NCBI GenBank assembly: GCA_014859095.1
Contig: JACUUV010000024.1
Coordinates: forward strand, 1 to 43,691
Reading direction: 5' to 3'
Origin: Clostridia bacterium
GTDB taxonomy: Bacteria > Bacillota > Clostridia > Peptostreptococcales > Acidaminobacteraceae
Length of the DNA stretch: 43,691 bases
Shown: in pieces, positions 1 to 43,691 of the stretch
How the letters are laid out: each line of letters begins with the position of its first letter
How positions within the stretch are numbered: the first letter of the stretch is position 1
Notes under the pieces: model-generated
What the model saw: the letters and a program-made list of their open reading frames with translations, nothing else
What the model was told of the DNA's origin: nothing
Database searches by the model: none
Made by a program: the position numbers and the translations under genes

Positions 1-2
1 AC

Positions 3-878
3 ATGACAATTGATCCCTCCGAACTGACGAATGAAATTTTGGCGTTAAAAGATGGTATTTCAGAATTGGATGATGGCGCAAAGGAATTATTAGACGGCAT
101 TTCAAAATTATCCGCTGGACTCTCTGAGTATACCAGTGGTATGAATCGCTTTAAAAATGGCATCTATCAACTCAAAAATAGTGGCAGAGAACTATCCATC
201 GGTTTTACTGAAATGGTTCAAGGACTCAATTTACTCAAAGATCAAGGTCAAGTATTGATCCAGGGCGTTCAAGTGATGGAATCAAATGCATTCGCACAGA
301 TTAATGAAGAGTTGAAATCCATGGGTTTGACTCTACCTGCATTGAATCGCGAGAACTATAAAGCAATCTTAGGTCAAAATGAAGCACTAAAACCGATTGA
401 AATCCAGATGGAACAGACCTTGGCTTTGACTCAAGGACTAGGTCAGTACATCATGGGAGTAGGTCAGGTGGTCAGTGGCGCTGGGGAAATTTCGACAGGT
501 CTTGACAATTATGTAGAGGGCATTGCTGTACTTGCTGAAAACAGTTATGTACTATATGAAAGTGCATCTCGTTTAAACCAAGCCCTGGTGGATATCAAAT
601 CGGGCATGACTGAGTATCGAAAAGGAACTGAGACATTTAAAGCTGAAACCGCCAATATGGATGTCACTTTAGAAGCCAAAGTAGATGACCTATTGAGCTC
701 GTTTACTGGTGACGCGAGCGAAACTAGATCTTTCGTTTCAGTTAAGAATATGGACGTAGCATCGGTTCAATTTTTCTTCAGAACTCAAGCGATAGCCAAA
801 GAAAAAATGCCAATTGTCGTTGAAGAAGTGGTAAGAACAACATTTTGGCAAAGAATAAAGAACTTATTCAATTGGTAG
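3..878 (+). CDS. C-terminal part of a heptad-repeat (LxxG) membrane transporter-like protein
   Basis: The frame is open at the left edge of the window, so this is probably the 3' part of a longer gene and the ATG at 3 need not be the true start. The visible 291 residues start with a series of X3-Leu-X2-Gly heptads (for example DGISELDDG, DGISKLSAG), then coiled-coil-like sequence with more Gly-spaced helices at about 140-215. The end carries SFVSVKNMDVASVQF and a short aromatic tail, TFWQRIKNLF. Such repeats occur in YhgE/Pip-like proteins and in the extracytoplasmic loops and C-termini of Clostridial MMPL/RND-type exporters; the tail reminds me of the MMPL type, but that is from memory. No membrane segment lies in the visible part. 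A strong terminator follows directly. Confidence 0.6.
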   Translation: MTIDPSELTNEILALKDGISELDDGAKELLDGISKLSAGLSEYTSGMNRFKNGIYQLKNSGRELSIGFTEMVQGLNLLKDQGQVLIQGVQVMESNAFAQINEELKSMGLTLPALNRENYKAILGQNEALKPIEIQMEQTLALTQGLGQYIMGVGQVVSGAGEISTGLDNYVEGIAVLAENSYVLYESASRLNQALVDIKSGMTEYRKGTETFKAETANMDVTLEAKVDDLLSSFTGDASETRSFVSVKNMDVASVQFFFRTQAIAKEKMPIVVEEVVRTTFWQRIKNLFNW

Positions 879-886
879 AATAAAAC

Positions 887-925
887 GTCTGTATACGCTT
901 TCAATAGGCGTATACAGACCTTTTT
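887..925 (+). terminator. Rho-independent terminator
   Basis: A perfect 12-bp stem (887-898 with 908-919) closes a 9-nt loop and is followed by TTTTT. It begins 9 nt after the stop codon of the heptad-repeat gene. Confidence 0.9.
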
Positions 926-948
926 CAATTATTGTTCCACTCTACGTG

Positions 949-1115
949 CTAACTAATACTATTTACGATCGTCAATACTGTCGCAACAATAGCCATGACG
1001 AAAATGCAATCCCAAATAAACACACCGTTGAAGCAATCGACATATAGACCATCTAGATGCATCGTGTTAGATCCAAAAATTTCTGAAAATCTATTGAGTT
1101 CAGCAAAAAATCCAT
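949..1115. other. Probable gene debris, no intact gene
   Basis: Between the terminator and the end of the decayed 4Fe-4S gene, the minus strand still shows short hydrophobic pieces in two frames (for example FGIAFSSWLLL and VMAIVATVLTIV), interrupted by stops. The longest uninterrupted frame (70 codons from an ATG at 1161) runs straight through the out-of-frame tail of the 4Fe-4S gene, so I do not accept it as a gene. I cannot assign the debris to a family. Confidence 0.35.
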
Positions 1116-2016
1116 TCATGTCTCTTTTACCACAGAAAAGCTTAACCCATTTTCGGTGCAATAACTTTTCACGCTTTGATTCGCAGGTGGCATTTTCGCA
1201 CCAATAATCGACTCGATTTCCTGCACTGAAATACCAAAACCTAGAACTTGTGAAAAAGTAGTATTCCCATTGACTTTCAAGCCTTCTGAATCAGGTTAAG
1301 TCTTTAATATCCAGCTCTTTCATAATCATGACAAAGACTTGAACTGACTCATTTCCAATTTCAATGTCTCCTTCTTGCTCACCATACAAGGATTCCAGAT
1401 CCTTTGATTTTAGATTTTTTGCTACTTCAACATCTCCTAATTGAAAAGCTTCAGCAAGTAATTTGATGTCGATTTCAAATAAACTGGATATCTCTCCGAA
1501 ACTATAAGATCCCCTAATGTCAAAAGGATCATATGTTCCTGCTCCAGTACCTTCAGTAATTTTTATAGGAACTTTATCCGATTCGGTGGACCAAAGTCTG
1601 AACCCTTTAGCAATATAAATGCCTCCAACAATTATGATTATAATCAATACCCCTATATGACTATTTTTGAGTCTCATCTCATCTCTTCTCACCCCACTTT
1701 ATTTCTACAGTTTCAGGAACAGGGCAAATGTTTTCAGAAGTACACTCAAAACAGCTGATACATTGGAGCTGAGAGACTTTTTTACTGTTTGCTACATCAA
1801 TATTCATTGGACATGATTTACTACACAAATCACACGAGATGCATGTGGATTCATTTCTATTTAGTCTAAACATCTTGAACTTATTAGTAAAACCCAATAA
1901 TGCCCCATAGGGACACAAATATTTACACCAAGAAGTTGTTAGCCGCAATAATTGCTACCAAAATAAAAAATCCAAGTTGAACCAAATTTCTTAATCGCCA
2001 TTTACGCTTTTTTCAT
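1116..2016 (-). pseudogene. Decayed NapH/YccM-type 4Fe-4S membrane protein
   Basis: Three pieces of one protein are visible on the minus strand. (1) After the ATG at 2016, one base off frame at an A-run, there is a first membrane helix, RNLVQLGFFILVAIIAANN. (2) At 1948-1679 the frame resumes with WCKYLCPYGALLG followed by two ferredoxin-type clusters, CISCDLCSKSCP and CISCFECTSENICP, typical of the C-terminal half of polyferredoxin membrane proteins. (3) At 1692-1291 comes a periplasmic-type region with DIRGSYSFGEI; then a frameshift near 1300 moves the rest (TTFSQVLGFGISVQEIE, then KSYCTENGLSFSVVKE) into another frame, which ends at 1116. The helices between piece 1 and piece 2 are missing. 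So there is one large internal deletion and at least two frameshifts. Intact relatives pass electrons from quinols or reduced ferredoxin across the membrane; this copy cannot. It sits 7 nt downstream of the exporter-like gene. Confidence 0.75.
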
Positions 2017-2023
2017 ACTCACT

Positions 2024-2995
2024 CTACTTCTTTTCAAAATTCTCAATAAACCTCATCTTCACTGTAATCAAATCCTCTAAAGAATAGAGATATTGATGCA
2101 ATGCAATTCTATTTTGAAGTTGATTATGACTGGACGGAAGCTCTGATTCATATGTGAAATGATGCTTGATATTGTCAAGCATTTCAATTTGTGAAACGCA
2201 AGAATTCAATGCTTTAGTGTTGTTGACAAAATGATCAGTGAAATCCTTAAGCAACTCAACTTCCTTTTGTTTCAGAAATTTTAATTTGATAAACTCCTGC
2301 ATTGTCTTGACCGTGTAGTATTGTTGCTTTCGCATGATAAAATACTCAGTGTAATAATTGTTCTCGTGAATATAATAATTGTTCTTATAATCGTAAGCGC
2401 GAGCTTCAGCCCTTGATAGAACATTTTTAACTTCATCCAAATCTTCCTTGACCACTTCTGTTTTGCACTCATTCAATAGGCACTTCCCCATATTCTGAAA
2501 GATTCTGTCAAATAAATTCTCAACCTCTTTTTGGTAACCAATTAGTTCATCTTCAATATCAAGTATGAACATATTGATGACCAGTGCAACTGTAACGCCT
2601 AGAATCATCAAACCAAATTCATTGAGTAAAATGGGAAAGGTTACTTCCTCAAGCGAATAAATGTGCATCACCAAGACGACATTCAGCACAATGGCAATTT
2701 TCGTGTCAAATTTGTACATCAGAAAAGTGAATATTAAGATGTATATAGCAAATACAGGCAATGAAAATCCGAAAACAATAAATAGTACAGATGAAAGCGC
2801 CAAAGAAACAATGGCAGCCAATAAGCGAGTTGCAGCCAATTTGATGGATTGTTTTTTTGCCGATAGCATACTGACAATCACAATTGTTGCCACTGAAGAA
2901 TAAAACTCCATTTTCAGAGCCTGTGCAAGTAAGATCGCAATGACTACACCCAATGTGATTTTTAAACTTTTAATAATTTGTTCTTTTACTAGCAT
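2024..2995 (-). CDS. Aromatic acid exporter (ArAE_1/FUSC-like) family membrane protein
   Basis: 323 residues. The N-terminal half (about 1-145) contains closely spaced hydrophobic helices, starting KSLKITLGVVIAILLAQAL and including an SAKKQSIKLAATRLLAA segment between helices, the layout of the ArAE_1 (DUF939) family. From about 150 on it is a soluble, charged, helical domain (LIGYQKEVENLFDRIF and onwards) matching the family's C-terminal cytoplasmic domain. Related proteins are thought to export aromatic carboxylic acids or similar small acids, but most Firmicute members are uncharacterised, so the substrate is unknown. The gene follows the selenoprotein by 20 nt and probably shares its transcript with the hydrolase and mgtE upstream. 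The ribosome binding site in front of the ATG is weak. Confidence 0.8.
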   Translation of the reverse strand: MLVKEQIIKSLKITLGVVIAILLAQALKMEFYSSVATIVIVSMLSAKKQSIKLAATRLLAAIVSLALSSVLFIVFGFSLPVFAIYILIFTFLMYKFDTKIAIVLNVVLVMHIYSLEEVTFPILLNEFGLMILGVTVALVINMFILDIEDELIGYQKEVENLFDRIFQNMGKCLLNECKTEVVKEDLDEVKNVLSRAEARAYDYKNNYYIHENNYYTEYFIMRKQQYYTVKTMQEFIKLKFLKQKEVELLKDFTDHFVNNTKALNSCVSQIEMLDNIKHHFTYESELPSSHNQLQNRIALHQYLYSLEDLITVKMRFIENFEKK

Positions 2996-3015
2996 ATATT
3001 CACACTTTCGTTTTT

Positions 3016-3312
3016 CTATAACGCATTGACTTTTACGCCCTTGACACTCAGCGAAGTGGCAAATAGAAAAGTGCTTGCCACAAACTCCAGTTTGTTATTG
3101 ATAGTATTCACATTTTTCATAACATAGACTGTTATGCCATCACGTTGGTACGAGTTGTAATGCTCCAGAACCTCTGGAACCTGATACCCGACTTCGGGCA
3201 TCGAAAACGATCCACATCAGCCACCTCCGGAACGGATTAGTGAGACCGTAAGAACTGTTGATTTTTTCTTCTTAAGGAAGGTCTTGACTTCATTGTTGAT
3301 GATGATTTCCAA
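3016..3312 (-). CDS. Small selenoprotein with in-frame UGA (Gly-Gly-Gly-Sec-Cys), CC/Se-motif or HesB-like type
   Basis: A TTG start at 3312 with a strong AAGGAGGTG Shine-Dalgarno 8 nt upstream opens a frame that meets TGA at 3219-3217 and then continues in the same frame to a stop at 3018-3016. Decoding the TGA as selenocysteine gives 98 residues with Sec at 32 in the context LIRSGGG-U-CGSFS. Both sides read as protein: upstream VKTFLKKKKSTVLTVSLI, downstream PEVGYQVPEVLEHY and GITVYVMKNV, ending with KLEFVASTFLFATSLSVKG. The whole resembles small thiol/selenol proteins of anaerobes that carry CC or UC at this place; the C-terminal part looks like an IscA/HesB-type fold. A hairpin sits 15 nt after the UGA. 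The function is unknown, perhaps redox or metal/sulfur handling. An annotation that starts at the internal ATG at 3201 would lose the whole active-site half. The gene lies 15 nt after the hydrolase stop, whose TGA is inside the Shine-Dalgarno region. Confidence 0.85.
3184..3201 (-). promoter_or_regulatory. Candidate bacterial SECIS hairpin
   Basis: On the mRNA, 15 nt after the UGA, a 7-bp stem (AUGCCCG with CGGGUAU, one G-U pair) closes the 4-nt loop AAGU. Bacterial SECIS elements bound by SelB are small hairpins inside the coding region shortly after the UGA, with a GU in the apical loop; position, size and loop fit. No folding program was run. Confidence 0.55.
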
Positions 3313-3327
3313 AATGCTTCACCTCCT

Positions 3328-4692
3328 TCAATTTTCCTTGGTAAGCGATTGATTAAAAAATTCCAATACATAATCATGCTGAATTCTCGCAGATTCCTCT
3401 CTGCCGAGTTCTCCAGTGAACCCTATAATCCCAGTAAGACTGGAGAACATATAAGACATAGTGAAGTCAATATGCGTTGTATCCTCTATTTGAATCAAGC
3501 TAGCATCGCCACTCGCCTCTACCAGTGGATTTAAATAATTGTCATTTAGACCACCTTCCCATTGTTCACTTCTTAGAAACAATGCTGGAATCGATAGACC
3601 GCCTGTCATCTCATCCATACCTAAAGGCTCTACCCAAGCATCCATCGCGAAAAGTGCTTTCACTCTCTTGTCTCTCAGTGCAACTGCAACATCCGCACCG
3701 CCACCAGTACTGTGACCCATTAAACCTATTTGTTCAAAATTCATGCTTCCAGTCATGACTTTAGAATAATTTCCACTGTTGATCGATTCCAATGAATCCA
3801 AAACCAGACTTATATCTCCAGCATATGTGAGTACAAGCCTGTTGGCGTAATTTAAAAAATCAGGTGTAGAGTCTCTATCAGGCAATGCACTATTATCGAC
3901 TTCTGCGGCATAACCATCATTGAATATTGTCATTTGTGCGCCGTGAGTGTGATCAATCCCTATTACTATATACCCATTACTAGCTAAAAGTTCCGCATAA
4001 TCATTGTGCAAATTTCTAAAACCCTTCCAGCCATGTGACATAATGATTACTGGATAATTGTCTCTCTCCTTACTTGCAGGTGCTTCATAATAAGCGTTGG
4101 AAAGAATTTTTTCTGTGTGATCCAGCGCAAAAAATGGAAGTTTCATTTCCTTAGCCAGGGATCTAGGTAATTCAATGCCATCTTGAAGCCAAACGACACG
4201 TGCATGACCACTGACATCATCAGATGGGTACCACACTTGAACCCGTATACGCCGCAAAGAATCGTTTGCTTCTGCCAGTTCGCCGTACATTTCAACTCTA
4301 TCCGGATCCGTCAATTCAAAAGTAACCGTCCCGATGGCATAATCGCCCTCAGGTGCAGGGATTTCATAAACAGGAAAAATCAACATCAATATGCCCGATA
4401 TGACAATTGCACCAGTCCCGATTATCGTTATCTTTTTTTTGTTGTCATGTGGAATCTGATCGTTTTTTCTCATCAAGATACCTACAATAGTCACAGTAAA
4501 ACTCACGGCAACGAAAAAATACAGTGGATACAGTTGCCAGTTTGTCACGTCAAACAAGATATGTCCCATTAAAAGACCAAATCCAGTCAATGAGAGCAGA
4601 TTCACCATGGTTGTCAGTTTGATTTTTGAAATATAATTTGTAACGATGATTATTAAAGAAAAACCAAATAACAAAATCTCAAGCCAAGACAT
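3328..4692 (-). CDS. Membrane-anchored alpha/beta hydrolase, PAF-acetylhydrolase/dienelactone hydrolase-like
   Basis: 454 residues. The first 130 or so contain four to five hydrophobic helices (from MSWLEILLFGFSLIIIVTNY to GAIVISGILMLIFPVYEI), followed by a catalytic domain outside the membrane. The hydrolase signatures are VIIMSHGWKGFRNLH (oxyanion-hole side), the nucleophile elbow GLMGHSTGGGAD with Ser between His and Thr, a later Asp in ALFAMDAWVEP, and a likely His in IEDTTHIDF. The family cleaves esters or lactones; the substrate here cannot be read. A good AAGGAGGAAC Shine-Dalgarno precedes the ATG. The gene is 47 nt after mgtE and 15 nt before the selenoprotein, so it is probably in one transcript with them. 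Confidence 0.8.
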   Translation of the reverse strand: MSWLEILLFGFSLIIIVTNYISKIKLTTMVNLLSLTGFGLLMGHILFDVTNWQLYPLYFFVAVSFTVTIVGILMRKNDQIPHDNKKKITIIGTGAIVISGILMLIFPVYEIPAPEGDYAIGTVTFELTDPDRVEMYGELAEANDSLRRIRVQVWYPSDDVSGHARVVWLQDGIELPRSLAKEMKLPFFALDHTEKILSNAYYEAPASKERDNYPVIIMSHGWKGFRNLHNDYAELLASNGYIVIGIDHTHGAQMTIFNDGYAAEVDNSALPDRDSTPDFLNYANRLVLTYAGDISLVLDSLESINSGNYSKVMTGSMNFEQIGLMGHSTGGGADVAVALRDKRVKALFAMDAWVEPLGMDEMTGGLSIPALFLRSEQWEGGLNDNYLNPLVEASGDASLIQIEDTTHIDFTMSYMFSSLTGIIGFTGELGREESARIQHDYVLEFFNQSLTKEN

Positions 4693-4739
4693 TTGTTCCT
4701 CCTTATTTATGATGATTCAGTTTTTATTTATACCCATTT

Positions 4740-6074
4740 TCATATCAAAAGTTTAATCATAATCGTCGCTAAACCTAAGAAAAAGAAGAAGCCTAATACA
4801 TCTGTAACAGTTGTAACGAAAACAGCAGAAGCCAGTGCAGGGTCAATACCCACTTTTTTTAAGATCACAGGTACGTAAAATCCGGAAATGGTGGCCACAA
4901 TCAGGTTCAAGAACATGGCCAATCCAATAACAAAACCAAAAGCTGCGGTTCCCACCCAAATATAACCTAATAAGGCAACAATTATACCGAGAACAAGACC
5001 GTTGATGAGTCCAATTAATACTTCTTTCCTAAGGATTTCCTTTTGGTTTTCATAATTTAATTCTCCAAGTGCAATACCTCGAATAATCATTGTCAACGTT
5101 TGAGTTCCAGCATTGCCACCCATTCCGGCAACAATTGGCATAAATGTGGCAAGGGCAACAATTTGTGCAATGGTGTTCTCAAAAAGACTAACCGTTGCCG
5201 CAGCTAAAATAGCTGTAACCAAATTGACCAACAGCCAAGGCAAACGGGATTTAATCGCACCTCTGACCGAACCGGTGATTTTTTCCTCCTCATCGAGACC
5301 AGCCAATCTGAACATATCTTCTGTATGTTCATCTTTCATGATTTCCATCACATCATCTACTGTGACTATTCCGAGAATGATGCCATATTGATCGACTACC
5401 GGAACGACCATAAATCCATACTTGTCAAACACTAGTGCCACTTCTTCTTGATCCATATCCACTGGAACACTGATAATATTTTCAATCATGATATCTTTGA
5501 TCAAAGTTATTGGTTCGGAAATGATGATTTCTCTAAGAGGCACCACACCTTTCAGGATCTCAGCTTCATCTGTGACGTATATATAATAAGGTGTATCTGA
5601 AGTTGGTGCCATTGACCTTAGAAATTCAATGGTCTCATTTACAGTAAAGGTCTCTTTGATGGCAATGAATTCAGTGGCCATGATGCCACCGGCAGTCTCC
5701 GGATCATAAGCCAGCAATTCCTTGACTTCATTGGCATCTTCCAAATTCATTTTGGTAAGAATTGAATTTTGGTCGTCTTCATCAAGAGCGCCCAACAAGT
5801 CCACCAGTTCGTCCGAAGACATCTCAGAAATCAATTGCCCCTTACGCGTTTCTGTAAAGTGAGAAAGCAAGGTGAATTTTTCATCATCTTCAGCATAGTC
5901 CAGCAGAAGACCGATGTAGTCATCTGGTAACTTCTCGAGAATTTGAATAGGATCATTTTCAAATTCATATAGTGCCTCGAGAAAGTCTACAGGATGTATG
6001 TCATCAATTTGATCGAGAATAGTCTCATATGAACTATTGAGGATGAAATCGAGAATTTTGTTTGGATAAGTCAT
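4740..6074 (-). CDS. mgtE: Magnesium transporter MgtE
   Basis: 444 residues, normal length for the family. In order: an acidic helical N domain (about 1-125, with EILEKLPDDYIGLLLDYAED), two CBS domains (about 130-255, for example VNETIEFLRSM and GIVTVDDVMEIM), a plug helix, and a five-helix membrane domain containing the conserved ion-path segment MPIVAGMGGNAGTQ. MgtE is a Mg2+-gated Mg2+ channel of the inner membrane; the cytoplasmic domains close it when Mg2+ is high. It is the first gene of the minus-strand run that continues through the hydrolase, selenoprotein and exporter-like genes. I looked for an M-box riboswitch upstream and did not recognise one. Confidence 0.95.
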   Translation of the reverse strand: MTYPNKILDFILNSSYETILDQIDDIHPVDFLEALYEFENDPIQILEKLPDDYIGLLLDYAEDDEKFTLLSHFTETRKGQLISEMSSDELVDLLGALDEDDQNSILTKMNLEDANEVKELLAYDPETAGGIMATEFIAIKETFTVNETIEFLRSMAPTSDTPYYIYVTDEAEILKGVVPLREIIISEPITLIKDIMIENIISVPVDMDQEEVALVFDKYGFMVVPVVDQYGIILGIVTVDDVMEIMKDEHTEDMFRLAGLDEEEKITGSVRGAIKSRLPWLLVNLVTAILAAATVSLFENTIAQIVALATFMPIVAGMGGNAGTQTLTMIIRGIALGELNYENQKEILRKEVLIGLINGLVLGIIVALLGYIWVGTAAFGFVIGLAMFLNLIVATISGFYVPVILKKVGIDPALASAVFVTTVTDVLGFFFFLGLATIMIKLLI

Positions 6075-6122
6075 TTTTATACCTTCTCTGCTATTATTGT
6101 TTGGCTTTATATACTAAACTTC

Positions 6123-6131
6123 ATTATAGCA
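6123..6131 (-). promoter_or_regulatory. Extended -10 promoter of mgtE
   Basis: Minus strand TGCTATAAT: a perfect -10 (6128-6123) with an extended TGn. The -35 region is poor, which is usual for extended -10 promoters. It lies about 50 nt upstream of the mgtE start. Confidence 0.6.
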
Positions 6132-6247
6132 CTTTTGTCAGAATAATTAAATGCGTTCTCACGTTGCAGGACAGCTGCGGACTGGTATCTGGTAAACATT
6201 TTAAATGCTAAACTATTTATAACACCAAAATATTACTTGGAGGATCT

Positions 6248-7314
6248 GTGACTACAGCCCTATTATCGAATCAAAATGAGGTTATTACAAGTTGGCTACC
6301 TATAATGCGTGTGGTTTCAAACATGTCGACTCTATTTGCACTAGATCTTTTTTCAATTGTGCCACTTCTATTTACTATAAGCCTTGCCAAAAGACATATT
6401 CTTGAAACTAAAAAGAATACTTATTATATAGCTACAGCTTGCATGACCATCGCAATACTGACCCTTGAGATCATTGCCAATTTGATTGTCAACTCAAGTG
6501 GTGCTCAATTCGTCGTTGCACATAAAATTGTAAATGTCTTGGGATTTGCTTTGAGCCCGATTGTCCCTTTCATGTTTTTGAAGTTTGTTGGCACAACGTC
6601 TCCAGTTTATAGTAAGCAAAACCTTTGGGTATTACCACTGTATCTTAACACTTTGTTATGTATACTCAGTTATTGGATGGGGTTCGTTTTCAAAGTGGAC
6701 GCACTTAACCATTATGAAAGGGGGAGTCTATTTTTAATACCGACATTGGTCTCCCTTTTTTATTTTAGTCTTATCATATATGAGATTTTGGAAAACCGTG
6801 CCAAGATTGCCCAGCCGGATAAGACTATTCTGGCTTTAATTTTTTCACTCCCCATCCTATCATTTGTATTTCAAATCGCATACCCAAATTTACTTCTGAT
6901 TTGGCCGAGTGTCTCATTGAACTTGCTGCTTTACTATATTTATTCCCTCTAAAATGCAATACGATTTTGACATACAAACTCAAATCAAGAACCGGACTGC
7001 TTTTGATAAAGAAATGCTCAGGAAATCCGAGCGCAATAATGTTACTTTGTTTGTATTCGATCTTAATAATCTAAAAAGTGTCAACGATCAATACGGTCAT
7101 ATAGAAGGAGACATACTCATCAAGTCATCGGCAACTTTGCTAAATAGATGCTTTATAGAAATTGGTGAAGTGTTCCGAAAATGTAACAAACAAACTGGAA
7201 ATAGCTCACGGATATGCTCATTACGACCCTCGTTCGGGTGAGTCAATTTACGAAGCATTATCAAGAGCTGACGATTTCATGTATGCACATAAAGCCTATC
7301 AAAATCCACGTTAG
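6248..7314 (+). pseudogene. Broken 7TM-GGDEF diguanylate cyclase gene
   Basis: A GTG start after GGAGG opens 234 codons encoding about seven membrane helices, up to LNLLLYYIYS. There the frame breaks (near 6945) and continues one base off with MQYDFDIQTQIKNRTAFDKEM, the usual linker into a GGDEF domain, then LFVFDLNNLKSVNDQYGH. At GEVFR (about 7180) a deletion removes the part that should hold the GGDEF signature itself; the tail is found in another frame as LEIAHGYAHYDPRSGESIYE and SRADDFMYAHKAY, ending at 7314. So the sensor and both ends of the cyclase are present but the active site is gone. Intact relatives make cyclic di-GMP in response to a membrane signal. A clear terminator follows. 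Confidence 0.85.
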
Positions 7315-7319
7315 GAAGA

Positions 7320-7353
7320 AGAGCCGCCGACAAGTAAAATCGGGGCTCTTTTT
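7320..7353 (+). terminator. Rho-independent terminator after the GGDEF pseudogene
   Basis: A 10-bp stem with one bulged G (7320-7330 with 7340-7349), loop CAAGTAAAA, then TTTT. Confidence 0.8.
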
Positions 7354-7364
7354 GTTGTGCAATC

Positions 7365-7550
7365 TTAAATTTTCGAGTCAACACTTGATCGTAAAATCTT
7401 CTCCATGGCTTTCCCTTTAGCGAGTTCATCTACCAACTTGTCCAGATAACGAATTTTACGCATCAACTCATCCTCGATTTCCTCAACGCGATAGCCACAA
7501 ATCAAGACTCCACCTACCGTCATTAAAACACGTCTTTGTTTTTCATTCAT
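7365..7550 (-). CDS. Small hypothetical protein, 61 aa
   Basis: I do not recognise this protein. It reads [14 protein letters not shown] at the N-terminus, then [16 protein letters not shown] and a basic, amphipathic helical tail ([18 protein letters not shown]). An AAAGG Shine-Dalgarno lies about 9 nt before the ATG and an extended -10 promoter is found 48 nt upstream, which supports a real gene. It is transcribed alone. No membrane segment is obvious apart from a weakly hydrophobic stretch at 8-19. Confidence 0.55.
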
Positions 7551-7597
7551 AATCTATCTACCTTTCACATGGTTCATCATTTTTTATATTCACTAGA

Positions 7598-7606
7598 ATT
7601 ATATCA
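7598..7606 (-). promoter_or_regulatory. Extended -10 promoter for the 61-aa gene
   Basis: Minus strand TGATATAAT (TG-n-TATAAT, -10 at 7603-7598), upstream of the small gene that starts at 7550. Confidence 0.5.
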
Positions 7607-7614
7607 CTTTTTGA

Positions 7615-7661
7615 AATGAAAAAAGCGACGATCATAGAAGCATCTTCTAACATCGTCGCTT
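7615..7661 (-). terminator. Terminator of the CoA-disulfide reductase gene
   Basis: A 10-bp stem, AAGCGACGAT (7623-7632) with ATCGTCGCTT (7652-7661), closes a loop that holds a smaller AGAAG/CTTCT hairpin. Reading the minus strand, it is followed by six T. Confidence 0.85.
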
Positions 7662-7683
7662 ATTTAGTTATTTCATTATTTGC

Positions 7684-9696
7684 TTATCTTTTCATGCGAG
7701 CCATCATTCTTGAAATTCCGCCACCATTCTCAACTTTTGTGAAACCGTAAGCTTTTAGAATTTGTAGTCCGTAGGCACTCCTTGCTCCAGAAGCACAGTA
7801 TAAGATAGTCTCTCTTTCTTTGTTATCAAGTTTTTTTGCTTGATACTCAAGTTCATCCAGAGGTATATTGATCGCACCAGGAATGGCACCATATGAAAAC
7901 TCTTCTGCAGTACGCACGTCGATGATCAATGGACCAGTTGGAGCCTCTTCCTTAACCTTTTCTTTCACAGCTTCCACTTTTTCTTCCTTGCTTGATTCTC
8001 CAAGTGTTTTCTCTACTGGAGCTGGAAGATCTAAAACAAATCTTACCGGTGTGACTGCACTGACATAATTGGAAAGACTGATGAATCCACCACTGACATT
8101 GAATACATTCGCAAATCCTGCGCCAGTCAAAATACGAAGTGCCTGGTGACCTTTTTTGCCAGTTTTATCATAGACGAAAATCAGTTGATCCTTCTTCAGT
8201 TGATCAAGATTTGAAGAAAGAATTTCGATTGGAATATTCACTGATCCTTCTACATGAGCTTTTTCAAATTCGAAAACATCTCTTACATCTACCCATTGAG
8301 CTTTCTTTCCTTCCAGATATGCATCAATCTCATTGATTGTCATAGTAGGAGAGAAACCTGAGATTCTATTTTCAGCCACATATGCAGCCATGTTCATTGC
8401 ATCGTTGGCATTTCCGAGTGGTGGAGAATAAGCAAAATCGATATCCGCTAAATCGGATACTGTAAGTTTTGATGCAACGGCCACAGCAAGGACATCTAGT
8501 CTTCTATCCGCACCTGCATAACCAGCAGTTTGTCCACCTAGTACAATTCCAGTTGCTTTGTCATAAACAACAAGCAAAGTCACCATCTCCGCGCCAGGAT
8601 AATAGGAAGTGTGGTGTTCTTTATGGACGACGATAGCATCTGCATCAATGCCTTCTGCTCTTGCAGCTTTTAATGAGAGTCCGGTCATTCCTGCCACCGC
8701 TTCAAAAACTCTGACGATGGATGTGCCAATTGGTCCACTGTATTCATGATTTTTCCCGAGTGCATTTTCAGCTGCGATTCGACCTTGACGATTCGCAGGA
8801 CCAGCAAGCGGAATACGTACTTTCTTACCGAGAACACGATGCTCAAATTCAATCATATCACCAGCACCATAAATATTCTCATCACTTGTTCTGAGTGTTG
8901 AATCAACAAGCAGTCCTCCAGCTTCTCCCATGGCAAGACCAGATTCCTGAGCCAATTTAAGAGTAGGGCGAACGCCGATTGAAAGTAAAACCAAATCTGC
9001 ATTTACGATTGTGCCATCTTTAAGTTTGACGTTCTTACTTCCAATCTCAGCAAGTGCTTTGTTTGTATATAAATCGACTCCATAAGAAATCATCTCCTGC
9101 TGAATAAAGCCAGCAATTTCAGCTTCCATAATGCCCATGACATGGGGCATCATTTCAATAACTGATACTTTCATTCCTCTTTTTGCAAATGCTTCTGTCA
9201 TTTCAAGTCCTATGAAACCACCTCCGACAACAACTGCTGTTTTGGGTTTTTCATTTTCTATAAATGAGTTGATTCTGTCCATGTCATCAAGCGTCCATAA
9301 TTGGAATACATGATCTTGATCCGCACCTGGAAGCGGTGGAGCTATAGGTTTTCCACCTTGAGCCAGGATCAGTTTGGTGTATTCAAATGTTTTCTTTTCA
9401 CCTGTTCTCGAATCTACTGTATGCACAATTTTGTTTTCTCTGTCAATTTCTGTTGCAGTTGTATATATATGAACCGCTGTTTGATACTCGTCATTAAAAC
9501 TCTCGGGACTTTGTAATATAAGTTTTGATCTGCTTTTAATATCTCCTCCAATATAATAAGGCAGTCCACAGTTTGCAAATGAGATATCAGCTCCTGCCTC
9601 TAGAATTGTAATTTGAGCATCTGCCGAAAGTCTTCTCGCTTTTGCCGCTGCCGTAGCACCTGCAGCCACACCACCTATGATAACAATTTTCTCCAT
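7684..9696 (-). CDS. CoA-disulfide reductase / FAD-dependent oxidoreductase with two C-terminal rhodanese domains
   Basis: 670 residues. Residues 1-445 are a flavoprotein pyridine nucleotide-disulfide oxidoreductase: FAD motif VIIGGVAAGATAAAKARR at the N-terminus, the single active Cys in SFANCGLPYYIGG (about residue 43), NAD(P)H motif VVVGGGFIGLEMTEAFAKRG, and GAGDMIEF. Two rhodanese-like domains follow. The first (about 455-545) has VYDKTGKKGHQA where the active Cys loop should be, so it lacks the Cys. The second (about 590-670) keeps an intact loop, LYCASGARSAYG. Enzymes of this CoADR-Rhd type reduce CoA disulfide, CoA persulfide or polysulfide with NAD(P)H; the rhodanese domain probably hands over sulfane sulfur. 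The gene is monocistronic with its own terminator, and its promoter contains a CsoR/CstR-like palindrome, which fits control by reactive sulfur. Confidence 0.9.
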   Translation of the reverse strand: MEKIVIIGGVAAGATAAAKARRLSADAQITILEAGADISFANCGLPYYIGGDIKSRSKLILQSPESFNDEYQTAVHIYTTATEIDRENKIVHTVDSRTGEKKTFEYTKLILAQGGKPIAPPLPGADQDHVFQLWTLDDMDRINSFIENEKPKTAVVVGGGFIGLEMTEAFAKRGMKVSVIEMMPHVMGIMEAEIAGFIQQEMISYGVDLYTNKALAEIGSKNVKLKDGTIVNADLVLLSIGVRPTLKLAQESGLAMGEAGGLLVDSTLRTSDENIYGAGDMIEFEHRVLGKKVRIPLAGPANRQGRIAAENALGKNHEYSGPIGTSIVRVFEAVAGMTGLSLKAARAEGIDADAIVVHKEHHTSYYPGAEMVTLLVVYDKATGIVLGGQTAGYAGADRRLDVLAVAVASKLTVSDLADIDFAYSPPLGNANDAMNMAAYVAENRISGFSPTMTINEIDAYLEGKKAQWVDVRDVFEFEKAHVEGSVNIPIEILSSNLDQLKKDQLIFVYDKTGKKGHQALRILTGAGFANVFNVSGGFISLSNYVSAVTPVRFVLDLPAPVEKTLGESSKEEKVEAVKEKVKEEAPTGPLIIDVRTAEEFSYGAIPGAINIPLDELEYQAKKLDNKERETILYCASGARSAYGLQILKAYGFTKVENGGGISRMMARMKR

Positions 9697-9752
9697 TTAA
9701 TCACCTCTAATAATTTATTCAATAGTGAAATTGCGAAGCCTGATGACCTCGA

Positions 9753-9785
9753 ATTATATTTTACACCCCCCTACCCGGGGGTCAA
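9753..9785 (-). promoter_or_regulatory. Promoter of the CoADR-rhodanese gene with CsoR/CstR-like operator
   Basis: On the minus strand TTGACC (9785-9780) and TATAAT (9758-9753) flank a GC-rich imperfect palindrome, CCCCCCTACCCGGGGG on the plus strand (9766-9781). G/C tracts of this form set in AT-rich DNA are the operator type of the CsoR/CstR/FrmR repressor family. The CstR branch senses persulfides and controls this class of enzyme. The 21-nt spacer is longer than usual, so the exact -35 is uncertain. No such regulator gene lies in the window. Confidence 0.55.
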
Positions 9786-9823
9786 TTACATTCTATATGC
9801 ATTTGCAATAAATGTCAACCCAC

Positions 9824-9854
9824 AAAAAAAGACAATCCAGAAAATTAGATTGTC
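9824..9854 (-). terminator. Terminator after the EAL-HDOD pseudogene
   Basis: Stem GACAATC (9831-9837) with GATTGTC (9848-9854); on the minus strand it is followed by seven T. Confidence 0.75.
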
Positions 9855-9872
9855 AATTTGTTTATTATTTAC

Positions 9873-10689
9873 CTAGTCGTAAATCATCGCAACTATATCC
9901 CGTGCCCATATGAGCGAATCTCGATAATTCATGGAAAGCTCCCCCTCTGTTATTCCGAGATGTTGGCCAAGCAACTCCGCCGAAGACCAATCTCCTCTTT
10001 CATAGTTATGAATGACATTGTAGACCGGTGCGAGAACACCTTGGTTCAATCTGTTTAAGTTCGGTCATTAGGCGAAAATACTGGATTTTGGTAGTGGTCT
10101 TATCTCCAGATTTTCCTATAATATCGGGTTTGCTGAAAAAGTAGCCCTGAAACAAATGAAAGCCCATTTCCATAGCCGTTTTAAATTCCGCTTCTGTTTC
10201 AACTTTTTCCGCGAGTATTATTTTTCCTTGATTGAGTGCTTGCTTCACATCTCTGCGAATTCTATCAAGTGGAGTTGACAACATGTCAAATTTTATGATG
10301 TCCGCCAGTGGAATGAGTGGATAATCCTTGTATGATTCAGCGAAATCGTCAAGCGCAATCTTATATCCCTTGGATTTCAAATTCTCCAGTTGCTCAATTA
10401 AATTTCGATCCACAATTACAGTCTCAAGCACTTCTACAATCAAACAACTAGGTTCTATAAGCTCTGCCAAATCCATATTTAAAAAAGTGGCATCAAAATT
10501 TACAAACGCACGCTTATCTTCAACGTATTCTTCAATCCCGGATTCAAAAAGACCACTAATGATAGTAGCCGTTGACTGGACATCCGATGTTCCATCATAT
10601 GCTTTTGATTCATGCTCCGATCTGAATAGAAGTTCATAACCATATACTTCTAACATTCGATTAAATATCGGTTGTCTTGCAATGAACAT
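9873..10689 (-). pseudogene. Broken EAL-HDOD (YuxH-type) signalling protein gene
   Basis: The start chosen is the ATG at 10689, 5-6 nt after AGGAGG, giving MFIARQPIFNRMLEVYGYEL, the typical N-terminus of EAL-HDOD proteins. The EAL-like half is complete (FVNFDATFL, LIVEVLET, KIALDDF, ADIIKFD, KVETEAEF, FQGYFFSKP). After KIQYFRLMTELKQIE the HDOD domain should follow, but the frame ends within about 15 codons. The extreme C-terminus is found in another frame (NVIHNYERGDWSSAELL and NYRDSLIWARDIV), ending at 9873. The HDOD core is therefore deleted. Family members are regulatory; the EAL half has degenerate catalytic residues (EVL for EAL), so loss of the HDOD domain probably abolishes function, although the truncated EAL domain could still be expressed. 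Confidence 0.85.
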
Positions 10690-10858
10690 AGCGCCTCCTA
10701 AATCGATTGAATCCATGATTCTTTTCTCACAGTATATGCCTTATAACATTTAAAATCCTATGCAATTTGCATTATTTAGTCACAAATACTTATTCCCTAG
10801 TGCAATTATGATGAAAATATGATTAAATAGATTATATTGACCACAAGGAGAGCGCATA

Positions 10859-11233
10859 ATGGAAAATTTAGGTTTAATTATTTTTGGAGTATTGTTGGCA
10901 GTTGGAGCTGGTGTAGTTTTTTATTTGAACTACAATAGAAAGCGTAACCTCAACAAGTTGTTTGAGCAAGTGGCTGAAGCACTGAAAACAATTCCAAAGC
11001 AGAAGAAGAACAATTTCTTGCTTTTCATGTTCAAAGACAGCATGTCTGCATCAAAAAAGAAAACCAAAACAACATCTGCTTTAGAGAAAAACATGAGTCC
11101 AAAGCAACTTGAAATTCAAATGATTCAAATGGCAACAATTCTTAAAGACCGTTCGAAAGTAACTGATAAAAAAACAAAGAATGCCCTTAAATTGCTTGAT
11201 GATTATCTGGCTTGGGAAAAAAATAAAAAGTGA
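10859..11233 (+). CDS. Small membrane-anchored hypothetical protein, 124 aa
   Basis: I do not recognise this family. AAGGAGA precedes the ATG. Residues 4-24 form a single hydrophobic helix (LGLIIFGVLLAVGAGVVFYL) followed by a basic stop-transfer sequence, NYNRKRN, so the protein is probably anchored with its charged body in the cytoplasm. The body is rich in Lys, with a low-complexity SASKKKTKTTSA linker and two predicted helices. It stands alone between divergent and convergent neighbours and shares a bidirectional terminator with the MFS gene. Confidence 0.7.
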   Translation: MENLGLIIFGVLLAVGAGVVFYLNYNRKRNLNKLFEQVAEALKTIPKQKKNNFLLFMFKDSMSASKKKTKTTSALEKNMSPKQLEIQMIQMATILKDRSKVTDKKTKNALKLLDDYLAWEKNKK

Positions 11234-11252
11234 TCACTCGATCACTTTTTTT
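11225..11252. terminator. Bidirectional terminator between convergent genes
   Basis: An 11-bp stem, AAAAAGTGATC (11225-11235) with its complement (11240-11250), closes loop ACTC; flanking A and T runs serve both strands. It covers both stop codons (11233 plus, 11234 minus). Confidence 0.85.
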
Positions 11253-12496
11253 ATGTTCTCTACGCTCAAAAATCGATTGGCAATCAATAATACGACACCA
11301 ATGATCAAAAACAATATTGTTAATGAAAATGTATCTGCAATCCAGCCAAATAAAGGAGCCATCATCACCATTAAGAGAGCCCTAATCTGACTTTCTATGG
11401 ATAGGACAGTGACACGTTGTTCCTTCTTCATGTAGTCGCTGGAAACATCCACAAAAACTGGACGACGTGCATCCATCATCAGAAATAGCACGAAATACAT
11501 ACCTATAGTAAGCAGCAAATATTCCATATAAATGGAAAAAGCCAAAATCAATAGTGCCAGTCCCATTAAATCGTACATTTTATTAAAGACAACCTCTGGA
11601 GTAAACCGATTCGTCACCTTATAGATGTTCTTTGATGCTTGAGAGCTGAAAATGTAGAAAACACCATAAATCAGACCAAGGTAAATTTTGACACTTTGTT
11701 CACCTTCAAAACTCATAATTGAACCAATGCCTGCAGCTAAAACAATTGTACTGAGGACAGGCTGTATATAATCCTTGATCGTCTTGAATATACCATCATA
11801 TGAGGCAGCACTTACTACGATCTTTTTAATTTGAACGTTTTTAGCAATAGATTTTAAACTCACTCTACTTGCATTCCAAAAAGCTGAGAAACTTCTTTGG
11901 GTAACATTTCTTTCATCTAAAAACTGCGGGTAACTTGCTATCAAAATAAAATCAAGGATATATGGCAAAATACTGATCAAAAACACCCATCTGAGTGCTG
12001 GCAAATTAAGTACCAGGAGAATGGATGCAAACGCAGAAAGTGATGATCCAAGCAAAGAATAAGAACGTGTTCTTCCATAGACATATCCTTTATGCTCGTA
12101 CCAGCCTTTATACTCCAAATAACTTAATATCATAGCCTTATGCGTACCGGATCTGAATGCTTCACCAAGTCCAAAGAATATCATTCCTATTGCCAATACT
12201 GCGAAATTCTTTCCCCAGAAAAAAAACACAAACGAAATAATGTAAAAAATAAAACATAATAGCAATTCTTTTTTCTTACCATAATGATCTGCAAGAATAC
12301 CGCTAGGGACTTCAAAAATATAAGTGATCCCTTCCCGTATGGAAAGCAATACTCCCACCTGAAATAAATTGAGCCCCATTCCCATCAGATAAATCAAAAG
12401 ATAGGGCTCAAAAAACTTCAAATTTTTAAAGAAACCATAAAAGCAGAACTTCCACACTTGTATATCTGACTTGATGGATTTGAAATTGTTCTCCAT
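11234..12496 (-). CDS. Major facilitator superfamily (MFS) transporter
   Basis: 420 residues with about 12 hydrophobic helices. The loop between helices 2 and 3 carries the MFS motif in the form GILADHYGKKKE, and the first helices read LLIYLMGMGLNLFQVGVLLSI and IFEVPSG. Proton-driven efflux of a small molecule is the likely role; the substrate cannot be inferred. It starts 13 nt after the Cys-rich 96-aa gene, so the two are probably cotranscribed. Confidence 0.85.
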   Translation of the reverse strand: MENNFKSIKSDIQVWKFCFYGFFKNLKFFEPYLLIYLMGMGLNLFQVGVLLSIREGITYIFEVPSGILADHYGKKKELLLCFIFYIISFVFFFWGKNFAVLAIGMIFFGLGEAFRSGTHKAMILSYLEYKGWYEHKGYVYGRTRSYSLLGSSLSAFASILLVLNLPALRWVFLISILPYILDFILIASYPQFLDERNVTQRSFSAFWNASRVSLKSIAKNVQIKKIVVSAASYDGIFKTIKDYIQPVLSTIVLAAGIGSIMSFEGEQSVKIYLGLIYGVFYIFSSQASKNIYKVTNRFTPEVVFNKMYDLMGLALLILAFSIYMEYLLLTIGMYFVLFLMMDARRPVFVDVSSDYMKKEQRVTVLSIESQIRALLMVMMAPLFGWIADTFSLTILFLIIGVVLLIANRFLSVENIKKVIE

Positions 12497-12509
12497 ATTT
12501 ATGCCCCTT

Positions 12510-12800
12510 CTATTTATTCAAATAGCATGCAACGCAATAGACTTCATCATCTTCACAGTCTACGGACACAAAGTTGAGTTCCTGGCCGCACGTTATACAT
12601 CTTGAAGTTTTGTACTTCGCTACATCATCCATACTCTGAAAATGCTCACAAGTCAACTCACATCCCTCGAGTTCACATACTATGCAATCTTCTGAAGGAA
12701 ATCCAAAGACGCACTCCTCCGTGATAACATTTACATCCATGCTACTTTCATCGACAACACTCTTCAAATTTTTACAGCTGTTACAGACACATTTCGTCAT
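12510..12800 (-). CDS. Cys-rich, probably zinc-binding small protein, 96 aa
   Basis: The protein has 15 Cys in 96 residues. Visible pairs are CVCNSC near the N-terminus, CIVCELEGCELTC in the middle, CITCGQEL and YCVACYLNK at the end. The final two CxxC pairs look like a zinc ribbon. It has no membrane segment or signal peptide. I do not recognise the family. It is the first gene of a pair with the MFS transporter; a metal-related or regulatory link is possible but is only inference. Confidence 0.65.
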   Translation of the reverse strand: MTKCVCNSCKNLKSVVDESSMDVNVITEECVFGFPSEDCIVCELEGCELTCEHFQSMDDVAKYKTSRCITCGQELNFVSVDCEDDEVYCVACYLNK

Positions 12801-12950
12801 AATTTACCTCTTCTTTCTTTATCATATCCTTCATATTATACACCATAATTGAAACGTTTATTAGAATAGTAGTAAAAAGCAAAATAAAAAACACTTGCAT
12901 ATCATTGCCGTTTATGGTAAATTTCTCTCAACATACAATTTACAAACTAT

Positions 12951-13142
12951 GATTGAGGGATGAAGTATCAAGGGCACTTCAAAGAGAGTTGGCATATGGT
13001 GAGAGCTGACAAGTGTGGATATGGATAAAGACTCATGAGTTGCCCAACAGCCGGTTAACGACCGTTATCCCGTCATAAGTTATAAATTAGGATGGTACCG
13101 CGTTAACACGCTCCTTACAGTGAATGTAAGGGGCGTTTTTTA
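12951..13142 (+). promoter_or_regulatory. T-box leader controlling lysS
   Basis: The leader shows the T-box layout: an AGTA specifier-loop motif near 12964, an AAAGAGAG stretch at about 12980, a GGTGAGAG distal-loop motif near 12998, the T-box sequence GGATGGTACCGCG (13090-13102), and an intrinsic terminator with a 12-bp stem (13108-13119 with 13125-13136) followed by a T run. The probable specifier is AAA or AAG at 13027-13030, just before the closing strand of stem I, which agrees with the lysyl-tRNA synthetase downstream. The TGGT in the T-box should pair with the tRNA acceptor end ACCA. Uncharged tRNA-Lys would favour readthrough. Confidence 0.9.
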
Positions 13143-13167
13143 TTGAAAAATTTCAAAAGGAGGCAGC

Positions 13168-13200
13168 ATGATAAGGTCATGCGTAAAAAATTATGAGTGA
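13168..13200 (+). CDS. Short leader ORF overlapping the lysS start
   Basis: The strong AAAAGGAGG (13155-13163) is 4 nt from an ATG at 13168 that opens a 10-codon frame, MIRSCVKNYE, stopping at TGA 13198-13200, inside lysS and in another frame. The lysS ATG at 13193 is 29 nt from this Shine-Dalgarno and has none of its own. Translation of lysS may therefore depend on ribosomes that translate this short ORF and reinitiate. There is no protein-level evidence for the peptide. Confidence 0.45.
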   Translation: MIRSCVKNYE

Positions 13201-14686
13201 GTACACAAATGTAGTAAAAAAAATGAGTGAACAAGAGCAGATCCGAATGGATAAGCTTAAAGAATTAGAAAATTTAGGGATAGATCCCTTTGGCGGCAAA
13301 TTTGATGTGACACACCACTCTGAATCACTGAAGACGACATACATGGATAAGACCAAAGAAGAACTTGATGAAACTGAAATAGATGTTGCTGTTGCTGGCA
13401 GAATCATGACCAAGAGAAGCAAAGGCAAAGCAGGCTTTATGCATATTCAAGATAACGATGGACAGATTCAGATTTACCTCAGACAAGATATACTCTCAGA
13501 GCTTGACTACTCTGTATTTGATATGTGCGACATTGGAGATATAGTTGGCATCAGAGGTAGAGTGTTCAAAACAAACACAGGGGAAATCAGTGTCAAGGCA
13601 AAAGAATACATTCACCTCACAAAAGCACTTAAGCCCCTTCCTGAAAAATTCCACGGTATTACTGACGAGGATGATAAGTTTCGCAAGAGATATCTTGATA
13701 TAATAATGAACCGAGATGTAAAAGAAATTTTCTTGAAAAAACAAAAATTCTGGAGTACAATCCGGAATTTCCTTATTGAAAATGACTTTCTCGAGGTTGA
13801 GACGCCGATTCTCGAGACTTCTTCAGGCGGCGCAGCTGCCACACCATTTGCTACACACCACAACGCACTTGACATAGATGTCTTTTTGAGAATTTCGATG
13901 GGCGAGCTCTGGCAGAAGAAACTCCTGGTAGCAGGCTTTGAAAAGACGTTTGAAATTGGAAGGCAATTTAGAAACGAAGGGATGAGTCCTGAACATCTTC
14001 AAGATTATACACAAATGGAATTCTACTGGGCTTATGCCGATTTCAAAATGGGCATGGAATTTTGTAAAGAAATGTACCGTCGAGTGACAAAAGCGGTTAT
14101 GGGTACATCCAAGTTTAAAACTCGTGGCTTTCAAATAGACATGGATGACGAATGGATCATCTACGACTTTGAAACAATCATCGAAGAGAAAATGGGCATC
14201 AATATTTTCAATACAACCAAAGAAGAAGTCATCGCCAAACTAGACGAAGTGGGCGTCGAGTACGACCCTAAATCTGGCTTCTGGAGATTGGTCGACATCC
14301 TTTGGAAAGTTGTAAGAAAAGATCTTTCGGGTCCTGGATTCCTCGTAGGTCAGCCAGTTCAACTCAATCCACTACCTAGAAGACTCAAGGAAGATGAAAG
14401 AAAAGTGGCTCAAATGCAAATCATCCTCGCAGGATCGGAAATGGGCAACGGTTACACCGAGTTAAACAATCCCCTCGACCTCGAGGAACGTTTTAAAGAG
14501 CAACGTTCGATGGGCGAAGCTGGTGACGAAGAAGCTCATGATCACGATGAAACCTTTGTAGAAGCTCTCCGTTATGGTATGCCTCCGGCATTCGGTTTTG
14601 GAGTGTCTGAGCGATTTTTCTCAGTCATGATGGACCGACCTATTAGGGAGTGTGTGATGTTCCCTCTCATGAAGCCGAAGGCTTAA
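13193..14686 (+). CDS. lysS: Lysyl-tRNA synthetase, class II
   Basis: 497 residues. The N-terminal OB-fold anticodon-binding domain (about 60-150) includes VAGRIMTKRSKGKAGFMHIQD. The class II catalytic core shows motif 1 (FLIENDFLEVETPIL), motif 2 (EIGRQFRNEGMSPEHLQDYT) and a late motif 3 region (GFGVSERFFSVMMDRPIREC). It charges tRNA-Lys and is controlled by the lysine T-box upstream. The C-terminal third is unlike the common bacterial LysS end: it has MGNGYTELNNPLDLEERF and HDETFVEALRYGMPPAFG with a REC-type terminus that I associate with the archaeal-like class II branch. The start at 13193 follows the usual family N-terminus (MSEQEQIRMDKLKELENLG) but has no adjacent Shine-Dalgarno. Confidence 0.93.
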   Translation: MSEYTNVVKKMSEQEQIRMDKLKELENLGIDPFGGKFDVTHHSESLKTTYMDKTKEELDETEIDVAVAGRIMTKRSKGKAGFMHIQDNDGQIQIYLRQDILSELDYSVFDMCDIGDIVGIRGRVFKTNTGEISVKAKEYIHLTKALKPLPEKFHGITDEDDKFRKRYLDIIMNRDVKEIFLKKQKFWSTIRNFLIENDFLEVETPILETSSGGAAATPFATHHNALDIDVFLRISMGELWQKKLLVAGFEKTFEIGRQFRNEGMSPEHLQDYTQMEFYWAYADFKMGMEFCKEMYRRVTKAVMGTSKFKTRGFQIDMDDEWIIYDFETIIEEKMGINIFNTTKEEVIAKLDEVGVEYDPKSGFWRLVDILWKVVRKDLSGPGFLVGQPVQLNPLPRRLKEDERKVAQMQIILAGSEMGNGYTELNNPLDLEERFKEQRSMGEAGDEEAHDHDETFVEALRYGMPPAFGFGVSERFFSVMMDRPIRECVMFPLMKPKA

Positions 14687-14724
14687 GCTCGCCTTAATGA
14701 ATAAAAAGCTGCGAAATGGGTAAG

Positions 14725-14760
14725 GAGAAAATGTAACTCTTTAGTCAACAACATTTTCTC
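14725..14760 (+). terminator. Inverted repeat after lysS, possible terminator
   Basis: GAGAAAATGT (14725-14734) pairs with ACATTTTCTC (14751-14760) across a 16-nt loop. The T-run after it is poor, so termination is uncertain. Confidence 0.4.
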
Positions 14761-14856
14761 TTGTGAGCAAATATTTTGCCAATCATTACAAGCAATCTAC
14801 ATGGAGTTAACTGTTCTTTATTTATAGGATGAATCATGTAGAAAGGATGATTGAGC

Positions 14857-15360
14857 ATGAAAAAGAGACAAATGATGTTGATGTTGTTACTGTTTCTGAC
14901 TTGTCTTTTACTGGTGTTCGCAGGTTGCGGGCGTAATAATGATGCTGATAGGATTGAAGACACCGCAGGAGGACTTGATGATGAGAATTCCGAAATGGAA
15001 CTTACAGTCGGATCGGGTGATGTGAGTTATGCTTATAACGCCGATATTCCCACTGGTTATCCCTATGATTTGTGTCCAATCTATGACCCATCCAAGGTGA
15101 ATATTGCCATGGAGAGTGAGGATCAAGACTTCATAAGCTATACAGTGAACTTGTTAACCGTAGATGAGGTCAAAAAAGTGAAGACTTTTTATAAAGCTCT
15201 AAATCCACAGAGTAGTAACGATATGGGCACGATGGCGATTTATATATTTGAGTCGGAAAATGGTATCGATTATGCAAGTGTAACCGTGATGGACAACCCT
15301 GATGAAGCAGACAAAGAGTTTGAGACCTCCATAACTATTTCAGTCGGTTTGGGAAAGTAA
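14857..15360 (+). CDS. Lipoprotein of unknown function
   Basis: The ATG at 14857 lies 9 nt after AAAGGA and gives MKKRQMMLMLLLFLTCLL, a signal peptide ending in a lipobox, LVFAGC, with the lipidated Cys at about residue 24. An acidic linker (DRIEDTAGGLDDENSEMEL) leads to a small beta-rich domain with IPTGYPYDLCPIYDPSKV and FYKALNPQSS. The mature protein should sit on the outer face of the cell membrane. I do not recognise the family. It lies alone between lysS and a convergent regulator gene; a long palindrome separates the latter two. Confidence 0.75.
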   Translation: MKKRQMMLMLLLFLTCLLLVFAGCGRNNDADRIEDTAGGLDDENSEMELTVGSGDVSYAYNADIPTGYPYDLCPIYDPSKVNIAMESEDQDFISYTVNLLTVDEVKKVKTFYKALNPQSSNDMGTMAIYIFESENGIDYASVTVMDNPDEADKEFETSITISVGLGK

Positions 15361-15378
15361 AGTGAATAGGTAAAATAC

Positions 15379-15425
15379 AAAGTTACCGCCATATCCGTAC
15401 CAGGTACGGATATGGCGGTAACTTT
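15379..15425. repeat. Perfect 47-nt palindrome, copy 1 of a paired element; also serves as terminator
   Basis: Arms of 23 nt (15379-15401 and 15403-15425) are exactly complementary around a central A at 15402. From outside in, it holds ACCGCC, then ATATCC, then the centre GTACCAGGTAC, then GGATAT and GGCGGT. It lies between convergent genes and touches the stop codon of the MerR-GGDEF gene, so it probably ends both transcripts. A second copy with another middle segment is at 18612-18646. Confidence 0.85.
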
Positions 15426-16360
15426 TATTTCATGATCTTATATTGACTTCTGCCATTGCGTTTAGCCTCTATCAAAGCTTTGAAACTTTGATCTTTCATT
15501 TGGGCCACATGCACCGGTTTTACGGTTTCTGTGATTCCACATGAAACGGTAATTGGCCTTCCACATCCAATGGATGCAAAGTCGAATGACCCTATCGCAC
15601 TAAAAATACTTTCGACACTCTCGATTACTTTTAAATGATCCGCATTTTTTAGGAAGATACTGCATTCGTCTCCACCCAAGCGGGAAATCAACATCACATC
15701 GCTTATTTGTTCCATTGTTTCTTTCATTTCATGAATAATTATTGAAAAAACATTTAATATGACGGCATCTCCTACCTCATAACCATCAAAATCATTGACA
15801 TGCATAAAGTTGTCAATATCAAAAGTAATGAAATGGTAAAGATCATTTCGATCCTTCTCCAAAACTTCTTCTATTTTCTCCACGAAAACATCCCTATTCA
15901 TCAGTTGCTTTAAATCTACCTTTTCCACTTGCTTGTCCTGATTTTCAACACTCATCATTATACTCCCTTCTAAATCCAATAGTTGATTGATAGAAGGAAA
16001 AGAGCTGGGGGATTGTTTTTCAAGGTGTAATATGGATCTTTTAAGCAATAGAAGACTCGACTTGATCACATCCGAATCCTTGGTCAACATAACCTCTCTG
16101 TCTTTCAGTAACTCTAGGAACTCATACAAATTCAGTGGTTTGCACATAAGTTCCTTTATGGTCGCCAAAGTGAATCCAAGGTCTTTCAGAAATTGAATCT
16201 TTCGAAGTTCAACCAATTGATCCTCACTGTAATACCGATAGCCATTTTCTTCATTCAAAGCTATCGGACTGAATAGATGAAGCTTGTCATAATGTCTCAA
16301 CATTCTTTTTGAAATTCCAGAGCGCTCTGAAAATTCGCCAATCAAATAATTCTTATCCAT
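15425..16360 (-). CDS. MerR-type DNA-binding protein fused to a GGDEF domain
   Basis: 311 residues. Residues 5-72 are a MerR winged helix-turn-helix (LIGEFSERSGISKRMLRHYD, NGYRYYSEDQL, LKDLGFTLATIKEL). A helical linker (about 75-145) follows, then a GGDEF domain (about 150-311) with FDIDNFMHVNDFDGYEVGD, ISRLGGDECSIFL and SQYKIMK at the end. The signature is GGDEC (229-233) in place of GGDEF; the catalytic GGDE is intact, so cyclic di-GMP synthesis is possible, and no RxxD inhibition site is seen. MerR proteins normally carry a C-terminal ligand domain; here the GGDEF domain takes that place. Its own promoter has the 19-bp spacer typical of MerR control, so autoregulation is likely. Confidence 0.88.
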   Translation of the reverse strand: MDKNYLIGEFSERSGISKRMLRHYDKLHLFSPIALNEENGYRYYSEDQLVELRKIQFLKDLGFTLATIKELMCKPLNLYEFLELLKDREVMLTKDSDVIKSSLLLLKRSILHLEKQSPSSFPSINQLLDLEGSIMMSVENQDKQVEKVDLKQLMNRDVFVEKIEEVLEKDRNDLYHFITFDIDNFMHVNDFDGYEVGDAVILNVFSIIIHEMKETMEQISDVMLISRLGGDECSIFLKNADHLKVIESVESIFSAIGSFDFASIGCGRPITVSCGITETVKPVHVAQMKDQSFKALIEAKRNGRSQYKIMK

Positions 16361-16398
16361 AATACATGATCTCCCATATACCTTTTTCCTATATCTTG

Positions 16399-16429
16399 AT
16401 TATAAAGGCTGACACAATGACAAGGTCAA
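16399..16429 (-). promoter_or_regulatory. MerR-type promoter (19-bp spacer) of the MerR-GGDEF gene
   Basis: Minus strand TTGACC (16429-16424), a 19-nt spacer, and TATAAT (16404-16399). The over-long spacer with a TGAC...GTCA dyad inside it is the hallmark of promoters that MerR proteins activate by untwisting DNA. Confidence 0.7.
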
Positions 16430-16444
16430 GGTATATTTCAAAAT

Positions 16445-16987
16445 TTATATAAGTCGACCTTTGACTTTCCTCATTACAGCTTTCTTGTCCTCATGGAAAA
16501 TCTTATAAATGGTCTTAAGCATGACTGTATCATTTCTAACGTCGTGATGCTTCATTTCAGAATCATCTGTAAGCACCTCATAGACCTTTTTCAAACTGGG
16601 TCTGAACGAAAGATTGCAAAACTGTACGAACTCGTCCTGAAAATCAATAATGTTGAACTCAAGTTCCCCTGCAATCTCGATACTATTTTTATAAATGGCC
16701 TCAAGGTCCACATTTCCCCAAACATAAATAATGTCATCCTCACTGGTGTTTTCAATCATCACTTCATAAAGTTCATCAAAACAAGGTTTTAACAATAAAT
16801 CTTCTCTGGTGATTCCAGTGAGAGTAGTGCAATATGTTGAGACTTCAAAAGCCTCGTCATAAGGTCTAACGAAACTTGTCAGTTCATAATGGTCATCTTC
16901 AGCCAATAGACAAATTGCAATAATTTCATCTTCATATGCAAAATCCTCGTCACATAGAAATTCTAAATCCATAAAATAAGTATTCAA
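16445..16987 (-). CDS. DEDDh-type 3'-5' exonuclease family protein
   Basis: 180 residues with the ordered acidic motifs of the RNase T/DnaQ fold: YFMDLEFLC (Asp and Glu of Exo I), VWGNVDLEAI (Asp of Exo II) and HHDVRNDTVML (His and Asp of Exo III). Such proteins trim RNA or DNA 3' ends using two metal ions. The length fits a stand-alone exonuclease domain. The substrate cannot be inferred. It lies 12 nt downstream of the metallo-hydrolase remnant, with which it may once have been cotranscribed. Confidence 0.8.
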   Translation of the reverse strand: MNTYFMDLEFLCDEDFAYEDEIIAICLLAEDDHYELTSFVRPYDEAFEVSTYCTTLTGITREDLLLKPCFDELYEVMIENTSEDDIIYVWGNVDLEAIYKNSIEIAGELEFNIIDFQDEFVQFCNLSFRPSLKKVYEVLTDDSEMKHHDVRNDTVMLKTIYKIFHEDKKAVMRKVKGRLI

Positions 16988-16999
16988 TATTTGCCTCCT

Positions 17000-17407
17000 C
17001 TAATACACCAATTCAAGACCAGCTCCAACTTCAGCAATTTCAACTACATTTGATAGTGCAATTTTTGATTTAAGATCAGTGCAATGGCAGGCATGAATTG
17101 CTTTTACATTTGACTCTTGAAAATATTCTAAAGTTCCATTCAATTGTATATCCATCGGATTTTGTAAATGAAATCCCCCCACCACATCAAAAATGCGGTC
17201 GTCCAAACTAAAATCATCTTTGGGGCTATTGTCGACGAGAATCTTTCCGATGCTCTCTTTGGATTCAAAGTCATTTAATCGTGGAATCTGTCCAAGAAAA
17301 ACCAGATTTTCAGTGATCCAAATAGGTTCTTTGGTAAGATTGTCCTCTATATATTTGAATACTTTGTCCGCACTGACGTTCATGCCAAATTCGTCTCTCT
17401 CACTATT
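17000..17407 (-). pseudogene. Remnant of an MBL-fold metallo-hydrolase
   Basis: The remaining text matches the C-terminal part of a beta-lactamase-fold hydrolase: EPIWITENLVFLGQIPR, NDFE, then DDRIFDVVGGFHLQNP, TLEYFQESNVKAIHACHCTD and a GAGLEL end. Two things are missing. The N-terminal half with the HxHxDH metal site is absent; the frame starts at about 17407 with SERDEFGMNV and has no good start signal. An in-frame internal deletion between DD and RIFDVVGG removes the segment that should contain the TGCSH-like metal ligand. A 127-residue product from an ATG at 17383 is possible but would have no active site. Confidence 0.75.
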
Positions 17408-17514
17408 TTAGGGATATGTTACATTTTCTTCTTACATTATATAATATTCTATTTTAATAGGCATCAATTTGTGATACAATTTTCAAAGTTGTTTAAAAAA
17501 AGGAGTTGTAAAAC

Positions 17515-18037
17515 ATGAAAAATGCTTATGATTGGTATTTTTCTTAGTTATGTCTGCAATCTCACAGCACAAGAGTGGACATAAAACCAATGTTTCATTG
17601 CAACTCGTAGAGGGTGCTACTGGTGTGACACCTCCAGAAGGCGTTATTGAGGTTTTGAGAACACTTTTGTTGAATGTTGTTGATAACCCTATCAATGCAC
17701 TGGCAAATGCGAATTACATTGGAATATTAGCGTGGGCTTTAGTTCTTGGTTTAGCACTTAAAAACGCTCCAGCATCCACCAAGGTAATGATCACAAATTT
17801 CTCAGATGCTTTATCACAAGTTGTAAGATGGGTCATTAATCTTGCGCCGCTTGGAATTATGGGTCTTGTATTTGACGCCGTATCGACAAATGGTCTTGAG
17901 TCATTTAGAGAATACGGACAATTGCTTTAGTATTGGTTGGATGTATGGCATTTTTGGCACTTGTGGTCAATCCACTGATTACATTCATCTACAAAGGAAA
18001 AGTCATTGCTTTTGAGGCAAAAAAAATAGCAGCATAA
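17515..18037 (+). pseudogene. sstT: Remnant of sodium:serine/threonine symporter SstT gene
   Basis: The original start seems kept: AAAGGAG, then ATG at 17515 (MKNAYDW). A deletion then joins this to VFFLVMSAISQHKSGHKTN (from 17532, another frame), followed by TPPEGVIEVLRTLLLNVVDN, NANYIGILAWALVLGLAL and WVINLAPLGIMGLVFDAVST, all strongly SstT-like. At 17930 a single missing base creates a stop; one base on, the frame continues with VLVGCMAFLALVVNPLITFI and ends at 18037. The C-terminal helices, which bind substrate and Na+, are missing. The intact protein has about 400 residues; little more than 170 codons remain. Confidence 0.88.
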
Positions 18038-18051
18038 CAATACACACAATT

Positions 18052-18089
18052 ACAGCCGCTTCGTCTATAATGACGAGCGGCTGTTTTTC
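18052..18089 (+). terminator. Rho-independent terminator
   Basis: ACAGCCGCT (18052-18060) pairs with AGCGGCTGT (18076-18084), extended by CGTC/GACG past a bulge, followed by TTTT. It follows the sstT remnant. Confidence 0.85.
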
Positions 18090-18090
18090 T

Positions 18091-18558
18091 TTACTTAAAA
18101 GATTGAGACTTTAATATTGCTTTCAAAAGGCCTTCACACCCTTCTATAACATCAGAATAGGTAATATCAAAATCATCAGTATACCATGGATCGGCGATAT
18201 CGCCAGGATGATTGGTATAGTCGAGCAATTTTGAAATTTTATGTTCAGAATCCTTACCGACAATATCCAGTACTTGATTTACATTGCTTTCATCCATACA
18301 GACAATCCAATCAAATTGATCATAGTGACTTTTCCGAAATTGTTGCGATTTTTTGGAACCACTCGATATACCTACTGAATTGAGTTTCTTCTTTGTTCCA
18401 ATATGAACCGGGCTATTTTCTCTAAAACTGTTCGTGCCTGATGATTCGATATGAAATCCATGGCTAAGGTGATGTTTCTCAACCAAATCTTTAAATACAA
18501 GTTCTGCCATAGGACTTCTACATACATTTCCAAGACATACAAACATAACTCTATTCAT
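18091..18558 (-). CDS. Low-molecular-weight protein-tyrosine phosphatase
   Basis: 155 residues from the ATG at 18558, which follows GGAGG by about 10 nt. The N-terminus MNRVMFVCLGNVCRSPMAE contains the P-loop CxxxxxRS with the catalytic Cys at residue 8, and the general-acid loop DIADPWYTDDF lies near residue 125. These enzymes dephosphorylate phosphotyrosine, or sometimes phosphoarginine, in the cytoplasm. It lies downstream of the moaD gene on the same strand but is separated from it by about 100 nt holding a strong palindrome, so it may not share the transcript. Confidence 0.93.
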   Translation of the reverse strand: MNRVMFVCLGNVCRSPMAELVFKDLVEKHHLSHGFHIESSGTNSFRENSPVHIGTKKKLNSVGISSGSKKSQQFRKSHYDQFDWIVCMDESNVNQVLDIVGKDSEHKISKLLDYTNHPGDIADPWYTDDFDITYSDVIEGCEGLLKAILKSQSFK

Positions 18559-18611
18559 AAAATATAGCCTCCATTTCATAGTCTTACTTTAATTAATGCA
18601 ACAATTTACTC

Positions 18612-18646
18612 ACCGCCGTTTGGGTACCAGGTACCCAAACGGCGGT
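18612..18646. repeat. Perfect 35-nt palindrome, copy 2 of the paired element
   Basis: Arms of 17 nt around a central A (18629). It has the same order as the copy at 15379-15425: ACCGCC at the outside, a variable six (GTTTGG here), the same centre GTACCAGGTAC, then CCAAAC and GGCGGT. The variable six differs between copies but always pairs with its own partner. No T-run follows on the minus strand. Confidence 0.85.
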
Positions 18647-18660
18647 ACCAAAAGGACATT

Positions 18661-18909
18661 TTATCCACCACTGACGGGACTAAGGATTGCAAGTTCATCT
18701 CCATCTTTTAAAATCATGGTTAATCTTTTTTTCCCAATGATAGGTTTCTTATTGATAAACAAAATGGAATTCATCAGGTGAGTTTTGTCTATTTGAGGAT
18801 AGGTTTTGATGATTTCTTCCAGTGTTTCGATGACCGTCCTCTCACTCATAGTCAATTTTGAAACTCCAACTTCGTTTCTGATCCATCCAAAAAATTTGAT
18901 TTCAAACAT
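18661..18909 (-). CDS. MoaD/ThiS-family sulfur-carrier protein
   Basis: About 82 residues: a small beta-grasp protein that starts MFEIKFFGWIRNEVG and ends in LAILSPVSGG, with the free Gly-Gly C-terminus that is thiocarboxylated for sulfur transfer. The TGATG junction overlaps the stop of the aldehyde oxidoreductase gene, so it is translationally coupled to it. MoaD-like proteins next to AOR genes are usual and probably supply dithiolene sulfur for the pyranopterin cofactor of tungsten or molybdenum. Confidence 0.85.
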   Translation of the reverse strand: MFEIKFFGWIRNEVGVSKLTMSERTVIETLEEIIKTYPQIDKTHLMNSILFINKKPIIGKKRLTMILKDGDELAILSPVSGG

Positions 18910-20804
18910 CACTTGTCCTTTACAAGCTTAAGTCGTTTTAAGGTTTTCTGGGTAGGTATGCCGTTTGCATCCCAACCACGAATTTTATAATAGGTACCCA
19001 ACATTTCATCAAGTTTTACTACACTATTGGAATCATCCGACCTTTGGAGTTCCTTTAATAGGCGTTTAGGTAGAGTGTCATCTGTGCCTTTAAGACCTTG
19101 TCTTATATTGACGATGCGTTCTAGGTTATAGACTCTTTCTCCAGTCTCCAAAAATCTGCCAATCGTCATTTTATAACCTGTGATCAATCGTATAGAATAA
19201 GGATGCGGCAATACTGAGGCAAGATTAAAATGCATCAACCATGTCTTATTTTTTATAAATCCAACCAATCCACCAAACTGTGGAATTGCGCCGTTAATCA
19301 AGCGTACCATAATATTGTTGGGTTTTTCAACTAAAAAAGATGGAAGCATTGCATAAGTGGTGAACAGACAACTTCCTGCGGAAGATACCGCTTCCATCAT
19401 GTCTTGGAACATAATGGTATATGCGGCTTTACCACGAGTTGTTTTTCCACTTACATTGAGTCCGAGTCCTTCCAAAACCACTAAATACCCACCATTGAGA
19501 TGGCATCCCCCACGGTTTGATGTAGCATAGCCTAGTCCCATACCTTGAGCTGAACGAGGTTCATAAGCAGCGGTTTCTAGTCCTTTGACATGTATGGCAA
19601 AGTCTTTCCCACCGTATTTTTCAGATAAGCGCTTAGTTCCTTCTGCAAGTTCATTTCCAATGCCTTCGCGTTTGGATGTTTTTTCAACAAGAATCTCGAG
19701 CGATGTTGAATCTCCAAACTTCAGACCATTGTCCCACATACCTTTTTCACTCAGTTCCATGGCAAAGCCAATTGTGCTTCCAAAAGTTATTGTATCAATA
19801 CCGTATTCATCACACAAATGGTTCAAGCGTATAATGCTTTCCATGTCATTGTTTAACAAATTACTTCCCAAAAGTCCGAGGGTTTCAAGTTCTGGTCCTT
19901 TGACCACTTTCCCAAATGCTTTAACTTGACGTCCACACTGAATCGGGCAAGTCACACAACCTTTGTTTTTCACCAAATGGTCTTCAGCAAGCGTCTCACC
20001 GCTAATTTTTTCAAAATCATCAAATTGACCACTACTGTAATTTTTAGTTGCCAGCAGATTGCGGTAATTCATCATACTGACAAGACCTGCAGTGCCATAT
20101 AGAGGCAGTTGTTTTCCTGTAAGAGGATGGGATTTCAATTGTTTTATCCACTTGACATTGTGCTTCTTAAAGGACTCTTTGTCAAACATTTCAGTGCTGA
20201 ATTGGCCACTTGCAACAATGCCTTTAAGGTTTTTATAACCAAAAACAGCCCCAACGCCACCACGTCCTGCCGCTCTTTCCTCGCTGATTACTGCCGCATA
20301 GCGCACCAAATGTTCTCCTGCGATTCCGATCACAAGTTTACCACGATTTTTAGCACCAAGAAGTTCTTGCGCCTCCGAGGTGTTCTTTCCCCATAAATGC
20401 TTTGCACATTTAACTGTAATCACTTGGTTTTCTATATCAATGACCACTGGTTCAGGACTTTTTCCCGATATGATGAAGGCATCATAACCAGCCTTTTTTA
20501 AATGCAGTCCAAAACTACCGCCACAATTGGATGAAATCAACAAACCCGTGAGGGGCGATATGGTGGAGATGTTGAAACGAGAGGAACATGGCGAAGTGGA
20601 ACCGGTAAGAGGCGACGTTGTGATTACGAGGATATTCTCGTCTGATAAGGCTTCTACTTTGTCTTTAAAGGCATCATAAATGATCTTTGCAGCTAGTGTC
20701 TTACCCCCTAAATAAAGTTCATAAGACTCTTCTGTCATAGGATAATTCTGAACTGTGCCATCTGTCAAATTAATCCTTGCAATTTTCCCGTTGAATCCAA
20801 ACAT
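18909..20804 (-). CDS. Aldehyde:ferredoxin oxidoreductase (tungsten/molybdopterin)
   Basis: The start chosen is the ATG at 20804, after AAGGAG, giving 631 residues beginning MFGFNGKIARINLTDGTV, the family's canonical N-terminus. An upstream ATG would overlap the alcohol dehydrogenase end by over 100 bases. Motifs: YELYLGGKTLAAKIIY, SPLTGLLISSNCGGSFG, ERAAGRGGVGAVFGYKNLKG, and the 4Fe-4S Cys cluster GCVTCPIQCGR (Cys 283, 286, 290). The enzyme oxidises aldehydes to acids with ferredoxin, or reduces acids when reduced ferredoxin is plentiful. With the alcohol dehydrogenase 5 nt upstream it can form an acid-aldehyde-alcohol route. The gene is in the tetR-adh-aor-moaD operon. Whether it uses W or Mo cannot be read. 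Confidence 0.93.
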   Translation of the reverse strand: MFGFNGKIARINLTDGTVQNYPMTEESYELYLGGKTLAAKIIYDAFKDKVEALSDENILVITTSPLTGSTSPCSSRFNISTISPLTGLLISSNCGGSFGLHLKKAGYDAFIISGKSPEPVVIDIENQVITVKCAKHLWGKNTSEAQELLGAKNRGKLVIGIAGEHLVRYAAVISEERAAGRGGVGAVFGYKNLKGIVASGQFSTEMFDKESFKKHNVKWIKQLKSHPLTGKQLPLYGTAGLVSMMNYRNLLATKNYSSGQFDDFEKISGETLAEDHLVKNKGCVTCPIQCGRQVKAFGKVVKGPELETLGLLGSNLLNNDMESIIRLNHLCDEYGIDTITFGSTIGFAMELSEKGMWDNGLKFGDSTSLEILVEKTSKREGIGNELAEGTKRLSEKYGGKDFAIHVKGLETAAYEPRSAQGMGLGYATSNRGGCHLNGGYLVVLEGLGLNVSGKTTRGKAAYTIMFQDMMEAVSSAGSCLFTTYAMLPSFLVEKPNNIMVRLINGAIPQFGGLVGFIKNKTWLMHFNLASVLPHPYSIRLITGYKMTIGRFLETGERVYNLERIVNIRQGLKGTDDTLPKRLLKELQRSDDSNSVVKLDEMLGTYYKIRGWDANGIPTQKTLKRLKLVKDK

Positions 20805-20808
20805 GGCT

Positions 20809-22008
20809 TCACTCCTTGATTTCATAGTATATTGTCTTAAAATCTTCCCTTGTGAAAATTTTAGGCACTGGATAGAGTGGATTGGCTTCGTGATGCGCTC
20901 GGTCCACCATGATAGAAATATCTTTTTCATCAATGCCGCTAATTTTGTCCGGGATGTTCATTATTCTGTTCAGTGATATAAGGCGATCTATAAAACGATT
21001 GGCTTTCGTTTCGATGTCTTCTTGATGTGATGGGACTGTAATTAAATCCTCTAGTTCAGACAACTTTTGATGAGCTGATGATCCGTATGACTTTAAGACA
21101 TAGGGCAAAATGACCGCATTAGCAAGACCATGAGGGGTATTGTAAAAGCCTCCTAAAGTATGTGCAATAGCATGTACATTCCCGACATAGGCTCTTGTAA
21201 ATGCAACACCAGCGTAGTATGAAGCTTTTTGCATATTTTCTCGTGCGATGATATTGGTTCCGTTACTATACGCTTCAAAGATGTTGTCCAAGATCAACTT
21301 TACTGCATCTTTGCTCATCTTTTTCGTTTCAGACGTGTTACTTTTACCAATATACGCTTCTACCGCATGTGTCAAAGCATCCATACCGGTAGTGGATGTG
21401 ATATGCTGAGGCAATGCTAAAGTCAAATTCGGGTCGAGCACCGCATAGTGAGGGATCAACGCCGTATCATTTATAGCATACTTTTCATGGGTTTTACTAT
21501 TGGTGATTACAGCTGCAATTGTAGCCTCGCTTCCCGTTCCGGATGTTGTTGGAACAGCATAAAGCGGTGGTATGGCTTTTATCACTTTTAAGACGCCTTT
21601 TAACTGGGGAATGGTTTTGTTTGGCCTTGCCAATCTTGCTGCAACACCTTTTGCACAATCCATAGAAGAGCCACCTCCGAAAGCGATGATACCTTTACAT
21701 TGATTCAGTTTATAAAGTTCCAGAGCTTCCTCTATATTGTCGATGGTTGGGTTTGGGACTGTACCATCATAGATGACATACTGAATACCTTTGTTCTTTA
21801 AACCTTCGAGCAAGCTGTCAACCAATCCCAGTGAAACTATAACTCGATCGGTGACGATGATGACGGTTTGGATTCCATTGCTCGACACCACATCCGGCAA
21901 CTTTGATAAACTGCCTTGACCTTCAATTAGAATAGGCTTTCTAAATGGTAAAAGATAAGAAACCATCTTAAAAACATTTTGGTAGACTCTGCAATACAAC
22001 CGATACAT
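20809..22008 (-). CDS. Iron-containing (group III) alcohol dehydrogenase
   Basis: 399 residues from the ATG at 22008, which follows AAGGGG by about 9 nt. It begins MYRLYCRVYQNVFKMVSYLL, an N-terminal extension typical of a clostridial Fe-ADH subgroup. NAD-binding loop: AFGGGSSMDCAKGVAARL. Metal-site region: TTGMDALTHAVEAYIG, then HAIAHTLGGFYNTPHGLANA with the metal-binding His residues. It reduces aldehydes to alcohols with NAD(P)H. It starts 13 nt after tetR and ends 5 nt before the aldehyde oxidoreductase, so the two enzymes are made together. Confidence 0.93.
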   Translation of the reverse strand: MYRLYCRVYQNVFKMVSYLLPFRKPILIEGQGSLSKLPDVVSSNGIQTVIIVTDRVIVSLGLVDSLLEGLKNKGIQYVIYDGTVPNPTIDNIEEALELYKLNQCKGIIAFGGGSSMDCAKGVAARLARPNKTIPQLKGVLKVIKAIPPLYAVPTTSGTGSEATIAAVITNSKTHEKYAINDTALIPHYAVLDPNLTLALPQHITSTTGMDALTHAVEAYIGKSNTSETKKMSKDAVKLILDNIFEAYSNGTNIIARENMQKASYYAGVAFTRAYVGNVHAIAHTLGGFYNTPHGLANAVILPYVLKSYGSSAHQKLSELEDLITVPSHQEDIETKANRFIDRLISLNRIMNIPDKISGIDEKDISIMVDRAHHEANPLYPVPKIFTREDFKTIYYEIKE

Positions 22009-22021
22009 AATAGTCCACCCC

Positions 22022-22579
22022 TTATTTTTTCTTTTGTGATAAAAATTGTGCAACGCCTTCGAGTGGCAGCTCATCATCCATTCCAATCATCTTTTGGATT
22101 AAAAAACCATCCAACATGGCTAAAAAAATTTGCGCCAACAACTCATAAGATGTATCATGATCTATAAAAATCAATCGGATGCCTTTTTCAAGGGTGCTAC
22201 GCCACTCGCCGTACTTTTCTTTGAAGCGTTGTTTTAATGATTCATTGCCCATCATTGCATCACCTAGCAAATAAAGATGCAATTTTCCACGCATTTCAGC
22301 ACTGAGAATTTTTTCAAAAACAACGACCAACAAAGCTTCTGGAGTAGATTGGTCTTTAAAATTCTCTATCAATTTTAAGAGCTCGTTTGTAATTTTGTTT
22401 AAATGCAAATCCGCGATGTCGTATATGATATCATCCTTGCTTGAATAATGATAGTAAAGTGTCCCTTTACTGATGTTTACTTCTTTTGCGATATCAGATA
22501 AACTTGTTTCCTTAACGCCTTTTATCGCCATTAAACGGCTGCTTGCTTCAATAATGCTGTTTTTAGTTGTTTCTGCCAT
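22022..22579 (-). CDS. TetR-family transcriptional regulator
   Basis: 185 residues from the ATG at 22579 (MAETTKNSIIEASSRLMA), which has CAGGAG 7-8 nt upstream. ATGs further up coincide with, or precede, the -10 of its own promoter and are rejected. HTH: TSLSDIAKEVNISKGTLYYHYSSKDDI. The C-terminal half is helical and ligand-binding, of unknown specificity. It is the first gene of the adh-aor-moaD operon and likely represses it through a palindrome just downstream of the -10. Confidence 0.9.
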   Translation of the reverse strand: MAETTKNSIIEASSRLMAIKGVKETSLSDIAKEVNISKGTLYYHYSSKDDIIYDIADLHLNKITNELLKLIENFKDQSTPEALLVVVFEKILSAEMRGKLHLYLLGDAMMGNESLKQRFKEKYGEWRSTLEKGIRLIFIDHDTSYELLAQIFLAMLDGFLIQKMIGMDDELPLEGVAQFLSQKKK

Positions 22580-22609
22580 AATTTGCTCCTGTTTCTTCAC
22601 GCTGTCGGT

Positions 22610-22663
22610 CGGTCGACCGGCAGTCTTTGTTTCCATTATATATATTTTTACTTTTACTGTCAA
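22610..22663 (-). promoter_or_regulatory. Promoter and operator of the tetR-adh-aor-moaD operon
   Basis: Minus strand TTGACA (22663-22658), a 17-nt spacer, and TATAAT (22640-22635): a consensus sigma-A promoter. The palindrome CGGTCGACCG (22619-22610), with partial extension CCGAC, lies in the start of the transcript, well placed for a TetR roadblock. Confidence 0.8.
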
Positions 22664-22727
22664 TATAAGCGCCAAGATGCTATCATGTATACAACAGATA
22701 ATCACTATTTAGAAACGGAGATGACAT

Positions 22728-23255
22728 TTGAGTAATTTGGTTTTAATTTTAATTATGCAACTTTTCTACGTGCCCATGTTGGCACTTAGAACCATCTGTA
22801 TGGTGAAGAAGCTGACTCTATTGACGACCATTTTTGGAGTTTTGGAATCCTTGATTTACGTTTTTGGACTGTCACTTGTGCTTACTGGAGAGCAATCCAT
22901 TCTCGAGATGCTCGTATATGCTTTTGGATTCGGGATAGGTTTAATTGTTGGCATCTATGTTGAAAACAAGCTTGCTATAGGCTATACTTCTGTGATTGCA
23001 AACATAAGGGAAAAGAACTTGGGACTAATTAACCACCTCAGAGAGAACGGTTATGGCGTCACAGTCTTTGAAGGTGAAGGGCGAGAAAGCTCCAGATATA
23101 GACTTGATATTCTTACAAAGCGATCACTTGAAAACGAACTTTTGGAAATTATCAATCGCTTTGAACCGAGCGCATTTATTATTTTCTATGAACCTAAACT
23201 CTTTAAGGGAGGATACATTTTAGAAATGATGAAAAAAAGGATATCAAGGAGATAA
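22728..23255 (+). CDS. UPF0316/DUF2179 membrane protein
   Basis: 175 residues from a TTG start after CGGAG. Three hydrophobic helices fill residues 4-85 (LVLILIMQLFYVPMLALRTI, then VLESLIYVFGLSLVLTG, then YAFGFGIGLIVGIYVENKL), followed by a cytoplasmic DUF2179-like domain (GYGVTVFEGEGRESSRYRLD and LLEIINRFEPSAFIIFYEP). The family is widespread in Firmicutes and of unknown function. It is transcribed away from the tetR operon and has its own terminator. Confidence 0.85.
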   Translation: MSNLVLILIMQLFYVPMLALRTICMVKKLTLLTTIFGVLESLIYVFGLSLVLTGEQSILEMLVYAFGFGIGLIVGIYVENKLAIGYTSVIANIREKNLGLINHLRENGYGVTVFEGEGRESSRYRLDILTKRSLENELLEIINRFEPSAFIIFYEPKLFKGGYILEMMKKRISRR

Positions 23256-23267
23256 TCCTTTTTTTTT
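23232..23267 (+). terminator. Terminator of the UPF0316 gene
   Basis: AAAAAAAGGAT (23232-23242) pairs with ATCCTTTTTTT (23255-23265) over a 12-nt loop; it overlaps the end of the gene. Confidence 0.75.
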
Positions 23268-23282
23268 GCATCAAAGTTCATA

Positions 23283-24713
23283 TTACAGCCTGTTAAAGCT
23301 CTTATTCTTAATATGCAACTGTACCACTTTTATCACCATCAATCCTAAAACCACTAGCGACAGAATAACTAATAAAGGTAGTCCAATAAATAACAAAAGG
23401 TAGATATTTTTGTCCAACGTATTCTTGATTTTTTCTGAAGTTGTGATTTCTTCCTTTTCATAAAGTGTGAAACTAAGATCCTCTGTAGGAAGAGTCTCGA
23501 AAGTTCCTACATAAGTTCCATCAGTCTCCTTGATCAGGGGTAAATTGCTTTTTAGAACATAGGGATAATCTTTAGATGGCGTAATTCTTATGGTCAGATC
23601 ATGAAATTCTTTCCAGTATTTCGCTGGGTGTAGAAAGTAATTATAAGTATATGTAGGCTCTACCGTTTCTCTTTTGTCCATACTTCCCAGTGTGGGATAT
23701 CTCACTTCCACAGTTTTCTCTTCCAGCGCCTCAAAAGGCACTTCATATGCAATCAGTACGTATCGCGAGGCGATTAGCAAACTTGAGATATGGTCTTCAG
23801 AGATAAAAAGTTCTCTTTCTAGAGCTTGATCTAAAGCTTTATAATAGACATTTTTATCTTCAGGCACATAAATATTGCTATATATATCTGTGTCTGTGGC
23901 AATAAAGTCAAATAAGTAATGCTCAATGTCCATTTCCACTTCTTCAATTTCATACCTAAAATCAGTGGCTTCTTCAGCATCAGAAGCTCCATTTTGAAAA
24001 CCTCTAATCTTGATATTGAGATCTTCATCAAAGCTAAAGATTTCCATGATTCTCTTTTCCTCATAAAGCCATGTCCCTACACTAAATTCATTACGCTCAT
24101 TATAATATGCATAACTGTTGTTTCCTTTGGCAAGGATTCTTGAACTTCCCATTTCAGTCGTAAAGTACGCTTCTACATGCATACTCTCATCACGATCTGT
24201 TTCCAAATGGATCCGGTAAAGAGTTCCCTTTTCTTCATAGTTAAAATTCTTAGGGCTGTACTTCTCATCCGTTATAGATTTTAGAATATCCTGAAGTTCT
24301 ATCGACTCTTCAAATTCACCACCTGATGAAATCGTACTAACTGTTTCTCCATAATAGATTTTATAATCGATGGGATTGCCATCGAGAAAAACCTCAATCT
24401 GATCTTTTTCTACACCCCATAAATTTTTGATGAAAGGAAAGACCATTCTGGAATTAATGCTTTCTTCTCCCGTATTTTTCATTCTATACTTTGCACTGAC
24501 TTTACCTATGAGGGAATAATCATTTCGCTCTTCTTCACTAAAATCAAAATGTAGATCTTCTTTCAACACTGTAATTGGTGTATCTTCGTCAATGGTGATC
24601 ATAGAAATCCCTGGATACTGAAACCATGTCACTGGTCCAGAATTTCCATAGGCAAGGACTCCACTCAGGATTACTGTCAATATGATCAAAAAAGATATTT
24701 TCCGTTTTTTCAT
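23283..24713 (-). CDS. Secreted, C-terminally anchored protein of unknown function
   Basis: 476 residues. The signal peptide is MKKRKISFLIILTVILSGVLAYG. A large extracytoplasmic part follows, with VSAKYRMKNTGEESINSRMVFPF, and acidic, beta-rich sequence. A C-terminal helix, NIYLLLFIGLPLLVILSLVVLGLMV (abbreviated in part: residues about 437-462), precedes a short basic tail. The motif of an immunoglobulin-like region with M-K-N-T-G is common in bacterial envelope proteins. I do not recognise the family. It lies 60 nt downstream of the permease pair on the same strand, so it may be in that transcript. Confidence 0.7.
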   Translation of the reverse strand: MKKRKISFLIILTVILSGVLAYGNSGPVTWFQYPGISMITIDEDTPITVLKEDLHFDFSEEERNDYSLIGKVSAKYRMKNTGEESINSRMVFPFIKNLWGVEKDQIEVFLDGNPIDYKIYYGETVSTISSGGEFEESIELQDILKSITDEKYSPKNFNYEEKGTLYRIHLETDRDESMHVEAYFTTEMGSSRILAKGNNSYAYYNERNEFSVGTWLYEEKRIMEIFSFDEDLNIKIRGFQNGASDAEEATDFRYEIEEVEMDIEHYLFDFIATDTDIYSNIYVPEDKNVYYKALDQALERELFISEDHISSLLIASRYVLIAYEVPFEALEEKTVEVRYPTLGSMDKRETVEPTYTYNYFLHPAKYWKEFHDLTIRITPSKDYPYVLKSNLPLIKETDGTYVGTFETLPTEDLSFTLYEKEEITTSEKIKNTLDKNIYLLLFIGLPLLVILSLVVLGLMVIKVVQLHIKNKSFNRL

Positions 24714-24773
24714 GATTTTTCACTCCTTTTGGGCCCTGAATGTCAGTTGAAAACTCATGCTATTAACATCTGC

Positions 24774-25643
24774 TCAGTTTGCTCTTTCAGCTTTTGGATC
24801 AAAGGCTACTCTCAGTCCTTCACTTAAGAGTCTCAAACTTACGGTCGTGAGTGCAATCGCACTAATCGGGAAGAACCACGTCCAGTAATATTCCTTAAAA
24901 GCATTGTCACCGCGAATGTTAGGAATCAAGTTGCCCCAACTCGGTGGCCTGGATTGATTCGCACTTGTGGAATAGCCAACGCCAATAAAGAAAAGCAATA
25001 ATTCGACGATTAAAATATGCGCCATGAATTGAAGCGATGAGATTATGACATAACTCGCCAGATTCGGGAAAATATGATTTCTGGTTTTCGCCCATCGATT
25101 CAAGCCCAATATGTTTGTGGCTTTCATATACTCCTCGGAGTGAATGCGCATCGTTTCGGCTCTGATGACTTTAAATAAACTTGGGGTACTGAAAACGCTA
25201 TAGATGAATACCGATAAAAACAGGATTTGAAAAGGTTCCATCTCTATTTGTCTAAGTCCGATCCCTAATATCATAATTAAAGGTAGAAGTGGGAAAGCGT
25301 GAATAAATGTCATAAATTGAGAAACGACAAAGTCTACTTTTTTATTCCCAGCACCACTGAGTATCCCGAGTAGAGTTCCAATTATTGTATAAGGAATCAC
25401 CCCGATTAATGCAAGTGCCAAAGAAATCCGCCCACCTTGCCAAATATTGACGAATAAGTCTTGACCTAGACGTGTCGTGCCAAACCAATGTTCAGAAGAC
25501 GGGGCTTGATATTTCATCGTACCATCTACATCTGACCACTGATAAGGTGAAAGCATTGGGATCAATATTACACTGAAAACTATAATTAATAAAAGGAAAA
25601 GGCCAACTAGAATCAGCGGATTCTTAAATGAACGTCCAAACAT
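24774..25643 (-). CDS. ABC transporter permease, oligopeptide/nickel type (DppC-like)
   Basis: 289 residues. N-terminal helix NPLILVGLFLLLIIVFSVIL, then the family landmark EHWFGTTRLGQDLFVNIWQGGRISL before the transport domain, and the coupling loop EYMKATNILGLNRWAKTRNHIFPN. It forms the membrane pore with the DppB-like partner, whose stop overlaps its start. No binding protein or ATPase is next to it in the window. Confidence 0.9.
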   Translation of the reverse strand: MFGRSFKNPLILVGLFLLLIIVFSVILIPMLSPYQWSDVDGTMKYQAPSSEHWFGTTRLGQDLFVNIWQGGRISLALALIGVIPYTIIGTLLGILSGAGNKKVDFVVSQFMTFIHAFPLLPLIMILGIGLRQIEMEPFQILFLSVFIYSVFSTPSLFKVIRAETMRIHSEEYMKATNILGLNRWAKTRNHIFPNLASYVIISSLQFMAHILIVELLLFFIGVGYSTSANQSRPPSWGNLIPNIRGDNAFKEYYWTWFFPISAIALTTVSLRLLSEGLRVAFDPKAERAN

Positions 25644-26626
25644 TAATGCGCACCACCCTTCAATCTAGCATCAGTCCTCATATAAAGCGCATCTGCCACA
25701 AAGTTACCGATGAGGACCATAATGGCATAGCATAATGTGATGGCAATGACCATTTCAGACTCACCAGCCCAAATAGAATTGATATATAACCACCCCATAC
25801 CAGGCCAGCTGAATACTTGCTCGACAAAAATGTTACTGATAATCAAATTTGGAATGAGCATCGCTAAAATGGAAATGAAAGGCACAAGCGCATTTCTGAG
25901 TGTATGCTTGAAAAACACTTTGTAATTACTTAACCCCTTTGATTTTGCTGTACGCACATAATCTTGATGAATCACTTCAAGCATTGCGCTTCTCACAAAG
26001 GGGGTCAATGTACCGATCCAAACCAAGCCGATGGATGCGACAGGTAAAATCATATGGTGCGCGACATCGAAGATCTGGACCCATAAAGATGGATAACCTT
26101 TCGCTACTAAGATTGTCGTTCCCATGCCACTGATAGGAAGCAAACCTGGCATTTTGCGGGCAACCCATAAAATAGTCAAAAGTCCAAAATAAAAGCTTGG
26201 AACTGAAGTAAAAATCATGGTCAACACCATGACAACATAGTCGCTCCATTTACGTTCCTTTATTGCAGATAACACGCCAAGCGGAATCGATATGGAAATC
26301 GCAACAATAAATGCGACACCGTTTAAAAGGAAAGATCGACCCATGAATTTTGGAAGATACTCAGTGACAGGTTTGTTTCTGTCATAGTAGGTCCCTAAAT
26401 CGCCTTTCTTTGCAGCGTTTAGCCATCTGATATACTTCGTATTTACAGGGTCATTTAAGCCTTGTTCTTCCTTAAAGGCCTCTATTTCAGAGGTGGGTCT
26501 ACCGGTATAGATGAGTTTGCTATAGCTCGCATGTCGTGGCTGCAAGTCCGTTAGAAAAAAAGTTGCATATGTAATCGTTAAAAGAATCAAACTGGCAAAA
26601 AATACTTTTGTCGCGATGCGCCACAT
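25643..26626 (-). CDS. ABC transporter permease, oligopeptide/nickel type (DppB-like)
   Basis: 327 residues. N-terminal helix VFFASLILLTITYATFFLT, then the typical region EEQGLNDPVNTKYIRWL and KGDLGTYYDRNKPVTEYL, and the coupling loop DYVRTAKSKGLSNYKVFFKH. AGGGGAGG precedes the ATG. It overlaps the DppC-like gene by one base. The substrate could be peptides, a metal or a sugar oligomer; the window gives no clue, because the ATPases and binding protein are missing. Confidence 0.9.
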   Translation of the reverse strand: MWRIATKVFFASLILLTITYATFFLTDLQPRHASYSKLIYTGRPTSEIEAFKEEQGLNDPVNTKYIRWLNAAKKGDLGTYYDRNKPVTEYLPKFMGRSFLLNGVAFIVAISISIPLGVLSAIKERKWSDYVVMVLTMIFTSVPSFYFGLLTILWVARKMPGLLPISGMGTTILVAKGYPSLWVQIFDVAHHMILPVASIGLVWIGTLTPFVRSAMLEVIHQDYVRTAKSKGLSNYKVFFKHTLRNALVPFISILAMLIPNLIISNIFVEQVFSWPGMGWLYINSIWAGESEMVIAITLCYAIMVLIGNFVADALYMRTDARLKGGAH

Positions 26627-26731
26627 GTATGCCTCCCCTTTTTTTCTTTATGTTATCATATTAGTTCTTAAATATTCATGAAGATTCTGTGAAACTTCAA
26701 AACTTGATGTGATTTTTGGTCCCTCCGACTT

Positions 26732-26842
26732 CTACCTATTTTTCCAGACCGGTTTTCTTTTGTTTAAAAATGCATTGACCCCTTCATGAGCATCTTCTGT
26801 AGTGCAAAGAACCGATCCATGGCAACTTATGCAAGCAGCAAT
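26732..26842 (-). pseudogene. 3' end of an enoyl-CoA hydratase (crotonase) gene
   Basis: A minus-strand frame ending at TAG 26734-26732 reads TTEDAHEGVNAFLNKRKPVW, then KNR and stop. This is the conserved C-terminus of short-chain enoyl-CoA hydratases. Only some 25 codons match; the rest of the gene is absent, replaced by the terminator of the gene upstream. Confidence 0.75.
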
Positions 26843-26872
26843 AAAAAAATGCGCAAAATCAATTTGCGCATT
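26843..26872 (-). terminator. Terminator of the sugar-locus operon
   Basis: AATGCGCAAA (26848-26857) pairs with TTTGCGCATT (26863-26872) around loop ATCAA; on the minus strand it runs into seven T. It follows the large carbohydrate-enzyme gene. Confidence 0.85.
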
Positions 26873-26878
26873 TCCAAT

Positions 26879-29800
26879 TTACAATTTTGTTCTTACTATG
26901 ATCTTAGCTATTTCCCCATCGCGATTAAAAATACTTTGACTGATTTGCTTATTGAGTTTAACAATATTTTCAAAAGTATATTTATCACCATTATGGTAAC
27001 AAATAGTAATCGCATTGTAATTATTGAGTTCATAGATAATAGGCACTGAACAGATTGTAAATCCAAGTTGTTTCTCATCAAGTATGATTGTACCTGATGG
27101 CAGTTTCCATTCAGTTTTATGATCAAGCATCTCGTCTTTTGACAACAGTCGAGGATTGAAGCATATTTCACCATTAGAGATGTTTACGCCCAATTCTCCA
27201 AACCTGGAAATAATGTCTTCCTTTACTTGTCCAGTCATGCCTGGTTGTTGAACACCAGCAAAGCTAGGGGTATGAGAATATGCATCTGTCGGAAAAGCAC
27301 CGTAATCCACGGGTGACTTTTCAACTCCAATTCCAGCCTTCAGCTCGTGGAAATACTCAGCTAATTTTTCAGCATCTTGACTTTGTTCATCTTGAGTAAT
27401 AGCCGCATAGTAGTTTTCCTCAGCAGCCAGTACCAGTTTTGAAACCATATGCCAGTAAATGCACCCTAAACCCTCATATTTATAAAAAGTACCTGAACGC
27501 CCTGTAAAGGAATGGTGATCAAATATATTCGCAAAAATCTCACCAACTGCCAAAATATCCTCTTCATTATATTCGTTCGTCTTCTTGAGAGCATCCATGA
27601 TTTCATTACCATTTCTAAATTGACCGTTAAAATGATATTGACCCTTCACATCTTTCTCAACAAAACGCGTTAAACCCTTATCTAATTCTATTTTCATTAC
27701 ATGAGACGTACTAACTAAATCTTCAGGAATAATATTCTTACTCATGAATTTTGGAAGTTCACGTACTGGATATAGCATGAAACTATTTTGATCCTCACGA
27801 TAAATTGCACTTTCTCTCAAAGCCTTCAAAACGCTTAATGCTTCTTTTGAATCCAGTGCTTTCGAACTCAGTACCGCAACCTGACCTTCAAGCATTTCGT
27901 AAAGATTGGATATGCTGCATGTGTTTTTACCAAACTTGACTAAGTTGTATGAGTGATATAATCCATCTACTCGCTTATTTTTGTCGATTGTATCTTTTAT
28001 ATGTGACATTGTCAGATTGACAAAATCTTTTAAAGCCTCAATCGATAACCCTTCCTTCTCACCTGAAAATCCATCAGTATAAATGGATTGGCGATAAGTT
28101 TCTCCATGCCTACCCAATCTTGAAACAATATCAAAACGAACTTCGTCACTGATCGCAGAGCCAAGGTGTTTCGCGTTTTCCTTCAGAACCTCAAAAATCC
28201 CTATAAATAGCGCTCTTACTTCTACAGATACCAACAATTCTTCTCTGAGGTCCTCCATCAAATCTGCGACAAAGCCCAAATATCTGTATAGATAGTAAAG
28301 TGTAACCATTGAAACTCCATTGCCCACCAATGCGTTATTGGCATCATTCCACTCTGGGCGTTGAGTATTCATCCAAATTCCACCACACGGTATGAAATTG
28401 GAGAGTTTGGAAAGTAAAACCGTAAGAAGCTTTTCCATTAAATTGACATGGTAAATCTCATTGTCTACAAATACAAGTTTTCCATCTGCTCCTATTTCAG
28501 CAACTTTCTCTTCAATTGATTTATCGCTTACGCCATCAAAGATTATAGTGTTTTTCGGATCTTTAAGAAGGTCATCCAGACCCTTTATTCTATAGGGTAC
28601 ATTCGCATACACAAAGATATTTTTATAAAGCAAAGATGACAGTTCATTGGGCTTATATTTTTTAGATTGTTCCATCAACTTAAGAAGGTAGATTACTTGA
28701 TGATCGCCCCAGTATCCGATGTTTGACCATGGATCCATAGAATCCAACTTCTCCCAATCCACACCTTCTTTTGTAATGCGGTAAGGATTATAACCATCTG
28801 CTGTAGATGCGTTCACAAATTTCGAGATTATACTTTCAATATATCCGGGGTAGGATAATGATAAAGCTTCCCAATTCTGGAAGATGTCTCTCCAATTCCC
28901 TTCAAAATTCAAGTTCTTCTCGCCATTTTCCTTTGTTACTTCAATATTGAATTTATTCCATGGTCTACTCGGATCTCCATGACGTCTCGAATAGGTCAAA
29001 GGTAGATATTCACGAACAAGACGCTCAAGTTCCAGATCCTTTCGCATTTCAACCAGTCTAAGCAGTTCAAAATAATTCACTGCTTCTGGAAGTCTTTCCA
29101 GATACTCAGAATGCTTACTGAATACCTCTTTGTTCCAGTTTTCAATAAACTGTTTTAGATCCTTCATATCAATTTCATAACCACTTGCATAAATTCCACC
29201 ACGCATAATGTTATAGAGTGTGTTCGAAAAATGTCTGTAAATGGTGTTGGCATTCTTTGTCATTTGAAAACCATCTGCTTCAAATACCAACTTCTTGAGA
29301 TTTTCATCACCTTTTAGAATATCGCTTTCCAGATTTGCAAGAATTGTATCGCCATCATCGATCCCTCGAATCAGCGATTCAATTTTTGCAGCTGATTGAT
29401 TCAACTCTGAAACAATCCACCATTCTTTTGACTCGTGACCCTCTAAATCGACGGTGCTCGACACATAAAAAGCACCTCTTCTGCCTTTCACTTCTTGCTC
29501 TGTTACAATATTCTTATTTTTTTCAAAAGCAGAAATTTGCTGTTCAGAAAGCAAGTAAACCGGATGATCCAGACCCTTTGACCAAACTGTTGTTGATTTC
29601 AGCGATTCACTTGGCTCAGCCTTATCTGAGATGATCGAACTCAAAGTAAAGATTCCCAATCCATGATCAGCGATGAGCTCACTCCGTTTGTAACCATCTA
29701 CAAGCGTGCTTCTCGTCGACTGTTGCAATGTGTCCACACCATATGGTAGGATGTTTCTTATGCCATCCAGTAGTCTGGTCGATAATTTGCTTTTAGAATC

Positions 29801-30301
29801 GTTGATCAATTCAGAGGCTTTTACAAGTCCGTATTTTTGACTGGTTTTCCATGTGTATCTGAAAGTTAAGTTTAAATCATGGTTAATTTCTTCGAACATG
29901 ATTTTGTTGCCGATGGAGTTTTTATAAAGATTCCTCGTGATTTTATAAACGTTGAAATTGTGATTTGAAAACGGCTTCCACAGATAATTCCTTTTGCCGT
30001 CAGAAACAATCAACACCGTATGCGATCCGGTCGTTTCATTGCTGTCATGAATCTTGTCATCCGTGTAGTATGGAAACAATGCAGTTTCAGGGGTTTTGCG
30101 CCCCGCTGTCAATCCTCCTGTACTAGATATAAAGAGCCAGAAATCCACATCACTGACAATTGTCATAAAAAACGGATTCATTTCATTATAATTTTCTATT
30201 TTAAAGAATGTATCTTTTTTGATTTGAATTGTCTCAAATGAAACTATCGCTTCATTCGATGATATAAGTGTGTCACCAAAATACAAATTGGTATCCTTCA
30301 T
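26879..30301 (-). CDS. Large putative carbohydrate enzyme, possibly a GH94/GH149/GH161-like phosphorylase
   Basis: 1140 residues from the ATG at 30301 (TGGAG upstream); an earlier ATG at 30328 has no ribosome binding site. No signal peptide, so it is cytoplasmic. The N-terminal 300 residues are beta-rich (a possible beta-sandwich), the centre is helical. Landmarks: NFEGNWRDIFQNWEAL (about 465-480), NASTADGYNPYR, DPWSNIGYWGDHQ (about 523-535) and TQRPEWNDANNALVGNG (about 646-662). The WND part recalls the catalytic Asp loop of inverting glycoside phosphorylases (GDWND in GH94), and length and fold fit the large GH149/GH161 type, but the match is weak. It is the last gene of a sugar-uptake operon beside a GH30 glycosidase, so it probably breaks down the imported oligosaccharide. 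Family assignment is inference. Confidence 0.55.
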   Translation of the reverse strand: MKDTNLYFGDTLISSNEAIVSFETIQIKKDTFFKIENYNEMNPFFMTIVSDVDFWLFISSTGGLTAGRKTPETALFPYYTDDKIHDSNETTGSHTVLIVSDGKRNYLWKPFSNHNFNVYKITRNLYKNSIGNKIMFEEINHDLNLTFRYTWKTSQKYGLVKASELINDSKSKLSTRLLDGIRNILPYGVDTLQQSTRSTLVDGYKRSELIADHGLGIFTLSSIISDKAEPSESLKSTTVWSKGLDHPVYLLSEQQISAFEKNKNIVTEQEVKGRRGAFYVSSTVDLEGHESKEWWIVSELNQSAAKIESLIRGIDDGDTILANLESDILKGDENLKKLVFEADGFQMTKNANTIYRHFSNTLYNIMRGGIYASGYEIDMKDLKQFIENWNKEVFSKHSEYLERLPEAVNYFELLRLVEMRKDLELERLVREYLPLTYSRRHGDPSRPWNKFNIEVTKENGEKNLNFEGNWRDIFQNWEALSLSYPGYIESIISKFVNASTADGYNPYRITKEGVDWEKLDSMDPWSNIGYWGDHQVIYLLKLMEQSKKYKPNELSSLLYKNIFVYANVPYRIKGLDDLLKDPKNTIIFDGVSDKSIEEKVAEIGADGKLVFVDNEIYHVNLMEKLLTVLLSKLSNFIPCGGIWMNTQRPEWNDANNALVGNGVSMVTLYYLYRYLGFVADLMEDLREELLVSVEVRALFIGIFEVLKENAKHLGSAISDEVRFDIVSRLGRHGETYRQSIYTDGFSGEKEGLSIEALKDFVNLTMSHIKDTIDKNKRVDGLYHSYNLVKFGKNTCSISNLYEMLEGQVAVLSSKALDSKEALSVLKALRESAIYREDQNSFMLYPVRELPKFMSKNIIPEDLVSTSHVMKIELDKGLTRFVEKDVKGQYHFNGQFRNGNEIMDALKKTNEYNEEDILAVGEIFANIFDHHSFTGRSGTFYKYEGLGCIYWHMVSKLVLAAEENYYAAITQDEQSQDAEKLAEYFHELKAGIGVEKSPVDYGAFPTDAYSHTPSFAGVQQPGMTGQVKEDIISRFGELGVNISNGEICFNPRLLSKDEMLDHKTEWKLPSGTIILDEKQLGFTICSVPIIYELNNYNAITICYHNGDKYTFENIVKLNKQISQSIFNRDGEIAKIIVRTKL

Positions 30302-30351
30302 AATTAATTTTCTCCAGACATAGTACATATTTCATAAAGTTGATCTCTTTG

Positions 30352-31269
30352 TTAACCTTTTACCGCTCCTGCTGAAATATTTTCAATTAGATATTTAGAT
30401 GCAAAGATAAATACGACTACGATTGGAACGATAGAAATGGCAAATCCCAAATAAATCGCACCTTGATTCAAATACCAAATTCTCAAAGCCTTTAATGAAG
30501 ATATGACCATAGGTAAAGTTTCATTTTCTTTAGAACTCAGTATAACCCTTGCGCTAAGGTAATTGTTCCAAGATCCAATAAAAGTGAATATTGACATTGT
30601 AGCAACACCCGGTGCCATCAGTGGCAAAGCAATCCTATGAAAAATATACAATTCTCCTGCGCCATCAATCCTTGCAGACTCTATGATTTCCTTGCTCAGC
30701 GCCGCACTGATATAAGCTCTTAAGAAAAACACAGTACCTATTGAAGCTATAGAAGGGATGATTAAAGCAGCATGTGTGTCCATGAGTCCCAACTGTGTCA
30801 TCCATTTCACGTATCCTAAAAAGGCCAATTGACTAGGAACCATCATGAAGATCAAAATGATTCCAAACAAAACATTTCGTCCTTTGAACTGATACATGTG
30901 AAAACCATAAGCGGTTAGTGCTGAAAAATATCCTGACAACACAGTAACCAATGTTGCGATCTTAAGTGAATTCCAGAAACCGCGTCCAATATTTACATTT
31001 TCAACTAAAATCTTGTAGTTTTCAATTAAACTGGTTCCGGGAATCAATGTAATACCTTGTGTTGAAATGGACATTCCATCACGTGTAGAGTTGATAATAA
31101 CGATCCAAAATGGAACGATAGCAACAATTACCAAAAATGCAAGAAAAAGATACACAATAGAATAGACGAGAATTTTTTTTCTTTTCACTTTTTTCTTGAC
31201 TCTTTGCCTTTGAATATTTAGTTTTTGCTCTTGATCATCCACATTTTCAAAATTGTTTAAATCACTCAT
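30352..31269 (-). CDS. Carbohydrate ABC transporter permease, MalG-like
   Basis: 305 residues from the ATG at 31269 (AAGGAA 9 nt upstream). The N-terminal tail is basic (RQRVKKKVKRKKI); about six membrane helices follow, with the EAA coupling loop IESARIDGAGELYIFHRIAL. It pairs with the MalF-like protein, whose end overlaps its start by a few bases. It belongs to the CUT1 group that imports oligosaccharides. Confidence 0.92.
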   Translation of the reverse strand: MSDLNNFENVDDQEQKLNIQRQRVKKKVKRKKILVYSIVYLFLAFLVIVAIVPFWIVIINSTRDGMSISTQGITLIPGTSLIENYKILVENVNIGRGFWNSLKIATLVTVLSGYFSALTAYGFHMYQFKGRNVLFGIILIFMMVPSQLAFLGYVKWMTQLGLMDTHAALIIPSIASIGTVFFLRAYISAALSKEIIESARIDGAGELYIFHRIALPLMAPGVATMSIFTFIGSWNNYLSARVILSSKENETLPMVISSLKALRIWYLNQGAIYLGFAISIVPIVVVFIFASKYLIENISAGAVKG

Positions 31270-32227
31270 ATTTGGCACTTCCTTTCAGAACAGACAGCTC
31301 TTTTTTTCTTATCTTCACTTGTTTGCGGTTATCAAAAAATTCTTTGATTTCCTTTTTATTTGTCAGAACTGTAAAAACGACTGTAAAGGTCATAATGACA
31401 ACAAATAAAGCAAAAGAAAGTGCTGATGCATACCCATAATTTTTATGGACAAAAGCCATGTTGTAGATATAGACAATCATTGTATTCAAACTGCCTTCCG
31501 GGAATCCTTTGCCGTCGGTAATCAAGAACGGTATATCAAACAATTGTAAACCACCTATCAATCCGGTGACCATTACATACATCAGAATCGGTTTTATGGA
31601 AGGAATTGTGATATTGAGCAGCACTTGAATTCTTCCAGCTCCATCGATTCGTGCCGCTTCATAAATTTCTTTGCTTACAGCTTGTACAGAAGCCATAAAC
31701 AAGATGAACGAATTACCGAACCACATCCATGTCTGAATACCAGAAACACTCATTTGAGCCATGATCGGTTTTGTTAACCATCCAATTGGTTTATCAATCC
31801 ATCCAATATTGAAAAGCACTTGATTGACAACACCATAGTCTTTATCAAGCAATTTCATAAAAATGAGTGCGATCGTCGCAGCTGCAATCAAATTGGGCAA
31901 GTAGAATATAACTCTGAAGAAACCCAATCCTTTGACTTTGTACTTGATATCCGAAAAAATCATAACGAGTAATAAGGCAAGAAATATCTGAAACACGATA
32001 TTTACACCCCAAATTTTCAAAGTATTAAGGAACGCATTCACTAAATTAGGGTCATGAAACAGCAATTTGAAGTTTTCTGCTCCAATAAACACTTTTGGAC
32101 CGAATCCCTTATATCTTGTCATTGATAGGTAGAATGTGAATAAGATTGGATATGCATTGAACAAGAAGAAAACCAAGAAGAAAGGGGATATAAAAAGGTA
32201 TCCTACTTTGTCTTTTAATTTTTTCAT
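31262..32227 (-). CDS. Carbohydrate ABC transporter permease, MalF-like
   Basis: 321 residues from the ATG at 32227 (GGAGAG upstream). First helix YLFISPFFLVFFLFNAYPIL, a typical CUT1 N-terminus; EAA loop IYEAARIDGAGRIQVLLNIT. It forms the channel with the MalG-like protein. The energising ATPase is not encoded in the window and is probably a shared MsmX-type ATPase elsewhere. Confidence 0.92.
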   Translation of the reverse strand: MKKLKDKVGYLFISPFFLVFFLFNAYPILFTFYLSMTRYKGFGPKVFIGAENFKLLFHDPNLVNAFLNTLKIWGVNIVFQIFLALLLVMIFSDIKYKVKGLGFFRVIFYLPNLIAAATIALIFMKLLDKDYGVVNQVLFNIGWIDKPIGWLTKPIMAQMSVSGIQTWMWFGNSFILFMASVQAVSKEIYEAARIDGAGRIQVLLNITIPSIKPILMYVMVTGLIGGLQLFDIPFLITDGKGFPEGSLNTMIVYIYNMAFVHKNYGYASALSFALFVVIMTFTVVFTVLTNKKEIKEFFDNRKQVKIRKKELSVLKGSAKYE

Positions 32228-32242
32228 TATACTCTCCATCTA

Positions 32243-32282
32243 AAAAAGTATACAAAAGTAGACGAAGAGTCTACTTTTGTAT
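32243..32282 (-). terminator. Intra-operon hairpin between binding-protein and permease genes
   Basis: A perfect 14-bp stem (32250-32263 with 32269-32282) closes loop GAAGA; on the minus strand it is followed by ACTTTTTT. It probably ends or protects most transcripts after the binding-protein gene, so the permeases are made at a lower level. Confidence 0.8.
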
Positions 32283-32291
32283 CATGATTAT

Positions 32292-33860
32292 TTATTCTGT
32301 TGGCAATCCGTCCACGTAGATTTCTGGATACGTTACTCGAACATCAGCATAAAACGCTTTAAGTGTATCTGCCACTGAAGTGTAACCTGCGGCGCCTTGC
32401 TTGTAATTTGTGATGTGAACGCCCAATAAGTCATTCAATCCTCTGTCATAAATCGTTACATTTGATAAATCAATCTTTGATGCTTCTTCGTTGAATACTT
32501 GCAAGTGGTTCATGCCGCCTAAAGAATCACGTCCATCATATTTTGCAATTACTGGAGCCATTACAGATTCAACTGAGTACATATCACTATCAACCGCTTG
32601 TCTAGCTGCTAAACGCTCTTTATCAAACAGCATAGATTTAGCGAAAGCAAATGCCGCTTCAGGTAATTTACTATCAGCATTGACACCTACGTAAGTACCA
32701 CCCCAGAAGTAAGAGTTAGGACCTACAGCCATTCCCCAGTTGCCTTTGTATGGAGCTGCAGCATAGGCATCTTTTGTAGCTTGATCTTCATTTTCAGCAG
32801 GTTTATCCAGTGTATTACCATTTTCATCAACTTTTTCCATATTAGGCTCAATAATATACTTGAGGCCCCAAGTTGGCATTGAGTATGCCATTACTTGCCA
32901 TGTTTTTCCTTGTGCATCGGTCAAGTCTTTATCCATTGCATCGAACCAAGGACCACTCCACTCTGCAGCATTTGCTGTCAAGGATGTTTCAATAGTCTCG
33001 CCATACATACTTTCTACCATGTTGATGTAAGGAATTTGCTCCTTGATTTTATCTGGATTTAAAGTGCCCTTTTCATCAACCCATTTCACTGGATTATTTG
33101 TACCTGCAGCAAAGAATCTGACTGCTTGATCATCTGGGAACAAACGCCATTGTGGGTTGGATGCTTTAACTTCTTCTTGAGCAGCCAATAAATTTTCAAT
33201 TGAATTGAACTTGTTTGCACTTACCCAAGTAGATACTGCTGCGTTATAATCTGGAGTCTCCATTGTCGGGAATCCAGCTTCTGCGCCCCAAACATCAGAT
33301 GCCATATCCGTTTTGAAGAAGATTGCACCTGGTGTTACTTGCCAAGATAATGCCGCTAACTTACCAGTTGCAGGATCAATACCTGATTGCCAGATATATT
33401 CTTTATAGTCAGCCTTTTCTGCTGCCAAATCAACATCTGGACTGCTTTCAATCATTGCTTCTAAATTGCCGTAATATCCTGCTTCAACGAATTGTTTGAC
33501 TTGATCCAATTCACCAGTGAAAATATCTGGACCTTTACCTGATTCAAGTGCTGGTAAAATTTTGTCCATGTAGCCATCTTGAATAGAAACTGCTATAAAC
33601 TCAACTTGCATACCTTCAAAAGGTTTTCCTGGTGCTGTGTACATTTCTTTAAAGTAATCAATATCGCCAGCAGTTTGAAGTTCATCAGTAAATGACCAAA
33701 TAACCAATTTCTCTTTTGAATAATCTTTACCTTCTTCAACAACTACGTTTGGAGTCTCTTCAGTACCATCTGTAGTAGTTGCAGGCTTTGTTCCACATGC
33801 TGTCAATACAAGTGATGCTACCATCAAGATAATAAGTAAAATAGATAACTTTTTCATCAT
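32292..33860 (-). CDS. Sugar ABC transporter substrate-binding lipoprotein
   Basis: 522 residues from the ATG at 33860, close behind AAAGGGGG. Signal peptide MKKLSILLIILMVASLVL with lipobox LTAC; the lipidated Cys is at about residue 22. A Thr/Glu-rich linker follows, then a type-1 sugar-binding fold (KLVIWSFTDEL, then FEGMQVEFIAVS, GKGPDIFTGELDQVKQFV). It is larger than usual for CUT1 proteins, as is common for oligosaccharide binders. It is the first gene of the transport operon; its promoter is overlapped by a LacI-type operator. Confidence 0.92.
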   Translation of the reverse strand: MMKKLSILLIILMVASLVLTACGTKPATTTDGTEETPNVVVEEGKDYSKEKLVIWSFTDELQTAGDIDYFKEMYTAPGKPFEGMQVEFIAVSIQDGYMDKILPALESGKGPDIFTGELDQVKQFVEAGYYGNLEAMIESSPDVDLAAEKADYKEYIWQSGIDPATGKLAALSWQVTPGAIFFKTDMASDVWGAEAGFPTMETPDYNAAVSTWVSANKFNSIENLLAAQEEVKASNPQWRLFPDDQAVRFFAAGTNNPVKWVDEKGTLNPDKIKEQIPYINMVESMYGETIETSLTANAAEWSGPWFDAMDKDLTDAQGKTWQVMAYSMPTWGLKYIIEPNMEKVDENGNTLDKPAENEDQATKDAYAAAPYKGNWGMAVGPNSYFWGGTYVGVNADSKLPEAAFAFAKSMLFDKERLAARQAVDSDMYSVESVMAPVIAKYDGRDSLGGMNHLQVFNEEASKIDLSNVTIYDRGLNDLLGVHITNYKQGAAGYTSVADTLKAFYADVRVTYPEIYVDGLPTE

Positions 33861-33913
33861 TACGCCCCCTTTTGTTTTAATTTTGCAACAAGTAACTATG
33901 TTGTAATTATAAT

Positions 33914-33943
33914 ATATCACATTTACGAAATCGATTTCAATAC
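33914..33943 (-). promoter_or_regulatory. Promoter of the sugar transport operon with operator O1
   Basis: Minus strand TTGAAA (33941-33936), an 18-nt spacer, and TATATT (33917-33912). The perfect palindrome GAAATCGATTTC (33927-33938) covers the -35 and the start of the spacer. It is the best of three such sites in the locus and the likely target of the LacI-type protein. Confidence 0.75.
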
Positions 33944-34091
33944 TTATTTTAATAAATCGTCATACTTTCTATTTTTTTTTTAATTCTGCAACGTCACAGA
34001 CAACAAATTACAGGTTTTAGTACAAGGTGATATTTTACAAAAAAACATTTTGCTTTTTTTACACCTTCAGAAACTTAAAGCACTAAAATTT

Positions 34092-34127
34092 AAAACACTG
34101 TAAACACAACTGTTTTACAGTGTTTTT
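34092..34127 (-). terminator. Terminator downstream of the GH30 gene
   Basis: AAAACACTGTAAA (34092-34104) pairs with the complementary arm at 34114-34126 around an 8-9 nt loop, with T-rich sequence after it on the minus strand. It separates the GH30 unit from the transport operon. Confidence 0.75.
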
Positions 34128-34211
34128 CACTTGTGGAGTGACGATGTTTCGAATGACAGGTGGTAATTTTTCGTTTTCAGATCATCTCGCATAAAAATAA
34201 CGACAATGACA

Positions 34212-34223
34212 GAAATCGATTGC
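34212..34223. promoter_or_regulatory. Operator O2, LacI-type
   Basis: GAAATCGATTGC: 11 of 12 positions equal to O1. It lies directly after the GH30 stop codon, 285 bp from O1, and could support a repression loop. Confidence 0.55.
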
Positions 34224-35594
34224 TTAAACTTGTGTTTGCTTACCTTTCAATACAAAAGTAGTGATAGAATGATCTGGCAAATTGATGTTTATTCCTTCTC
34301 CATCAACCACGAGACTCAGCTGCGCAATCCATCCTTCATTTTGTGCCACCACAACAATGTCACCATTTGGATTTCTAAAGGCAACCGCATGAACATCTTC
34401 TTTCGTCACACTAATATCCAACCTTTTGGCGCCGACTTCGATGTATTTCGAAAAATGTCCGATATAGTAATACGAGTTATTATAAATCAATTCCTTTTTG
34501 TTTCGATCGTACATGATTGGCGCTTCGCAATAGTTATAGACATGATTTGGTCCTCCAGTTTCATTAAGCACCAGATTCCAATCGATCCATCCACGACTCC
34601 AATTGTTGAAATCTCCAATGATGTTGCGACCATAGCGTTCACAATTTGACCATGATCCTAAATAACCATTAAACTCCGCATTTTCAGAGGTGGTTGTCAA
34701 CTCCACGCAACCTTCTGTAAACAAAATGTGTTTGTCTGGGAACAAGTTATGAAGCGCTGATAGATTCTCGAATTCTTCGCTGACATACCAGTGATTCCCC
34801 GTTCCCCATACGTATTTTGCCGCTTCACTATCTGATAGCACCACAGCACCGCGTTCAACAATCACATCACGGTTATGATCCCATATGATGATTTTTGTCT
34901 CTGGACATGAATTTTCCAAAACCGGACCAAGATGGTTTTTCACAAAATCGCGTTCCTCTTCAGCAGTATAAATACAAGAATCCCAAGTTTGGGTAGCCAA
35001 TGGTTCATTTTGAACACTTACTGCCCATATTTCGATTTCGCGTTCCTTCATTGCCTGAACAAACTTGGCGTAATAATTTGCCCAAGAATCATAGTATTCA
35101 GGAAGCAACTTTCCACCGTAGTTCATTTCTTTAGTGTCCTTCATGAACGCAGGAGGACTCCATGGTGAAGCGAGAATTTTTAATGGCTGCTTTGCATGGT
35201 TCATGGCGTCTTTGACCATTGGGATTACCCACTTGTCTTCACGTGAGATGTCAAAAGACTCTAGTACCTTATCATCTTCCTCTATATATGTGTAATTCCC
35301 AAGAGCAAAATCACAAGAATGAATATGAACACGCCCCAAAACATACCCTAATCCTTGCTCTTTTGAAAAATAAGCTCGGATCGCTTCATCTCTCACCTCT
35401 GCTGGAGCTTCAGACAAAGTGAAAGCCGCGGATTCCGTAAAAGCACCACCAAATCCCATAAATTCCTGATACTCATGTTTGCTGTTGACGGCAATCACTT
35501 TTCTTTTAGGATCATACTTACCGGTTTGACGTTCAGGTAACTGTATCCAGTATTTTGAATCCTTCTTTTCCGATCTTATTGAGAATACTTTCAT
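34224..35594 (-). CDS. Glycoside hydrolase family 30 enzyme (glucosylceramidase-like)
   Basis: 456 residues from the ATG at 35594 with AGGAGG before it. It has no signal peptide, so it acts in the cytoplasm on imported sugars. (beta/alpha)8 landmarks: EFMGFGGAFTESAAF, LGRVHIHSCDFALGNYTY, ILASPWSPPAFMK, the acid/base Glu in VSVQNEPLATQ (Glu197), HWYVSEEF, and the nucleophile in LFTEGCVEL (Glu294). The C-terminal beta domain (about 390-456) is typical. GH30 members cleave beta-1,6-glucan, beta-glucosides, glucosylceramide or xylan; this one is nearest in look to the GH30_1/GH30_3 types, so beta-glucosides or beta-1,6-linked glucose are the best guess. It is a single-gene unit with its own promoter and operator. 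Confidence 0.88.
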   Translation of the reverse strand: MKVFSIRSEKKDSKYWIQLPERQTGKYDPKRKVIAVNSKHEYQEFMGFGGAFTESAAFTLSEAPAEVRDEAIRAYFSKEQGLGYVLGRVHIHSCDFALGNYTYIEEDDKVLESFDISREDKWVIPMVKDAMNHAKQPLKILASPWSPPAFMKDTKEMNYGGKLLPEYYDSWANYYAKFVQAMKEREIEIWAVSVQNEPLATQTWDSCIYTAEEERDFVKNHLGPVLENSCPETKIIIWDHNRDVIVERGAVVLSDSEAAKYVWGTGNHWYVSEEFENLSALHNLFPDKHILFTEGCVELTTTSENAEFNGYLGSWSNCERYGRNIIGDFNNWSRGWIDWNLVLNETGGPNHVYNYCEAPIMYDRNKKELIYNNSYYYIGHFSKYIEVGAKRLDISVTKEDVHAVAFRNPNGDIVVVAQNEGWIAQLSLVVDGEGININLPDHSITTFVLKGKQTQV

Positions 35595-35669
35595 GTTTCC
35601 TCCTGTTTTCACTTATTTGCTTATAAACCACAACTTGCATAGAATTTCCATAGTGGAATCCTGAAAGGC

Positions 35670-35718
35670 GTAATCGATTTCGTCGCCTCTATTTTAACAG
35701 ATGTTCATTTAAAAGCAA
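35670..35718 (-). promoter_or_regulatory. Promoter of the GH30 gene with operator O3
   Basis: Minus strand TTGCTT (35718-35713), a 16-nt spacer, and TAAAAT (35696-35691). GTAATCGATTTC (35670-35681 on plus), 11 of 12 equal to O1, lies just downstream of the -10, a roadblock position. Confidence 0.65.
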
Positions 35719-35733
35719 ATAAAAAAAAGCACA

Positions 35734-36744
35734 TTAACTTGTACTTTCTCTAATAATCAATTCGACCGGCACGCGTTTTACGATGCCAGGTGCTATATTC
35801 GTTTCTTCATTGATGAGCGCTATTAAGTGTTTCGCCGCCTCAGTTCCAATCATCATCTTGTTTTGCGAGACCGTTGTAAGCGATGGCGATGTATAACGGG
35901 TCAATTCGATATTGTCAAACCCAATTACCGATACATCACTCGGCACCTTAAATCCCAGTTCTTTAAGTGCGATAATCCCACCTAGTGCGATGTCATCGCT
36001 TGCTGCATATATGGCATCCGGAATGCCTTTGTTTTGCTTGATCAGTTGCAACAAAGCATTTTTACCACTATTGTAATCATAGTTGTATGCTTCCACTATC
36101 AAATTCTCGTCCACTTCAATCGAATGTTTTTCAAGTGTATCCCTATAACCTTGTAAACGTTCCACCGCAGAGAATGAACGCTGTGGACCAGCAATGTGCG
36201 CAATGTGCTTGGCCCCTTTCAGCATCAGATATTCAAGTGCCATTCGCGTCCCTTGAAAGTTATCCGATATGATCGTCGGGACATTGATCAGTCCGTTGTC
36301 AACAGTAACGATTGGAATCCCACTCTCTGTCAGTTCCTTTAAATTTGTATCATCCACATCCACTGTCAATATAAGAATGCCATCGATGTTTTTATATTTA
36401 CACCATTCTAGATAAGTCAATGATTGCGCTCCTACCTTTTTAGAAACAAATGTCACTTCATATCCCAGGGCTTCAACATACGATTTAAACTCTTGCAATA
36501 CTCCACTAAAGAAGTGATGCTCAAGACCAATATTCAAATCTTCACTAAATAGAATCCCGATTGACCAGCTATTTTTTGTTTTGAGCAGCCTGGCATTGGA
36601 ATTCGGCACATACCCCATCTCTTTCGCAAGCGCCAAAATTTCTTCTTTTCGTTTTTTACTCACTTGCTTCGAGTCGTTCAGCGCTTTGGAAACTGTACTT
36701 GACGCACACCCTGCCCTATTTGCGATATCATAAATAGTTACCAT
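35734..36744 (-). CDS. LacI-family transcriptional repressor
   Basis: 336 residues from the ATG at 36744 (AAGGAG upstream). HTH: VTIYDIANRAGCASSTVSKAL, hinge GYVPNSNARLLKTKNSWSIG, then a periplasmic-binding-like sensor domain (IVTVDNGLINVPTIISDNFQG, IYAASDDIALGGIIALKELG, SVIGFDNIELTRYTSPSLTT). It probably represses the GH30 gene and the transport operon through the GAAATCGATTTC sites and is released by a breakdown product of the imported sugar. I see no such site in front of its own gene. Confidence 0.92.
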   Translation of the reverse strand: MVTIYDIANRAGCASSTVSKALNDSKQVSKKRKEEILALAKEMGYVPNSNARLLKTKNSWSIGILFSEDLNIGLEHHFFSGVLQEFKSYVEALGYEVTFVSKKVGAQSLTYLEWCKYKNIDGILILTVDVDDTNLKELTESGIPIVTVDNGLINVPTIISDNFQGTRMALEYLMLKGAKHIAHIAGPQRSFSAVERLQGYRDTLEKHSIEVDENLIVEAYNYDYNSGKNALLQLIKQNKGIPDAIYAASDDIALGGIIALKELGFKVPSDVSVIGFDNIELTRYTSPSLTTVSQNKMMIGTEAAKHLIALINEETNIAPGIVKRVPVELIIRESTS

Positions 36745-36962
36745 TATCTTCTCTCCTTGCAGATCTACATGATCTCGCATTTGGTCTTTTTGTCTTGTCG
36801 CTCAAACTATACTTATCTATTCTATCAAGAAATCCGACTTTGGTGAATAGTTCTTGTACCTTTATTTATAAGTTGATACCACTCAACCGTTTCTAAACCA
36901 AAACCATCATGAATCAGCTTCGGCTCCATAAAAATCCTCAATCCCCCTTCATAACGTGTGAT

Positions 36963-37289
36963 TCAGTCATGCATTCTTTTTTTGTAAAATTCATTTACTT
37001 GATTTCTTAGTTCGTCACTAAAATCACTCAAATCATCCATCGTAATCGCACCATCATTAATCAGACGAATAATATCAAACAACATCTCTTGCTTACTTAA
37101 ATTCAAAATTACCCCAGGTTTCTTCTTATCCAGTTTAATGCGCTGCTCCAACTCCCAGAACTTACTTGACGCAGGCACACTATCATTCAATAATGCTGTG
37201 TATTCTATAACGAGCTTTTCCATATAAGATTCTTGCCATAAAGCTATCTTTTCCCTAAATAGTTTCCAATCCTTTTTTGAGGATTCCAT
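36963..37289 (-). CDS. Small conserved Firmicute protein of unknown function, 108 aa
   Basis: The ATG at 37289 lies 7 nt after GGAGG and gives MESSKKDWKLFREKIALWQE. The central KFWELEQRIKLDKKKPGVIL and the end MLFDIIRLINDGAITMDDL, then LSDFSDELRN, are recognisable from many short Firmicute proteins, some of which are mislabelled as multidrug transporters. No membrane helix exists. Function unknown. The frame beyond its TGA stop stays open for about 47 codons (see findings). Confidence 0.75.
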   Translation of the reverse strand: MESSKKDWKLFREKIALWQESYMEKLVIEYTALLNDSVPASSKFWELEQRIKLDKKKPGVILNLSKQEMLFDIIRLINDGAITMDDLSDFSDELRNQVNEFYKKRMHD

Positions 37290-37333
37290 AACCATTCCTC
37301 CATTTCTCAGTATACAATACCTTATTTATCTTT

Positions 37334-37447
37334 TTATAATTGATTTGATTCATATAAGCTCATAGTTCTCAATTTTGTTCTTGTGATTCCAACTGGTTGA
37401 CAGGCTGGCTGATAGCGGTTATAACACATCGGGCAGTTATGGTGGTT
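37334..37447 (-). other. In-frame Cys-rich extension behind the TAG of the 37448-38446 gene
   Basis: After the TAG at 37450-37448 the same frame continues for 37 codons to a TAA at 37336-37334. The text is NHHNCPMCYNRYQPACQPVG, then ITRTKLRTMSLYESNQL. The HHNCPMC...C pattern looks like a zinc-binding knuckle. It could be a read-through domain, a nonsense mutation in a longer gene, or chance. Confidence 0.4.
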
Positions 37448-38446
37448 CTACTTCATCATCTCCTGTATTTTTTGATAGTCACGCTGCAGAACCTCCCTTG
37501 GTTCGATACCTTTTTTAAGCGCTGATTCATATTCTACTATCCAACGATCCATTAAATCATATTCTAAAAGTAGTCGTAGCAATATATACAGCTTAACTTC
37601 ATCATCTGTTTGCAGATAATTTTTGTTATAATACTTAATTGCTTCATCATATTCATATAATTCCAATTGAATTCTAAAGATCATTTCAACTAAATTATTG
37701 GATTGCTCTTTTAACTTGAAAGTGTGATAGTCCCATGATTTTTTAGATGAAGTAAGAATCGATTTGTCAATTTCGCGTTTCAAAAGTTTACATTGATCAA
37801 TAGCCATCATTTTTGAATCTGTGGATTTAAGATTCATTATCAAAATCTGAATAAGATATGTGTGTAGCGTTTCCCGATCAACTTCACTCATTATGACCAT
37901 TTTTACAGTCGATTTCAGCACTTCTTGATTGATTTCGCTAGCGATCTTTCTTTTGATCACGATATCCAAAAGTTCTACTTGTGCAATCCCAACAGATTTG
38001 AAGGGGTTGTCCGTATTGAAGAGACTATACCCGCAAGCATAGCTCAACACTTCATACAATTTTTGCAACAATTCCGTTGCCTTTTCACCTTCATTAGTTG
38101 CAATTGAAATCCCTTGTAAGTCTTTGATATAGCCTTTTACTTTGAATCGCCATTTAGGTCTATCTTTTTTATGAACAAACTGATTTGGTGTCAAGTAATA
38201 TTGCATATAAGCATAATCTATAAATTCTTCAATTTCAAAAGTTAATCGTTCAATGTTCAATGGTTTAACCTTCATTGCATTTCTCTTGCCATTACTCATG
38301 AGCGAGTGGACATCTTGAATGAGCACATCAATATCCTTTTCTTCACGTATTTTTTTAGGCATGGCTTTATACATTTCAGAAATTATACGTCGCAAGTCAT
38401 CTTCATTATATTTTTTTAAAAGTTCTCTAAGTTCTGCTATGAGCAT
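37448..38446 (-). CDS. Hypothetical protein, 332 aa, helical
   Basis: I do not recognise this protein. The ATG at 38446 follows AAAGGGGA. The product starts MLIAELRELLKKYNEDDL and is rich in Lys, Glu, Leu and Ile with repeated helical segments; the second half (from about 170) shows TPR-like alternation (LQILIMNLKSTDSKM, ELYEYDEAIKYYNKNYL, IVEYESALKKG). No signal peptide or membrane segment is seen. The stop is TAG, followed in frame by a Cys-rich stretch. It may be the C-terminally truncated form of a longer zinc-binding protein. Confidence 0.65.
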   Translation of the reverse strand: MLIAELRELLKKYNEDDLRRIISEMYKAMPKKIREEKDIDVLIQDVHSLMSNGKRNAMKVKPLNIERLTFEIEEFIDYAYMQYYLTPNQFVHKKDRPKWRFKVKGYIKDLQGISIATNEGEKATELLQKLYEVLSYACGYSLFNTDNPFKSVGIAQVELLDIVIKRKIASEINQEVLKSTVKMVIMSEVDRETLHTYLIQILIMNLKSTDSKMMAIDQCKLLKREIDKSILTSSKKSWDYHTFKLKEQSNNLVEMIFRIQLELYEYDEAIKYYNKNYLQTDDEVKLYILLRLLLEYDLMDRWIVEYESALKKGIEPREVLQRDYQKIQEMMK

Positions 38447-38509
38447 AGACAATCCCCTTTCATAGAGCCTAAATTACTAACAATGTTTTCAAAAACGCCG
38501 TTTATGGTT

Positions 38510-38870
38510 CTAAACCCAATCCTGTTTGATTTTTACTGCTTTAAGCTTTGGCAAAACAATAAAGCCATACTCAATCTTGTTATTTCCATTTACAAAATTT
38601 GTTGTATAGCTTTTCTTATTATTTCGTATTTTCGAATATGTCTTTAGCTCTTTCAGATACTGTATCGTCAAAGACCATTCGCCTATATTTGATTACAAGC
38701 ACGAGATGATAATACATCAAGAACACCGAATGGTTGTTGTTGTCTAGCTTCATTTATTTACAACCCTTTTTTTATTTTTCTATACTACTACTGATTATAT
38801 TATAACATTTTCAGCAGCATATTTCAAAGGCAAAACCACCGATTCATCTCCTACCTAAGAGGGTGGAGGG
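38510..38870 (-). mobile_element. Remnant of an IS200/IS605-family insertion sequence
   Basis: At 38753-38619 the minus strand encodes the N-terminus of the Y1-type transposase TnpA: MKLDNNNHSVFLMYYHLVLV, then KYRRMVFDDTVSERAKDIF, and a stop. Right behind it, to 38510, comes a piece of TnpB (SYTTNFVNGNN and FIVLPKLKAVKIKQ). Both are fragments; the TnpA active His and Tyr regions are gone. At 38848-38868 there is a small imperfect hairpin (CTCCTACC / GGGTGGAG) of the kind found at IS605 ends. It joins the carB remnant at about 38872, so the element probably inserted into carB. Confidence 0.75.
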
Positions 38871-38871
38871 C

Positions 38872-39062
38872 TTGCGCTAAATTGATTGCAGTTTGTCTTC
38901 CATATTGAACAATAACACCGCCTGCCTTCTCCATCTCCACAATATTAAGAACATCCTCAGGTGTTAAGGGTTCAAAATACAATTTGTCTGAGGTATCAAA
39001 ATCTGTACTAACAGTCTCACGATAAATATTGTATCATCCCCTAGCGTTAAATATGCCTTCAT
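38872..39062 (-). pseudogene. Fused remnant of carA (start) and carB (middle), carbamoyl-phosphate synthase
   Basis: The ATG at 39062 overlaps the argD stop (ATGA), as in a normal argD-carA junction, and begins [13 protein letters not shown], the N-terminus of the small subunit CarA. About 40 bases on, in another frame, the sequence reads [39 protein letters not shown] and INLAQAL, which is the middle of the large subunit CarB. It then stops at the IS remnant. Roughly 0.5 of carB is missing on one side and nearly all of carA on the other, so one deletion plus an IS insertion destroyed both genes. Nothing functional can be made from it. Confidence 0.85.
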
Positions 39063-40261
39063 TCGACTACCTCCATTTCGTTAAATATTTCCTTTAGCAC
39101 AACCATAAGCCCGTCAATATCCTCTTCAGTGACTATCAAGGGTGGTACAAACCGTAATACCTTCCCTGCTGTACAGTTGATGATAAATCCTTTTTCAAAG
39201 GCCTTTGCCACAATTGAAGCGCCCTCCATTTCCAGCTCTAGTCCTAGCATTAAGCCTTTTCCCTTTAGCTCCTTAACAAAGGGATATTGGTTAACCAGCA
39301 ATTGTAGCTGTTGGCCAAAATAACTACCAACCATTTCTGCTCTCATCCAAAGCTTTTTCTCTACTACCTCCTTCATAGTGGCTACAGCCGCTGTACAGGC
39401 CAATGGATTGCCTCCAAAGGTGCTTCCGTGATCTCCAGGTTGCCAAGCTACTGCTACTTTATCAGTTGCAACGACTGCTCCTATGGGAAACCCCGCTGCC
39501 AATGCTTTTGCCAAGGACATAATATCTGGTTCAACATTATAATGCTCATAGGCAAATAGCTTTCCTGTTCTGGCAATACCACATTGAATTTCGTCAAATA
39601 TCAATAATATGTCCTTCTCTAAGCATAGCTTCTTTACTTCCTTCAAATATTCTGCCTTCGCTGCCGTTACTCCACCTTCTCCTTGAATAGGTTCAAGTAT
39701 GATGGCACAGGTGTTATCCCCAACTATATTTTTAAGTGCATCTATATCATTAAAGGATGCCATCTTAAAGCCCTCTGGAAGGGGTCCATAGCCCTCCTGG
39801 TATTTTTTACTATCGGTAATTGATAGGGTTGCCAGAGTTCTTCCATGAAAGGACCCTGTCATAGCAATCACTTCATTTCTGTGGCTTCCGTACTTTTTGT
39901 ATGCATACTTTCTTGCCAGCTTGATGGCAGCTTCATTGGCCTCGGCCCCCGAATTACATAGGAACACCTTATCACCAAATGAATTATGTGCAAGTATTTT
40001 TCCTAGCTCCACCTGACTATCAATCCAAAAGTAATTTGAAACATGCATCAGCTTCCCAATCTGATCCTTCAGAGCCTCCACCACTACATGGGGAGAATGT
40101 CCCAATGAATTAACTGCTATACCTCCTAAGAAGTCAATATATTCTTTACCTTCAGTATCTAAAAGCTTCATTCCTTCACCCTTAACAAAGGAAATGGGTA
40201 ATCTTTTGTAATTATTCATTAAGTAGCTCTCTCCATCTTGAATCATCACTTCTATTGACAT
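39059..40261 (-). CDS. argD: Acetylornithine aminotransferase
   Basis: 400 residues. Class III PLP aminotransferase: EYIDFLGGIAVNSLGH near the N-terminus, FLCNSGAEANEAAIKLAR, TGSFHGRTLATLSIT, DILLIFDEIQCGIARTG, and the PLP Lys in IMSLAKALAAGFPIGAV. It moves an amino group from glutamate to N-acetylglutamate semialdehyde in arginine synthesis. The gene order argC-J-B-D and a ribosome binding site AAGGGGGG support the call. It starts 13 nt after argB. Confidence 0.95.
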   Translation of the reverse strand: MSIEVMIQDGESYLMNNYKRLPISFVKGEGMKLLDTEGKEYIDFLGGIAVNSLGHSPHVVVEALKDQIGKLMHVSNYFWIDSQVELGKILAHNSFGDKVFLCNSGAEANEAAIKLARKYAYKKYGSHRNEVIAMTGSFHGRTLATLSITDSKKYQEGYGPLPEGFKMASFNDIDALKNIVGDNTCAIILEPIQGEGGVTAAKAEYLKEVKKLCLEKDILLIFDEIQCGIARTGKLFAYEHYNVEPDIMSLAKALAAGFPIGAVVATDKVAVAWQPGDHGSTFGGNPLACTAAVATMKEVVEKKLWMRAEMVGSYFGQQLQLLVNQYPFVKELKGKGLMLGLELEMEGASIVAKAFEKGFIINCTAGKVLRFVPPLIVTEEDIDGLMVVLKEIFNEMEVVE

Positions 40262-40274
40262 ACTTATCCCCCCT

Positions 40275-41129
40275 TTACTTAGTTATCATTGTACCGATAC
40301 CAGCATCTGTGAATATTTCCAATAGGATGGAATGAAATTTCCTTCCATCAATAATATGACATCTCTCCACACCGTTATTAACTGCTCCCATACAACACTG
40401 TATCTTTGGAATCATACCACCTTTGATGGTGCCGCTTTCAATATAATCCTCCACCTCATAGGCTCTTATCTCTGATATCAAAGTTGTTGGGTCTTTGGCA
40501 TCCATCATCACTCCCTCAACATCGGTGATCAGTACCAGCTTTTTAGCGTTTAACGCCACTGCAATTCTCCCAGCGACTTCATCTGCATTGACATTATAGC
40601 TTTGACCGTCAGGTCCCACACCTATAGGTGAAATGATAGGAACATATCCATTTTGTATAATATTATTGAGATAATCTGTATTAATTTCAACTACTTCTCC
40701 TACCAAACCCAGCGCTTTGTTTTTCTGCTTTACCATGATTGTATTTGCGTCCTTGCCACTGATTCCTACTGCCCTTACGTCATTGGCATTCATAAGCGAC
40801 ACTATCTGACTGGAGATCTTACCACATAAAACCATCTCCGTCAGCTCCATGGTAACTTTATCTGTTACTCGTAGTCCATCAATAAATGTAGGTTTTTTCC
40901 CAAATCTCTCCATCGCTTCAGTTATTTCAGGACCACCTCCGTGGATTACCACTGGATTCATCCCTACATATTTCATTAAGGTAATATCCTTAATTACAGC
41001 CTGCTTTAGCTCTTCGTTGATCATGGCATTCCCACCATACTTTATTACAACTATCTGTTGATGAAACTTTTTTATATAGGACAAGCTTTCTATCATAATA
41101 TGTGCTTTTTGCTGTGGTGATACTTCCAT
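40275..41129 (-). CDS. argB: Acetylglutamate kinase
   Basis: 284 residues, normal length. Amino acid kinase fold: IVVIKYGGNAM (phosphate loop), PVVIHGGGPEITEAM, IDGLRVTDKVTMELTEM, SYNVNADEVAGRIAVAL, and GGMIPKIQCC. It phosphorylates N-acetylglutamate, often the arginine-inhibited step. An N-terminal helix (KAHIMIESLSYIKKFH) is like that of hexameric, arginine-sensitive enzymes. Confidence 0.96.
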   Translation of the reverse strand: MEVSPQQKAHIMIESLSYIKKFHQQIVVIKYGGNAMINEELKQAVIKDITLMKYVGMNPVVIHGGGPEITEAMERFGKKPTFIDGLRVTDKVTMELTEMVLCGKISSQIVSLMNANDVRAVGISGKDANTIMVKQKNKALGLVGEVVEINTDYLNNIIQNGYVPIISPIGVGPDGQSYNVNADEVAGRIAVALNAKKLVLITDVEGVMMDAKDPTTLISEIRAYEVEDYIESGTIKGGMIPKIQCCMGAVNNGVERCHIIDGRKFHSILLEIFTDAGIGTMITK

Positions 41130-41140
41130 GCTGCTTCCTC

Positions 41141-42382
41141 CTAAGTACGATAAGCACCGTTTATTTTTACATATTCATAGGACAAATCGCATCCCCATCC
41201 CTTTGCAGTAGAGCTTCCCTGATTAAAATCAACTGTAATTTTAATTTCATCAAGCTTTAGGATTTTTTCGATTTCTGATTCTTCAAAGCCCGTTCCTTGT
41301 CCTCCCTCAACAATTTTAACTTTTCCAGCTTCATTGGAAAGATAAATTTCTATTTTATTCATATCAAAATCCGCTTCTGAGTAACCCACACTGCACAAAA
41401 TTCTTCCCCAGTTGCCATCCTCTCCAAAGAAGGCCGTTTTTACTAAGCTAGAGTTCAAAATGCTTTTTACAGCTTTTTTGGCATCAGTTTCGCTCTTGGC
41501 GTTGATGGCCTCAGCCTCTATCATTTTAGTGGCTCCTTCACCATCCTTGATAATTGATTTTGCCAAGTACTCGTGAATAAAATAAAAGGACTCTAAAAAT
41601 TTATTCTTTTCTGGATGGGCATGATTCATCTTTGTATTTCCCGCTGCTCCATTTGCCAAGATAGCCACCATATCGTTGGTACTGGTATCTCCATCCACAG
41701 AAATCATGTTATAGGTTTTATCAGTAACAACCTTCAAGGTTTCCTTAAGGAAATCGCCATCTATAGCAATGTCAGTTGTTACAAAGGAAAGCATGGTGGC
41801 CATGTTAGGATGAATCATTCCAGAGCCCTTTGCCATCCCTCCCATAGTTATTAGCTTTCCATCTATTTCGAAGGTAACTGCAATATTTTTGACTCCCGTA
41901 TCTGTGGTTAATATAGCCTCAGCTGCATCTAAACCGCCCTCATAGCTTAATGACTTAGCCGCCAATTCTATACCAGACTTAATTTTATCCATAGGCATTG
42001 GTACTCCGATAATGCCTGTGGAAGCTACTATAATGTTTTCCTTTTGTATGTTTAGGCAATCAGCTGTGACTTCAATCATTTCAAGAGCATCCTTCAAGCC
42101 CTTCTCACCTGTGCAGGCGTTAGCATTACCGCTATTAACTACCATCGCCTGTAGCTTTCCATTATTAATACTTTCCTTTGATATTATTATTGGTGCAGCG
42201 CAGGCCTTATTGGTGGTAAAAACCGCTGCGCCCTCTCCAACGACATCACTAAATATGATTGTCATATCCTTCCTTGATTTTTTGACTCCTGAATGTACAC
42301 CGCTGGCTTTAAAGCCTTTAGCTGAAGTGACATCACCATTGAACACAGTAAAATTTCCCACTTTTTCCCTCCTTAAGGCCAT
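41141..42382 (-). CDS. argJ: Ornithine acetyltransferase (ArgJ)
   Basis: 413 residues. The proenzyme cleaves itself at the Thr in SGMIHPNMATMLSF; KGFKASGVHSGVKKSRKDM is the N-terminal active region and DGDTSTNDMVAILANGAAG lies in the beta chain. It moves the acetyl group from acetylornithine to glutamate and so recycles it; some are bifunctional and also make N-acetylglutamate from acetyl-CoA. It overlaps argC by 10 bases. Confidence 0.96.
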   Translation of the reverse strand: MALRREKVGNFTVFNGDVTSAKGFKASGVHSGVKKSRKDMTIIFSDVVGEGAAVFTTNKACAAPIIISKESINNGKLQAMVVNSGNANACTGEKGLKDALEMIEVTADCLNIQKENIIVASTGIIGVPMPMDKIKSGIELAAKSLSYEGGLDAAEAILTTDTGVKNIAVTFEIDGKLITMGGMAKGSGMIHPNMATMLSFVTTDIAIDGDFLKETLKVVTDKTYNMISVDGDTSTNDMVAILANGAAGNTKMNHAHPEKNKFLESFYFIHEYLAKSIIKDGEGATKMIEAEAINAKSETDAKKAVKSILNSSLVKTAFFGEDGNWGRILCSVGYSEADFDMNKIEIYLSNEAGKVKIVEGGQGTGFEESEIEKILKLDEIKITVDFNQGSSTAKGWGCDLSYEYVKINGAYRT

Positions 42383-43419
42383 ATAGGTGTTTGTTTCAGA
42401 CCCAATGATTCCTCGTATCCCATCATAATATTCATATTTTGTACTGCCTGCCCTGCTGCTCCCTTTATTAGATTATCAATGGCACTGACCAGTACAATGT
42501 GTCCCGTTCTTTCATCCACTTTAAATCCGATTTCACAGAAATTTGAACCGCTAACGGATTTAGTTTGTGGTAAGCTTCCTCTTTCCAAGCTTCTAATGAA
42601 ATACTCTTTTCCGTAGTAACCAGCATATATCTCCTCAAGCTCTACTTCACTTACATGTTTCCTATTTTTAAAATATATAGTACTTAATATCCCCCTAGTC
42701 ATAGGAATTAAATGAGGCGTAAATTGTACTGTTACCTGCTGGTTTGAAGCGAAGCTAATTTCCTGCTCAATTTCTGGTGTGTGACGATGACTGCCGATCC
42801 CATAGGCCCTTACATTTTCATTGCACTGTCCATATAGGGCTATATCCGATAAGTTTCTACCTGCCCCCGATACCCCTGACTTCGAATCAATAATAATTGT
42901 ACCTAGGTCTACTAAATTTTCCTTCAACAGAGGATATAGGGCTAAAATTATGCTTGTGGGGTAACAACCAGGATTAGCCACCAGCTGACTACCCTTGATT
43001 TTGTCTCTATAAATCTCGCATAGACCATAAACAGCTTTTTTTAAATCCTCAACTCCTTGATGTGGCGTTTTATACCACTCTTCATAGGTTTGAGGATCAG
43101 TTAATCGAAAATCTGCTGAAAGGTCAACTACCCCTATATCTAGTGAAAGGCCTCTATGTACTGCCCTTTGACTTAATCCATGGGGTAAGGCACAAAACAT
43201 TATGTCAATACTTTTTAGATAATTATCGCTTTCTACATCAACCCGAACACATTTTTGGCTAAGAAATTTATTTAGGTTGGGATAAATGCTTAAATACTCT
43301 TTGTCCTCATAGCTTCTAGAATCTAAAAATTCTATTTCCACCTCCGGATGCGAAGCCAACAATCTGGTTAATTCAGCTCCTGCATACCCTGTTGATCCCA
43401 ATATACCTACCTTTATCAT
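42373..43419 (-). CDS. argC: N-acetyl-gamma-glutamyl-phosphate reductase
   Basis: 348 residues. NADP-binding start MIKVGILGSTGYAGAELTRL, catalytic Cys in LVANPGCYPTSIIL, and SGVSGAGRNLSD and HRHTPEIEQE later. It reduces acetylglutamyl phosphate to the semialdehyde. First gene of the arg operon; AGAGGTG precedes the ATG. Confidence 0.96.
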   Translation of the reverse strand: MIKVGILGSTGYAGAELTRLLASHPEVEIEFLDSRSYEDKEYLSIYPNLNKFLSQKCVRVDVESDNYLKSIDIMFCALPHGLSQRAVHRGLSLDIGVVDLSADFRLTDPQTYEEWYKTPHQGVEDLKKAVYGLCEIYRDKIKGSQLVANPGCYPTSIILALYPLLKENLVDLGTIIIDSKSGVSGAGRNLSDIALYGQCNENVRAYGIGSHRHTPEIEQEISFASNQQVTVQFTPHLIPMTRGILSTIYFKNRKHVSEVELEEIYAGYYGKEYFIRSLERGSLPQTKSVSGSNFCEIGFKVDERTGHIVLVSAIDNLIKGAAGQAVQNMNIMMGYEESLGLKQTPIWP

Positions 43420-43433
43420 GCAATCACCTCTTG

Positions 43434-43504
43434 TGTATATTTATTATTTTATTTGTATATTTATTTATTTAAAACACTATACACTATTTTGCTAATAATT
43501 TCAA
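43434..43504 (-). promoter_or_regulatory. Promoter of the arg operon with two candidate ArgR boxes
   Basis: Minus strand TTGAAA (43504-43499), a 17-nt spacer, and TATAGT (43481-43476). Downstream of it the 12-mer TGTATATTTATT (plus strand) occurs twice, at 43434-43445 and 43454-43465, exactly 20 bp apart. The TGnAT half-site and spacing recall tandem ARG boxes; the second halves are imperfect. Confidence 0.55.
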
Positions 43505-43651
43505 TCTTTTTTTACTTGTCAACTTCCTATATGATTCACATGTGATAATGTCCTAATCTGAACTTCCGATTTAATTAACTCTAAGGTCCTCAAAAAGTGC
43601 TGATAGATGCTCTGAAAACGTTCTTTTTTCAACGAAAATTACAAATTCTTA

Positions 43652-43680
43652 TTGATTTTCACAGTGAAATATGGTATGAT
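43652..43680 (+). promoter_or_regulatory. Outward promoter at the right edge
   Basis: TTGATT (43652-43657), a 17-nt spacer, and TATGAT (43675-43680). It would drive a plus-strand gene beyond the window. The interval 43505-43650 shows nothing else I can support. Confidence 0.5.
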
Positions 43681-43691
43681 TATAGAGAGTT

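Follow-up and report, generated by a model that had tools for sequence, protein, structure and literature searches.

The locus considered here raises the question of whether an in-frame TGA within a small gene of a Clostridia bacterium is read as selenocysteine and, if so, what the resulting protein may do together with the products of the neighbouring genes. The gene is located in a stretch of 43,691 nucleotides (contig JACUUV010000024.1), referred to here as the window. An earlier note on this DNA had described the gene as that of a selenoprotein of no known function, which a standard annotation would truncate. The frame running from 3312 to 3016 on the reverse strand contains a single TGA, at codon 32, in the context GGG-U-CGS, and ends with a TAG when this TGA is translated as U (Table 1). 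The 98-residue translation exhibits U32 and C33 as its only motif residues, and no other cysteine is present. With translation table 11, the only listed ORF of at least 50 aa in this frame comprises 61 aa and starts at the ATG at position 3201. A Shine-Dalgarno-like stretch is indeed present ahead of the gene in the window, as had been noticed, and L059 and L127, two orthologous loci, exhibit an ATG at the place aligned with the TTG start of the window, with an AGGAGG upstream.

Table 1. Position and basis of the features at and around the selenoprotein gene of the window.
Feature	Position	Strand	Details and basis
Upstream gene, alpha/beta hydrolase domain (PAF-AH_p_II), hydrophobic N-terminus by eye	3328..4692	(-)	454 aa; PF03403 95.9 bits, cut-off 20
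Shine-Dalgarno-like AGGAGGTG	3320..3327	(-)	9 nt ahead of TTG start; read directly
CC/Se motif family selenoprotein gene	3016..3312	(-)	98 codons + TAG; NF041239.1, translation, orthologues L058/L059/L127
In-frame TGA, very probably selenocysteine 32, followed by Cys33	3217..3219	(-)	141 members compared in the aligned column
Candidate bacterial SECIS hairpin, 8 bp, 4-nt loop AAGU	3183..3202	(-)	Predicted; loop 22 nt past TGA
Second short hairpin stretch	3164..3179	(-)	Centroid fold; 1 of 6 drawn pairs forms in no sequence
Downstream gene, aromatic acid exporter family member 1	2024..2995	(-)	ArAE_1 PF06081 90.1 bits, ArAE_1_C PF11728 98.2 bits
NapH-like polyferredoxin relic, 89 aa of C-terminal part	1679..1948	(-)	Similarity to L058 and L059 proteins
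Shortened gene, 133 aa (240 aa in L058, L059)	1291..1692	(-)	Comparison with L058, L059

With regard to the protein itself, the read-through translation matched the NCBIfam model NF041239 with 53.3 bits (cut-off 40, E 2.2e-14) over residues 2-92 of 98, and with 46.4 bits (cut-off 40) in the search of the whole genome, while a Pfam search at E up to 0.01 gave no match. The orthologues of L058, L059, and L127 are respectively 96%, 81%, and 71% identical to the window protein, and all three have kept the TGA. Between the window and L059, the differences at codon positions 1, 2, and 3 amount to 2, 2, and 19 in the 30 codons before the TGA and to 10, 6, and 29 in the 66 codons after it, which indicates that both sides of the TGA evolve as one protein-coding gene. 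The claim that the frames before and after the TGA read as one protein is thus supported by the match across the TGA, the coding-type substitutions, and the conservation of the TGA in the orthologues.

The host genome (134 contigs, 99% complete) was found to contain all of selA, selB, selC, and selD, which the earlier note had suggested looking for and of which it had regarded selB and selC as decisive. The tRNA-Sec (68.4 bits), SelA (569.2 bits), SelB (345.5 bits), and SelD (404.8 bits) all scored over their cut-offs and are encoded on one contig (C96:47875-57037), the SelD gene itself having one in-frame TGA. Among 297 genomes sampled from the order, a family match (E up to 0.001) was obtained in 92, 63 of them over the cut-off, and SelB (E up to 1e-60) in 209. 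SelB accompanies the family in 86 of 92 genomes and occurs in 123 of the 205 that lack the family (Fisher 4.9e-10, which is not a strict probability, the genomes being related). Among the six family genomes without SelB, G008 and G130 carry no TGA in their one and three copies, respectively, G139 and G292 gave only weak family matches (3.5e-4 and 4.8e-5), and G049 and G058, which are 79% and 63% complete, yielded no SelB although their copies contain a TGA.

This family occurs widely in the sampled genomes (92/297 in the order and 90/398 in a phylum sample), with several copies in many of them. For the alignment, 141 members were extracted: 81 from the order sample, window included, in which not all matches were taken and 78 are over the cut-off (L057, L065, and L134 are below), and 60 from the upper part of the match list of the phylum sample, all over the cut-off. 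A TGA is carried by 104 of the 141 extracted members, a proportion that, given the way members were picked, is no rate for the family. These 104 members have 105 TGAs, of which 83 fall in the column of the window TGA, 21 in the next column, and one elsewhere (L107). In the column of residue 32, the 141 members exhibit U (83), C (52), A (3), S (2), or T (1), so the homologues run through this position with Cys or Sec, as the earlier note had expected of an alignment. The Sec members usually exhibit a cysteine at most four residues from the Sec (92/104). This partner is found at +1 in 35 members, the window with its adjacent U-C being of this type, at -3 in 24, at -1 in 20, at +3 in eight, and elsewhere within four residues in five. 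As the remaining 12 have no cysteine within four residues, the Sec and Cys pair is not obligatory in the family; 11 Sec members have no cysteine at all.

Several further copies deserve a mention. Four family copies were found in the host genome, on contigs C73, C84 (the window), C88, and C128. The copy at G000:C73:45755-46033 exhibits CC and no TGA, that at G000:C88:4888-5157 exhibits Cys-Sec with a TGA, and that at G000:C128:7832-8053 (L057) exhibits, like its relative L065, Ala-Thr in place of the motif. L107 (G131:C1:1935308-1935583) contains two in-frame TGAs, the second being located 67 columns past the motif, at a position where the other members mostly exhibit S, K, or R. At least two family copies lie close together on one contig at G334:C21, G407:C90, G341:C17, and G657:C218 (L193, L213, L223, and L174). 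The search for loci related to the window returned one relative, L051, whose family protein is equal to that of G158:C267.

A hairpin that could serve as a bacterial SECIS element is predicted shortly after the TGA (Table 1). It has a local energy of -13.6 kcal/mol, and the fold of 91 nt has a z of -1.5, with 18 of 200 shuffled sequences folding as well. Across the family, the best local hairpins have a mean energy of -8.9 kcal/mol after the TGA (104 members) versus -6.2 kcal/mol at the corresponding codon in the 37 members that lack a TGA (p 3.6e-4), and a G occurs among the first two loop bases in 83/104 TGA members versus 14/37 members without TGA (Fisher 6.6e-6), the rows being related in both comparisons. 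The loop of the window hairpin begins with AA. For neither of the two hairpins were covarying pairs more numerous than in shuffled controls in the alignment of eight relatives. In the block after the TGA, which was picked once the alignment had been inspected, third positions differ at 7/23 codons versus 40/72 elsewhere between the window and L059 (p 0.054) and at 8/23 versus 47/72 between the window and L127 (p 0.015). These differences are only suggestive of a third-position constraint after the TGA in the window gene.

Taken together, the NF041239 score, the Sec machinery of the host, the exchange of Sec and Cys in one column, and the coding-type codon evolution before the TGA make it very probable that the window gene is a genuine selenoprotein gene whose TGA is read as selenocysteine. 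This gene adds a member to a family that is already catalogued (NF041239) and was previously listed as predicted. The review PMC13188914 (2026) includes this family among predicted selenoproteins, with the motif CxxU in its Table 1; no function is assigned to it in the accessible part of that review, in agreement with the earlier description of the family as one of no known function. Bacterial selenoproteins are also the subject of two older papers (PMC1794560 and PMC9312934). As the NF041239 model calls the family over its cut-off and the review lists it, a pipeline using this model with read-through need not truncate the gene, and the expectation that annotation would do so is not supported in this form.

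The genes surrounding the selenoprotein gene are tightly arranged, in keeping with the operon that had been proposed, with gaps of 15 and 20 nt between the selenoprotein gene and the neighbouring genes, and the order hydrolase, selenoprotein, exporter is kept in L058 and L059, which come from two other genomes of the genus. In L058, one extra gene is located between the exporter and the NapH-like gene. In L127, from a different genus, the homologue of the hydrolase gene is also adjacent, though in convergent orientation, and the link with ArAE is seen only within the genus. The identification of the neighbours as a hydrolase, an exporter, and a polyferredoxin relic proved correct, the first two through the PF03403 and ArAE_1 models and the third through the full-length NapH-like genes of L058 and L059. 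The relic is 96% identical to the 278-aa protein of L058 and 82% identical to the 279-aa protein of L059; the scores of the full-length L058 protein against NapH models stay below the cut-offs. Both the NapH-like gene and the next gene (1291-2023) are shortened, as stretches found in L058 are missing in the window, owing to deletions or to an assembly error. Elsewhere in the window, two adjacent ORFs at 6248-7241 match a single 371-aa protein of L058 (93% and 96%), which points to a broken gene or a sequencing frameshift. The 670-aa protein encoded at 7684-9696 resembles, by eye, a CoA-disulfide reductase with rhodanese-like parts, and an ORF that appears MoaD-like by eye lies beside one resembling an aldehyde:ferredoxin oxidoreductase at 18661-20933.

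The genomic context of the relatives was then considered over four ORFs on each side. The ORFs were called with a custom picker, and names were assigned to them through phmmer matches (E 1e-10) to the L078 and L165 genes. An Acr3 gene is located within this distance of 9/141 members. Seven of these belong to one clade from family f2 (L078, L080, L085, L089, L090, L091, and L107), and the other two are L213 (f54) and L215 (f68). L205, whose SBF-family neighbour is below the acr3 cut-off, L100, with an arsC-like gene only, and L209, with an arsA-like gene only, were left out of this count. It is uncertain how many separate Acr3-linked branches there are, since the quick tree contains many unresolved forks and long-branch warnings, including one for L215. 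In L078, the gene order is arsR, CC/Se gene, arsC, acr3, arsD, and arsA; the ArsR/SmtB, Acr3, ArsD, and TRC40/GET3/ArsA models were matched over their cut-offs, and the ArsC-like protein and the specific ArsA models below them. In L085 and L090, the family gene lies directly between arsR and acr3. All nine Acr3-linked members exhibit an adjacent UC or CC, and two of the nine have no TGA. As the ten genomes checked contain 1 to 3 Acr3 genes over the cut-off, an Acr3 neighbourhood would be expected to arise only rarely by chance. A plasmid search for relatives of the ars-linked protein of L078 returned none up to E 0.001.

A second recurring context comprises thioredoxin-family genes, one of which is located within four ORFs of 16/141 members and was confirmed by Pfam in L165, L191, and L195. 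In L191, a fusion of thioredoxin and pyridine-nucleotide reductase is encoded upstream of the family gene, and in L195 the thioredoxin neighbour is followed by a DsbD-type membrane protein. The thioredoxin-linked members exhibit CxxU or UxxC in 12/16 cases and another motif state in 4/16. The examined neighbours of the window gene include no ars gene, those listed give no match to thioredoxin, and the nearest relatives, L058, L059, and L127, do not lie beside an ars or thioredoxin gene either. The Acr3 gene of the host genome is located on contig C48, between ORFs that look arsR-like and arsC-like by eye, and the family copies are on other contigs. The suggestion that the neighbourhood is a place to look for a new redox or detoxification system is therefore in keeping with the ars operons and thioredoxin contexts of some relatives, whereas the window gene itself lies outside any such cluster.

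With regard to structure, AlphaFold2, run with an 81-row alignment, predicted a fold with one helix and mainly strands (mean pLDDT 93.8, pTM 0.85). In this model, residue 32 is located in a loop between the strands 20-29 and 35-42, and the confidence is lowest around the motif, with block means of 88 and 83 for residues 21-40. Six of the first nine rows of a Foldseek search of the PDB are IscA (1r94, 1x0g twice, 1s98) or SufA (2d2a twice), with E values of 0.021 to 0.2, TM values up to 0.63, and probabilities up to 1.00. The list is headed by ODPA-YNER, a model, with E 0.015, and none of its E values is as low as 0.001. The top match in VIA-align is IscA 1x0g_C (Z 8.5, rmsd 3.2, 91 residues aligned), and six of the best ten rows bear the title IscA, SufA, or Fe-S biosynthesis protein, the rest being ODPA-YNER, DsrR, AQ_1857, and hi1723. 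No thioredoxin fold is found among the leading Foldseek and VIA matches and this candidate was set aside, although a fold missing from such a list is not thereby excluded.

At the sequence level, PF01521 (Fe-S_biosyn) is reached by 19 of the 81 members at E up to 0.1, the best value being 1.9e-6, and no other Pfam family is reached by more than two of the 81 at this threshold. The window protein does not match PF01521 up to E 0.1 and does not attain its gathering score, and a profile search of the PDB sequences gave no IscA, only one chance match (E 0.42). Kinship of the family with the IscA fold is thus likely from the predicted model and these scores, a kinship that the window member alone would hardly show. 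The A-type carriers (IscA, SufA, and ErpA) have three conserved cysteines, including a C-terminal CxC. Judged from its place in the chain, the Sec would fall in the counterpart of the glycine-rich loop in which IscA has its first cysteine. A CxC beyond the motif is present in 1/141 members and any cysteine beyond the motif in 17/141. Membership of the A-type Fe-S carriers was rejected, as the C-terminal cysteine pair is missing.

We propose, with a probability of roughly 0.55, that the window protein uses an IscA-like scaffold to carry a selenol/thiol module for binding or reducing a soft electrophile and that it is paired, in the branch of the window, with the hydrolase and the ArAE_1 exporter. 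The product would be a soluble selenoprotein of 98 residues belonging to NF041239, for which codon 32, the TGA, would be decoded by SelB and tRNA-Sec, aided by the predicted hairpin just downstream. The protein is predicted to adopt an IscA/SufA-like fold and, as it has no other cysteine, it cannot hold an Fe-S cluster in the three-cysteine manner of the A-type carriers. Its active part would be the Sec-Cys pair, located in the loop that follows the first long strand, where the strongly nucleophilic selenol and the neighbouring thiol could bind or reduce a soft electrophile, such as an organometal, a reactive conjugate, or a metalloid like As(III), before the site is recycled by cellular thiols. 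In the ars-linked relatives the target is probably arsenic, and in the thioredoxin-linked relatives the site may undergo a redox cycle. In the genus of the window, the gene order suggests that the co-encoded hydrolase and ArAE_1 exporter handle and export one such compound.

Other explanations have to be weighed against this proposal. It is scarcely credible that the TGA is an ordinary stop, with only the ORF from the ATG at 3201 being made, or that the gene is dead. The 61-aa ORF does have an ATG and the neighbouring genes look decayed in the assembly, but the codon-position pattern before the TGA, the exchange of Sec and Cys in one column, with the TGA kept in the orthologues, and the full Sec machinery of the genome led us to reject both an ordinary stop and a pseudogene. 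An enzyme coupled to thioredoxin, whose Sec-Cys pair would form a selenenylsulfide in turnover while reducing a small oxidant or a protein disulfide, and for which metalloids would be incidental, is a more serious alternative, though rather unlikely. The thioredoxin-family genes near some members, including the three confirmed by Pfam, and the prevalence of CxxU or UxxC among the members so linked are what such an enzyme would exhibit. On the other hand, the leading structural matches of the predicted fold are IscA and not thioredoxin, some Sec members have no cysteine whatsoever, and in the window the Sec and Cys are adjacent, with no thioredoxin among the listed neighbours.

The IscA/SufA-like predicted fold could also belong to an A-type Fe-S carrier with one ligand site, a dimer of which would bridge a cluster via Sec and Cys and pass it on. 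The weak sequence kinship to PF01521 and NF038090 and the presence of a NapH-like Fe-S protein in the gene cluster are consistent with this; the near absence of a CxC, and scarcity of any cysteine, beyond the motif argue against it, as do the recurring ars and thioredoxin contexts, which are not those of Fe-S assembly, and we consider such a carrier improbable. The selenol/thiol module acting on a soft electrophile is the reading that we retain for the window protein.

Extending this module to the whole CC/Se family is more tentative, and we would lean against it slightly: the family might be a branch of the IscA fold that turned from Fe-S delivery to a selenium-based module for soft electrophiles, with ars, thioredoxin, and hydrolase/ArAE branches. 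If true, the ars branch would be an unrecognised, often Sec-containing component of arsenic-resistance operons, acting as an As(III) ligand, a chaperone, or a reductase; other branches would couple to thioredoxin via CxxU or UxxC, and the branch of the window would serve a detoxification operon with a hydrolase and an ArAE exporter. In the literature searched, outside of which were two Haft papers cited in PMC13188914, NF041239 is named in one paper, and no paper joins a selenoprotein with ArsD and Acr3. From the predicted fold and the two contexts that recur, a testable proposal can be drawn for what was a hypothetical selenoprotein, namely a selenol/thiol site on a scaffold of Fe-S delivery that would serve metalloids or thioredoxin-driven reduction.

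Compared with known systems, the window protein is similar in its predicted fold to IscA/SufA (PF01521) over almost the whole chain, but differs from them by the lack of the C-terminal Cys-x-Cys and of a PF01521 match. The HesB-like selenoproteins (TIGR01911 and NF038090) are small and have their Sec in a glycine-rich stretch, as in the family of the window. The NF038090 model (IscA_HesB_Se) is reached at E up to 0.1 by 14/81 members and TIGR01911 by 3/81; the window member itself scores 14.7 bits against NF038090 (cut-off 85) and is not listed for TIGR01911 up to E 0.1. The same genome encodes a HesB-like protein separate from that of the window, namely an ORF at G000:C48:84679-84930 (L225 1465-1755, reverse strand) with one in-frame TGA (GVGUGGPKFGF), which is below the PF01521 cut-off, is followed by an ORF that looks glutaredoxin-like by eye, and is located about 6.4 kb from the Acr3 gene of the genome. 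The likeness to ArsD, the arsenite metallochaperone, is one of possible working only: both are small proteins whose soft ligands are adjacent, and in some relatives the family gene accompanies those of ArsA and Acr3. ArsD is nevertheless another family, a separate arsD is present in six of the loci, and the window copy is outside any ars operon. With the CC/Se motif family NF041239 (Moor_selen_rel), by contrast, the window gene shares its whole length, a score above the curated cut-off, and a Sec/Cys motif, the latter being U-C in the window and CxxU in Table 1 of PMC13188914, whereas the cysteine of the members is mostly located at -3, -1, +1, or +3.
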